From: Motilimonas sp. E26
GTDB lineage: Bacteria; Pseudomonadota; Gammaproteobacteria; Enterobacterales; CBDFNC01
Reading direction: 5' to 3'
DNA: 42,815 bases
NCBI RefSeq assembly: GCF_021278025.1
Contig: NZ_JAIBHJ010000031.1
Location: 1-42,815, forward strand
In this document: one piece after another, positions 1 to 42,815 of the stretch
How positions within the stretch are numbered: position 1 is the first letter of the stretch
How the letters are laid out: every line of letters starts with the position of its first letter
Translations under genes and position numbers: made by a program
Notes under the pieces: model-generated
The model's input: only the letters and a program-made list of their open reading frames with translations
Database searches by the model: none
What the model was told of the DNA's origin: nothing

Positions 1-104
1 GTTATTATAAAAGTTCATTGAGCTTTCTCCTGTTCGGTTTAGACACCTTAAGCATCCCTCGGTTAGAGATGTGCGGGCGGGGGCTCAATGACTATCAAAC
101 GGCT

Positions 105-193
105 GTAACGGACAAATTTCCGCTGTCACCTTTTGTGCAAAACACGCACAAAAGCCGCCACCAAAAATTTGCTTGGTGAGCCGGGCGTTATAT
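105..193 (+). other. attC-like integron recombination site
   Basis: This stretch folds into nested inverted repeats as attC sites do. The outer arms are TAACG (106-110) and CGTTA (186-190), the middle arms CAAATTT (113-119) and AAATTTG (165-171), and the inner arms TTTTGTGC (131-138) and GCACAAAA (146-153). The right end reads GGGCGTTAT, close to the R' core of chromosomal integron attC sites, and an ORF begins about 20 bases later, as expected for a cassette. The GTTRRRY consensus is not matched exactly and no integrase gene is in the window, so the call is structural. Confidence 0.5.
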
Positions 194-214
194 TGCTAAT
201 GGAGTGAGCATCTC

Positions 215-589
215 TTGATATACTTTTCGTTTGTAGCATCTGATTCAATCAAACCAGAATTCCTTAATGATCTTGAAGCAAGAATTGGGCTTCAAGAAAC
301 AGTAGCTCTAGAATCGTTTGATGAACTGGTAATATTACTAAAGCTATTTGGAACTTGTATAAAATCAGTGGATTTACCTGACATTGATGATGTAGAAAAT
401 TCTTGGGTGTTATCGCAGGGAATTAGGCACTTCGAAGATTCTGAGTTCGACGTTTTCTATCAAGAGTGGTTACAACAAACTGGTCGCGACAATAATATGG
501 ATGAGTATGGTCAATTACTTTATCTTAACAGCTTTGGTGTTACACTAAATCAAGCTAATCATAAGGTTGTGTTGCAAGAAGCAATATAA
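215..589 (+). CDS. Hypothetical protein in cassette-like position
   Basis: A 124-residue acidic, probably cytoplasmic protein that I do not recognise. There is no signal peptide, no membrane segment and no clear motif. It starts at a TTG with a GGAG-type ribosome site at 201-206, only about 20 bases after an attC-like site, and is the only gene up to the intron remnant; short orphan ORFs placed this way are typical of integron cassettes. Its TAA stop ends where the 3' end of the group II intron remnant begins, so the original cassette end and its own attC seem to have been replaced by that insertion. Base composition is more AT-rich than the core genes further along, which fits acquired DNA. 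The function is unknown. Confidence 0.6.
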   Translation: MIYFSFVASDSIKPEFLNDLEARIGLQETVALESFDELVILLKLFGTCIKSVDLPDIDDVENSWVLSQGIRHFEDSEFDVFYQEWLQQTGRDNNMDEYGQLLYLNSFGVTLNQANHKVVLQEAI

Positions 590-790
590 TCGGGTAGCCG
601 GAGGTTTCTAACCTCCAGCCCCCACACCACCCATCATGCGGGTCCGCAATGGGCGGTTCATCTTCCGTAATGAATAGTAATCCAAATGTCCTTCAGTGAT
701 ACCAGACCTTGAGCAGCAAAGAACTCATTGCTTATTATACCTATGTTTATTCCTTTGGTTTTCGAGCTTCTGCAGGGCCCTTTGCCGGTG
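590..790 (-). mobile_element. 3' end of a group II intron (maturase C-terminus plus domains V/VI)
   Basis: Read on the minus strand, about 790-658 encodes a maturase C-terminal tail (KGPCRSSKTKGIN, then QGLVSLKDIWITIHYG and a TGA stop). Group II intron reverse transcriptases often end in this GLxSLKxxWxxxHYG pattern. Immediately after the stop, at 657-615, is a domain V-like hairpin with a lower stem ACCGCCCAT/ATGGGTGGT, a two-base 3' bulge and an upper stem TGCG/CGCA. A domain VI-like hairpin with arms GGAGGTT/AACCTCC follows, and the end is CTACCCGATT. The 5' part of the intron and most of the reverse transcriptase are missing. It lies antisense to the cassette ORFs, as group IIC-attC introns do. 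The upstream boundary is approximate. Confidence 0.6.
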
Positions 791-1447
791 ATACTGAGGC
801 TGTGTATTCGCTTTGGTAAAAAAGCTTTTATTCGATAGCCAGCCTTGCTTGGCTAGTTTCACACCCACCTCACCGCGTAAACGGCCAAGCCAATACTAAC
901 CAAGTGCTTCAACTTGACGAAACCAGGTATTTCGGTAACCGGCATCGGTGATCAGAATGGGCGTGCAGCTGGCCCCTTCCCCCCTCTGGCAGGATAGTTG
1001 TCACTTGTTTTAATTCATCCGAGAAACGTTGATGGCTGCGAGGAGAGTTGTAATGCTTGAATTCAAAGGTACGTTCATACAAAACAACACTGCGACCATT
1101 GACGGCAATGGATGCACGTAATGTCATCATTCGCAGCTGTTCACGCACGTCAGCCCAGTCGATAAGGACAAATGGAAAGGGGTTGAGGCTGCAAGTTAGC
1201 TGCGCATGCCAACGATAAATATCGATGCGCTCGCGATGCAACTGCGCATTGCCAAGCAACCTATCAACACGCTTAATGGCATGTTTAGCGGATGTCTTAC
1301 CGTCATGGAGCGGCCAAGTTGAGTAAGGGTGAGGCGGTCACCTTGGAGCAATGCTTGGGTAGAATCGATGAGGGATTGAAGTCGTTTTTTGTGAATGAAA
1401 GGGCATTGATTTTGTAGCTGTTGGTGTATGATATTAAGTTCACGCAT
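791..1447 (-). pseudogene. IS4-family (IS10-like) transposase, frameshifted and truncated
   Basis: The start at 1447 gives MRELNIIHQQLQNQCPF followed by LTLTQLGRSM, matching the IS10 transposase N-terminus. Near 1305 the reading frame shifts and similarity continues as GKTSAKHAIKRVDRLLGNAQ, then IYRWHAQL, VLIDWADVREQ and GRSVVLYERTF, which include the first DDE Asp region. A second shift near 975 leads to ITDAGYRNTWFRQVEALG, then an in-frame TAG where tryptophan is expected, then YWLGR. The C-terminal third, with the YREK-type motif and last catalytic residue, is gone. Two frameshifts, a nonsense codon and a truncation make it plainly inactive. Confidence 0.8.
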
Positions 1448-1550
1448 CTCGTTGTAATCTGGTTTGTTTTTGGCGAAATTAATTAGATCACACAACGAGA
1501 TGCGTTTCTATATATTTGATAGCGGAAGATATTTTGTGGGGATTCGCTAG
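791..1550 (-). mobile_element. Truncated IS10-like (IS4 family) insertion sequence
   Basis: The right edge at 1550 reads on the minus strand CTAGCGAATCCCC followed by ACAAAATATC, which lines up with my recollection of the IS10 terminus (CTGAGAGATCCCC then TCATAATTTC). A transposase start codon lies about 100 bases inside, also as in IS10. The other end of the element is missing, because transposase sequence runs into group II intron sequence near 790. The nine bases beyond 1550, TGCGAGGCG, partly fit the IS10 target pattern NGCTNAGCN and belong to an attC-like right arm. With one end lost, the element cannot move by itself. Confidence 0.65.
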
Positions 1551-1566
1551 TGCGAGGCGTTAGGAG
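1551..1566 (+). other. Remaining right half of an attC-like site
   Basis: GCGAGGCGTTAGGAG sits directly after the insertion-sequence end and 11 bases before the next cassette-type gene. It resembles the R' end of the attC-like site at 2289-2346 (GAGGCGTTAT). The matching left half would have been cut off by the insertion. Only one arm is present, so this is suggestive only. Confidence 0.35.
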
Positions 1567-1576
1567 TTTAATCTGT

Positions 1577-2269
1577 ATGCGAGTCATATTCATATTTTTA
1601 ACATTATTAATGTATGGATGTGCTTCACAACCAGAAATTAATAATGCTAATGAAGCTGTAAAACTAACAAAGAAAGAATCATTGAATTCTGCTTATAGAA
1701 TGATATTAAAAGGTAATTATACAGGAGCGCTTGATAAACATTTAAAAGCATTAGCTACTGAGTGTGAAGCTGAGTTTAGTGATTCTGATGAAACTGTATA
1801 TGTTTCAAGAAGTAATACTGGAACTACATATTTGTTATTAACTGCCGGATTTAAAGGGGTAAATGCTAAAGTAATAAACACTCCTTGTGCTAAAGCGTTT
1901 TACTATACGGGGTATGCAAATTTAGAGATTGGGGAAATTAACGATGGAGAAAAGTATATAAAAAAAGCGGTAGAAATGTCTCCACTTAATTCTTACTATC
2001 TATCAGAATTAGCGTATATCTACCAGTTAAACAAAAAATTTGAACTCGCTCTCGCTACTTTTATAAAGTCAGAAAAATTGGCACAAAATTTTTCTCCAGA
2101 TAAAGTGAAACTTGATGAATTATCAAGAGCAAAGCGTGGAACTGGATCTGTTCTAATTGATCTTGGGAGATTAAGTGAGGCGAAAGTGAAGTTCCAGGAG
2201 TGTTTAAAGTTAAACCCTGAGGATAAATCCGCTTTAGGTGAACTTAAATATATACAAAGCATTGAGTAA
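1577..2269 (+). CDS. TPR-repeat lipoprotein in cassette-like position
   Basis: A 230-residue protein from ATG 1577, which has a TAGGAG ribosome site at 1561-1566; an upstream GTG at 1550 lies inside the insertion-sequence end and is unlikely. The N-terminus is a lipoprotein signal with lipobox LMYGC (Cys 15). Residues about 110-225 hold tetratricopeptide-type helix pairs: a stretch beginning YYTGYANLEIG, then LSELAYIYQLNKKFELALATF, and near the end LGRLSEAKVKFQECLKLNPED. It is probably anchored to a membrane on the periplasmic side and binds a partner protein. The specific role is unknown. It is flanked by attC-like sequences on both sides, which suggests a mobile gene cassette. Confidence 0.7.
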   Translation: MRVIFIFLTLLMYGCASQPEINNANEAVKLTKKESLNSAYRMILKGNYTGALDKHLKALATECEAEFSDSDETVYVSRSNTGTTYLLLTAGFKGVNAKVINTPCAKAFYYTGYANLEIGEINDGEKYIKKAVEMSPLNSYYLSELAYIYQLNKKFELALATFIKSEKLAQNFSPDKVKLDELSRAKRGTGSVLIDLGRLSEAKVKFQECLKLNPEDKSALGELKYIQSIE

Positions 2270-2288
2270 AAAATCCTTACAAGTCAAT

Positions 2289-2346
2289 TAACTACGCACC
2301 TTCAGCCTGGACGCAGCAAAGCTTCTCCGGTTATTGAGGCGTTATA
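2289..2346 (+). other. attC-like integron recombination site
   Basis: Outer arms TAAC (2289-2292) and GTTA (2341-2344) enclose an imperfect hairpin. CCTGGA (2306-2311) pairs with TCCGG (2326-2330) with one bulged base, and AGC/GCT flank an AAA apex at 2315-2323. The right end GAGGCGTTAT is like that of the site at 181-191. It begins 20 bases after the stop of the TPR lipoprotein and ends 16 bases before the next start codon, as expected for attC between two cassettes. Confidence 0.5.
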
Positions 2347-2361
2347 TTTTTGGGAGATTTT

Positions 2362-2817
2362 GTGGAAAATCACATAAAGCATTTTGAACGCTTAGTCGTA
2401 TCTTTAGTGGCGCTTATTGTGCTAGGGACTATCGTTAGTATTTTAGCTTATAGAAGTGTATTTGATGGCGCTCTATCTGAGTGACCATCAGATTAGGGGG
2501 ATGCTGGAGGCTTCTTTGGTGGTATTTTCACCCCAATTATTGCATTTGCTACATTGATAGCGATTGTAATTACAATTCAGCTACAGAAACAGTTGCTAGA
2601 AACGCAAAATCGCGAGTTCACCAAATTGTATAACCTTCAACAAGAGACTTTAGATACGCAAAAGCGTGAGCTGAGTGTGGTTAGTGAACAAGCTTTAGAG
2701 CAATCTCTCAATGAACAAAAGAAAATATACTTAAATTTACTTGAACAGCAAATTTGCTACTTATATTGTAAATTTGGCACTTCATTAATAAAGTCATTAT
2801 TTTTATACGGCACTTGA
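2362..2817 (+). pseudogene. Broken two-membrane-segment protein gene (cassette type)
   Basis: A GTG at 2362 with GGGAG upstream opens a frame encoding a first membrane segment (SLVALIVLGTIVSILAY). A TGA at 2482-2484 and a TAG at 2494-2496 interrupt it, and the same frame continues with GDAGGFFGGIFTPIIAFATL, a second hydrophobic segment and then a charged coiled coil (LQKQLLETQNREFTKL). The order helix, G-rich FFGG loop, helix, coiled coil is that of small membrane proteins often annotated as putative phage abortive infection proteins. Both stops could come from Trp codons by single G-to-A changes. The 3' end runs into the convergent gene's coding end, so the original C-terminus is also lost. 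Probably non-functional. Confidence 0.6.
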
Positions 2818-3845
2818 GCCACATTCAACACATTCTTAACGAAACCAGCGAATGCTTTCGTCGCCATTAAATACACCACATATTCTGTTTCGTAGTCATA
2901 TGTAAAAACATCACCTTTGTATTGATTGATCAAGAAAAATTGCTCATTACCAAATTGACATTTTGACACAATCACTTGTGCATTTAGCACTTCTAAGCTT
3001 AATGCCGCCTCACAGTTATCGCTTCTCTTAAATACATCAAAAACGGTCGCGGCACTTAGTAAACCACTGAACTGATGCTCGTCGTTATCAAATTTATGAA
3101 CAGCATAAAGGTGGGTAGCATAGTCTTGACCCAATAATCTGGGTATCTGCTCAGCTTCATTACAAGCACCGTCTTTTAAACAAGCAGTGGTTGTCTTAAA
3201 AATATCTTGATAATGTAAGGCAACTGGTAGCTCAGACTGTAGCTTTTCAATATCCATATGCACTGAGATATCATTATGCTCAGACAACACACAAAAAGAG
3301 CTCAACTTCTTAGACGCATTAACGTCGACTATCTCAGTGCCATCATCATAAATAGAAGTAATCGTAGCAAGGACAGTCCAATTCGATGTTGAACAGCCGG
3401 TGTAGGAACAGTGACTCAATGCGTTCAACGGATAACATTTATCGTCACTACAGTTGAAACTCACTAAGCCTTTTTTGGTTCGGTCGCTCCTTCCTGAGCG
3501 GTAACGAACGGTATAGGTAATCTTGTTTCCCCATTTGATATAGCCATCAACGCTGAGGCTTTTTAACCCCAATAGGAAGCTATCATCGCCTCGGTATCCT
3601 TTAATCACGCCATCAGATTTTTCTGGGTAACATTCATCCAACGCCTTATTCGTTGCACATAATATCAATTCATTAAGGTGCTGATATTGAGATTTACTTG
3701 CATCGGGATAGACCTCAATTTCATCAAACTTAACCATATCAGCACTGATGGCGAAACTGGGCTCCTTATCCTCAGATTGATAACCAAATGTGCCGGCAAA
3801 GCAGTTTGCCGAAGCAAGCAGTAAAAGCGTTATTATTTTTATCAC
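2757..3845 (-). CDS. Secreted protein of unknown function
   Basis: A 362-residue protein with a clear Sec signal peptide (MIKIITLLLLASANCFAG) and no later membrane segment, so it is probably periplasmic or exported. It has more than ten cysteines, some in close pairs (for example CSDDKC and CSYTGC near residues 130-155), which would fit disulfide bonds. I recognise no domain. It converges on the broken gene at 2362-2817, and the two overlap at their 3' ends. No gene lies between it and ilvA and no operon partner is visible, so its role cannot be inferred from context. Confidence 0.6.
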   Translation of the reverse strand: MIKIITLLLLASANCFAGTFGYQSEDKEPSFAISADMVKFDEIEVYPDASKSQYQHLNELILCATNKALDECYPEKSDGVIKGYRGDDSFLLGLKSLSVDGYIKWGNKITYTVRYRSGRSDRTKKGLVSFNCSDDKCYPLNALSHCSYTGCSTSNWTVLATITSIYDDGTEIVDVNASKKLSSFCVLSEHNDISVHMDIEKLQSELPVALHYQDIFKTTTACLKDGACNEAEQIPRLLGQDYATHLYAVHKFDNDEHQFSGLLSAATVFDVFKRSDNCEAALSLEVLNAQVIVSKCQFGNEQFFLINQYKGDVFTYDYETEYVVYLMATKAFAGFVKNVLNVAQVPYKNNDFINEVPNLQYK

Positions 3846-3975
3846 TACCTACCAATCCTTTGAAGGGGTTAACTTTATCATTATTACTCTCCCACTTTAC
3901 TTCAACTTCTCTGCTTTAATAGCCCGCACAATATCGCCGAATAAATTCGGCCCCTACTCCTAGCTAAGACCACCC

Positions 3976-5508
3976 CTAGCGCGACAAAAACAGCTTATAT
4001 GCTGGGTTGTGGGTTTCTTCTTTTACTTCATAACCTAGCTTGTCGAGATGCTGAGTAAACTCGTCGTTGTCATTATCCGGCAAGCTAAAGCCAGCTAATA
4101 CGCGGCCATAAGCAGCGCCGTGATTGCGATAGTGGAATAAAGTAATATTCCAGCGCGTGCCTAAGGTTTGCAAAAACTTAATTAACGCGCCCGGCTGCTC
4201 AGGAAACTCAAAGCTAAACAAGCGTTCTTCAATGGCACGATTAGGCCTGCCGCCAACCATATAACGCACGTGTAGCTTGGCCATTTCATCATTCGACAGG
4301 TCCACCACTGGGTAATTGGCTTGTTGAAGATTATCGGTCAACTGGTGCAGCTCATCAAAGCCGCCGGGAATGCGCACGCCGACAAAAATGTTAGCTTCTT
4401 GATCACTGGCATAACGGTAGTTAAATTCGGTGATGGCACGACCGCCGAGCATGTTGATGAAGTCTAAGAAAGCCCCTTTATGCTCAGGGATAGTAACCGC
4501 TAGCACCCCTTCTTTTTGCTCACCCAACTCACAGCGCTCAGACACATAACGCAAGCTGTGAAAGTTCATGTTAGCGCCACTTAAAATCGCCGCCATGCGC
4601 TGCCCAGATAACTGATGATCATGCACATAACGCTTTAAGCCCGCTAATGAAAGGGCGCCAGATGGCTCAGAAATAGCACGGGTATCTTCATAAACGTCTT
4701 TCACTGCAGCGCAGATTTCGTCGGTGCTGACGGTGATCACTTCATCTAAATAGTGCTGGCATAAACGAAAAGTTTCGGTGCCAATGGTTTTTACCGCCAC
4801 GCCATCGGCAAATAAGCCGACTTTTTCCAATGCCGTGGGCTCGCCGGTTTCTAAAGCAATTTTTAAACAGGCGGAGTCTTGTGATTCAACACCGATCACT
4901 TTAACGTGCGGCATTAACTGCTTAACATACACGGCAACGCCTGCTGCTAAACCGCCGCCGCCAACGGGGACAAAAATATGGGTTAAGTGGGTATCTTGCT
5001 GTAGCAACTCTTTACCAACCGTGCCTTGGCCAGCAATGATATCGGCATCATCAAACGGGGGGATCAAGGTGTAGCCTTGATTAGCCGAAAGCTGTTTGGC
5101 GTGTTGGCTGGCTTCATCAAAACTGTTGCCCACCAGCTCGACTTGCGCGCCGAGTTCACGCACCGAGGAAACTTTAATATCAGGGGTGGTTTGTGGCATC
5201 ACAATAATGGCTTTGATGCCCATTTTCGATGCTGACATCGCCACGCCTTGAGCATGATTACCCGCTGAAGCCGCAACCACGCCTTGCGCTTTTTGCGCAT
5301 CGGATAACGAGGCTAATTTGTTATAAGCGCCGCGCAGTTTAAACGAATGCACTGGCTGTTGATCTTCACGCTTTAACAATACTTGATTGCTAATACGTGC
5401 GCTCAGTTTTTTAAGTGGCTGCAGTGACGTTTCAACGGCCGCCTCATAAACAGGCGCCAATAGGATTTTTTTCAAATAATCCGCCGCGGTAAATTCTTGC
5501 TCTGTCAT
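3976..5508 (-). CDS. ilvA: Threonine deaminase (threonine ammonia-lyase, biosynthetic)
   Basis: Converts L-threonine to 2-oxobutanoate and ammonia, the first committed step to isoleucine, in the cytoplasm with pyridoxal phosphate. The PLP lysine lies in SFKLRGAYNKL (near residue 58) and the phosphate-binding loop is GGGGLAAG. The last 180 residues carry two ACT-like regulatory domains, beginning near KEGVLAVTIPEHKGAF and FSFEFPEQPGALIKFL, which is the feedback-inhibited biosynthetic form. At 510 residues it is close to the E. coli enzyme. It is the last gene of the ilv operon, 149 bases after ilvD, with a terminator-like hairpin in the gap. No internal damage is seen. Confidence 0.97.
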   Translation of the reverse strand: MTEQEFTAADYLKKILLAPVYEAAVETSLQPLKKLSARISNQVLLKREDQQPVHSFKLRGAYNKLASLSDAQKAQGVVAASAGNHAQGVAMSASKMGIKAIIVMPQTTPDIKVSSVRELGAQVELVGNSFDEASQHAKQLSANQGYTLIPPFDDADIIAGQGTVGKELLQQDTHLTHIFVPVGGGGLAAGVAVYVKQLMPHVKVIGVESQDSACLKIALETGEPTALEKVGLFADGVAVKTIGTETFRLCQHYLDEVITVSTDEICAAVKDVYEDTRAISEPSGALSLAGLKRYVHDHQLSGQRMAAILSGANMNFHSLRYVSERCELGEQKEGVLAVTIPEHKGAFLDFINMLGGRAITEFNYRYASDQEANIFVGVRIPGGFDELHQLTDNLQQANYPVVDLSNDEMAKLHVRYMVGGRPNRAIEERLFSFEFPEQPGALIKFLQTLGTRWNITLFHYRNHGAAYGRVLAGFSLPDNDNDEFTQHLDKLGYEVKEETHNPAYKLFLSR

Positions 5509-5540
5509 TTCAACCTCTTAATTCAAACCATCTAAAACAG

Positions 5541-5562
5541 AAAAAGGCCGCAAGCGACCTTT
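5541..5562 (-). terminator. Terminator-like hairpin between ilvD and ilvA
   Basis: On the minus strand AAAGGTCGC, a TT turn and GCGGCCTTT form a short GC-rich hairpin with one mismatch, followed directly by TTTCTGTTTT. It lies about 33 bases before the ilvA start and would partly uncouple ilvA from ilvD transcription or act as a processing site. Whether it ends transcription cannot be told from the sequence. Confidence 0.45.
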
Positions 5563-5657
5563 ATTCGAGCATAACATTGATATTATTACGCTGTTTCAGC
5601 CATGCAAAGCCCTTTCAGCTCAACATGGCGTCAAACTAGCGATATTCTACGTTGACG

Positions 5658-7505
5658 TTACTCAAACTTAGATTTATCGCGCACGGCACCCTTGTCAGCA
5701 GACAGAGCGTTAGCACCGTAAATTTTTAGCGATAATGACACCTTACGTGGACGCTCACCCGGCTTCCATGCATCTTTACCTTTGGCTTCCATTGCAACGC
5801 GGCGCGCCGCTAGCTCATCAGCAGGGACATCAAGGATGATCGAGCGAGTTGGAATATTGATATCAATGATATCGCCATCTTGCACTAGCGCAATCTCACC
5901 GCCCGATGCCGCTTCTGGCGACACGTGACCGATAGATAAACCTGAAGTACCACCAGAGAAACGACCATCGGTGATCAAGGCACATTTTGCGCCTAAGCCC
6001 ATGGATTTAAGGTAAGTGGTGGGGTACAGCATTTCTTGCATGCCCGGTCCGCCTTTCGGGCCTTCATAGCGAATAACAACCACTTCGCCCGCCACGACTT
6101 CACCACCTAGAATACCTTTTACAGCCGTGTCTTGGCTTTCGAACACTTTAGCTGGGCCACGGAAAGTAAAGTTGTCATCGGTCACACCAGCTGTTTTCAC
6201 CACACAACCATCAACGGCTAGGTTACCGGTTAATACCGCTAGGCCGCCTTCTAGGCTAAATGCATTTTCGATTGAGCGAATACAACCGCTTACGCGATCA
6301 GTATCTAACGTATCCCAGCGACAGTCTTGACTGAATGCTTTAGTGGTGCGAATACCAGCAGGGCCAGCACGGTAGAACTTTTTCACGTCCTCATCTTGGG
6401 TTTGCATGATGTCGTACTGAGCAAGCTGCTCCGCCATGGTGGTGCCCAATACAGTAGTCACTTGGTTGTTAAGTAAACCTGCGCGATCAAGCTCACCTAA
6501 AATAGCCATTACACCACCAGCGCGATGCACGTCTTCCATGTGATAAAGCGGGGTTGATGGCGCCACTTTACACAACTGAGGAATACGGCGTGACATTTCG
6601 TCCATGTCGGCCATATCAAAATCAATGTCGCCTTCTTGCACAGCTGCTAGCAAGTGCAAGATAGTGTTGGTTGAACCACCCATGGCAATGTCGAGTGCCA
6701 TGGCATTTTCAAATGCCGCGCGACAAGCAATGTTACGTGGCAATACTGAGTCATCATCTTGCTCGTAGTGGCGACGAGTGATTTCAACAATACGTTTACC
6801 GGCATTAATAAACAAGGCTTCACGATCAGCATGCGTTGCCAGCATCGAACCATTACCCGGCTGCGCTAAACCTAACGCTTCGGTTAAACAGTTCATTGAG
6901 TTGGCGGTGAACATACCAGAGCATGAGCCACAAGTTGGACACGCGCTGCGCTCTACTTGCTCACTTTCTGAGTCAGACACAGTAGGATCGGCGCCTTTGA
7001 TCATGGCGTCCACTAAATCGAGCTTGATGATTTGATCGGAAAGCTTGGTTTTACCCGCTTCCATTGGCCCACCTGAAACAAAAATCACTGGCACGTTTAG
7101 GCGCATTGACGCCATTAGCATGCCCGGGGTGATCTTGTCACAGTTTGAAATACATACGATAGCATCAGCACAATGGGCGTTAACCATGTATTCCACCGAG
7201 TCAGCAATTAGCTCACGTGATGGCAAGCTGTATAGCATACCGTCGTGACCCATGGCGATACCATCATCGACGGCGATGGTATTAAATTCTTTGGCGATAC
7301 CGCCCGCTTCTTCAACGGCTCTGGCAACTAACTGACCCATGTCTTTTAAGTGCACATGGCCCGGTACAAACTGTGTGAAAGAGTTGGCAATAGCGATAAT
7401 TGGTTTACCAAAATCATCATCTTTTACCCCGGTGGCACGCCAAAGGGCTCTTGCGCCGGCCATATTACGTCCATGAGTTGACGTTGCACTACGATACTTA
7501 GGCAT
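5658..7505 (-). CDS. ilvD: Dihydroxy-acid dehydratase
   Basis: Dehydrates 2,3-dihydroxy-isovalerate and 2,3-dihydroxy-3-methylvalerate to the 2-oxo acids that become valine and isoleucine. The 615-residue length is normal for the family. Iron-sulfur ligands are visible in [12 protein letters not shown] and [18 protein letters not shown], and the family signature [13 protein letters not shown] is intact. The ATG at 7505 is preceded by a GAGAGAA ribosome site and gives the usual MPKYRS N-terminus. It sits between ilvM and ilvA; in enteric bacteria and vibrios ilvE lies just upstream, but here only 154 non-coding bases separate it from ilvM. Confidence 0.97.
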
Positions 7506-7615
7506 AACAATTCTCTCTCACATTCAGTTTTAAATAAGTTTACCAAGCGCTGATGTTAATCAATCGCTTGGGTTATGCGCCCTAACATAATCTAACTGGG
7601 CTATTTTGTCTTGTT

Positions 7616-7638
7616 TTTCAAAACCTGCGGTTTTGAAA
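7616..7638 (-). other. Perfect 10-bp hairpin after ilvM
   Basis: TTTCAAAACC and GGTTTTGAAA are separated by three bases, just downstream of the ilvM stop. No T-run follows on the minus strand, so it is more likely an mRNA-stabilising or processing hairpin than a terminator. It occupies the place where ilvE is found in other gammaproteobacterial ilv operons. Confidence 0.4.
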
Positions 7639-7659
7639 GGTTTAAGGGATAACGCTGAG

Positions 7660-7929
7660 TTAAACCACGGCTAATTTTGGCTCCACCGCCCGTTCACTAA
7701 CCGCGACTGAAGTCACGCCAATCAATTTGCTCAGTTGCGCGGTCAGCAAGGCAATGGCACGTTCACTCTCTAGTGCAACCTGAAGTTCAACTTGTTGTAA
7801 TTCGCTGTCTAAATTCATTTGCATGGTTTGCACGCTAAAACCGCGGTGGCGCATCACGCGTAATACACGCTCTAATAATTCAGGGCTATGCTGAGCCGTA
7901 ACCGTTAGGTGATGTAACATAATTAGCAT
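7660..7929 (-). CDS. ilvM: Acetolactate synthase II small (regulatory) subunit
   Basis: An 89-residue ACT-domain protein ([21 protein letters not shown], then [13 protein letters not shown]) of the IlvM type, the small partner that activates and stabilises the IlvG catalytic subunit of acetohydroxyacid synthase II. Its start overlaps the ilvG stop by seven bases, which implies translational coupling and equal production. The ATG at 7926, one codon inside the longest frame (start 7929), may be the real start; the frame reads [10 protein letters not shown] and the ATG next to LHHL gives the family's usual N-terminus. Confidence 0.93.
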
Positions 7930-9566
7930 TCCTCCATCATTTTATCGTTGGCTGCACCCGGTGGCACTAATGGCCAAACGTTCTCTTCTTCACTGATGGC
8001 GACATGTAAGATGTACGCCCCTTTACTGTTTAGCATGCGCTCAAGTGCTGGCTGCACTTGCTCTTTAACGACGATAGTTTCACCCGGAATATCAAACGCG
8101 GCCGCTAAAGCAACAAAATCTGGGTTATCGGTCAAAATAGTTTCGCTGTAGCGACCTTCAAAGAACAACTGCTGCCATTGGCGTACCATGCCTAAACGCT
8201 GGTTATCTATCAGTAGAATTTTCACTGGCAGTTTGCGGCGCTTGATGGTGCCAAGCTCTTGTACATTCATCATAAATGAGCCATCACCCGACACTGCAAT
8301 AACGGTATCGTGTGGACGTGCTACTTGCGCGCCAACGGCGGCTGGCACACCAAAGCCCATAGTGCCTAACCCTGAGCTTGAAAGGTGATCTCGCGGACTA
8401 TCAAATTCGATGTGCTGCGCCACCCACATTTGATGTTGGCCCACATCACAAGCGACTACGGTATTTTTTGGCGCCATATCTGACAGCTGTTTTAATAGCA
8501 GCGGTGCATAAATAGCTTCACCGGGATGATCGTAACGCCAGTGATATTCTTGCCTCATGGCAATAGTGTGTTGTTGCCAGTCGTCAATATCCAACGGCAT
8601 CGCTAGCTGCGGTAATACTTGTTTTAAATCTGCTGCAATTGCAACGTCAGCTTTGCGCAATTTACCCAGTTCAGCAGCATCAATATCAAGGTGAATAACT
8701 TTGGCATTCACCGCAAACTCATCCAGTTTACCTGTCACGCGGTCATCAAAGCGCGCGCCTGCCACCACTAATAAGTCTGCTTCTTGTACCGCAAAGTTAG
8801 CAGCTTTAGTGCCATGCATCCCCACCATGCCTAAGAAAGCGTACTGATCGGGTGCGATGGTGCCAATGCCTTTTAACGTGGTCATACTCGGCATTTTGGT
8901 TTTCGCTAAAAAGTCGCGCAGTTCGGCTTCGGCGTGAGCTAATGTGACGCCACCACCTACATATAACAGCGGTTTTTTTGCTTGACTAAGCAATTCACGC
9001 GCAGCGGTAATATCTGTTAGTTCAGGTGAATTTGGCTCAGACACTTCGTGAGTAATACAGGCATGCTCAATGGCGGCTAATTGAATATCTTTAGGAATAT
9101 CGACCAACACCGGACCGGGACGACCAGAGCGTGCCACTTCAAACGCTTGCGCTATCACTGAACCTAAATCTTCCGCGCGCTGCACCATAAAGCTGTGTTT
9201 AGTACAAGAAAGGGACATGCCTAACACATCAACTTCTTGGAACGCATCGGTGCCAATTAATGGTGAGGCCACCTGACCGGTAATCGCCACAATAGGCACT
9301 GAATCTAACAACGCATCAGCAAGACCGGTGATCAAGTTAGTGGCACCAGGGCCAGAAGTAGCAATGCAGACCCCCACGCCACCCGTTGAGCGTGCATAAC
9401 CAATCGCAGCCATTGCCGCACCTTGCTCATGGCGACATAACAAGTGGTCTACACCACAATCATACAATGCATCATACACCGGCATGATGGCCCCGCCAGG
9501 GTAACCAAACACTTGCTTCACGCCTTGCTGTTGTAATGCCTTAACCACAAAATGGGCACCGTTCAT
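7923..9566 (-). CDS. ilvG: Acetolactate synthase II large (catalytic) subunit
   Basis: Condenses pyruvate with a second pyruvate or with 2-oxobutanoate, the first shared step to valine, leucine and isoleucine, using thiamine diphosphate, FAD and magnesium. The protein is complete. The catalytic Glu is in [13 protein letters not shown] to [11 protein letters not shown], and the ThDP-binding [12 protein letters not shown] leads to the conserved NQRLGMV. I place the start at ATG 9566 (MNGAHFVV), as in E. coli MNGAQWVV; a GTG two codons earlier is possible, and TAGGAT upstream could serve either. The gene is first in the operon behind the ilvL leader and attenuator. In E. coli K-12 ilvG is broken; here it is intact. 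Confidence 0.97.
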
Positions 9567-9584
9567 AACCACACATCCTAAGTC

Positions 9585-9622
9585 AAAAAAAAACCCCCGA
9601 ACCAGTTAAGGTGCGGGGGTTT
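9585..9622 (-). terminator. Attenuator terminator of the ilv operon
   Basis: On the minus strand AAACCCCCGCACC, a six-base loop and GGTTCGGGGGTTT form a strong GC-rich hairpin followed by an unbroken run of nine T. It lies between the Ile/Leu/Val-rich leader peptide and ilvG, exactly where a transcription attenuator belongs. When charged branched-chain tRNAs are scarce, ribosome stalling in the leader should prevent this hairpin from forming. Confidence 0.9.
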
Positions 9623-9638
9623 AAAATGTTTGTCTGAG

Positions 9639-9725
9639 TTATTTTATCTTAGCCAACATTCCCCCGAGCGATGGTTGAATGACCACCACTAGGACCAGAA
9701 TAATCAGGCTAACTATTTTAAACAT
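9639..9725 (-). CDS. ilvL: ilv operon leader peptide
   Basis: A 28-residue ORF starting MFKIVSLIILVLVVVIQPS and ending GGMLAKIK. Residues 4-16 are almost all Ile, Leu or Val (I4, V5, L7, I8, I9, L10, V11, L12, V13, V14, V15, I16), which is the signature of an attenuation leader sensing all three branched-chain amino acids. It ends 17 bases before the attenuator hairpin and lies 73 bases upstream of ilvG. The sequence differs from the enteric IlvL but has the same plan. It is too short to be picked up by ordinary gene finders. Confidence 0.9.
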   Translation of the reverse strand: MFKIVSLIILVLVVVIQPSLGGMLAKIK

Positions 9726-10012
9726 TGAGCACTCAGTCACGAATTAATACAAAAACTGCCTACATAACTACCATAAATGCCCTAGAGCATCAACACAGTA
9801 CAAAGGTGGTTTTTACCTGTAAATTGTTTTTTTGGTTCAGCAAACCTATACAAGATCCAGACATAATTAAAATACACAGAACAATAGACCAGTATTGATT
9901 AAATATGCAATATATAGACAAGGCAAATTTCCAATCTACCCGATCTGACTCAAAGCTAAAATAACTAAAAAAATTTCCATTAATTTTGCGATGCCAGATA
10001 TCTGGCTAATAC

Positions 10013-10217
10013 TTATACCCAGTCAACGAGGAACAGCTTTATTTCAACAAGAGTTTACATGCGTTTAGGCAAGGCATTGATTGCAGCTAATGACCTTCCC
10101 TTATTCAAAGTCAATCACACAGCATAAATGCCAGTAAAGCTTGCCCTTTGCCAGCGCACCAACTATTGAAAACACGGTGGCGCTCTGAAACATGTACCTT
10201 CTAGTTGATTGGGTATC
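10013..10217. repeat. MITE-like terminally inverted repeat, copy 1
   Basis: This 205-base element starts TTATACCCAGTCAAC and ends GTTGATTGGGTAT, so its ends are imperfect inverted repeats. Its middle closely matches copy 2 at 12807-12989: both share AGGCATTGATTGCA, CAGCATAAA, GGCGCTCTGAAACATG and a run resembling GTAAARCTTGCCCTTTG. It encodes no protein. The right end lies about 20 bases before the comM start codon, so it forms the immediate upstream region of comM. It resembles the small mobile or folded repeats common in marine gammaproteobacteria. Confidence 0.75.
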
Positions 10218-10237
10218 GCACTGAACAAGGAGCCGTC

Positions 10238-11746
10238 ATGTCACTTGCTATTGTATATTGTCGCAGCTTACTCGGGATTGATGCGCCAGAAGTGATGGTA
10301 GAAGTGCATTTAGGCCGAGGTTTACCCGCCTTTAATTTGGTCGGCCTGCCCGAAGCCAGCGTTAAAGAAGCCAAGGAGCGGGTTCGAAGCGCCATTCAGA
10401 ATTCACAATTTGAATTTCCCAGTTCGCGATTAACGGTAAACCTTGCACCCGCTGACTTACCCAAAAATGGCGGTCAATTTGATTTGGCGATTGCATTAGG
10501 CATTTTAGCAGCTTCAGGGCAGATCCCTGCGCAGCAGCTAAGCAAGTATGAGTTTTTTGGCGAATTGGCATTATCAGGCGAGCTTCGCTCTTGCCGAGGT
10601 ATGATCCCCGTGGCCATGGCGGCGCGGGACGCGAAACGAACCTTAGTGTTACCAACAGCCAATGCGCCCCAAGTCAGTTGTGTCAGTGGCGAACATAAAA
10701 TTGCTAATAATTTATTACAAGTGTGCCGCTTTCTCGCGGGACAAGAGCAACTCGACCATGCGCCACCACATCAACCATCACAAGAGAGCACCAAGTGTGC
10801 CGATTTGATTGATATTATTGGGCAATATCAAGGCAAGCGCGCCCTTGAAATTGCTGCGAGTGCGGGTCATCACCTGCTTTTGATCGGTCCACCAGGCACG
10901 GGGAAAACCATGCTAGCCAGTCGTATTCTAGGCATCATGCCAACACTAAGCGAAGCTGAGGCCCTTGAAACAGCAGCGATTTATTCAATTAGTGATTTAC
11001 CTGATTTGCCTTGGCAAACTCGGCCTTTTCGCCAGCCTCATCACAGTGCGTCAGCGGCGGCTTTAGTTGGCGGCGGCGGTAAGCCAAAACCGGGCGAGAT
11101 AAGCTTAAGTCATAATGGGGTACTTTTTTTAGACGAGCTGCCAGAATTTTCCCGTGTTATTTTAGACAATTTGCGCGAACCGATGGAAAGTCAGCAAATC
11201 ACTATTTCACGCGCCACCGCTAGGTTAAATTTTCCAGCTAAATTCCAACTTATTGCAGCGATGAACCCGAGTCCATGTGGCTTTCATCAAGGTGAGCTGA
11301 GTCGAAGCACTCCCGATCAAGTTCAGCGATATTTACAACGCTTATCAGGCCCTTTTCTCGACCGCTTCGATATTTCGGTGATGATCCCTGCTTTACCTAA
11401 AGGGAGTTTAAGTAAGCCAAGCCAAGAAGGAGAAAACAGTGCCGTCATTAAAGCACGGGTGATAGCCAGTCGCGATAGACAACTCGCTCGACAAGATAAG
11501 CTTAATGCGCATTTAACCGCGGCCGAAATCAAACAGTTTTGTCCGTTAACTGCTGGTGACAGTGAGTTTTTAGAAAATGCCATCGAAAGGCTTGGCCTGT
11601 CGGTTCGTGCTTGGCACAGTATTATCAAGGTTGCACGTAGTATTGCGGATTTGGCAGATGATCCGAAGATTAGCCGATCTCATCTCACTGAAGCATTAAA
11701 TTATCGTGCGATGGAACGCCTATTAGCCAGCTTAGGTAAAATGTGA
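10238..11746 (+). CDS. comM: ComM/YifB AAA+ ATPase (Mg-chelatase-like helicase for DNA uptake)
   Basis: A 502-residue protein of the YifB/ComM family. ComM is a hexameric AAA+ helicase that promotes branch migration during natural transformation. An N-terminal region with ribosomal S5-like fold (LAIVYCRSLLGIDAPEV, NLAPADLPKNGGQFDLAIA) precedes the AAA+ module with Walker A GPPGTGKT and Walker B VLFLDELPEF. The Mg-chelatase insert has QPHHSASAAALVGGGGKPKPG, and a C-terminal lid follows. I start it at ATG 10238 with AAGGAG at 10227-10232; the longer TTG frame at 10205 begins inside the inverted repeat. It lies divergently from ilvLGMDA, as yifB does in E. coli, and its last 15 bases overlap the convergent ChbG-like gene. 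Confidence 0.96.
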   Translation: MSLAIVYCRSLLGIDAPEVMVEVHLGRGLPAFNLVGLPEASVKEAKERVRSAIQNSQFEFPSSRLTVNLAPADLPKNGGQFDLAIALGILAASGQIPAQQLSKYEFFGELALSGELRSCRGMIPVAMAARDAKRTLVLPTANAPQVSCVSGEHKIANNLLQVCRFLAGQEQLDHAPPHQPSQESTKCADLIDIIGQYQGKRALEIAASAGHHLLLIGPPGTGKTMLASRILGIMPTLSEAEALETAAIYSISDLPDLPWQTRPFRQPHHSASAAALVGGGGKPKPGEISLSHNGVLFLDELPEFSRVILDNLREPMESQQITISRATARLNFPAKFQLIAAMNPSPCGFHQGELSRSTPDQVQRYLQRLSGPFLDRFDISVMIPALPKGSLSKPSQEGENSAVIKARVIASRDRQLARQDKLNAHLTAAEIKQFCPLTAGDSEFLENAIERLGLSVRAWHSIIKVARSIADLADDPKISRSHLTEALNYRAMERLLASLGKM

Positions 11747-12676
11747 CCCTTTATGTGAGAGTAAGGCTTGAATATCTTTAAATGAAATCAGGTGAATGCC
11801 TTGCCGCTTAATAAATGCCTGTAATTCTTTGCTGAGCATTGCATGATAATCTGCCACCCGTATTTGCCAATCAGCGCCAGGGCAAATAGCACGCAACTCA
11901 GGGGTATCAAGAGAAGGATGTAACATAAAGAAACTGACGCCTGCAGGTAACTCTGTTAACAAGTGTTTAATGTGCCCCACGCGATCATCCGCATGTTTGT
12001 AAGGCAGGCTACACCAGTTATCAAACAAGGGAGTATCTGCTTGCTCCATCTCCCACGTCGTTGCTAGGACATCAGGCCATTCTGGAACCAGAGGGGTTTC
12101 GCTACGTTGCATTTGTGTATGTTTGATAAAGGGCTCAACCCTATTAAGATAATCCGAATGTAAGGCCATCATAGGTAAGTTATAACGCTGAGCCACACGA
12201 TAAAATATCGGCAAGGTTTTCGCTGATAACATCGCAAACATATGCGAGTCTAAATGAGAAATAGGCATGCCTACTCGCAGTGCGGCTTCTACTTGTGCCA
12301 CCACTTCCTGCTCAACAGCTTCAGCCTGCGCCAGCGACCAGCAAGTATACTCACTACGATGAAAAAAGCCTTCAGCATCGACTAGGCCCGATTCTGGCGT
12401 AGGATTAGTCAATGGACGCCAGCGGTATTCTTGCCATTCTGACGTTAGCATCAGGTGAACACCTAAGTCTGCATCAGATTGCGATTTGGCTAAGTTTGCT
12501 GCCGATAAAAACCACGGGCAATTCACCATCACAGAGCCCGATCGGGCCAAGCCAAAATCTTTTAAATCTTGATAAGCCTGCACGCTTCCTAGATTCATGC
12601 CGATATCGTCACAATGAAACAACACCACACGATCTTCTAGCCCAAAGCCTAGCTTTTGTAACAAAGTATTTTTCAT
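11732..12676 (-). CDS. ChbG/YdjC-family carbohydrate deacetylase-like protein
   Basis: A 314-residue protein of the ChbG/YdjC family, whose studied members remove acetyl groups from N-acetylated sugars such as chitooligosaccharides. Metal-binding residues are visible in FHCDDIGMN (Asp-Asp near residue 24) and SHLDSHMF (His-x-x-x-His, near residues 140-145), with a C-terminal FMLHPS motif. There is no signal peptide, so it should act in the cytoplasm. A role in chitin catabolism would suit the chitinase locus 9 kb away, but no sugar-transport genes sit next to it, so the substrate is an inference. It converges with comM, and 15 bases overlap. Confidence 0.85.
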   Translation of the reverse strand: MKNTLLQKLGFGLEDRVVLFHCDDIGMNLGSVQAYQDLKDFGLARSGSVMVNCPWFLSAANLAKSQSDADLGVHLMLTSEWQEYRWRPLTNPTPESGLVDAEGFFHRSEYTCWSLAQAEAVEQEVVAQVEAALRVGMPISHLDSHMFAMLSAKTLPIFYRVAQRYNLPMMALHSDYLNRVEPFIKHTQMQRSETPLVPEWPDVLATTWEMEQADTPLFDNWCSLPYKHADDRVGHIKHLLTELPAGVSFFMLHPSLDTPELRAICPGADWQIRVADYHAMLSKELQAFIKRQGIHLISFKDIQALLSHKGSHFT

Positions 12677-12806
12677 TGCCCGCCCTTACATTCAATAATT
12701 AAAATTTAAGTGATCATCGCAAGCAAGCATGACAAATAAATAATAGAGCAATGATTCATAGTACAAAATAACCAATACCGCAGACAGTGTCGATGATGTA
12801 AGGCAA

Positions 12807-12989
12807 TTATACCCAATCAATCTGGAGATGCTTGATTTCAGCAAGATTTTACACGCGTTTAGACAAGGCATTGATTGCAAGTAATGGCTTTCCCCTTATC
12901 AAAATCAATAACGCAGCATAAACGCCTGTAAAACTTGCCCTTTGGGAGCGGCGCTCTGAAACATGCATCTTCAAGTTAATTGGGTATAA
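12807..12989. repeat. MITE-like terminally inverted repeat, copy 2
   Basis: A 183-base element with ends TTATACCCAATCAA and TTAATTGGGTATAA, an almost perfect inverted repeat. The interior is clearly related to the copy at 10013-10217 but about 20 bases shorter. It sits in the gap between the divergent ChbG-like and HPP genes and holds no coding sequence. The rest of this gap (12677-12806 and 12990-13180) shows nothing else I can support. Confidence 0.8.
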
Positions 12990-13180
12990 CTGACTCGAAA
13001 AACACACAACCAACGTTGGCGCATCCATGGGGCAAACATTCACTACTTCAGTCCCAATTTTTTTGCTAATCGATGTAAGTTACCATTATCTAATTCGAGA
13101 GATTGTTATTAGAAAGGATAATTAGGGCCTCATTATTGGTAGCGAGATCAAAGATCCATTATGCTGCCTTTCTTGTTGCC

Positions 13181-14395
13181 ATGATTGATACTAAATATAT
13201 GCCATCACAACTCCCCCATGGTCAAAAATGGTTTTTCCGTTTACTAGCACAGTTGGGTATCCAGCCTAAAGACAGCCAAAGCACAATAGGTATTCCACTG
13301 CTAGAGCGTGTAAAAGTGGCTATTGCTGCATTTATTACCTTGTTTTTGGTCACTTGGGTTAGCTTATCGCTTCAAAATCCCCAAGCTACCACAGTACTAT
13401 TAGCTTCAATGGGGGCATCGGCGGTCATTATTTTTGCTTTGCCCAGCAGTCCGTTGGCCAAAACCTGGAATTTTATGGCAAGCCATAGCCTTGCCTGTTT
13501 GGTCGGGCTTGGGATGACGTATGTTGTGCATGATTTTGCTCTGATGGCAGGATTCACGGTAGCGGCAATATTGATGCTGATGTACATTTTTCAGTGCATC
13601 CATCCGCCTGCGGCCGCCACCGCGCTAGTGCCGGTGATCGCCAGTCAAAGTGGTGGAGTTAATTACACCATTATTACATCAGTGGCAATTAACTTAGTAG
13701 TATTTTCTGCGGTGAGCATATTGCTTAATCGCTTCGTTTTACAGCGCGCCTCCGCTAAGTTAGTGAAGCAATATGACCCCATACACTTACATCAAGATCA
13801 TACTCCACTTAAACGATTAGGCCTGCAAACTGACGACTTATTGCATGCCATTAACAGCTTTAATTCTGTTGTCGATATTAGTGAGCAGGATTTAGAACAG
13901 ATTTATCAACAAGCTCAACTGCATGCATACCAAAAGCGCTGCGGGGAAATACTAAGTCGCGATATCATGTCGCAAGATTTAATCACCATAAACCAAGACG
14001 CTTCTTTAGGCACTGCATGGAAATTACTACAAAAACATAAAATTAGTATGTTGCCAGTAATAAATTCAGAACAAGAATTGCTAGGAGTCATTTCCAGTAC
14101 CGATTTTTTAAAGCAGCTAACTGTACCCAGCTACGCGGGCCTGTTGCGTCATTTAAATGCGCTATTAATTAAGCGTAAACATAACGATGAAATTCAAAAT
14201 CGGGTGCAAGACTTAATGGTGACGAACGTAACTGTGGTCAAAGATAGTGATCATATTGTGGCTCTGGTTCCTCTGCTATCAGACATAGGCTTGCACCATA
14301 TTCCGGTACTTGATGCGCAGCAAAAGTTATGTGGCATCATCACTCAATCTGACTTAATTGGTGCACTGTATGCGGTGCATAACCGCCAGTACTAA
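13181..14395 (+). CDS. HPP-family membrane protein with two CBS domains
   Basis: An integral membrane protein with four hydrophobic segments in the first half and the HPP motif (FQCIHPPAAATALVPVI). HPP proteins have been linked to nitrite transport in plastids and cyanobacteria. The second half has paired CBS domains: one beginning SRDIMSQDLITI and running to LLGVISSTDFL, the other beginning VQDLMVTNVTVV and running to LCGIITQSDLI. CBS pairs usually bind adenine nucleotides and could gate transport by energy state. The start is uncertain: ATG 13181 and ATG 13199 both lack a good ribosome site, and an open frame with possible non-ATG starts extends up to 13103. The inverted repeat upstream may have altered its promoter. 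Confidence 0.85.
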   Translation: MIDTKYMPSQLPHGQKWFFRLLAQLGIQPKDSQSTIGIPLLERVKVAIAAFITLFLVTWVSLSLQNPQATTVLLASMGASAVIIFALPSSPLAKTWNFMASHSLACLVGLGMTYVVHDFALMAGFTVAAILMLMYIFQCIHPPAAATALVPVIASQSGGVNYTIITSVAINLVVFSAVSILLNRFVLQRASAKLVKQYDPIHLHQDHTPLKRLGLQTDDLLHAINSFNSVVDISEQDLEQIYQQAQLHAYQKRCGEILSRDIMSQDLITINQDASLGTAWKLLQKHKISMLPVINSEQELLGVISSTDFLKQLTVPSYAGLLRHLNALLIKRKHNDEIQNRVQDLMVTNVTVVKDSDHIVALVPLLSDIGLHHIPVLDAQQKLCGIITQSDLIGALYAVHNRQY

Positions 14396-14426
14396 TGACC
14401 ATTAGTGAAGCCATGAGGTAAAAAAA

Positions 14427-14444
14427 GGCGAGCCGAGGCTCGCC
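14427..14444 (-). terminator. Rho-independent terminator after the DUF5666 gene
   Basis: GGCGAGCC and GGCTCGCC flank a two-base turn, a perfect eight-pair stem. On the minus strand it is followed by a T-run (the A-run at 14420-14426 on the plus strand), so it ends transcription of the minus-strand gene whose stop is at 14484. It lies between convergent genes and may also slow plus-strand read-through. Confidence 0.85.
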
Positions 14445-14483
14445 AAACAAACACTGAGTAGACAGTGATTCAAGGGTATGGAA

Positions 14484-15947
14484 CTAATCGTCGAGTAAAA
14501 TCTTGTCTATTTGCTGATCGCCATTAGTATCAATAAGTACCACCTCATCAAGCTGTGCTGCCTTGGTGAAAAAATCAGCCACAGACATACCACCTTCAAT
14601 ATCGGTTTCAGCGGTCAAACTAAGAGTGAAACCAGCGACATTGACTTGTTGATTAGCAGCATCTAAATGAGCTGATGCTAACTCAACTTCAAGCATCACA
14701 TCGGCTTCACTTTCTTCCCGCTCCACCTCTTCGGCAACCCATTGCGAGTCAGATTCAAATAAATCGAGTTCAAGATAATCACCTACCGCAATATCTTCTA
14801 GGTTAAAGCGACGTACATCGTCACGATCATCGTCCCATTTGGTACGCTTATTAACAACGACACTAATCGGCTGACCAAAGGCAGATAAGCTGAGCGTTTG
14901 AGCGTCAAGATCTACACTTTCAACCCGTGTTGACAGACTCACCTCTTGCTCATCTTTGCGACGTAACACCTCAATGGATTCAGCCACTAGCACTTTGTTT
15001 ACCATCACACCTTCAACTTCAACTAACAAATCCACACTTAACTCAGATTCAAGCTGAACGGCACTGGCATCAACCGTTATACCATTTAAAGTAAAACTAG
15101 TTTGACTGTCTAACGCTGAAATTAAGCCTTGTAGCTCAACTTCCTGTTGCTCTGAAGGTGTTAAAGAATCAATTTCTAAAGCTAAAATATCTTGGCTATC
15201 AATCGTATTTAGCGTCCCTTCCACTTTCACTCGCTCACCTTCAGCAAGCTCCCCATCAAAGTTGGCGGTCGCTAGACTGATTGTGAATGGAGCCACGCCA
15301 TCACTGACAACTAAGGAGAACTGAGTATCGCTTAGGTTTGTCACATTACCGATCATTTGAACTTCAGACACATTGGCAACAAAAGGGGCAGTTTCAAGCT
15401 CAAAATAACTCACTTGGAATTGGCCTTGTGCATTATAGAAACCACTTAGCTCAAGCATGCTGCCGGGTTTAAGTAAATCGGCGTTTTGTTGCAACTGTTC
15501 AAATGTCACCTCTGCAAATTCCGTTGCCTGGCTGTCAACAACAGCGGTCACTCCCATCACTGGGATCATGATTTGATTACGTCCTACTATCTGGATGTTG
15601 CCACTAACAGGGCCTTTAATACCCGCATCAAAATAGACTTTATTGGCCGTGCCCGATTCGCCTTCGGCATCGCCTTCAACACGAACTAGCATACCCATGG
15701 CAAGCGCTGATTCATTCACTAATTTGCCATTGACAAAGAACTGGCTGTTATCGGTGTTAAATCTGACACCATTTACGTAGATACTACCAAAGCCGCTGAT
15801 AACGCCTGAATAGTTATTACTTAACGCAACCCCCGTACCGCCAATGCCACCGCCACGATTCGCTGTCGAACCACCACCACAAGCCACGAGTGTTGACCCT
15901 ATCACTAGGGCACCTAAACCAACCGCCAGGTTACTTAACTTCATCAT
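14484..15947 (-). CDS. DUF5666-type lipoprotein
   Basis: A 487-residue protein with a lipoprotein signal and lipobox (LVACGGGS), so it is probably anchored in a membrane. After a Gly-rich stretch (NRGGGIGGTGVA) come repeated beta-rich modules with patterns such as SGFGSIYVNGVRF, GMLVRVEG and GPVSGNIQ; this is typical of the DUF5666 family, whose function is not known. The C-terminal part is strongly acidic (many Asp and Glu). Its start overlaps the end of the DUF6502 gene by 17 bases, so the two are probably translated together. A terminator follows at 14427. Confidence 0.8.
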   Translation of the reverse strand: MMKLSNLAVGLGALVIGSTLVACGGGSTANRGGGIGGTGVALSNNYSGVISGFGSIYVNGVRFNTDNSQFFVNGKLVNESALAMGMLVRVEGDAEGESGTANKVYFDAGIKGPVSGNIQIVGRNQIMIPVMGVTAVVDSQATEFAEVTFEQLQQNADLLKPGSMLELSGFYNAQGQFQVSYFELETAPFVANVSEVQMIGNVTNLSDTQFSLVVSDGVAPFTISLATANFDGELAEGERVKVEGTLNTIDSQDILALEIDSLTPSEQQEVELQGLISALDSQTSFTLNGITVDASAVQLESELSVDLLVEVEGVMVNKVLVAESIEVLRRKDEQEVSLSTRVESVDLDAQTLSLSAFGQPISVVVNKRTKWDDDRDDVRRFNLEDIAVGDYLELDLFESDSQWVAEEVEREESEADVMLEVELASAHLDAANQQVNVAGFTLSLTAETDIEGGMSVADFFTKAAQLDEVVLIDTNGDQQIDKILLDD

Positions 15948-16758
15948 CCTGATTTCCTAATTTATTCTGGTAATAATAAATTCCCAGACTGACATAATGA
16001 CAATCTGATTCATCTTCACCTTCTGGGATTTCCTGTTCGCCGAGCCACAGGTTAAATTGTTCTAACAATGCTTGAGAATGCTCAGCGGCATACGCTTGGA
16101 ACAGAGGCAGATCTTTAGCCTGAATTAATGAATTCGATACTTTTCTTTGGAACCAGAGCTGATCAGCATCACAAACAAGGTTGTGATTTAAGGTGCTGAT
16201 CAGCTCAGCGGTATCCGCGCCAAGAATTGACAATTTTGCTATTTCATCTGCTTGCGGGACAAAGGCGTGCTGTACCAACATAACACCGCGTTCTGAAATA
16301 ACAACGTTGCCCGCCGCGTTAAGCACATCCAACATAGCTTTGGTGGGGATATCACCACTATATCGCTTAACGAGTGCGGCAAATGAACCTCTGTCACCTT
16401 CAACTGACAGGATAGAAGGGTGTAAAGGTGCATCTGAAAACTCAGCGTCATTCAACCAACCACTAATAACCCGGGAGGCCCGATTATACTTATTCCCAGT
16501 AACATTATTTAATGGTTGCTTGAGATCATGCAGACGTTTAGTTTCTTTACGCGTTAAACCAGTGAGAGCAGCGACACGAGAGATCGTTTGCTTTTTACCA
16601 CTTTCACCATGCTCATCAAACGCAACGTCTACATAAACCTTTTTTACTAACTCACTGAAAACACTAAACACGACACCGTTACGCAGTAGAATGCGCACCA
16701 GTGGTCTCAGGATCATTAGTAGTGCCTTTTTAAGGGCTATTTCACGTATTTCATTCAT
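15931..16758 (-). CDS. DUF6502-family protein with predicted DNA-binding-like N-terminus
   Basis: A 275-residue cytoplasmic protein. Its N-terminus (ALKKALLMILRPLVRILLR and VFSELVKKVYVDVA), followed by a helix-turn-helix-like segment (TISRVAALTGLTRKETKRL), is that of DUF6502 proteins. The family has no proven role, but the second segment looks like a winged or MarR-like recognition helix, so a regulator of the lipoprotein encoded downstream is possible. The gene overlaps the DUF5666 lipoprotein gene and both probably form one operon. A perfect eight-base inverted repeat lies directly before its ATG, consistent with autoregulation. No standard ribosome site is visible. Confidence 0.75.
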   Translation of the reverse strand: MNEIREIALKKALLMILRPLVRILLRNGVVFSVFSELVKKVYVDVAFDEHGESGKKQTISRVAALTGLTRKETKRLHDLKQPLNNVTGNKYNRASRVISGWLNDAEFSDAPLHPSILSVEGDRGSFAALVKRYSGDIPTKAMLDVLNAAGNVVISERGVMLVQHAFVPQADEIAKLSILGADTAELISTLNHNLVCDADQLWFQRKVSNSLIQAKDLPLFQAYAAEHSQALLEQFNLWLGEQEIPEGEDESDCHYVSLGIYYYQNKLGNQDDEVK

Positions 16759-16780
16759 ATTTGGGATTATATTCCCAAAT
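16759..16780. promoter_or_regulatory. Perfect inverted repeat at the DUF6502 start (possible operator)
   Basis: ATTTGGGA (16759-16766) and TCCCAAAT (16773-16780) are separated by six AT bases, and the repeat ends one base from the start codon. It could be an operator for the HTH-like protein that follows, or an RNA hairpin that closes the start site. The surrounding 16781-16991 shows no gene. Confidence 0.45.
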
Positions 16781-16991
16781 TTATTTTTTTCAAGTTATAT
16801 GACAATTTTATTACTAAGATGGCCAAAATCAGTCTAAAAGCTTAATGAGCCAGAGATCCGTTTCCGTCTATCGTAGCCAAATAAAGTATGCTGTACGGCA
16901 AAAGGTCATTTTCAGGAGGGTAAACAGGAAACGTATAGAAACATTTATGCAGCAAGCATAAATTCATTTAGCTAACTAAGGTTCGAGTTAA

Positions 16992-17954
16992 TTAGCGCCC
17001 TAAATTACGTTGTAGCCAAGGCAACGCCACTTGCTCCATCTGTGTTTGCCAACTAGCCGTCGCATTCTCAAAATCATGTGCTAAATAATGCTCATTAAAT
17101 AGTTGATGTAGCCCTTCACAGCCCTGACTAAAGTCAGCCGCGACACTGCCCCCACAAGCCAAAAATATGTCGGACTGCGGATACTCTCGAAAATAGATGG
17201 CAAGTTTGTTGTTCCAATCCCCCATGCCTGTATACCAAGCCTGCTGCATTGACACATCTTCTTCCGTATCGGTGAATTGTGGTATTTGTCCGTATAGCTC
17301 ACCCTCTACTGGGCTAACTGCAGCGGAATAAGCATTGAGGATAGGCCTAGGAATACGCGAAATCGATTGCTTTAGCTGCTTATTTTGCAACACCATAGGG
17401 CTAAATGCAGCGAAGTGCTGAACATTAGAGGGAAACTGTAGCCCCAAATTCAGTACCGCCAACCCACCCATTCCGAAGCCAAGCCATGCCGCTTCATTCG
17501 GTGAGTGACTTACCCTGATTTGTCTTTGCACCTGAGCTTGTAAGTCGAACAGAAGGTAGTCTTGCCAGTCCCCCGTTAAACTTGAATTAAGATAAAAGCT
17601 CCCTCCGAAATCATTCGTCCCCGACACCGCGACTAATACAAACTCACTGTGGTTACTTTGGCTGAACCACTTATCCAGTACGGGTTGAATTTTTCTCAAC
17701 TCATAAATACTCTGATTAAAATCGAGTAGCCAGTACATCACAGGGTATATTTTAGTGTGTTTAGCTCGGTAAGACGGAGGTAAATAAACCATCACCTCTT
17801 GCTTCACATCGGTGCCAAGTCGATTACCCGAAAGCATTTGAGCTTGGATCGGAATGGTTTTTAGCTGCCCATTTTCAGCTAGCGTAAAAATTGGCAGGTA
17901 GCAACAAACTGCGACGAGCCAATAGGTTATTTTCGTTGATGTCATCTTGCCCAT
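16992..17954 (-). CDS. Putative esterase-family protein lacking the nucleophile serine
   Basis: A 320-residue alpha/beta-hydrolase of the enterochelin-esterase/esterase D type, with a signal peptide at the N-terminus (residues about 1-26, ending LPIFTLA) and therefore probably exported. The family's early VYLPPSY and YPVMYWLLD motifs are present. The nucleophile elbow, normally GxSxGG, reads LGFGMGGLAVL: the serine is glycine. Without that serine ordinary ester hydrolysis is not expected, so it may be a binding protein or a decayed enzyme. The ATG at 17954 has GAGG eight bases upstream. It is a single gene with no operon partner. Confidence 0.75.
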   Translation of the reverse strand: MGKMTSTKITYWLVAVCCYLPIFTLAENGQLKTIPIQAQMLSGNRLGTDVKQEVMVYLPPSYRAKHTKIYPVMYWLLDFNQSIYELRKIQPVLDKWFSQSNHSEFVLVAVSGTNDFGGSFYLNSSLTGDWQDYLLFDLQAQVQRQIRVSHSPNEAAWLGFGMGGLAVLNLGLQFPSNVQHFAAFSPMVLQNKQLKQSISRIPRPILNAYSAAVSPVEGELYGQIPQFTDTEEDVSMQQAWYTGMGDWNNKLAIYFREYPQSDIFLACGGSVAADFSQGCEGLHQLFNEHYLAHDFENATASWQTQMEQVALPWLQRNLGR

Positions 17955-18285
17955 AATTAAGTCCTCGCTGTAACCCCTTATTCAGATCTAGCATCGAAAA
18001 TCCTCTCAACCAAAGCTAGTTAACGAAATTGACACAAATAAACACCAAATTAACAAATTCAACATGTTGAAATATAAAAATAAAATTTATCTATTCGATA
18101 GAAAGCGAGCAAAAGGATTAATCGTAAAGATATCGACTATAATTAAATCAGCCTCAGTTAATTCTTTTTCATCAATGGGTTAAGTGAAGAAGATCACGAA
18201 CTGCCGATGAAATAATTGCTACTGTTGATACATCAACTAACCAAAAAGTAGTAGTTGTTTTTATACTTCTAGCCCGAAGGGGGAA
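17955..18285. other. Divergent intergenic region with a 14-bp palindrome
   Basis: This 331-base gap separates the divergent esterase-like and GcvR-like genes, so it must hold promoters for both. At 18058-18071 is a perfect palindrome, TTCAACATGTTGAA, in an AT-rich stretch, a reasonable regulator site. A related imperfect form (TTCAACATTGTGAA) is at 25574-25587. A GGGGGAA ribosome site precedes the GcvR-like start. I can support nothing else here. Confidence 0.4.
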
Positions 18286-18798
18286 ATGATGAATACACAA
18301 TTTATGGCCACAATTGCCGGCGAAGATCGTCCCGATTTACTCAAGTTGCTAGCAGGAAAAACTCACGCACTCGAAGGTCGCTGGCTAGATAGCAAGATAA
18401 GCCGCCTTGAAGGCCAGATAGCAGGCATCATAAAAATTGATATACCCAATGAAAATTTATCCGCGTTAAAGGCAGATTTTAACAGTATTCCTAATTTTCA
18501 CGTCAGCACTTCTGATGTGAAACTAGTGACTATCACTGAATGCGCGCAGCTTAATCTAAAAATTGAAGCTAATGATAGACCTGGGATTATTAGCGATATA
18601 GCGCATTTTTTAGACAGTAAAGGGGTCGCCATTGAACACATGGAAAACCATCGCTTCGGCGTTATAGGCTTAGGTACAACAGTATTCATTGCTGAGCTTA
18701 GCTTGATGGTGCCAGTGGATATGGGCACTGAATTTCTGGTGGAAGAGCTTGAAAGGCTATCCAGTGATTTAAGAGTCGAAGTTGAAGAAATAGCTTAG
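18286..18798 (+). CDS. GcvR-like double ACT-domain regulator
   Basis: A 170-residue cytoplasmic protein made of two ACT domains (residues about 5-75 and 84-165; the second begins LNLKIEANDRPGIISDIAHFL). This is the plan of GcvR, which binds glycine and blocks the activator GcvA of the glycine cleavage operon. No gcvA or gcv genes are nearby, and GcvR paralogues are common, so I leave the symbol blank. Either ATG of the MM pair fits; the ribosome site is GGGGGAA. It is probably transcribed alone. Confidence 0.8.
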   Translation: MMNTQFMATIAGEDRPDLLKLLAGKTHALEGRWLDSKISRLEGQIAGIIKIDIPNENLSALKADFNSIPNFHVSTSDVKLVTITECAQLNLKIEANDRPGIISDIAHFLDSKGVAIEHMENHRFGVIGLGTTVFIAELSLMVPVDMGTEFLVEELERLSSDLRVEVEEIA

Positions 18799-18851
18799 CT
18801 ACTTCACCAGAGAGAGCAGGACTTAACAAAGTAAGTTAAGTCCCATTAGCT

Positions 18852-20492
18852 TTAATACCAAGCTATTTGTTCATCAGCCTGTGTAAAGAGCGCTTTATAC
18901 TTTGCTTCTAGTTTATGGCGACGGATCTTGAGCGTTGGTGTTAACAAGCCATTCTCAGGTGTCCACGCATCACTTAAAATAAGTAAATGAGCTAACCGCT
19001 CGTGAGACTCTAAACGCTCATTAATATGCTCCAGCAGCTCAGCTAATTTTTTCCCCAATGTAACTTTATCCATTTCTTTAGCTAATTCTGACAAAATCAA
19101 TAAAGCCACTGGCTGTGCTAAACCATCACCAGCCACACAAACTTGTTCTACTAAGGAAGAATCTTCAAACTTGGCTTCAATAGGTACTGGCATGACATAT
19201 TTACCCTTGGCTGTTTTAAACATGTCTTTTAGGCGACCAGTGATACGCACGAAGCCCTCATCATCAACTTCGGCCTTATCCCCTGTGTGAATAAAGCCAT
19301 CCTTAGTATATAGCTGCCTTGTCAATTCAGGTTGTAAATAATATTTCGTGAGCATAGCATCACTTTTAAACAGTAATTCACCTTGCTCGGAGACTTTAAT
19401 TTCTGCAGCGCTACCGGTACGTCCAACTGAATCAATGTGTTTTGAGTTAAAGGGGACATTTAGGGTGCCATAAGCTAATGTTTCCGACATCCCCCACGCT
19501 TGGCAAATGTTAATGTCTAACCGAGCATACCAACGCAGCAATTCCGTAGAAACTGCAGCAGAGCCACAACCCAATAAGCGAGCTTCTTCTAGGCCTAGAG
19601 CCACCTTAATTTTGTTTTTCACGATGCGATTAAGAAAAGGCACTTTAAGTAAAAAATCGAGTTTTTTCGGTGGCATTTTCTGCCAAATTCCTTGCTGAAA
19701 CTTCAACCACAAGCGCGGAACAGATAAAAACAAGGTAGGCTTAATAGCTTGCAGGTTAGCATTAAATCGCGCTAACGATTCGACAAATGAGACACTAATT
19801 GAACCCGAAAATAACGCCGTACCTTGAATGTATACACGCTCGGTAATATGCGCCAAAGGCAAGTAAGACACAGTTCGTTCACAGCCTTGTATATCTAGCT
19901 GCTCGATTAAATGGTACGACGCTTTAGCATAACCAGCAAAACTCATCACTACCCCTTTTGGCTCTCCTGTACTGCCTGAGGTATAAACAATGCTCATCTT
20001 AGCATTGGGATCGAGTGCATCGGGGTACGGAATAGGTTGGTTGTTTTTTACTAACTGCGACCATTGCAATGCAGCTGGCATCGTTTCTGTGACCATGGCA
20101 ATACGCACCACATCACTCTCAATCCCCTTTTCTTGGTCTGCCCAGTGATCTAACGCACCGACAAAAATCGCCCTCGTTTCACTGTGCTTTAACACATAGT
20201 GAATGGTTTCACTGCTGGCGCTGGCATAAATGGGCACACTAACATAGCCAGCTAACATAATCGCAAAATCAGCAATAAACCAATGAGCGCTATTTTTCGC
20301 CAGTATCGCAATTCGCTCACCCGGCTCAAAGCCCATTGCCTTTAATGCACTGGCAATGCGACGTGCTTCATCGGCCACTTCAGCCCAAGTGTGTTCTATA
20401 AAAATATCGCCTTGAGGCTGGCGAAGAAAAACCTGCTCGGAAGCATGCTCTTGCCAGTATCGCAAAGCAGAAACTGGATGCGCAAATACCAT
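18852..20492 (-). CDS. AMP-dependent long-chain acyl-CoA synthetase
   Basis: A 546-residue enzyme of the ANL superfamily that activates a fatty acid with ATP to acyl-AMP and then acyl-CoA. The ATP-binding P-loop is YTSGSTGEPKGV. The core motif is YLPLAHITERVYIQ, the hinge TGD appears in FIHTGDKAEVDDEGFV, and a conserved RLKDMFKTAKGKYV completes the C-terminal domain. Sequence style (MGFEPGERIAIL, QAWGMSETLAYGTLN) is of the long-chain AMP-forming (FAA1/FadD15-like) type, slightly shorter than the usual 600 residues. Chain-length preference cannot be read from sequence. It stands alone, divergent from the chitin sensor gene. Confidence 0.9.
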   Translation of the reverse strand: MVFAHPVSALRYWQEHASEQVFLRQPQGDIFIEHTWAEVADEARRIASALKAMGFEPGERIAILAKNSAHWFIADFAIMLAGYVSVPIYASASSETIHYVLKHSETRAIFVGALDHWADQEKGIESDVVRIAMVTETMPAALQWSQLVKNNQPIPYPDALDPNAKMSIVYTSGSTGEPKGVVMSFAGYAKASYHLIEQLDIQGCERTVSYLPLAHITERVYIQGTALFSGSISVSFVESLARFNANLQAIKPTLFLSVPRLWLKFQQGIWQKMPPKKLDFLLKVPFLNRIVKNKIKVALGLEEARLLGCGSAAVSTELLRWYARLDINICQAWGMSETLAYGTLNVPFNSKHIDSVGRTGSAAEIKVSEQGELLFKSDAMLTKYYLQPELTRQLYTKDGFIHTGDKAEVDDEGFVRITGRLKDMFKTAKGKYVMPVPIEAKFEDSSLVEQVCVAGDGLAQPVALLILSELAKEMDKVTLGKKLAELLEHINERLESHERLAHLLILSDAWTPENGLLTPTLKIRRHKLEAKYKALFTQADEQIAWY

Positions 20493-20843
20493 AACTAAAC
20501 CCTAAGATAGTAATTAATACCCATTTTAGGTGAACAAGCGACTAAATAACATAAACCAATACTTTCAACTCGCAATAATAGTTGATGTGTAAATGCCATA
20601 AGTGCTACCTAACAGCGACTATAAATACTAGGGACGCTTGAGCTTAGGTAATAATAGGGATAGCATCGCCACCAACTTTCATACTCCTGCCAGAAATGCC
20701 CACAATCCACTTACTTTTCGATATGAAGATCACAGCAGACTGAATAGGTAATTGCTTATGACTGACTGCTAGTCTTTAATGCGCATATAAAAATAAAAAC
20801 GGTTACTCTACAAGCTATTAATTTAAGGAAGCAGCAAGTCATC
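20493..20843. other. Divergent intergenic region upstream of the chitin sensor gene
   Basis: This 351-base AT-rich gap separates the acyl-CoA synthetase and the GH18-LytTR gene and should contain both promoters. An AAGGAAGC ribosome site lies at 20826-20833. I searched for paired LytTR-type boxes and found no convincing pair at the usual spacing. No RNA gene or repeat is evident. Confidence 0.4.
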
Positions 20844-23612
20844 ATGCGTTCTTTGTGGGTCATGTTCATTGTTCTTGGCAATTTGTTGTTCAGCTGTGTT
20901 CAAGCAGCTGAACCTAAAGCGATTATTGCTTATTACAAGCAGTGGGGGATCTATAGCCCTAATTATCACATCAAGGATGTTCCAGTAGGCCAAGTTACGC
21001 ACTTGGTTTACCAAAGTGCAAAATTTGATTCCGAAGGAACTGTAGAAGTTGGTGATGAATATGCAGATTTAAATTTACAATATCCTGACGCTGACGAAAG
21101 CATACCTTTTAGTGGCAACTTTGGTCAGATGGTGAGCCTTAAAAAGCGTCATCCCCATATTAAGACCATTATCTCTATTGGTGGCTGGGGCCGATCTGAA
21201 CATTATTCAAACATAGCAGCAGACCCTGAATTACGACATGACTTTGCTAAGTCAGCAACCGAGTTTATGAAACGCTATCAATTTGATGGCATTGAAATTG
21301 ATTGGAACTTTCCAGTTAAGACCCAACGCGCTAAACAGCACGGTTTAGCGGCAGATAAGAAAAATTTTACTCTCTTACTTGAGGAGCTAGACGAACAGCT
21401 TTACTTAGAAGGTCAGAAAGATCGTCGAAAATACTTATTAATTAGCACTATCTCAGCTGCAATTGGTTACGAACAGAACTGGGAGGTAAAGGAAGCCAGT
21501 CGCTACTTAGATTTAATCAGTTTATCAACTGCTTACATGCATGGTTACTGGGAAGAGGCGAAGATAGCCAACCACATCACCCCACTCTATTTATCTGAAA
21601 GTACTCAGCAGAGACTTACTTCGCTTAAAACAGAAGCCAATTCAGTTAACTTAGCGGTGCGCGCTATTTTAAATGAGGGCGCACCAGCGGAAAAAGTAGT
21701 CGTGAATATCGCCAGTTTTGCCACTGCGTGGGACCAAGTGCCAAGTGACGACAAAGGGCTTTATACCCATGCTGGAGAAATAAGTTGGGGAAGTTGGGAT
21801 ACCACCAGCTCAGGTCGTACAGGTTTATACAATCGCGGCCACTTGATTGGCTTTCTTGATAATCCTCAGTATCAAAAAGGTTGGGATAACAGCGCTAAAT
21901 CGGCTTGGATTTACAACCCAGAAAAAAATGGAGGTCACTTTGTTAGCTATGAAAGTCAAGACTCCCTTGCTGAAAAAGTTACTTACATAGAGCAACTTAA
22001 CTTAGCTGGTATCGCCATTAGGCAAATTCACAATGATCTTAAAGGCAAAGATTCTTTAATTAGACAAACTTACGCAGCTTTCTACCCTTGGCAAGCCATT
22101 TTATTTCAAGCCAAGCTATTCTATGCCAATTATAAAAATCGGATTTTATTGACCACAGGCTTCTCATTACTAATGATCTTATTGCTCATTAGAATCAAGT
22201 ATAGACATTACAAAGAGGAAGAAGCAGACGTAAAAGATCGTGAACAATACCTGCAGTTAAAATCACAGCTACAACAACTTAATACCCCTCTTCAAGGCAT
22301 TGCGGCATTATCGCAACGCATTAAACAACACCAAGGGTTACTCGCAGATGAGAGTCAGGCTAAGTTACAACAAATTGGCCAAACAGGACTTGAGATAAAC
22401 CATTTAATCCACAGCTTATTACATGACACCACATTGTCTCACAACCCCCGAACCGCTGAGTTAGAGCCAGTAAGTTTTAGGGAGATATTAAATGTTAGCC
22501 TTAATATATTAACGCCCTATATTAAGAATAAAGATGTTTCAGTGACAGCCAAAGCAATCACAGATGACCTTACTGTGATTGCGGATCCTGTATATCTACA
22601 AAAATTACTTATTACCTTAGTATCTTGGGCTGTTGATAACTGTGACAAAGGTAAATCTGTCATATTTGATGCCAAAGCCAGCCAAGGCTACTACCAGATC
22701 AGTATGTTGACAGAAGGCCGACCACCTCTAGTTAGCCCTGCACAAATACCAAACATATCTCTAATTAAACAATGTGTAAGTGCGATTTGTGCCGAGATTA
22801 CTTTCGACGCTAGCGCCACACAACACAGTTGCTACTTATCATTACAAAGTGCCAACACACCTCCGATAGAGTCGCTACCGAAAGTAAAAATATTGCCTGC
22901 GGATCCTCATCAACCAGAAGTTCAGAAAAGAACTCAACTGGAAGCAGCGAATGAACGATTACAAACCTTACAGGCTTTTTCTTCTCAGGCTTGTAAGTTA
23001 AGGGACATTAATGAGCTCATCAAAGAAGCATTTGAGGTGTTCATTCATGATCCGAAGCAACCTATCGTTAAAGTGTATCAAGGCGATAGCGTGATACACA
23101 GTAACGAGGGTCAAGAAACAGAGCAACAAGATAGCGTGACTATCGCTCATCCCGATTTAGGCGAGTTTTGTTTCGAGCTATACAGCAAGGAACCACTAAC
23201 AGAGGAAGATGTTTACTACTTCCATAGTTTGGTCACGCAGATCCAAATGGTTCGACGCCAGCTACACGAAATAACCAAAGAGCCACAACTGCTGTCAGAG
23301 CTGTATGAGATAGCTTCTCGTAAAGATAAAATCCTTTATATTAAAGCGGAGAAAGGCTACAGCGGTATTTACTTACCCAACACAAAAGACGCGATCTACC
23401 TGACTTTACGCTTGAAAACCATCAAGTTATATTTTGACGATGATGTGTTACTGCAAATCCATCGGTCTTGGCTAATCAATCCGAAAAAGGTCACTAAGGT
23501 GCATCAGTTAACTAAACTGAAGTACGAAGTTGAAATTGAGGGCCAGAGGCTGCCTATCGCACGCCCATATATTCCTGTGCTGAAACTACATTTTCCACAT
23601 TGGTTTATTTAA
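20844..23612 (+). CDS. Membrane-bound chitin sensor: inactive GH18 + pseudo-kinase + LytTR DNA-binding domain
   Basis: A 922-residue fusion. Residues 1-21 are a signal peptide. Residues 24 to about 405 are a GH18 chitinase fold with its ISIGGWG strand kept, but the catalytic motif is DGIEIDWNFP (148-157), with Asn 155 in place of the acid Glu. The MxYD motif is also lost (Ala 230, Tyr 231), and the usual C-terminal Trp region reads AIRQIHND. A membrane segment covers about 434-452. Residues about 460-690 resemble a sensor kinase, but the H-box reads LQQLNTPLQGI with Gln 477 where His belongs, and the N-box has Trp in VSWAVDN. A GAF-like or coiled linker leads to a LytTR domain (about 828-922, with LQIHRSWLINPKKV). 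I infer binding of chitin fragments outside and DNA inside. Two intact chitinase genes follow. Confidence 0.85.
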   Translation: MRSLWVMFIVLGNLLFSCVQAAEPKAIIAYYKQWGIYSPNYHIKDVPVGQVTHLVYQSAKFDSEGTVEVGDEYADLNLQYPDADESIPFSGNFGQMVSLKKRHPHIKTIISIGGWGRSEHYSNIAADPELRHDFAKSATEFMKRYQFDGIEIDWNFPVKTQRAKQHGLAADKKNFTLLLEELDEQLYLEGQKDRRKYLLISTISAAIGYEQNWEVKEASRYLDLISLSTAYMHGYWEEAKIANHITPLYLSESTQQRLTSLKTEANSVNLAVRAILNEGAPAEKVVVNIASFATAWDQVPSDDKGLYTHAGEISWGSWDTTSSGRTGLYNRGHLIGFLDNPQYQKGWDNSAKSAWIYNPEKNGGHFVSYESQDSLAEKVTYIEQLNLAGIAIRQIHNDLKGKDSLIRQTYAAFYPWQAILFQAKLFYANYKNRILLTTGFSLLMILLLIRIKYRHYKEEEADVKDREQYLQLKSQLQQLNTPLQGIAALSQRIKQHQGLLADESQAKLQQIGQTGLEINHLIHSLLHDTTLSHNPRTAELEPVSFREILNVSLNILTPYIKNKDVSVTAKAITDDLTVIADPVYLQKLLITLVSWAVDNCDKGKSVIFDAKASQGYYQISMLTEGRPPLVSPAQIPNISLIKQCVSAICAEITFDASATQHSCYLSLQSANTPPIESLPKVKILPADPHQPEVQKRTQLEAANERLQTLQAFSSQACKLRDINELIKEAFEVFIHDPKQPIVKVYQGDSVIHSNEGQETEQQDSVTIAHPDLGEFCFELYSKEPLTEEDVYYFHSLVTQIQMVRRQLHEITKEPQLLSELYEIASRKDKILYIKAEKGYSGIYLPNTKDAIYLTLRLKTIKLYFDDDVLLQIHRSWLINPKKVTKVHQLTKLKYEVEIEGQRLPIARPYIPVLKLHFPHWFI

Positions 23613-23767
23613 CTTAATCGACTTAAGTAGTGAGGAGGAAAAATCCGAGCTTACGCACAAAACCACTATCGATTAAGTATCAGGTGTTCACAAATTCCAC
23701 AGTTTCTGTAATGATGGCGTTCTTGGCACGGATTGCTAAGAAACACAACATAACAAGGAACGTTATT

Positions 23768-25219
23768 ATGAAATTAAAAAAGTTAGCGCAAGCGGTCGCG
23801 TTTGCCTCTATTTTTGGCGCATCAGCACAAGTTGCAGCCAGTGCAGCAGACTTCAAAGTAGTTGGCTATTTCCCTTCTTGGCAGGGATCAACTGCGGAAG
23901 TGCAGTACGAAAAACTAACCCACATTAACTACTCATTCCTTTTACCTAATGCTGACGGCTCTTTAAAGCCAATTGATGCACCACAAACATTAATCGATTT
24001 AGTCAGTCGCGCCCACGCTGAAAATGTAAAAGTAGGCATTGCAATCGGTGGCTGGAATGGCGGTAACGACTCAGCCTTTGAAACACTCTCAGCCGATCCT
24101 ACAGCGCGTGCCAACTTTATCAGCAATGTAATGGCATTCATCAACCAATATGATTTAGACGGTGTTGATATGGACTGGGAATACCCCGATCCAGGTCAAA
24201 GTGCAAAACGCTACACGCTATTAATGGACGAGTTAAGTAAAGCCCTTAAACCACAAGGTAAATTTTTAACTGCTGCAGTCGTTGCCTATGGTAATACCGG
24301 TGCAGGCGTTGAAACAGAAGTATTTGAAGACATTGATTTTCTTAACTTAATGGCTTACGACGCAAACAATACTAACCACTCCACATACCAAGTTGCAGTC
24401 GAGTCAATCAATTACTGGGCTGGCCGTGGCTTAGCAAAAGAAAAAATAGTGCTTGGTGTACCTTTCTATGCACGCCCTACTTGGCAGAAATACCGTGATA
24501 TCGTAGCTGCCGACCCAAATGCAGCTTGCCGCGATTTATCAGGTGGTGGTCATTACAACGGCATTCCATTAATTAAAGAGAAAACGAGACTGGCCCTTGC
24601 TCAAGCAGGCGGTATTATGAACTGGGAGCTCACTCAAGATGCCCCTAACCAATACTCCCTGTTAACTGCAATGGATGAGGTTATCAATAACCTAAGTACA
24701 GGTGAGTGCGGCACAGCTGTTGAACCAACAGTTGAGCCAAGTGTTACCCCTACGGTAACTCCCACTGTTACTCCATCGGTTACACCTACAGTAACGCCAA
24801 GTGTTGAGCCCAGCGATGCGTGGAGCGCATCATCGGTTTACTTATCAGGTGATATCGTTATCCACAATGGCAATACGTATGAAGCGAAGTGGTGGAACCA
24901 AGGAGCTGAGCCTGGCTCTACTCAATGGGGCCCATGGGAATTAATTTCAGGTGTTGAACCAACAATTGCTCCTACTATAACTCCTACAGCAGAGCCAACT
25001 GTAACTCCTACAGTAGAGCCAACAATCGCTCCGACTGTTGAACCAAGTTTAGAGCCAACAGTTGAGCCAAGTCTGCCACCGCAAGATTCTTGGCTAGCTA
25101 CCCGCATTTATTTGTCTGGTGACAGAGTCAGCTATAAAGGCAACCAATATGAAGCGAAATGGTGGACCCAAGGAGAAGAACCAGGTGTCGCGCAGTGGGG
25201 ACCTTGGAAAAAGCTATAA
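23768..25219 (+). CDS. GH18 chitinase with two C-terminal CBM5/12 domains
   Basis: A 483-residue secreted enzyme cleaving beta-1,4 bonds of chitin. I use ATG 23768 (ribosome site AAGGAACG), which gives a signal peptide cut near ASA-ADF; the frame is open back to 23630 but lacks a signal there. GH18 spans about 28-310 with an intact DGVDMDWEYP motif (catalytic Glu 138) and NLMAYD. It is a compact GH18 without the large insertion domain, as in endo-acting forms. Two chitin-binding CBM5/12 modules (about 350-393 and 441-483; each with NxYEAKWW and QWGPW) are joined by Thr/Pro/Val linkers of repeated VTPT and VEPT units. It starts 155 bases after the sensor gene and ends at a good terminator. Confidence 0.95.
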   Translation: MKLKKLAQAVAFASIFGASAQVAASAADFKVVGYFPSWQGSTAEVQYEKLTHINYSFLLPNADGSLKPIDAPQTLIDLVSRAHAENVKVGIAIGGWNGGNDSAFETLSADPTARANFISNVMAFINQYDLDGVDMDWEYPDPGQSAKRYTLLMDELSKALKPQGKFLTAAVVAYGNTGAGVETEVFEDIDFLNLMAYDANNTNHSTYQVAVESINYWAGRGLAKEKIVLGVPFYARPTWQKYRDIVAADPNAACRDLSGGGHYNGIPLIKEKTRLALAQAGGIMNWELTQDAPNQYSLLTAMDEVINNLSTGECGTAVEPTVEPSVTPTVTPTVTPSVTPTVTPSVEPSDAWSASSVYLSGDIVIHNGNTYEAKWWNQGAEPGSTQWGPWELISGVEPTIAPTITPTAEPTVTPTVEPTIAPTVEPSLEPTVEPSLPPQDSWLATRIYLSGDRVSYKGNQYEAKWWTQGEEPGVAQWGPWKKL

Positions 25220-25240
25220 TTACACTGATACACAAATCAA

Positions 25241-25265
25241 ACGGAAGCATTAGCTTCCGTTTTTT
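25241..25265 (+). terminator. Rho-independent terminator after the first chitinase
   Basis: ACGGAAGC and GCTTCCGT pair perfectly around ATTA, followed by five T. It is 21 bases after the chitinase stop, so the two chitinase genes are probably separate transcription units. Confidence 0.9.
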
Positions 25266-25974
25266 ATTACTGACAATTAAATCTTAATTCCGTGTGAGCG
25301 GATAAATCACACCACCTAAAAGCTCATTAGATATATCCCCCCCAAACAACCTCGAGATGCAGGGTTTAGAGCCTTGCCAGTCAAGCAACAAACTCTCGCT
25401 GAACAAGTATCTTGAAGTTACTGGGGTATAAACCAAACCTGAACTTACCAATAATCCACCTTATAAATCACTACAGATAAATATCTACACCCTCTCCTCC
25501 TCAAATCTACCTAAGATATGAGCCTCACGAGTAAAAGCAAAAAGAGTGAGGGTCCCTCATTAAAGTTGCATATTTCAACATTGTGAAATGATCAATACAA
25601 CATTTCACCCACTCATCAATAACAGCCTAACGATCTGTTATTTAAGATAAAAACATTTCATTTCATAGATATTACAGGCTGTTTTCATGGGAAATTCCCG
25701 CCATAACAGAACCGATGAACAGTGCAATAAACGCTCAAAACAAAGATCAATTCCACGCACGAGTTGAAAGTAGTTATCGCGCTCACAAAAGCATCTGATT
25801 GGTGATCTATCGGTGAGAAACAGCTATCGACAAAACCACTGTAAGCCTATGTTTAAAAAGTAATTAAACTTCTGTTTGTGAAGTGGTTAAGGTTTGCAGC
25901 TATTATTCATCGTCGCTATCTGACAACATGGCTACATCATTATTTGGATGATGTTGATAAGGAAGGCGAAACGA
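25266..25974 (+). other. Long regulatory-looking gap before the second chitinase
   Basis: About 700 bases with no ORF worth calling. It holds the diverged third repeat copy (25332-25430) and an imperfect palindrome ATTTCAACA/TTGTGAAAT at 25572-25589, with AACATTTCAC just after. At about 25830-25842 is ACAAAACCACTGT, whose first 11 bases also occur upstream of the first chitinase at about 23657. The related AGTGGTT lies near 25881 in the opposite sense. AAGGAAGG precedes the start. A gap this long before a secreted-enzyme gene suggests complex promoter control, but no site is proven. Confidence 0.4.
25332..25430. repeat. MITE-like repeat, diverged short copy 3
   Basis: The ends TATATCCCCC and GGGGTATA are inverted, and next to the right end is CTTGAAGTTACT, like the CTTCAAGTTAAT near the right end of copy 2. 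It also has CTCGAGATGC close to the left end, like TCTGGAGATGC in copy 2. At 99 bases it lacks most of the interior, so it may be a deleted relative. Confidence 0.5.
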
Positions 25975-27348
25975 ATGAACACATTTAAACTATCGTTACT
26001 CAGCAGCTTGTTTCTAGCGGCAACCACAGCCAATGCAGCGGCTGATGCCAGTGAAAATCATCGTTATGTACAAGCACCAAAAGCCAAGCCTTACAAGGTT
26101 ATGCCAAATACCTCTGGTAAAGTTGTTGCCAGTTATTTCCCAGACTGGAAACTGCAAGGTGATATATATACCGTACGCAATATGCCAGTAAAAAACCTTA
26201 CCCATGTCATTTACGCTTTTTTATCTATGTGTGCTCCACACACTTATGTGAATGATGGCCTCAAGAAAATGATTGAAGAAAACTGTAAAGGGAAAGAACC
26301 TTTTACAGCCACTATCGTTGACAGTGAAGCCGCACTTGACGTTCGTTTTGATAAAAAACCCGAACCGCAAGAATACTATGGTCACTTTGGTGAACTTAAA
26401 AAAATCCACCAGCAAAACCCAGACCTAGTGATTCTGCCATCTTTTGGTGGTTGGACCATGTCAGAGCCATTCCGCGCTATGGCTAAGTCAGAGGAAGGTC
26501 GTAAAACCTTCGTTAAAACAGCAGTTGAGCTAATTGCTAAATATGATTTCTTTGGCGGCATTGATATCGACTGGGAATACCCTGGTGGCGAAGATAATTC
26601 ACACGTAAGCTGGCGTGGCAACTCCCTTACCGAGGAAGAAAAAGCCCATGAACGTGAAGTTTTCACCCTGTTAATGAAAGAGCTTCGTGCCGAGTTAGAT
26701 AAATTAAGCAAAAAAACCGGTCGTGAATATGAGCTGTCTGCGGCGGTAAACGGCTCGGTAAGTAAGGTGGCGGCTATCAACTTTGCTGAAGCGCAACAAT
26801 ACATGACACATGTATATGCCATGACTTACGATTTCTTTGGCGGTTGGGGCCCTCAGGTTGGCCATTTAACCAACCTACACGCGACGAAAGATACATTGTG
26901 GGGCATGGGCGTAGACAACATGCTTAAAACCCTAGAAAACGCGGGTGTCCCTAAAGAGAAGCTAGTGGTAGGCGCGGCCTTCTACGGTCGCGGCTGGGAA
27001 GGTGCAAAATGGGATAAGCCTGAACAATTCCCAGAAAGCGGAACAGAAGGCAAAGCCCATACCGATGGCTCAGGAGAGCCTGGTTACTTCTCTTATAAAG
27101 ATATTATGAAAAAGTTTGTTGACCAAAATGGTTACCAATACGGCTATGACGAAGAAGCTGAAGCTCCTTACGTTTACAACAAGAACACTGGCGCATTTAT
27201 CAGTTTTGATGACCCTCGCTCAATCGAAGCTAAAGGTAAATTCGTCCTTGACCAAGGCTACGGCGGTATCTTCTCTTGGGAAATAACCCAAGATGACGGT
27301 TCACTCCTTCGCGCCATGAACAAAGGCCTAGGTCATAAAACCAAATAG
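25975..27348 (+). CDS. GH18 chitinase, ChiA-like
   Basis: A 457-residue secreted chitinase. ATG 25975 has AAGGAAGG nine bases upstream and gives a normal signal peptide (SSLFLAATTANAAA). The catalytic motif is GGIDIDWEYP with Glu 201, followed by an intact AMTYDFFGGW and a C-terminal GGIFSWEITQDD. The segment between FYGRGWEGA and GYFSYKDI, and the YNKNTGAFISFDD stretch, correspond to the chitinase insertion domain of processive group A enzymes such as ChiA. There is no separate chitin-binding module, unlike its neighbour. The pair may act together, one on bulk chitin and one on chain ends; that is inference. A strong terminator follows. Confidence 0.95.
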   Translation: MNTFKLSLLSSLFLAATTANAAADASENHRYVQAPKAKPYKVMPNTSGKVVASYFPDWKLQGDIYTVRNMPVKNLTHVIYAFLSMCAPHTYVNDGLKKMIEENCKGKEPFTATIVDSEAALDVRFDKKPEPQEYYGHFGELKKIHQQNPDLVILPSFGGWTMSEPFRAMAKSEEGRKTFVKTAVELIAKYDFFGGIDIDWEYPGGEDNSHVSWRGNSLTEEEKAHEREVFTLLMKELRAELDKLSKKTGREYELSAAVNGSVSKVAAINFAEAQQYMTHVYAMTYDFFGGWGPQVGHLTNLHATKDTLWGMGVDNMLKTLENAGVPKEKLVVGAAFYGRGWEGAKWDKPEQFPESGTEGKAHTDGSGEPGYFSYKDIMKKFVDQNGYQYGYDEEAEAPYVYNKNTGAFISFDDPRSIEAKGKFVLDQGYGGIFSWEITQDDGSLLRAMNKGLGHKTK

Positions 27349-27390
27349 CTTTTGGTGAGGCTTCGGCCTTATCGCTATACTTTGCTCCCT

Positions 27391-27525
27391 ATTTGATCCC
27401 AGGAGCCCTTTTCCGGTGTAGGCCCATTCACCGGAAAAGGATTTTTTTCTTCGTATACTCACCATTTGATCCCAGTCGCACCCATTTCCCCCGCTGTAGG
27501 CCCATTCACCGGAAAAGGATTTTTT
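27391..27525 (+). repeat. Duplicated terminator segment (two imperfect tandem units)
   Basis: Unit 1 (27391-27448) and unit 2 (27464-27525) both begin ATTTGATCCCAG and share TGTAGGCCCATTCACC and GGAAAAGGATTTTTT, a period of about 73 bases. In unit 1 both hairpin arms match. In unit 2 the left arm has decayed (CCATTTCCCCCGCTG), so only the right arm and T-run are kept. Confidence 0.8.
27407..27448 (+). terminator. Strong rho-independent terminator after the second chitinase
   Basis: CCTTTTCCGGTG (27407-27418) and CACCGGAAAAGG (27429-27440) form a perfect 12-pair stem with a 10-base loop, followed by a run of seven T. It lies about 60 bases after the chitinase stop. Confidence 0.92.
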
Positions 27526-28065
27526 ATACCCGTTCTGACGCCCTTATCTTCAGCAACTCTCCCAGCAATAAACATCGCCTAAAGCTCTCATTGACCCAGC
27601 TATACTCACGCTAGCGATATAATTTTTATTTACGAGCTCTTGTTTGTGTCTATTGGCTGTTTTTGTGAAAAAATGCTGCTGGCTTATCCAGAATTCTGGT
27701 TAATTAAGCTCAGTTTTGCTTAAGCTTATTGCGAGAGGACACAGTATGTTTTTACTGCAAAATTTCGTTTTCAAGGATGAAAACGCAAAGCGTATAGGGA
27801 TATATCCACCGCGTTTTTGTTGTAAAAATATACTATTCTGATTATCCAAACTAGGGCTAATTAGTTTTCATATAAAACTAATACCATGCTCACCCTCCAT
27901 CGATGACTTTGAAACCGGATTCCCGATAGCCAAGCTCTTCATTAAATTGAATAATGTAATGCTTGGTTCTTGCTATGGGTCACGCTTAACAGTGTTGAAG
28001 GTACCTTGTTCTGAGCTTTCTAACATTCACCTTACTAGCCGGTCGCCCATATCGTAGTAACAGAT
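27526..28065. other. Gene-poor region with a folded element, unexplained
   Basis: No gene I can support. TTTTTACTGCAAAA (27749-27762) and the roughly complementary TTTTTGTTGTAAAAA (27814-27828) bracket an inner CGTTTTC/GAAAACG hairpin, so 27749-27828 can fold as one unit. A 31-codon ORF from ATG 27746 with GAGAGGA upstream lies in it but looks like no known peptide. On the minus strand, about 27890-28000 keeps an open frame (LFNLMKSLAIGNPVSKSSME) that could be the worn end of a mobile-element gene. I cannot identify it. Confidence 0.35.
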
Positions 28066-28090
28066 ATAAAAAAACCGCCCGAAGGCGGTT
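28066..28090 (-). terminator. Rho-independent terminator after dsbA
   Basis: AACCGCC and GGCGGTT pair around CGAA, and on the minus strand a run of seven T follows. It is 20 bases past the dsbA stop and ends the yihD/ccoG-srkA-dsbA direction. Confidence 0.9.
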
Positions 28091-28109
28091 CGTTAGAAGG
28101 TGGTGGCGC

Positions 28110-28721
28110 TTACTTTTCAACTTGGGCAAGCAAGTAGTTCAATAACGCAGAATATTCTTCAATACTGCGCACCGAGCCAGACTTGATTAGATACTTACCA
28201 TTAACCACAACGGCAGGTGTGCCACGAATTTTAAACGCTTCGGTGTTGCGTTGCATTTGCTTGAGCATACCGTTCACGGGGAAACTATTAGCTGCCGAAT
28301 CAAATTTTGCCCCCTCCACGCCAATCTCTTCAAATACAGCTTTAATATCATCGCGATTAGTCATTGGGCGGCGTTGATCGTGAATAGCAGCAAACATCGC
28401 AGCTGAGAGCTCAGGCTCTACTTTAAGTAGCTCTGCTGCAGCAAATGCACGCGCCATTTCAGGGCCCATATCACTGCCTAAAAACTCTACGTGATTTTGC
28501 TTAAATTTCACGCCTTCAGGGGCGCGCTTTTTAATCTCGTCCATAAAGGGGACGAACTTGTAGCAATGCGGACAAAAGTACGAGAAAAATTCGAGCACTT
28601 CAGGCTGCTTAGTGCCCACTTCTTTGACAATTTCGTAATGAGTGCCTTCTTCGTATTTGGCGGCTTGGGCACTTAACGGCAACATCACTAATGCTGCCAA
28701 AATCAATAGGTATTTTTTCAT
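28110..28721 (-). CDS. dsbA: Thiol:disulfide interchange protein DsbA
   Basis: Periplasmic thioredoxin-fold oxidase that puts disulfide bonds into exported proteins and is re-oxidised by DsbB. The protein is 203 residues from ATG 28721 (ribosome site AAAGGAA), with a signal peptide cut near SAQA-AKY. The active site is CPHC (Cys 50 and Cys 53), the same pair as in E. coli DsbA, and the cis-proline loop is RGTPAVVV. The inserted helical domain is complete. It follows srkA by 32 bases, the same order as yihE-dsbA in E. coli, and is probably transcribed with it. Confidence 0.97.
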   Translation of the reverse strand: MKKYLLILAALVMLPLSAQAAKYEEGTHYEIVKEVGTKQPEVLEFFSYFCPHCYKFVPFMDEIKKRAPEGVKFKQNHVEFLGSDMGPEMARAFAAAELLKVEPELSAAMFAAIHDQRRPMTNRDDIKAVFEEIGVEGAKFDSAANSFPVNGMLKQMQRNTEAFKIRGTPAVVVNGKYLIKSGSVRSIEEYSALLNYLLAQVEK

Positions 28722-28753
28722 TTTATTTCCTTTTGAATCATCCATGTTTCAGT

Positions 28754-29740
28754 TTAGTAATGAGGCAATAATGAGAGCACCGGCTCGTTCAATTGTGCCA
28801 ATTGTTCTTTTAGAGCAAGCACCTGATCTTCCCAATAACGCGTGGTATTAAACCAAGGAAAATTATGTGGGAAAGCAGGGTCTTGCCAGCGTTTAGTCAA
28901 CCATGCCATATAATGCACCATGCGCATAGCACGCAGCGGCTCTATTAACGATAATTCATCATTATCAAACTCACAGAACTCGCTATAGCCTTCGAGCAAC
29001 ACATCTAATTGCAATAACTGCTCTTGACGATCGCCAGACAGCATCATCCATAAGTCTTGCACAGCCGGCCCCATTCGGCTGTCGTCTAAATCAACAAATA
29101 TCGGACCATCACGCCACAAAATGTTGCCGGGGTGGCAATCACCGTGTAAACGGATTAAAGATTTAGGCTGATACTGGCGAGTACACTCTGCAATCAGCTG
29201 GTCTAATACAGTGAAAAATGAAGTATGCAAATAGTCAGGAATAAAGCCAGAATCAAACAATACTTGACGAGGCTGATGTAGATAAGACAGAGCGGTAATA
29301 GTCGGCCGATACTGAAAATGCGTTGCCTTTGCCAGCTGATGCGCTCGTCCCATAAAACGCCCGACCCATTCTAGCTGCTCTAGATTATCCACCTCAAATT
29401 CGCGTCCTCCCGCACTAGGGAAAATACTAAAAAGAAAGCCCTGATACTCCAACAAGCTTTCGCCATTGAAACGCATTGGTGCCACAACAGGGATTTCGCT
29501 TTCGGCAAGCTCAAAGCTAAAGTCATGCTCTTCTTGTATTTGTTCACGACTCCAGCGCTGTGGGCGGTAAAATTTCACCACATAGCGCGTGAGCCCCTCA
29601 CCACGAAACTGATAGACTCGATTCTCATAAGAGTTGAGCGCCAGTAAGCCAGATTCGGGATAGATGCCAACGGATTCAATGGCATCTAAGATCAAATCGG
29701 GCGTTAATGCTGAATAAGCAAAATCAACCATTAGCGTCAT
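28754..29740 (-). CDS. srkA: Stress response Ser/Thr kinase SrkA (YihE/RdoA)
   Basis: A 328-residue cytoplasmic kinase of the choline-kinase-like fold. The E. coli protein protects cells during envelope and oxidative stress. LNSYENRVYQF and VVKFYRPQRWS form the ATP-binding lobe, and the catalytic loop is LHGDCHPGNILWRDGP with the metal-binding FVDLDDSRMGP just after. Length matches the E. coli protein. Its ATG overlaps the ccoG stop in a TAATG arrangement, which implies translational coupling; another in-frame ATG lies three codons in. It is followed by dsbA, a conserved pairing. Confidence 0.95.
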   Translation of the reverse strand: MTLMVDFAYSALTPDLILDAIESVGIYPESGLLALNSYENRVYQFRGEGLTRYVVKFYRPQRWSREQIQEEHDFSFELAESEIPVVAPMRFNGESLLEYQGFLFSIFPSAGGREFEVDNLEQLEWVGRFMGRAHQLAKATHFQYRPTITALSYLHQPRQVLFDSGFIPDYLHTSFFTVLDQLIAECTRQYQPKSLIRLHGDCHPGNILWRDGPIFVDLDDSRMGPAVQDLWMMLSGDRQEQLLQLDVLLEGYSEFCEFDNDELSLIEPLRAMRMVHYMAWLTKRWQDPAFPHNFPWFNTTRYWEDQVLALKEQLAQLNEPVLSLLPHY

Positions 29741-31164
29741 TAGCGGCCACCGCTAAAGAAACGACTTTCTTGCTGAATTTGTTCATCACTGTCGGTATCT
29801 TGCACCGTAAACTGAATAGGTAAGATAGACTTCTCCAACTCATACGGATCAACGGCAATACTTATAGGCTGCGTAAATACTTCCCCAGGCGCTACTCTGA
29901 CCGCGGTAGGGCCAGACCAAACAGGCTCAGGCAAACCGGTAACAGACAGATTATATTCCTGCTCTTCCATGGTTTTATTAATTATTTTGAAGGTGTAAGC
30001 GTTTTCGACTAATCCTTCATTAGTTTCACGGTACAGCGCATTGCGATCCCGTAATACTTCAAAACCAATGGCTTTAATGGTCAATAAATTCCAAACGAAC
30101 AAACCACACATTAAAGACAACACCACACCATAACCAATAATTTTCGGCCGCAGGATATCTGTTTTTGCTCCAGTCAGTTTATGCTCTGTGGTATAGGCTA
30201 TTAAACCTTTTTCATACCCCATGCGCTCCATGGTTTGGTCACAGGCATCAATACATGCACCGCAGTTAATACACTCATACTGTAAACCGTCACGAATATC
30301 GATACCGGTTGGACACACCTGCACACACAAATCACAATCAATACAATCGCCTAAACCGAGTTCCTTGGGATCGGCCTTACGTGAACGCGGACCACGCGAC
30401 TCACCTCGTTTCGCATCATAACCAACAATAAAGGTATCTTTATCAAACATTGCCGATTGGAAACGAGCATATGGGCACATGTGAGTACACACTATCGCGC
30501 GCATCCACCCTGCATTAATGTAGGTACAGGTAGAAAAAAACAACACCCAAAAGGTCAGAGCAAAACTCGCGTTTAAGGTAAAAAACGAAGTATAAAGCTC
30601 ATAAACGGGTACAAAATAGCTGGCAAAGGCTAAGCCCGTCATCAGTGAGACTAACCACCAACAGATATGTTTGGCCGCTTTACGCCAAGTCTTATTTCCA
30701 TCCCAAGGCGACTCATCGAGCTTCTTACGTTTATTCGCCTTGCCTTCAAATAACTCTTCAAACCAAATAAAAATAAAGGTCCATACCGTTTGTGGGCAAG
30801 TGTAGCCGCACCAAACTCGACCAAGATAAGTGGTAAAGAAAAACAAACCAAACGCAGCAATGATAAAAATCCAAGCCAACAAAGTGAGGTCTTGTGGAAA
30901 AATAGTCAGGTTAAAAATATGGTAGCGGTTATTCTCAATATCGAACAAAATCGCTTGATGATCACCCCAAGGAATTAAAGGCAATACAATGAATAACAGT
31001 AATAAAAACCAGCCCATAAATTTTCTTAAACGCTGATAAACCCCTTTTACACTGCGTACATAAATGGTACTACTTGGGTCAAACCTATCTACACTGGCTT
31101 TGTGGGTTTTACGTCCAGGTTTTGCTTTCTCTGAGATATCTTTGACATCTATTTTGCGGTCCAT
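29740..31164 (-). CDS. ccoG: Cytochrome c oxidase accessory protein CcoG (FixG/RdxA)
   Basis: A 474-residue inner-membrane iron-sulfur protein that reduces copper during assembly of cbb3 oxidase. About five hydrophobic segments are seen. Cys motifs include WCGYTCPQTVW and CTHMCPYARFQ, and a bacterial ferredoxin pair (CIDCDLCVQVCPTG and CINCGACIDACDQTM) for two 4Fe-4S clusters. A C-terminal Ig-like domain (from about FKIINKTMEEQEYNL) completes the family plan. No cbb3 oxidase genes are in the window; in many gammaproteobacteria ccoG lies beside ccoNOPQ, so this placement next to srkA is a little unusual. Confidence 0.95.
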   Translation of the reverse strand: MDRKIDVKDISEKAKPGRKTHKASVDRFDPSSTIYVRSVKGVYQRLRKFMGWFLLLLFIVLPLIPWGDHQAILFDIENNRYHIFNLTIFPQDLTLLAWIFIIAAFGLFFFTTYLGRVWCGYTCPQTVWTFIFIWFEELFEGKANKRKKLDESPWDGNKTWRKAAKHICWWLVSLMTGLAFASYFVPVYELYTSFFTLNASFALTFWVLFFSTCTYINAGWMRAIVCTHMCPYARFQSAMFDKDTFIVGYDAKRGESRGPRSRKADPKELGLGDCIDCDLCVQVCPTGIDIRDGLQYECINCGACIDACDQTMERMGYEKGLIAYTTEHKLTGAKTDILRPKIIGYGVVLSLMCGLFVWNLLTIKAIGFEVLRDRNALYRETNEGLVENAYTFKIINKTMEEQEYNLSVTGLPEPVWSGPTAVRVAPGEVFTQPISIAVDPYELEKSILPIQFTVQDTDSDEQIQQESRFFSGGR

Positions 31165-31261
31165 TACTCACACCTTATATAGCATCTATAAACACTGCTC
31201 ATGTTTCAATAATGGCCTTATTGATTTTTTTAGCAGCCATTATTGGTGTTACAAAATCACA

Positions 31262-31528
31262 TCATTTAACTAAACCACGCGCCTTTAACAACGCAGTCTT
31301 AAAATCATCTTCACAGTCTTTTTTAATTCCAGGGATCATTTCACCATCGGGACTGTTTAGCATTTTTAAGTGATAAATAATTAAATCATCGGGAATAGCT
31401 TCCAGCTCCCCTTCATACCCAGCCGCTTGCGCTAACTGAATCAATACTTCTACTAAACTTAGCTCGGCATTTTTTAACCAGTAAGGTTGTAGTAATTCAA
31501 TCACTTCATTAACACGGTGGCACTGCAT
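31262..31528 (-). CDS. yihD: YihD-family small protein (DUF1040)
   Basis: An 88-residue cytoplasmic protein matching E. coli YihD along its whole length (RVNEVIELLQPYW, then DDLIIYHLKM and CEDDFKTALLKARGLVK). The function is not known. I take ATG 31528, since GGAG sits five bases upstream; the GTG two codons earlier overlaps that site. It lies upstream of ccoG-srkA-dsbA in the same direction, recalling E. coli yihD-srkA-dsbA with ccoG inserted between. Confidence 0.93.
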   Translation of the reverse strand: MQCHRVNEVIELLQPYWLKNAELSLVEVLIQLAQAAGYEGELEAIPDDLIIYHLKMLNSPDGEMIPGIKKDCEDDFKTALLKARGLVK

Positions 31529-31769
31529 AATCACTCCAAAAAAATTGCTCTAACTGTGGATATTTTAAGCCTTCAAGCTAGCGAGAACTTTGACTTTGCC
31601 CGCTATCTTTAACTTGGCTGGACCAAATAATAAGGTAGACGGTAAGAAATGCTACATATACTAACAGAAACGCACCCAACTGCATTTTTTGCATCAACAT
31701 GAAAATGGCGGCTTTGCTTAGATAAAGGAGAGAGACAAAGTAGGAGCGACAATATTAACAATAAAATTA

Positions 31770-31796
31770 ATCGACAAGGGGGCCACCCTTGTCGAT
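31770..31796 (-). terminator. Hairpin after the DUF2946 gene
   Basis: ATCGACAAGGG and CCCTTGTCGAT form a perfect 11-pair stem with a five-base loop, 17 bases past the stop of the minus-strand gene. A weak T-rich tract (TTAATTTTATTG) follows. It probably ends that transcript. The rest of 31535-31813 shows nothing I can name. Confidence 0.65.
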
Positions 31797-31813
31797 CCTC
31801 AATTTGACCAAAA

Positions 31814-32164
31814 CTAACGTCCCTTACATGGTGGGGCACGAGTAAAAGGCCACATTGAAAATGTTGGAGCGACAGCAGGCAACGCAGCCAAACGTTGCCA
31901 AGCAAGGTAAGAAGCAGCCAACCTCTTACCAAAAGTAGGGTGTTGTAACGGCAGGAAAACAAAGGCGCCACTCACGCACAAAGGGCAATATGAGCCAGCT
32001 TGAGTCGTGCCATCATCAGCCAAGCTAACACTGTAAAATCCAGCCTGACTACAAACTAATAGACCATTAGCATTTATCTGAGCGGACGATGAGGCAGCAA
32101 GCGTCATCAATAACATGGTTACTGATAACAAATAAGCGGGTCTTTGAAGCCAAGCTGCCGACAT
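31814..32164 (-). CDS. DUF2946-like small exported protein
   Basis: A 116-residue protein with an N-terminal hydrophobic signal (residues about 10-29, ending ASSSA). The rest follows the DUF2946 pattern: VCSQAGFYSVSL, a CPLC pair and an ending with RAPP (FTRAPPCKGR). DUF2946 proteins are often found beside copper or TonB-receptor genes and may bind metal through Cys and His, but the role is unproven and no such neighbour is here. A ribosome site AAAGGA lies 11 bases before the ATG. It is a stand-alone gene divergent from ddl. Confidence 0.65.
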   Translation of the reverse strand: MSAAWLQRPAYLLSVTMLLMTLAASSSAQINANGLLVCSQAGFYSVSLADDGTTQAGSYCPLCVSGAFVFLPLQHPTFGKRLAASYLAWQRLAALPAVAPTFSMWPFTRAPPCKGR

Positions 32165-32391
32165 GGTGTATTTAGTCCTTTAAACAATCGCTCTAATTTA
32201 GCGTAATCTGGCGCGATATACTAAAACAATTGTACCACTCTGCTACCTCTGTCAATACATCTCACTTTACTCACTCAAAGGCTAGCCAGCGTTTAGCACG
32301 ACAGGTAAAATCCTGCGTCAAAGGGGTTGTTGGCATTGAAAAATGACGACCCAGCGATGTGATTCAATGCTGTGATTGAAAAAAGGTGAAT

Positions 32392-33396
32392 ATGAATAAA
32401 ATAAACGTATTACTGCTATCTGGTGGTGAAAGCTCAGAGCACGAAGTCTCACTGCGTTCAGCTAGTTTTATTGCACAGCAGTTATCACAACGACCAGAAA
32501 TTCAGTTACAACAAGTGGTCATTAGTAAAACCGGGCAATTTTTAGATAGCCAACAAGCCCCATGCCAGCTCAACATGGACAAGCAGCTACGACTAAGCTC
32601 AGGCGAAGCGATTGCTATTGATTTCGTTATTCCTTGTATTCACGGCTACCCTGGTGAAACAGGCACTATCCAATCGTACTTTGAGTTAATCAAACTGCCC
32701 TACTTAGGTTGTGGTCCCGAAGCAAACAACCTGTGTTTCAATAAAATCAGTTCAAAGATGTGGTTTGATGCACTAGGTGTAGCAAATACACCATCGTTAT
32801 TTCTAACCGAGCTAAACGCTGACACCTTAAATCAAGTGGAGCAAGCATTTGATAATTGGGGCAGCGTATTTATTAAAGCCGCATCACAGGGCTCATCAGT
32901 AGGATGCTACGCGGTTAACGATAAATCAGAATTATCAGATAAGCTCAGTCAAGCTTTCACTTTTTCAGACTATGTACTGGTCGAAAAAACCATTAAGGCG
33001 CGCGAACTAGAAATTGCCGCTTACGAGTACCAAGGTGAAGTGATTGCTACCGTACCAAGCGAGATTATTTGCCCTGATAACACCTTCTATACCTATGAGG
33101 AAAAATACGCCGCTGACAGCCATTCGCTGACTCAAGTAGCCGCGCAAAATCTAACGGCTGAACAAATAGCGCAAATGCAGGCTTATGCGATCACTGTATT
33201 TAAAGGCATGAAGTTACGTCATTTATCACGAATTGACTTCTTCTTCACTACGGAAGGAGAGATCTTATTGAATGAGATCAACACTTTCCCAGGGATGACA
33301 AAAACGTCAATGTTCCCACAAATGTTGGCGAATCACGGCCATCAATTTAGCGACTACTTGTGGGATATTATAAAACGCGCGGTGCCATATTCTTAG
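32392..33396 (+). CDS. ddl: D-alanine--D-alanine ligase
   Basis: Joins two D-alanines with ATP for the peptidoglycan stem peptide, in the cytoplasm. It has 334 residues from ATG 32392 (ribosome site AAAGGTG); a GTG two codons upstream overlaps that site. ATP-grasp features are visible: LLSGGESSEHEVSLRSA at the N-terminus, CIHGYPGETGTIQ, KAASQGSSVGC in the ATP loop, and LNEINTFPGMTKTSMFP with metal ligands at the C-terminus. It is not in a division and cell wall cluster, so it is probably the DdlA-like separate copy. A bidirectional terminator follows. Confidence 0.95.
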   Translation: MNKINVLLLSGGESSEHEVSLRSASFIAQQLSQRPEIQLQQVVISKTGQFLDSQQAPCQLNMDKQLRLSSGEAIAIDFVIPCIHGYPGETGTIQSYFELIKLPYLGCGPEANNLCFNKISSKMWFDALGVANTPSLFLTELNADTLNQVEQAFDNWGSVFIKAASQGSSVGCYAVNDKSELSDKLSQAFTFSDYVLVEKTIKARELEIAAYEYQGEVIATVPSEIICPDNTFYTYEEKYAADSHSLTQVAAQNLTAEQIAQMQAYAITVFKGMKLRHLSRIDFFFTTEGEILLNEINTFPGMTKTSMFPQMLANHGHQFSDYLWDIIKRAVPYS

Positions 33397-33411
33397 GCAT
33401 TCAATAAACAC

Positions 33412-33438
33412 TAGCGCTCAAGTATCCCTTGAGCGCTA
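33412..33438. terminator. Bidirectional hairpin between ddl and the M16 protease gene
   Basis: TAGCGCTCAAG and CTTGAGCGCTA form a perfect 11-pair stem with loop TATCC between convergent genes. T-runs on either side are weak, but the position and stem suggest transcription ends here from both directions. Confidence 0.75.
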
Positions 33439-33460
33439 AAATTTCGTATTTCATGGCTGG

Positions 33461-36319
33461 CTATTGAGCGCCACTTTGTCCCTTCGCTTTTGCTTGCCAA
33501 GTCCGCAAATCCGGAATATCCATTGAACCTTTTAGCTCACCTAGTGGCGACTCTAAAAATTGGCTACCACGAACTTGGATCAAGTATTGCTCATTATTTG
33601 ATCCCAGCACCATCTCTTTAAACAAGTCTTGAACCTGTTTCAAGGTGGTCTGCTCGATGAGTGCCAAACGCTTAGCCTTGCTATTTAGATCGGCTTTTTG
33701 CTCGCTCCATAACCCCTGGATATAACCAAACTCTTCGTCTAAATTACTTGGCTTTTTCTGAAAGTTGGCAATATAGGCTTGCTTGATCTTATCAAACTCA
33801 ACTTGATCATAATCGGCAAGCTTTTTCGCAAATTGCTGAACAAAGTATTCATAGCGCTGTTGCAAATGCTTCGGCCCTTGTTCTGGACTTTGCGTAAACA
33901 AACCAAACGCGGCGTAGTCATCAATTGGAAAGCTGGCTGTAAAAGGCGAGTAAGACAGCTGTTCTTGCGTGCGGATCAAATCATAGAAGTCTGAATAAGC
34001 AATTTTATTAAGTAACTCGGCTTGAACTTGCCCCGCCTCGCCGGCTTTAGTCGAAACAAAAATGTGTGCTAATGCAGCATCGCCCATCTCACTGGCAGCC
34101 GACCAAGTAAGGCGGCGCTTAGTTTCCGGCTTCACTCGAGTGAGTTTATAAAACGGCTTAGCATTAACTGGCGCCCGTTTAACTACTTCTTTTTGCAGCG
34201 CAATGGCTTGCTTAGAGGTAAAGTTGCCCAATACCAGCATTCGCACGCCACTTTGGCTAAACATATCGTTACGCAGCTTGGTTAGCTCAGCCAGGGTAAC
34301 CTTGTCTAAGGCCCCTAATAAGTCTTGATCAGACCAAGCTGGCAGACGGACTAAATTACGAAACTCAGCAAACGCCAATGACATGGTCGGGCCTTTGAGT
34401 TTATTCTCAATTTGACGACGAACTTCTGTTTTCGCTAAATCTAACTCTTGCTGGCTAAAACTGGCTTGCTTCACCGTATCCATCAAGGTCAGCATTAATT
34501 CGCTTTGCTTATCGGTGAAGCCGCCTGTAGTAAACATGAGACCATCGCTAGTACTGACACTGAGTGATAGGTTGGCTTCACCCGCTTCATAACTCAGCCC
34601 TACTAGTTGCTTGGCCAAAACCACATCTAGAATCGCGCCCGCCATGCGCTGCTTCGCAGATTGGTCAAGCAAATTGTTATTTAGCTCTAACGCAATACTG
34701 CCTTTAGGCTCTTGGTAAAATTGACTTTGTTTAAACCATAAAGACAGACCTGGTGACTTAACTAGCTCAACCGCTTGTTCTTGATGCTCTGCTTTAACAA
34801 TGGTTTCATCTTCGGGTAACCAACGATTACCTTCCGGCAAATGCATTTTTTTCATCAGCTCTGGGGCTTGTTTGCGCCACTTATCCATGCGCGCCGATTG
34901 GATTTTTGCTACCTTGTAGCTATCACCATAAGATTCCATCACTTGGTCACCAACCACTCCCGAGTGAGCAACAAATAAACGCACCCGCTCAGGCGTTAAG
35001 TAACTTAATACTTGTCGTACCAATTCAGGATTGAAGCTATCTAAACGAAAGCCAGCATAGATAATCTCATCCGTTGGTAGCATAAGCATATTGGCCACCA
35101 GCGACATGCTGTAATTAAAGCCGCCACTTTTTGGTAGGTAAGCAAAGCTATTTTTTAAGCTTTGCTCTAAGGCATGATATTGCGCTTCATTCACGCCATG
35201 TTGCTTGATTAAATCAATATAGGCAAAGGTCGCTGCGATAATTTTATCTTGCTGTTCAAGGCCGGCATCCGTTAACTGAAATTGCACCGTTAAACCACTA
35301 TCATTCGGGCCGTAATTATCATCAAAACCGGCCATTAACGCTTCTATTAAACCCGCCTTTTGCAAGTAATCCGATAAGCTACCCGCACGATCAGAGCCTA
35401 AAATACGCGAAACATAATAGCCCGGCTTATAAGGATAAAACTCGGCGACACTGGGCATCACAAAGCTCATTTTTAGTACTTTAATGTCTGAGCTAGGTTT
35501 TAAGCTCGCCTCGATGCCCAATTCATTAGCGGTAACCAAGGGAGGTAAAATTTTTGGTTGTTCAGCATTACGATTAGGAATTTGCGTTAAATACTGCTTG
35601 GCTAGCTTTTCTAAAGCGACTAGGTCGCGTGGCCCATACAGTACCGCCTTCATAAGGTTTGCACTGTAGTATGCGTTAAAAAAGCCTTCCAACTCGTCTT
35701 GTAACTTACTGTTTGGTTTGTCTTTTAAGGTGTTTAGATCACCTGTGCTAAAACGCGACATTGGGTGATTGGGATTTAACGTAAAGCGCTCTAAAGCATA
35801 CAGTTTACGCGCATCTTGCCCTTTATAGGTTTGCTGCTCAGCGTTTACCGTACTGCGCTCTTTATCGGCATAATGCTCATCGAGTAGCGGTGCTCGCATT
35901 ACGTCACCTAAGCGGTCGAGCGCTTGCGCAAACACTTTGTCATTAGCTTCAAAGCCATAAACCGTTTTGTCTTGCGCGGTATAAGCATTGGTATAACCGC
36001 CATTGAGGCGCATAAACTTACTATAGTCGTTTATTTCCGGGTAGCGCTCTGAGCCTAAAAACAGCATATGCTCTAGGTAATGGGCTAAGCCTAACTGAGT
36101 GTCTGGATTGTGCATGCTGCCCACCGGCACTGCGATAGTGGCGGCACTGTTTTTGGCTTCAGGATCGGACACAAGCAATACTTCAAGCTGATTATCTAAT
36201 GTGATCACCTTATAAGCGCGATCGTCATTGGGGCTAGTGATCACTTGTGCATGAAGGGGCGCAGTAACCACAATGCATAAAATAATAAAACGGCGACAAA
36301 ATGCCAGAGTAGATCTCAT
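33461..36319 (-). CDS. Pitrilysin-like M16 zinc metalloprotease
   Basis: A 952-residue insulinase-family protease with a signal peptide (ending APLHA), so it acts in the periplasm, as does E. coli protease III (pitrilysin, PtrA). The inverted zinc motif HxxEH is present as HYLEHMLFLG (His 80, Glu 83, His 84), with the downstream ERSTVNAEQQTY supplying the third ligand. Four roughly 230-residue M16 lobes give the full clam-shell size; the second half (from about residue 500) has no zinc site, as expected. It should degrade small peptides. A single gene; a terminator separates it from ddl. Confidence 0.93.
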   Translation of the reverse strand: MRSTLAFCRRFIILCIVVTAPLHAQVITSPNDDRAYKVITLDNQLEVLLVSDPEAKNSAATIAVPVGSMHNPDTQLGLAHYLEHMLFLGSERYPEINDYSKFMRLNGGYTNAYTAQDKTVYGFEANDKVFAQALDRLGDVMRAPLLDEHYADKERSTVNAEQQTYKGQDARKLYALERFTLNPNHPMSRFSTGDLNTLKDKPNSKLQDELEGFFNAYYSANLMKAVLYGPRDLVALEKLAKQYLTQIPNRNAEQPKILPPLVTANELGIEASLKPSSDIKVLKMSFVMPSVAEFYPYKPGYYVSRILGSDRAGSLSDYLQKAGLIEALMAGFDDNYGPNDSGLTVQFQLTDAGLEQQDKIIAATFAYIDLIKQHGVNEAQYHALEQSLKNSFAYLPKSGGFNYSMSLVANMLMLPTDEIIYAGFRLDSFNPELVRQVLSYLTPERVRLFVAHSGVVGDQVMESYGDSYKVAKIQSARMDKWRKQAPELMKKMHLPEGNRWLPEDETIVKAEHQEQAVELVKSPGLSLWFKQSQFYQEPKGSIALELNNNLLDQSAKQRMAGAILDVVLAKQLVGLSYEAGEANLSLSVSTSDGLMFTTGGFTDKQSELMLTLMDTVKQASFSQQELDLAKTEVRRQIENKLKGPTMSLAFAEFRNLVRLPAWSDQDLLGALDKVTLAELTKLRNDMFSQSGVRMLVLGNFTSKQAIALQKEVVKRAPVNAKPFYKLTRVKPETKRRLTWSAASEMGDAALAHIFVSTKAGEAGQVQAELLNKIAYSDFYDLIRTQEQLSYSPFTASFPIDDYAAFGLFTQSPEQGPKHLQQRYEYFVQQFAKKLADYDQVEFDKIKQAYIANFQKKPSNLDEEFGYIQGLWSEQKADLNSKAKRLALIEQTTLKQVQDLFKEMVLGSNNEQYLIQVRGSQFLESPLGELKGSMDIPDLRTWQAKAKGQSGAQ

Positions 36320-36499
36320 AGAGCAAACCTCATTATGAAGAACATCGATTCGATGGAGTTAGACTATGTTAGCGCAAAATGGTTGCAGCTCAAGCGGATA
36401 TAAAATTAAACAAGTTTAATTCGTGAAAAGCTTACGCCTATGCCATGCTTTCTCACATTAAAGCTCTCATTATCCAGTTGGTTTCACGTTAGGAAAACA

Positions 36500-36817
36500 A
36501 TGATGAACATATTGAACATACGGCTCATTACAATTGTTATTGCGGTATTACTTTCTAGTGTCGCTCAGGCCAAAAATGATAAACAAGACAAACCCTTACC
36601 TCCAGGGTTAGAAAAGAAAGTCGAGCGAGGTGGCGAGCTACCACCTGGCTGGCAAAAAAAGCTACATCGCGGTGAGATACTAGACCTCGACCTGTATCAC
36701 TATGGCATTAAACGCCCTGGCAAAAAAGACGATATATATGAATGGGTAGAGATTGAAAGCGATACAGTCAAGATCATCAAAAATACGCGTGAAATTGTAG
36801 AAATATTAACGAGATAA
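36500..36817 (+). CDS. Small periplasmic RcnB/CigR-like protein
   Basis: A 105-residue protein from ATG 36500 (AGGAAAA upstream) with a signal peptide ending near SSVAQA. The mature part is very basic and has LPPGLEKKVERGGELPPGWQ, followed by a tail YEWVEIESDTVKIIKNTR. This PPG-repeat and YxW pattern is found in RcnB-like and anti-virulence CigR-like proteins. Function is unproven; RcnB itself affects nickel and cobalt levels in E. coli. No metal exporter is nearby. A separate gene between the protease and the acyltransferase. Confidence 0.65.
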   Translation: MMNILNIRLITIVIAVLLSSVAQAKNDKQDKPLPPGLEKKVERGGELPPGWQKKLHRGEILDLDLYHYGIKRPGKKDDIYEWVEIESDTVKIIKNTREIVEILTR

Positions 36818-36876
36818 TTCTGTTATGGTTTACCATAAAGACACTTATTAGTTTCACTCAGCAAATAAATTGAGTT

Positions 36877-37908
36877 ATGACTTTTACTAGTGTTCGTCCA
36901 AGCATTTTTTATCTCGACTTATTACGCTGTTGCGCTGCGTTCGCGGTGGTTGCGATCCATGTCTTAGGTCCGTGGCGGTACTTGTATGGTCAAATTCCAG
37001 ATTTTGAGTGGTTAGCAGCAGCGGGGATTAACAGTTTAACGCGTTGGGCCGTGCCGGTATTTATGCTAATAAGTGGAGCCTTGCTACTGTCGGATAAGCG
37101 TGAATTTGATTGTAGTTACTATTTACATCGTCGCCTCGCTAAGGTGGCGATACCATTTGTAATTTGGAGCCTTATCTACGCCTTTGCCGGCGGCTTTAGC
37201 AATGGCGGCTGGCAACAAGATAAAACCATGGACCTAGTTGAAGCCGCCACCAATACTCCGGTTTGGTATCACCTGTGGTTTTTCTACGATTTCATTCCTT
37301 TGTACTTTGTCATTCCTTTATTAATTCCACTGCTACGGGTCATCAACCCGGAACGATTCAAATTATTACTGGCGGCGTGGTTACTACTAACACTGATACA
37401 CTGGTTAAATGTTGAGAGCTTCTTACGAGAAAACTTACTTCTTTACAGTGGTTACCTATTACTGGGCTGGTACTTGTTCAATCGTGATAACAGCGCCGAG
37501 CTGCCCCTTTGGCTCGCTGCGGGCTTGGGGATGCTCACCTTTAACTTTTTCGGCACTTGGTATTTAAGCCATCAACATGGTGAATATCACATCTTTTTTA
37601 TGGGTTATAAAAGCCTGAATACAGTCATTATTGCTGGCATGTTGTTTGTGCTAGCACAAACCTATGGGGAGCGTATTACTGGAAGGTGGCGTCAATGGGT
37701 AAGTTTAGTATCCAAGTACAGCTTAGGTATTTACTTAATTCACCCATTGTTTCTCATTCCGGTACGAGAAATAAGCAATGGCTACTATGATTTTTTTGCC
37801 AGCAACTGGTTGGCCATTCCTGCATTGACCATTTGCGTGCTTGCTATATCTCTGTTAGCGACCATGACTTTGGCCAAGCTACCCATTTTAAAAAGACTGG
37901 TGCCATAA
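36877..37908 (+). CDS. Acyltransferase-3 family membrane protein (WecH/OafA-like)
   Basis: A 343-residue integral membrane protein with about ten hydrophobic helices. The family's first-helix pattern is present (YLDLLRCCAAFAVVAIHVLGPW, with the catalytic-type His), as is VPVFMLISGALLL. Such proteins add acetyl or other acyl groups to surface polysaccharides. It is nearest in style to the WecH type, but the acceptor cannot be told from sequence. No other polysaccharide gene is adjacent. The start codon has only a weak GAG upstream. It converges with dtd. Confidence 0.85.
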   Translation: MTFTSVRPSIFYLDLLRCCAAFAVVAIHVLGPWRYLYGQIPDFEWLAAAGINSLTRWAVPVFMLISGALLLSDKREFDCSYYLHRRLAKVAIPFVIWSLIYAFAGGFSNGGWQQDKTMDLVEAATNTPVWYHLWFFYDFIPLYFVIPLLIPLLRVINPERFKLLLAAWLLLTLIHWLNVESFLRENLLLYSGYLLLGWYLFNRDNSAELPLWLAAGLGMLTFNFFGTWYLSHQHGEYHIFFMGYKSLNTVIIAGMLFVLAQTYGERITGRWRQWVSLVSKYSLGIYLIHPLFLIPVREISNGYYDFFASNWLAIPALTICVLAISLLATMTLAKLPILKRLVP

Positions 37909-37952
37909 CGTGCTTCAATATTGTTGAGCCACTATAGCGCAGAACTCAGCAC

Positions 37953-38390
37953 TCAAACTTGAAGCCAAAAAGTAACCGGCCCATCGTTGTTAAGCTGCAC
38001 TTGCATATCTGCAGCAAACACGCCGTTTTGGGTGTTAATGCCTGTTTGGCGGCAATAGTCAGAGAATAAATCGTACAAATGTTCAGCTTCAGTGGGATCG
38101 GCGCCACGAGAAAAGCCAGGTCGAGTGCCTTTTTTAGTATCCGCAGCTAAAGTAAATTGTGATACCACTAAAACACTGCCACCCACTTGCTGCACATTCA
38201 AATTCATCTTGCCTTGCGCATCGCTAAACACGCGATAACTCAGCACCTTTTCACACAAGCGTTTAGCTTTAGCGGCATCATCGCCTTTTTCAACGCCAAG
38301 TAAAATTAATAAACCTTGCCCAATCTCTCCAGTGATGTTCTGTTCTACAGTAACGCTAGCGCTGCTAACTCGTTGAATGAGAGCGATCAT
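37953..38390 (-). CDS. dtd: D-aminoacyl-tRNA deacylase
   Basis: Removes D-amino acids (and glycine wrongly put on tRNA-Ala) from tRNAs. The protein is exactly 145 residues from ATG 38390 ([13 protein letters not shown]), the family's usual size and start. The conserved [25 protein letters not shown] and the C-terminal [11 protein letters not shown] are intact. Longer upstream frames have no family support. Its start overlaps the 3' end of pip by 26 bases; with yihY and pip it forms a tight minus-strand operon. Confidence 0.96.
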
Positions 38391-39342
38391 ATATAATTTT
38401 AGCCATAGCCGAAGTTGCTTTACACAAGGCGTCAATCATACCTGTTTCCATTGCACTATGACCAGCATTTGGCACAATTTGCAGCTGCGCACTAGGCCAA
38501 TATTCAACTAAGCTAGTCGCATTTTCTAGCTTGCAGACCATATCGTATCGACCATGAATCACCATAGCCGGTAAATGCGCGATCTTTTCCATTTGCGATA
38601 ATATGGGCTGCTTGATAAAGCTATTGTTAACAAAATAGTGAGCCGATATACGTGCCATTGAGAGCGCTAAATGAGGCTCGCCATAGATGTCAGAAACATC
38701 CTCTTTAGCATGCAAGGTGCTAATGCGTCCTTCCCATATACACCAAGCTTTTGCTGCTGCTAAACGTTCTAGCTCATTATTGGAAGTTAATAATGAGTAA
38801 TATTGCCCCAGCCTATTTTCGATAGCCAATTCATGACCTAAGGGCGCGGCAAACTCTTGATAGTAATCAGGGAAAACTTGCGCAGCACCGCCATCGGGTT
38901 GGTATAACCAGTCAAAATCTTGCTGGCGAGATAAGAAAATGCCACGTAAAATCAGGCCAGTAACACGCTCAGGATAAGCCTGAGCATACAAAAGAGCCAA
39001 CGTACTGCCCCAAGAGCCACCAAATAGCAGCCACGCATTAATTCCAAGATGCTGGCGAATTACTTCAATATCAGACGCTAAGGCTTGGCTATTATTCTCC
39101 TCCAAGCTGGCATGTGGCGTCGAGCGACCACAGCCACGCTGGTCAAACACCACAATTCGATAAAGCTCAGGGTCAAAAAATCGACGACTCTCAGCACTGC
39201 AACCTGAACCCGGACCACCATGAATAAACAACACCGGAATACCATTAGGATTGCCTGATTCTTCAACGTATAAAGAATGTATTGTACTCACAGGCACTTG
39301 ATATTGGGCATAGCTCTGAATGTTAGGGTAGAGTGTTTTCAT
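38365..39342 (-). CDS. pip: Proline iminopeptidase
   Basis: Alpha/beta-hydrolase of family S33 that removes N-terminal proline from peptides. The protein has 325 residues. The oxyanion motif is HGGPGSG (41-47) and the nucleophile elbow [10 protein letters not shown] holds Ser 110; the Asp is in HGRYDMVC and the His in PNAGHSA. There is no signal peptide, so it acts in the cytoplasm. Its ATG overlaps the yihY stop (TAATG) and its end overlaps the dtd start, so three genes are coupled. Insertion of pip between yihY and dtd is not the E. coli order. Confidence 0.95.
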
Positions 39343-40268
39343 TAATTGTCCTTATATTCAATCGGCGGCAGCTCAGCAGCCTCATTGGGCGTCGTTGACT
39401 GCTTTTTATCTAGTACCATCAGGCCGGGATAATCCCCCAACGCAGCGGTAAGCTCAGCACCAAATAACACTATGGTCCAACTTAGGTAAATCCAAACAAA
39501 TAAAATTGGAATGGCGGCTAGCGCACCATAAATCGCCTCGTAGGAAGGAAACTGAGTAATATAGAAAGCAAAACCCTTCTTTGATAGCTCGAACAGTATT
39601 GCTGCCACCAACGCGCCAACAATAGCATGGCGAACTTTCACTCTAATATTAGGCACTAAAGTATAAACGCCTAAAAACATGAGTGTGGAAATAAGCAGTG
39701 GCAATAACGCGAGCATTTTTTGCCCATGAGTAATTAAATCAGGATCCGTAATAAAGTTCATTGAAACCACATACGAGCTCATCGCAATACTCGAGCCCAC
39801 AATCACCGGCCCCAAGGTTAACACCATCCAATACATCGCAAAGGCGCTGGCTATGTTGCGCTTTTTCTTCACCCGCCAAATGTGATTAAGGTTTTGATCA
39901 ATAGCAGAAATCAATAGTAGTGCAACGACCATTAAAGCCGCGATCCCCATCGCCGTCATTTCGCTGGTATTGGCAATAAAACCATTCATGTTTTCCCTTA
40001 CAGCATCACCTGCCGCAGGCACAAAATTACTGTACACAAAGTCTTCAATGAGCCCCTGCATTTCTTGAAATACGGGAAACGCCGACATGACCGAAAACAC
40101 CACCGCCAACATCGGCACCAGAGATAATAGAGTGACATAAGCGAGGTAGCCTGCCGTCACCTTAACCCGATCTTCACGAGAGCGATAAAACAGGTAAATT
40201 GCGAACGCCATGCCGTGTCGGCCGCATAAAGCAAGCTGTTGCTGGTAACCTTTGCGTGTATTTAGCAT
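39342..40268 (-). CDS. yihY: YihY/virulence factor BrkB-family membrane protein
   Basis: A 308-residue inner-membrane protein with about six transmembrane helices. The N-terminal region (LFYRSREDRVKVTAGYLAYVTLLSLVP), the mid part (DQNLNHIWRVKKKRN) and the C-terminal helix (IPILFVWIYLSWTIVLFGAELTAAL) are family hallmarks. It was once wrongly described as RNase BN; the true role is unknown. First of the yihY-pip-dtd operon. The start ATG follows GGAAGCATC, a fair ribosome site. Confidence 0.93.
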   Translation of the reverse strand: MLNTRKGYQQQLALCGRHGMAFAIYLFYRSREDRVKVTAGYLAYVTLLSLVPMLAVVFSVMSAFPVFQEMQGLIEDFVYSNFVPAAGDAVRENMNGFIANTSEMTAMGIAALMVVALLLISAIDQNLNHIWRVKKKRNIASAFAMYWMVLTLGPVIVGSSIAMSSYVVSMNFITDPDLITHGQKMLALLPLLISTLMFLGVYTLVPNIRVKVRHAIVGALVAAILFELSKKGFAFYITQFPSYEAIYGALAAIPILFVWIYLSWTIVLFGAELTAALGDYPGLMVLDKKQSTTPNEAAELPPIEYKDN

Positions 40269-40316
40269 TTGATGCTTCCCTGGAAAATAACGAACTGATA
40301 TTTGATTGTTTGATCA

Positions 40317-40349
40317 AAGACAAAAAAGACAAAAAAGACAAAAAAAAGT
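40317..40349 (+). repeat. Short 9-bp tandem repeat in a promoter region
   Basis: Nearly identical AAAAAAGAC units are repeated about three times, then degenerate into an A-run. They lie between the divergent yihY and lipoprotein starts, just upstream of a good minus-10 hexamer TATAAT (40375-40380) that probably serves the lipoprotein gene. Copy number could vary by slippage. Confidence 0.7.
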
Positions 40350-40413
40350 CACAAACAACACTATCTCTTTACAGTATAATGGATTTTTTCTTCCACCTTG
40401 AGAATTTTATATT

Positions 40414-41292
40414 ATGTTATCGGCTCGCAAATCGCTTATATGCATCGCCCTTTCTGTAGCAACATTAACCGCTTGTGGCGGTGGTGGCAGCGGTAGTGAT
40501 GAAACGGCAACTACAACAACTGTGACAACCCCCTCGGCTCAGGCTGCCATCAATACCACCAACGCACAAGTATTAAGCCAAGCTACCATTGGTAGTGGCA
40601 GCTTGGGCACGAGTTCGTTAAATTTAGTTCGCCAATTTGAAAATCAATTAACGAGTAGTGCTCAGGGGCGCCAAAGTGATCTAGCAGGCAGTGACGCTTG
40701 TCCACTCAGCGGTGATTTAGTTTACGCGATGACCAATGAAGGAAAAAAAGCCTCATTTACTTTTAACAGCTGTAAAATGAATGCCGATATGGCATTAAAT
40801 GGCAAGTTTAGCTTTGATCTTATGGAGGGTAGCAGCACAGCTATTGCTATCGCTTATGATGCGTTTAACCTAAAAATGGCACCTAGTTCACTCAACAACT
40901 ATCAAGCCTTTGATGATACCCTTCAGGGTAAATTTTCCATCTTGATGGATGGACAAGGAGATAGCTTTTTCACCATCAAACAAGATTTGGTGCGTACTGA
41001 GAATCAAACCGGTATCAGCATCACCAGTAAAACTGTCAGCTTAACTTATAGCGGCAATAGCATGTTACCAACTGCAGCCAGTGGCACGGTTGTTCATAGT
41101 CTAGAAGGAGCTGTAAGTCTTTCCGTGGTTGAAGAAGCCTTGATACTATCAGGTGACAACAGCAAGCTTAAGATCGAACAGCAAGGGGGGAGTTACTTAC
41201 TCTCTCTTGATGAAGATAATGACGGCATCTATGATCAGCAATCATCAGCGACGCAATTTGCCGGTGAAGAATTAGTTTGGACCGCAATTTAA
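40414..41292 (+). CDS. Hypothetical lipoprotein
   Basis: A 292-residue protein with a lipoprotein signal (lipobox LTAC, then GGGGSGSDE) and a Thr-rich spacer to about residue 42. The mature part is beta-rich, with short motifs such as YAMTNEGKKASFTFNSCKM and FSFDLMEGS, and ends with an EF-hand-like acidic loop (DEDNDGIYDQ). I know no named family for it. It is likely to be anchored in the outer membrane. A promoter-like TATAAT at 40375 and a terminator at 41304 make it a single-gene unit. Confidence 0.7.
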   Translation: MLSARKSLICIALSVATLTACGGGGSGSDETATTTTVTTPSAQAAINTTNAQVLSQATIGSGSLGTSSLNLVRQFENQLTSSAQGRQSDLAGSDACPLSGDLVYAMTNEGKKASFTFNSCKMNADMALNGKFSFDLMEGSSTAIAIAYDAFNLKMAPSSLNNYQAFDDTLQGKFSILMDGQGDSFFTIKQDLVRTENQTGISITSKTVSLTYSGNSMLPTAASGTVVHSLEGAVSLSVVEEALILSGDNSKLKIEQQGGSYLLSLDEDNDGIYDQQSSATQFAGEELVWTAI

Positions 41293-41303
41293 GCACTCTC
41301 CTT

Positions 41304-41339
41304 CAGCCGTCACGTCAAAAAGGCGGCTGATTTTTCTTT
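41304..41339 (+). terminator. Rho-independent terminator after the lipoprotein gene
   Basis: CAGCCG (41304-41309) and CGGCTG (41324-41329) form the stem with a 14-base loop, and a T-rich tract follows. It is 11 bases after the stop. Confidence 0.75.
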
Positions 41340-41432
41340 CCTGCTTGCCATAATTCGTCATTTTTGCTCCCAAATATTGCCAGATTAACAGGTTAACTTA
41401 TTAATACCGCTTAATTAATCAGAGCAAATGTG

Positions 41433-42743
41433 ATGAAAGAAGTTTATCAAGTACCCGCTAGCCAATCACTGCAAGGTGATGTCATTATCTCCGGCGCAAA
41501 AAATGCCGTGCTTCCTCTAATGGCTGCCACTCTACTTTGTCGTGGCACTTCAATTATCAATAATGTGCCACAACTTGATGATGTGGATACCATGGCGGAC
41601 GTGTTGCGCTATCTTGGTGCAAAGGTTGAGCTGCAAGGCTCACGCCTAACGATAGATACCCGAGAGTGCGATGGTTATCAGGCGCCGTATCATTTAGTAA
41701 CTAAAATGCGCGCATCTATTTATGTTCTCGGCCCGTTATTGGCTCGCCTTGGTCAAGCCAGTGTGGCATTGCCTGGCGGTTGTGCCTGGGGGCCAAGGCC
41801 GGTTGATTTACACATTGCAGGTATGCAGGCCCTCTCAGCCAAGGTAGAACTTTCTCACGGTAATATTCACGCCCATGCAGGCAGGCTAAAAGGGGCTGAT
41901 TTTACTTTTCCAATCTCATCTGTCGGCGCAACGGTTAACTTATTACTAGCAGCAGTATTAGCCGATGGCACAACGCGCTTGTTTAACGCCGCGATCGAAC
42001 CAGAAATAGATAATTTAGTGGATCAGCTCAACGCCATGGGCGCGCAAATTTTTGGTAAAGGCAGCAATACCTTAGTGATAGAGGGCGTGGCTGAGTTACA
42101 GGCTGCAGAAATTGATGCTATTGCAGACCGCATTGAGGCTGGAACTTACTTAATAGCAGCGGCTATCACCAAAGGTAAATTGACCGTTAAACAAGTACAA
42201 CCATCACACCTCACTGCCCTAATTGATAGTTTAACCGCAACAGGGGCCTTAGTTTACTGTGAAGATGACAGTATTACCTTAGACGCTCAACGACGAACTT
42301 TGAAACCCATTTCTATTAAAACTGGACCTTACCCATTATTCGCCACTGATTTACAACCTCAATGGATGACACTGTGTGTCAGCTTAGCTGGCGTATCTCA
42401 AGTGACGGATACTGTATATCCCGAGCGCTTTCAACATGTCGCAGAATTGTGCCGCCTTGGCGCCAATATCCGCGTGAAAGGAAATACAGCAAGTATTATT
42501 GGAACACCTAGTTTATCTGGCGCCCCTGTTAAAGCCAGTGACTTACGTGCAGGCGCCGCACTTATTCTGGCTGGACTGATTGCAACCGAGCATACAGATA
42601 TTTCAGATATCCATCATTTAGACCGCGGTTATCAAAACCTGATCGGTAAATTCGCCAATTTAGGTGTAACAATTCACCGTCACGCTTCCCACACAACTGA
42701 CTGTCAAACAAAAACAACGCCTTTGCTGTCCCTATGTGGCTAG
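41433..42743 (+). CDS. murA: UDP-N-acetylglucosamine 1-carboxyvinyltransferase (MurA family, divergent)
   Basis: Transfers enolpyruvate from PEP to UDP-GlcNAc, the first committed step of peptidoglycan synthesis and the fosfomycin target. It has 436 residues from ATG 41433. Lys 23 and Asn 24 (ISGAKNAVLP), the loop Cys 117 (LPGGCAWGPRPVDLH), the Asp of FATDLQPQ and the Arg in DRGYQNL are kept, so it could be active. It departs from the usual sequence in many places (GCAWGP for GCAIGA or GCTIGA, FATD for FPTD). The last 15-20 residues (DCQTKTTPLLSLCG) fit no MurA end and run into the edge of an insertion element. It is not in the usual mla/ibaG-murA context, so it is probably a second MurA copy. 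Confidence 0.85.
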   Translation: MKEVYQVPASQSLQGDVIISGAKNAVLPLMAATLLCRGTSIINNVPQLDDVDTMADVLRYLGAKVELQGSRLTIDTRECDGYQAPYHLVTKMRASIYVLGPLLARLGQASVALPGGCAWGPRPVDLHIAGMQALSAKVELSHGNIHAHAGRLKGADFTFPISSVGATVNLLLAAVLADGTTRLFNAAIEPEIDNLVDQLNAMGAQIFGKGSNTLVIEGVAELQAAEIDAIADRIEAGTYLIAAAITKGKLTVKQVQPSHLTALIDSLTATGALVYCEDDSITLDAQRRTLKPISIKTGPYPLFATDLQPQWMTLCVSLAGVSQVTDTVYPERFQHVAELCRLGANIRVKGNTASIIGTPSLSGAPVKASDLRAGAALILAGLIATEHTDISDIHHLDRGYQNLIGKFANLGVTIHRHASHTTDCQTKTTPLLSLCG

Positions 42744-42815
42744 GGTCTGTTGATCTTTGCTGTATAGATTTTGTTCAGCAGTACATAGGCAGCCACATTA
42801 TAGCAAACGCCAGTG
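42740..42815 (-). mobile_element. C-terminal end of a transposase gene (cut by window edge)
   Basis: On the minus strand an open frame enters from the window edge, reads TGVCYNVAAYVLLNKIYTAK then INRP, and stops at TAG (42740-42742). The plus-strand edge GGGTCTGTTGATC looks like the terminal repeat of an insertion sequence. The family cannot be fixed from 25 residues. It abuts the murA stop codon. Confidence 0.5.

Follow-up and report, generated by a model that had tools for sequence, protein, structure and literature searches.

A putative one-component transmembrane regulator with a non-catalytic GH18 ectodomain and a LytTR domain in Motilimonas sp. E26

Few systems by which bacteria perceive insoluble polymers such as chitin are known in detail. 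The window analysed here (the whole stretch of 42,815 nt, positions 1 to 42,815 of contig NZ_JAIBHJ010000031.1 of Motilimonas sp. E26) includes a reading frame that joins a chitinase fold (GH18) to a DNA-binding domain (LytTR) across a membrane helix. Is its product, P0001, an enzyme, a histidine kinase, or a regulator that probably senses extracellular chitin and turns this into gene switching within the cell? Its parts are as follows, with the evidence for each in brackets:

20844..23612, + strand: complete frame, 922 aa, predicted transmembrane regulator of the order GH18 (non-catalytic), TM, pseudokinase, GAF-like, LytTR (ORF, Pfam, NCBIfam, model)
20844..20909, + strand: predicted signal peptide or N-terminal hydrophobic helix, about residues 1-22 (hydropathy 1-19; helix 2-20 in model)
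20922..22037, + strand: GH18 ectodomain, residues 27-398 (Pfam, alignment, Foldseek)
22143..22199, + strand: membrane helix, residues 434-452 (hydropathy; within helix 431-495 of model)
22254..22859, + strand: decayed DHp and ATPase-like kinase core, about residues 471-672 (NCBIfam, profile, Foldseek, alignment)
22917..23276, + strand: small GAF/PAS-like domain with helical flanks, about residues 692-811 (model secondary structure, pLDDT about 51-84; alignment)
23325..23588, + strand: LytTR DNA-binding domain, residues 828-915 (Pfam)

A preliminary description had claimed one uninterrupted frame of 922 codons with this domain order in a single chain and one membrane segment near residues 434-452, and all of this holds. 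The frame begins with ATG; the domain searches that had been proposed place both GH18 (1.4e-65, 222.5 bits vs. a cut-off of 29.6) and LytTR (3.5e-12, 46.8 bits vs. 22.6) above their curated Pfam cut-offs; hydropathy finds two hydrophobic stretches, 1-19 and 434-452; and an AlphaFold2 model has a mean pLDDT of 83.5, with an unreliable relative domain placing (pTM 0.54) and DHp helices at pLDDT 51-63. A second model, of residues 456-922 (mean pLDDT 71.7, pTM 0.36), was used solely for fold comparison. A frameshift or assembly artefact joining two genes is ruled out, since the fused frame is kept in four Motilimonas species (at 91, 79, and 56% identity in the three others) and the domain order in 37 ORFs. 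Recently joined DNA was rejected as well: G+C in 300-base pieces along the gene is 37-46%, with no junction-like step.

The search for homologues with the same order, also proposed earlier, yielded 37 non-redundant GH18-LytTR proteins, from Motilimonas, Psychromonas, Colwelliaceae, Teredinibacter, Alteromonadaceae, one Vibrio, and Chitinibacteraceae; because the collection scan used two short peptide patterns, members lacking these were missed. Host genera include Chitinibacter, Chitiniphilus, Chitinilyticum, Chitinolyticbacter, Deefgea, and Andreprevotia. Each of the four Motilimonas genomes has three such proteins, making up three of the 12 GH18 ORFs in the window's genome. A C-terminal profile (A6) found 8 of 394 genomes of the order at 1e-15, all four of the genus at 1e-10, and in the class sample one of 369, the window's own genome; the order and class draws are even samples of fewer than all genomes. 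Most family counts below are from 34 aligned members, and kinase counts from the 14 clearest kinase-bearing ones. All 34 match both GH18 and LytTR, and 32 have a hydrophobic stretch C-terminal of GH18 by hydropathy.

By fold as well as sequence the ectodomain is a GH18 (best Foldseek structure 1itx, 1.4e-32). At the acid position of the consensus DxxDxDxE, residue 155, P0001 has Asn in place of Glu (DGIEIDWN), and the catalytic Glu is absent from all 34 members (R 14, Q 12, N 3, and I, P, L, H, and T once each). The fold and the SxGGW motif are mostly retained despite this loss, with Asp at 153 in 31/34 and the Trp of SxGGW in 33/34. In a comparison of 64 GH18 rows, each of at least 180 aligned residues, Glu is present in all 26 GH18s that lack LytTR; these were found by a sensor-built profile in the fetched loci, with no random draw. 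The other 38 rows, all lacking Glu, are the 37 GH18-LytTR ORFs and the GH18 ORF of locus L064, where LytTR is a separate ORF 261 bases past it. These 38 occupy one side of a single branch (SH-aLRT 99); in this sequence tree, the sensor GH18s are one clade. At the same time every one of the six segments of P0001 is under purifying selection against the M. cestriensis ortholog (dN/dS 0.002-0.047, rough ratios because dS is near saturation), and the earlier idea of a chitinase fold turned sensor gains support from this combination of selection and lost acid. Precedent for binding without cutting comes from PDB entries 1ehn and 8oye, by their titles structures of E-to-Q chitinase mutants in complex with chitin oligomers.

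The missing Glu speaks against an active chitinase, and a membrane-anchored enzyme that still cuts, with LytTR as a passenger, is extremely improbable. The high GH18 score would fit such an enzyme, as would the treatment of Andreprevotia ripae, where a Figure 1 legend lists LytTR among the domains of GH18/19/20/LPMO proteins, grouping a protein that bears it with the putative chitin-active enzymes (PMC8802321). Against it, the same paper equates loss of Glu with likely loss of activity, reporting four of 25 secreted GH18s without Glu144, and LytTR is present in all 34 members and ranks first or second among the segments for slowness by pN in three species pairs. The present collection includes L080, a protein with Gln at the acid position from Andreprevotia sp. 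IGB-42; the gene names in that paper use the same strain code. The novelty claimed for the domain order is reduced by the legend: the GH18-LytTR pairing has already been drawn, as an enzyme. A regulatory reading was not found in the available part of PMC8802321, nor was any paper on a GH18-LytTR regulator among open-licence PMC texts other than preprints.

The region behind the membrane helix had been called histidine kinase-like and is, more exactly, a decayed kinase core. Homology to a DHp and ATPase core is clear from NCBIfam models over residues 478-625 (CreC 1.5e-7, PnpS 3.1e-7, both far under their cut-offs), from matches of a 14-member profile of residues 456-922 to solved kinase cores (ZraS 1.7e-8, 7z8n 2e-8), and from Foldseek (ZraS 7.6e-11); Pfam HisKA gives only 0.024 on P0001, under its cut-off. 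In the HMMER alignment from that profile match, the column that we take to be the H-box His is Gln477 in P0001 (Q 11, R 1, K 1, and H 1 in the 14 kinase-bearing members), and the N-box position is Trp595 (F 6, W 4, Y 3, L 1, and no Asn). The seven families listed for these 14 members (E 0.1) and the 16 for all 34 (E 0.03) include neither a HATPase family nor a receiver domain. For P0001, the H-box, the N-box, and the absent HATPase match lead us to reject a working histidine kinase. The ATPase-like part is itself absent in 19/34 members (39 residues or fewer there), which favors a one-component over a two-component reading. A core that still works by phosphate, for example as a mixed dimer with another kinase, is very improbable: the fold is kept under strong selection (DHp dN/dS 0.002), a Colwellia member (L059) has the sole His at the H-box position, and HisKA weakly matches four of the 14 (best 0.00017), but these stand against the residue counts, the missing families, and the truncated cores just given.

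Between kinase core and LytTR, the preliminary description had a "GAF or coiled linker"; this can be refined to a small alpha/beta domain at about 692-811, GAF-like, to which no Pfam family matched in P0001. Hybrid histidine kinases ending in LytTR (L087-L092, from Desulfobacterium, Desulfocicer, and SAR324) share residues 692-918 of P0001 or the C-terminal half of this stretch. Scanning four of them (L087, L089, L091, L092) showed HisKA, HATPase, and receiver domains, all intact, and no GH18, which sets them apart from P0001.

ChiS of Vibrio cholerae has kinase ancestry and, to our knowledge, no GH18 domain. Like P0001 as read here, it is a membrane-held regulator of chitin genes, and it binds its promoter directly (PMC11856585). 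It differs in acting via chitin-bound CBP and in its output, a cryptic helix-turn-helix according to the title of a reference in that paper, where P0001 has LytTR. RsgI6 of Clostridium thermocellum likewise has, outside the cell, a glycoside-hydrolase domain that shows very low activity, still binds its polysaccharide, and is a proposed sensor (PMC4711584), but this is a GH10 in a Gram-positive organism with an anti-sigma factor output, whereas P0001 combines GH18 with a DNA-binding domain in a single chain. In LytTR regulatory systems a LytTR regulator is also controlled by a membrane part, with regulator and membrane inhibitor as separate proteins (PMC6193735); in P0001 the membrane helix and LytTR share one chain (Pfam, hydropathy, model), with a named sensor fold. 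Release of the LytTR part by membrane proteolysis after ligand binding is an improbable variant. RseP does cleave RsgI in C. thermocellum, freeing its N-terminal part (PMC12203970), but nothing in the present analysis points to a protease, and ChiS, as the closest working analogue, exerts its control from the membrane (PMC11856585).

What the protein binds and which genes it controls are approached through the surroundings of the gene:

20716..20736, + strand: 21-base block, candidate control site, 108-128 bases before the regulator start (four Motilimonas species)
23768..25219, + strand: GH18-CBM5/12 chitinase 3' of the regulator, keeping DGVDMDWE
25239..25262, + strand: terminator-like hairpin 3' of this chitinase (terminator scan)
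25948..27348, + strand: second GH18 protein, keeping GGIDIDWE

For the first chitinase the listed ORF starts from GTG 23630, and ATG 23768, with a signal-peptide-like start, is preferred. The hairpin suggests a regulator-chitinase unit, in a scan that gave 14 such sites across the window vs. 7.0 expected. The two genes following the regulator are GH18s with the catalytic Glu in all four Motilimonas species. Of the other copies in the window's genome, a class B regulator (L039) adjoins a ChitinaseA_N/polysaccharide-deacetylase protein and a Peripla_BP_4 protein, and the third (L040) has pyruvate kinase and MFS neighbours; a Psychromonas-like locus (G057) lies beside PEP carboxylase and an efflux pump. 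The scanned parts around these last two hold no chitin genes, nor do those around L085 (whose neighbour has no Pfam match), L070, L080, and L081, which counts against the main reading given below. CBM5/12-deacetylase proteins lie near L071 and L084.

The same one-component layout might serve another ligand: chitosan or fragments that have lost some of their acetyl groups, pieces of peptidoglycan, a different glycan containing GlcNAc, or a periplasmic binding protein carrying its own ligand. This is rather unlikely, although the cleft differs in part. In the alignment as read here, the columns that we take for the Tyr and Trp of the -1 subsite vary: the YD motif has its Tyr in only 5/34 members and the beta-8 Trp is kept in 13/34 (Arg in P0001), so the ligand may be something other than plain chitin. 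The deacetylase and Peripla_BP_4 neighbours point the same way, as does activation of ChiS by chitin-bound CBP (PMC11856585). Plain chitin is favored by the two GH18s with Glu that follow the regulator here and in the other three Motilimonas species, and by the several host genera that are, by name, known chitin degraders.

LytTR sites are typically paired direct repeats. No convincing repeat of this type was found in three intergenic stretches, one of which has a single repeat pair of 11 bases at a spacing of 26 and the other two no pair, and no shared site emerged from aligning three upstream stretches. The 21-base block is unchanged at 19 of its positions across all four Motilimonas species, but at up to three mismatches it occurs at only one place in the genome, which rules it out as a shared operator. 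A scan for sigma-70-like promoters was uninformative (9 sites vs. 16.6 expected).

From the domains and their order, the membrane stretch, the loss of Glu, the decay of the kinase, selection, and recurrence in chitin-degrading genera, we infer a ligand, a dimer switch, a DNA site, and targets. P0001 is likely a one-component transmembrane transcription regulator whose non-cutting GH18 binds chitin oligosaccharides or a chain end and whose LytTR switches chitin genes; the decayed core, with its ATPase-like part so often absent, supports the one-component layout claimed at the outset. The GH18 domain would lie outside the inner membrane with its cleft holding the ligand, which it could not cut because the catalytic Glu is replaced. 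Binding would move the membrane helix together with the long helix that follows; this would be relayed through the disabled kinase core and then the GAF-like domain, probably as a change in a dimer; and LytTR would then bind DNA with the protein still in the membrane, altering expression of chitin genes, with the neighbouring chitinases as first candidate targets.

A broader reading, for and against which we would put even weight, is of a receptor family of single origin in which a chitinase turned into a direct polysaccharide sensor reading chitin ends or fragments, a dead kinase core left from a hybrid histidine kinase serves as mechanical relay, and LytTR, still membrane-held, acts on DNA. 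With differing residues at the former acid position, the several copies in a genome would each read another form of chitin, and some would sit next to enzymes of their own.

Genome tallies of GH18 "chitinases" take in these proteins. A Motilimonas survey counts 10 to 16 GH18 genes per genome, and its text has no hit for the words "LytTR" or "regulat" (PMC13182010). In these proteins a chitinase and a kinase, both apparently dead as enzymes, are held by selection in one chain. If the present reading is true, a non-cutting chitinase receptor would respond directly to the polymer or its fragments and need no kinase step, and the chain from GH18 head to regulator would be a clean, testable module.

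The preliminary description of window 20844-23612 (forward strand), an uninterrupted 922-codon frame with GH18 and LytTR domains, one membrane segment near residues 434-452 and a histidine kinase-like region, was right, since reading frame, Pfam domains, hydropathy, AlphaFold2 model and Foldseek agree. The frame runs from ATG to stop without interruption. Domain search placed GH18 at residues 27-398 (1.4e-65) and the LytTR DNA-binding domain at 828-915 (3.5e-12), both above the Pfam cut-off, with a marginal HisKA match (0.024); NCBIfam kinase models match residues 478-625 at ~1e-7, below cut-off. Hydrophobic stretches lie at 1-19 and 434-452. In the AlphaFold2 model (34 aligned members as input, mean pLDDT 83.5), a TIM barrel and a long helix across the membrane stretch are followed by two DHp-like helices of low confidence, an ATPase-like domain of alpha/beta type, a second, small alpha/beta domain and finally LytTR. 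By Foldseek, the barrel is best placed on chitinase A1 (1itx, 1.4e-32), and the cytoplasmic part, modeled separately (mean pLDDT 71.7), on kinase cores (ZraS, 7.6e-11).

Of the five LytTR ORFs in the window's genome, three also contain GH18; its GH18 ORFs number 12, from 13 matches (one ORF has two). Each of four Motilimonas genomes encodes three GH18-LytTR proteins:

Class A: 922-935 aa, kinase-like core present
Class B: about 704-742 aa, GAF-like part, without the kinase core
Third copy, variable: 593-734 aa

Two peptide patterns, searched for in 84,980 species genomes, yielded 51 loci; together with other loci at hand, 46 ORFs (37 without duplicates) carry both domains. The hosts are Motilimonas, Psychromonas, Thalassotalea and Colwellia (Colwelliaceae), and Vibrio sp. 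Of7-15; Teredinibacter, Marinifaba and an uncultured Alteromonadaceae; and, among Chitinibacteraceae, Andreprevotia, Chitinilyticum, Deefgea, Chitiniphilus, Chitinolyticbacter and Chitinibacter. Distribution is patchy: among sampled genomes, 8 of 394 from the order and 1 of 369 from the class have the family. In Psychromonas sp. Urea-02u-13 (L064:7908-10688) the GH18 and LytTR parts sit in separate ORFs with 261 bases between them; this copy is either broken or a draft error.

The GH18 domains of these proteins appear to have lost cutting and retained the fold, because the catalytic Glu of DxxDxDxE is absent from all 34 members of an alignment of the window protein and 33 named loci, while the preceding Asp (31/34) and the Trp of SxGGW (33/34) stay. 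The acid position is R in 14, Q in 12, N in 3, and I, P, L, H and T in one each. The genome's own paralogs (L039, L040), which like the Psychromonas-like G057 are outside this alignment, carry Arg at this position, and L044 carries Pro. When GH18 rows of 180 or more aligned residues are counted (64), Glu is missing from 38, of which 37 have LytTR in the same ORF and the other is the split L064; the 26 that keep Glu include none with LytTR. Shorter rows, removed beforehand, have Glu wherever they reach this column, including the window's own 23630-25219 protein. Andreprevotia ripae secretes 25 GH18s, 4 of them without this Glu, which has likewise been read as a likely loss of activity (PMC8802321). 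Structures of engineered E-to-Q chitinases with bound oligomers (PDB 1ehn, 8oye) are a precedent for how Gln, the very residue in 12/34, or Arg may act here. The most decayed sensor (L050:9816-12020 / L082:7989-10193) has no SxGGW, has DGVEINWT for DxxDxDxE, and sits on a very long branch of the GH18 tree; either it senses something else or its pocket is being lost.

The dN/dS values by segment, measured against the M. cestriensis ortholog, were GH18 0.032, membrane linker 0.025, DHp 0.002, ATPase-like part 0.038, GAF-like part 0.047 and LytTR 0.010, rough ratios given the high dS (0.9-2.8); even so, no segment is drifting. In a quick maximum-likelihood tree the 38 sensor GH18s fall on one side of a single branch (SH-aLRT 99). 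A single origin is likely but falls short of proof, because the comparison set was small and collected with a sensor-built profile.

The kinase part is probably dead. The family profile aligns with the ZraS and GacS cores, and in the 14 clearest kinase-bearing members the H-box position is Q (11), R (1), K (1) or H (1), with F (6), W (4), Y (3) or L (1) at the N-box; at E 0.1 these members have no HATPase family listed. The sole His, in the Colwelliaceae locus L059, goes against an otherwise uniform picture, but its N-box position is also not Asn. The ATPase-like part is gone (39 residues or fewer) in 19 of 34 members and partial in L065; since the core can be lost altogether, it is presumably not the output step. 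Similarity over query residues 692-918, or over their later half, extends to proteins from Desulfobacterium, Desulfocicer and SAR324. The four of these that were scanned (L087, L089, L091, L092) are complete hybrid histidine kinases with intact HisKA, HATPase and receiver domains and a terminal LytTR: kinase, own receiver and DNA-binding domain in a single chain. On these grounds the decayed core likely descends from a hybrid kinase.

Chosen neighbors were scanned, and enrichment is not claimed. Two GH18 genes that keep Glu come after the class A gene in all four Motilimonas species; the first of them, in the window, carries a pair of CBM5/12 modules and has a terminator-like hairpin at its end. 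Downstream of the own class B gene, at L039:3957-6840, a protein with ChitinaseA_N and polysaccharide-deacetylase matches and one resembling periplasmic binding proteins are encoded, possibly a chitosan route; the three other class B loci have neighbors of comparable length. Third copies L077 and L082 lie upstream of GH18-CBM5/12 proteins, Vibrio L066 faces a GH18-CBM2 protein, and L069, L071, L076 and L084 have ChitinaseA_N, CBM5/12-deacetylase or GH18-CBM5/12 proteins nearby. In Colwelliaceae (L057, L059-L063, L078) the gene precedes proteins of 1088-1109 and 501-514 aa, which in L057 are a TonB receptor and a protein like tryptophan halogenases, an arrangement often seen in sugar-uptake loci; a GH18 also follows in L057, and a cupin in L059 and L061. 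Counting against a link to chitin, the scanned neighbors of G057, L040, L070, L080, L081 and L085 include no chitin genes, and those of L065 only a Ricin_B-lectin-like one.

In the simplest working model, the periplasmic GH18 would hold a ligand it cannot cut, linked through one membrane helix to relay domains acting without catalysis; the ligand would change the dimer so that its two LytTR domains bind DNA at the membrane. ChiS, the membrane-held chitin-gene regulator of Vibrio cholerae, does likewise with other parts (PMC11856585). Fold, neighbors and hosts make chitin fragments the most likely ligand, but with the Tyr and Trp positions altered it may instead be chitosan or a different GlcNAc glycan. 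Alignment of upstream stretches, a search for direct repeats and a genome search for a conserved 21-base block revealed no DNA site. This block (window 20716-20736, 108-128 bases upstream of the regulator) is unchanged at 19 of 21 positions in four Motilimonas species, yet has a single occurrence in the genome when up to three mismatches are allowed.

Transmembrane transcription regulators are known, and Caulobacter LytTR proteins that have membrane regions are mentioned among them (PMC10269533); an anti-sigma factor carries a GH10 domain proposed to be its sensor (PMC4711584); and one figure legend already shows the GH18-LytTR pairing (PMC8802321). Searches of open-licence papers gave no account of a transcription factor with GH18 as its sensor. 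Parts and principle thus have precedents, and what seems new is their combination: a proposed transmembrane regulator with a dead chitinase as sensor and a dead kinase as relay. Judged by sequence, three of the genome's 12 GH18 ORFs would be regulators, not enzymes, and published Motilimonas GH18 counts (PMC13182010) probably take in such regulators.
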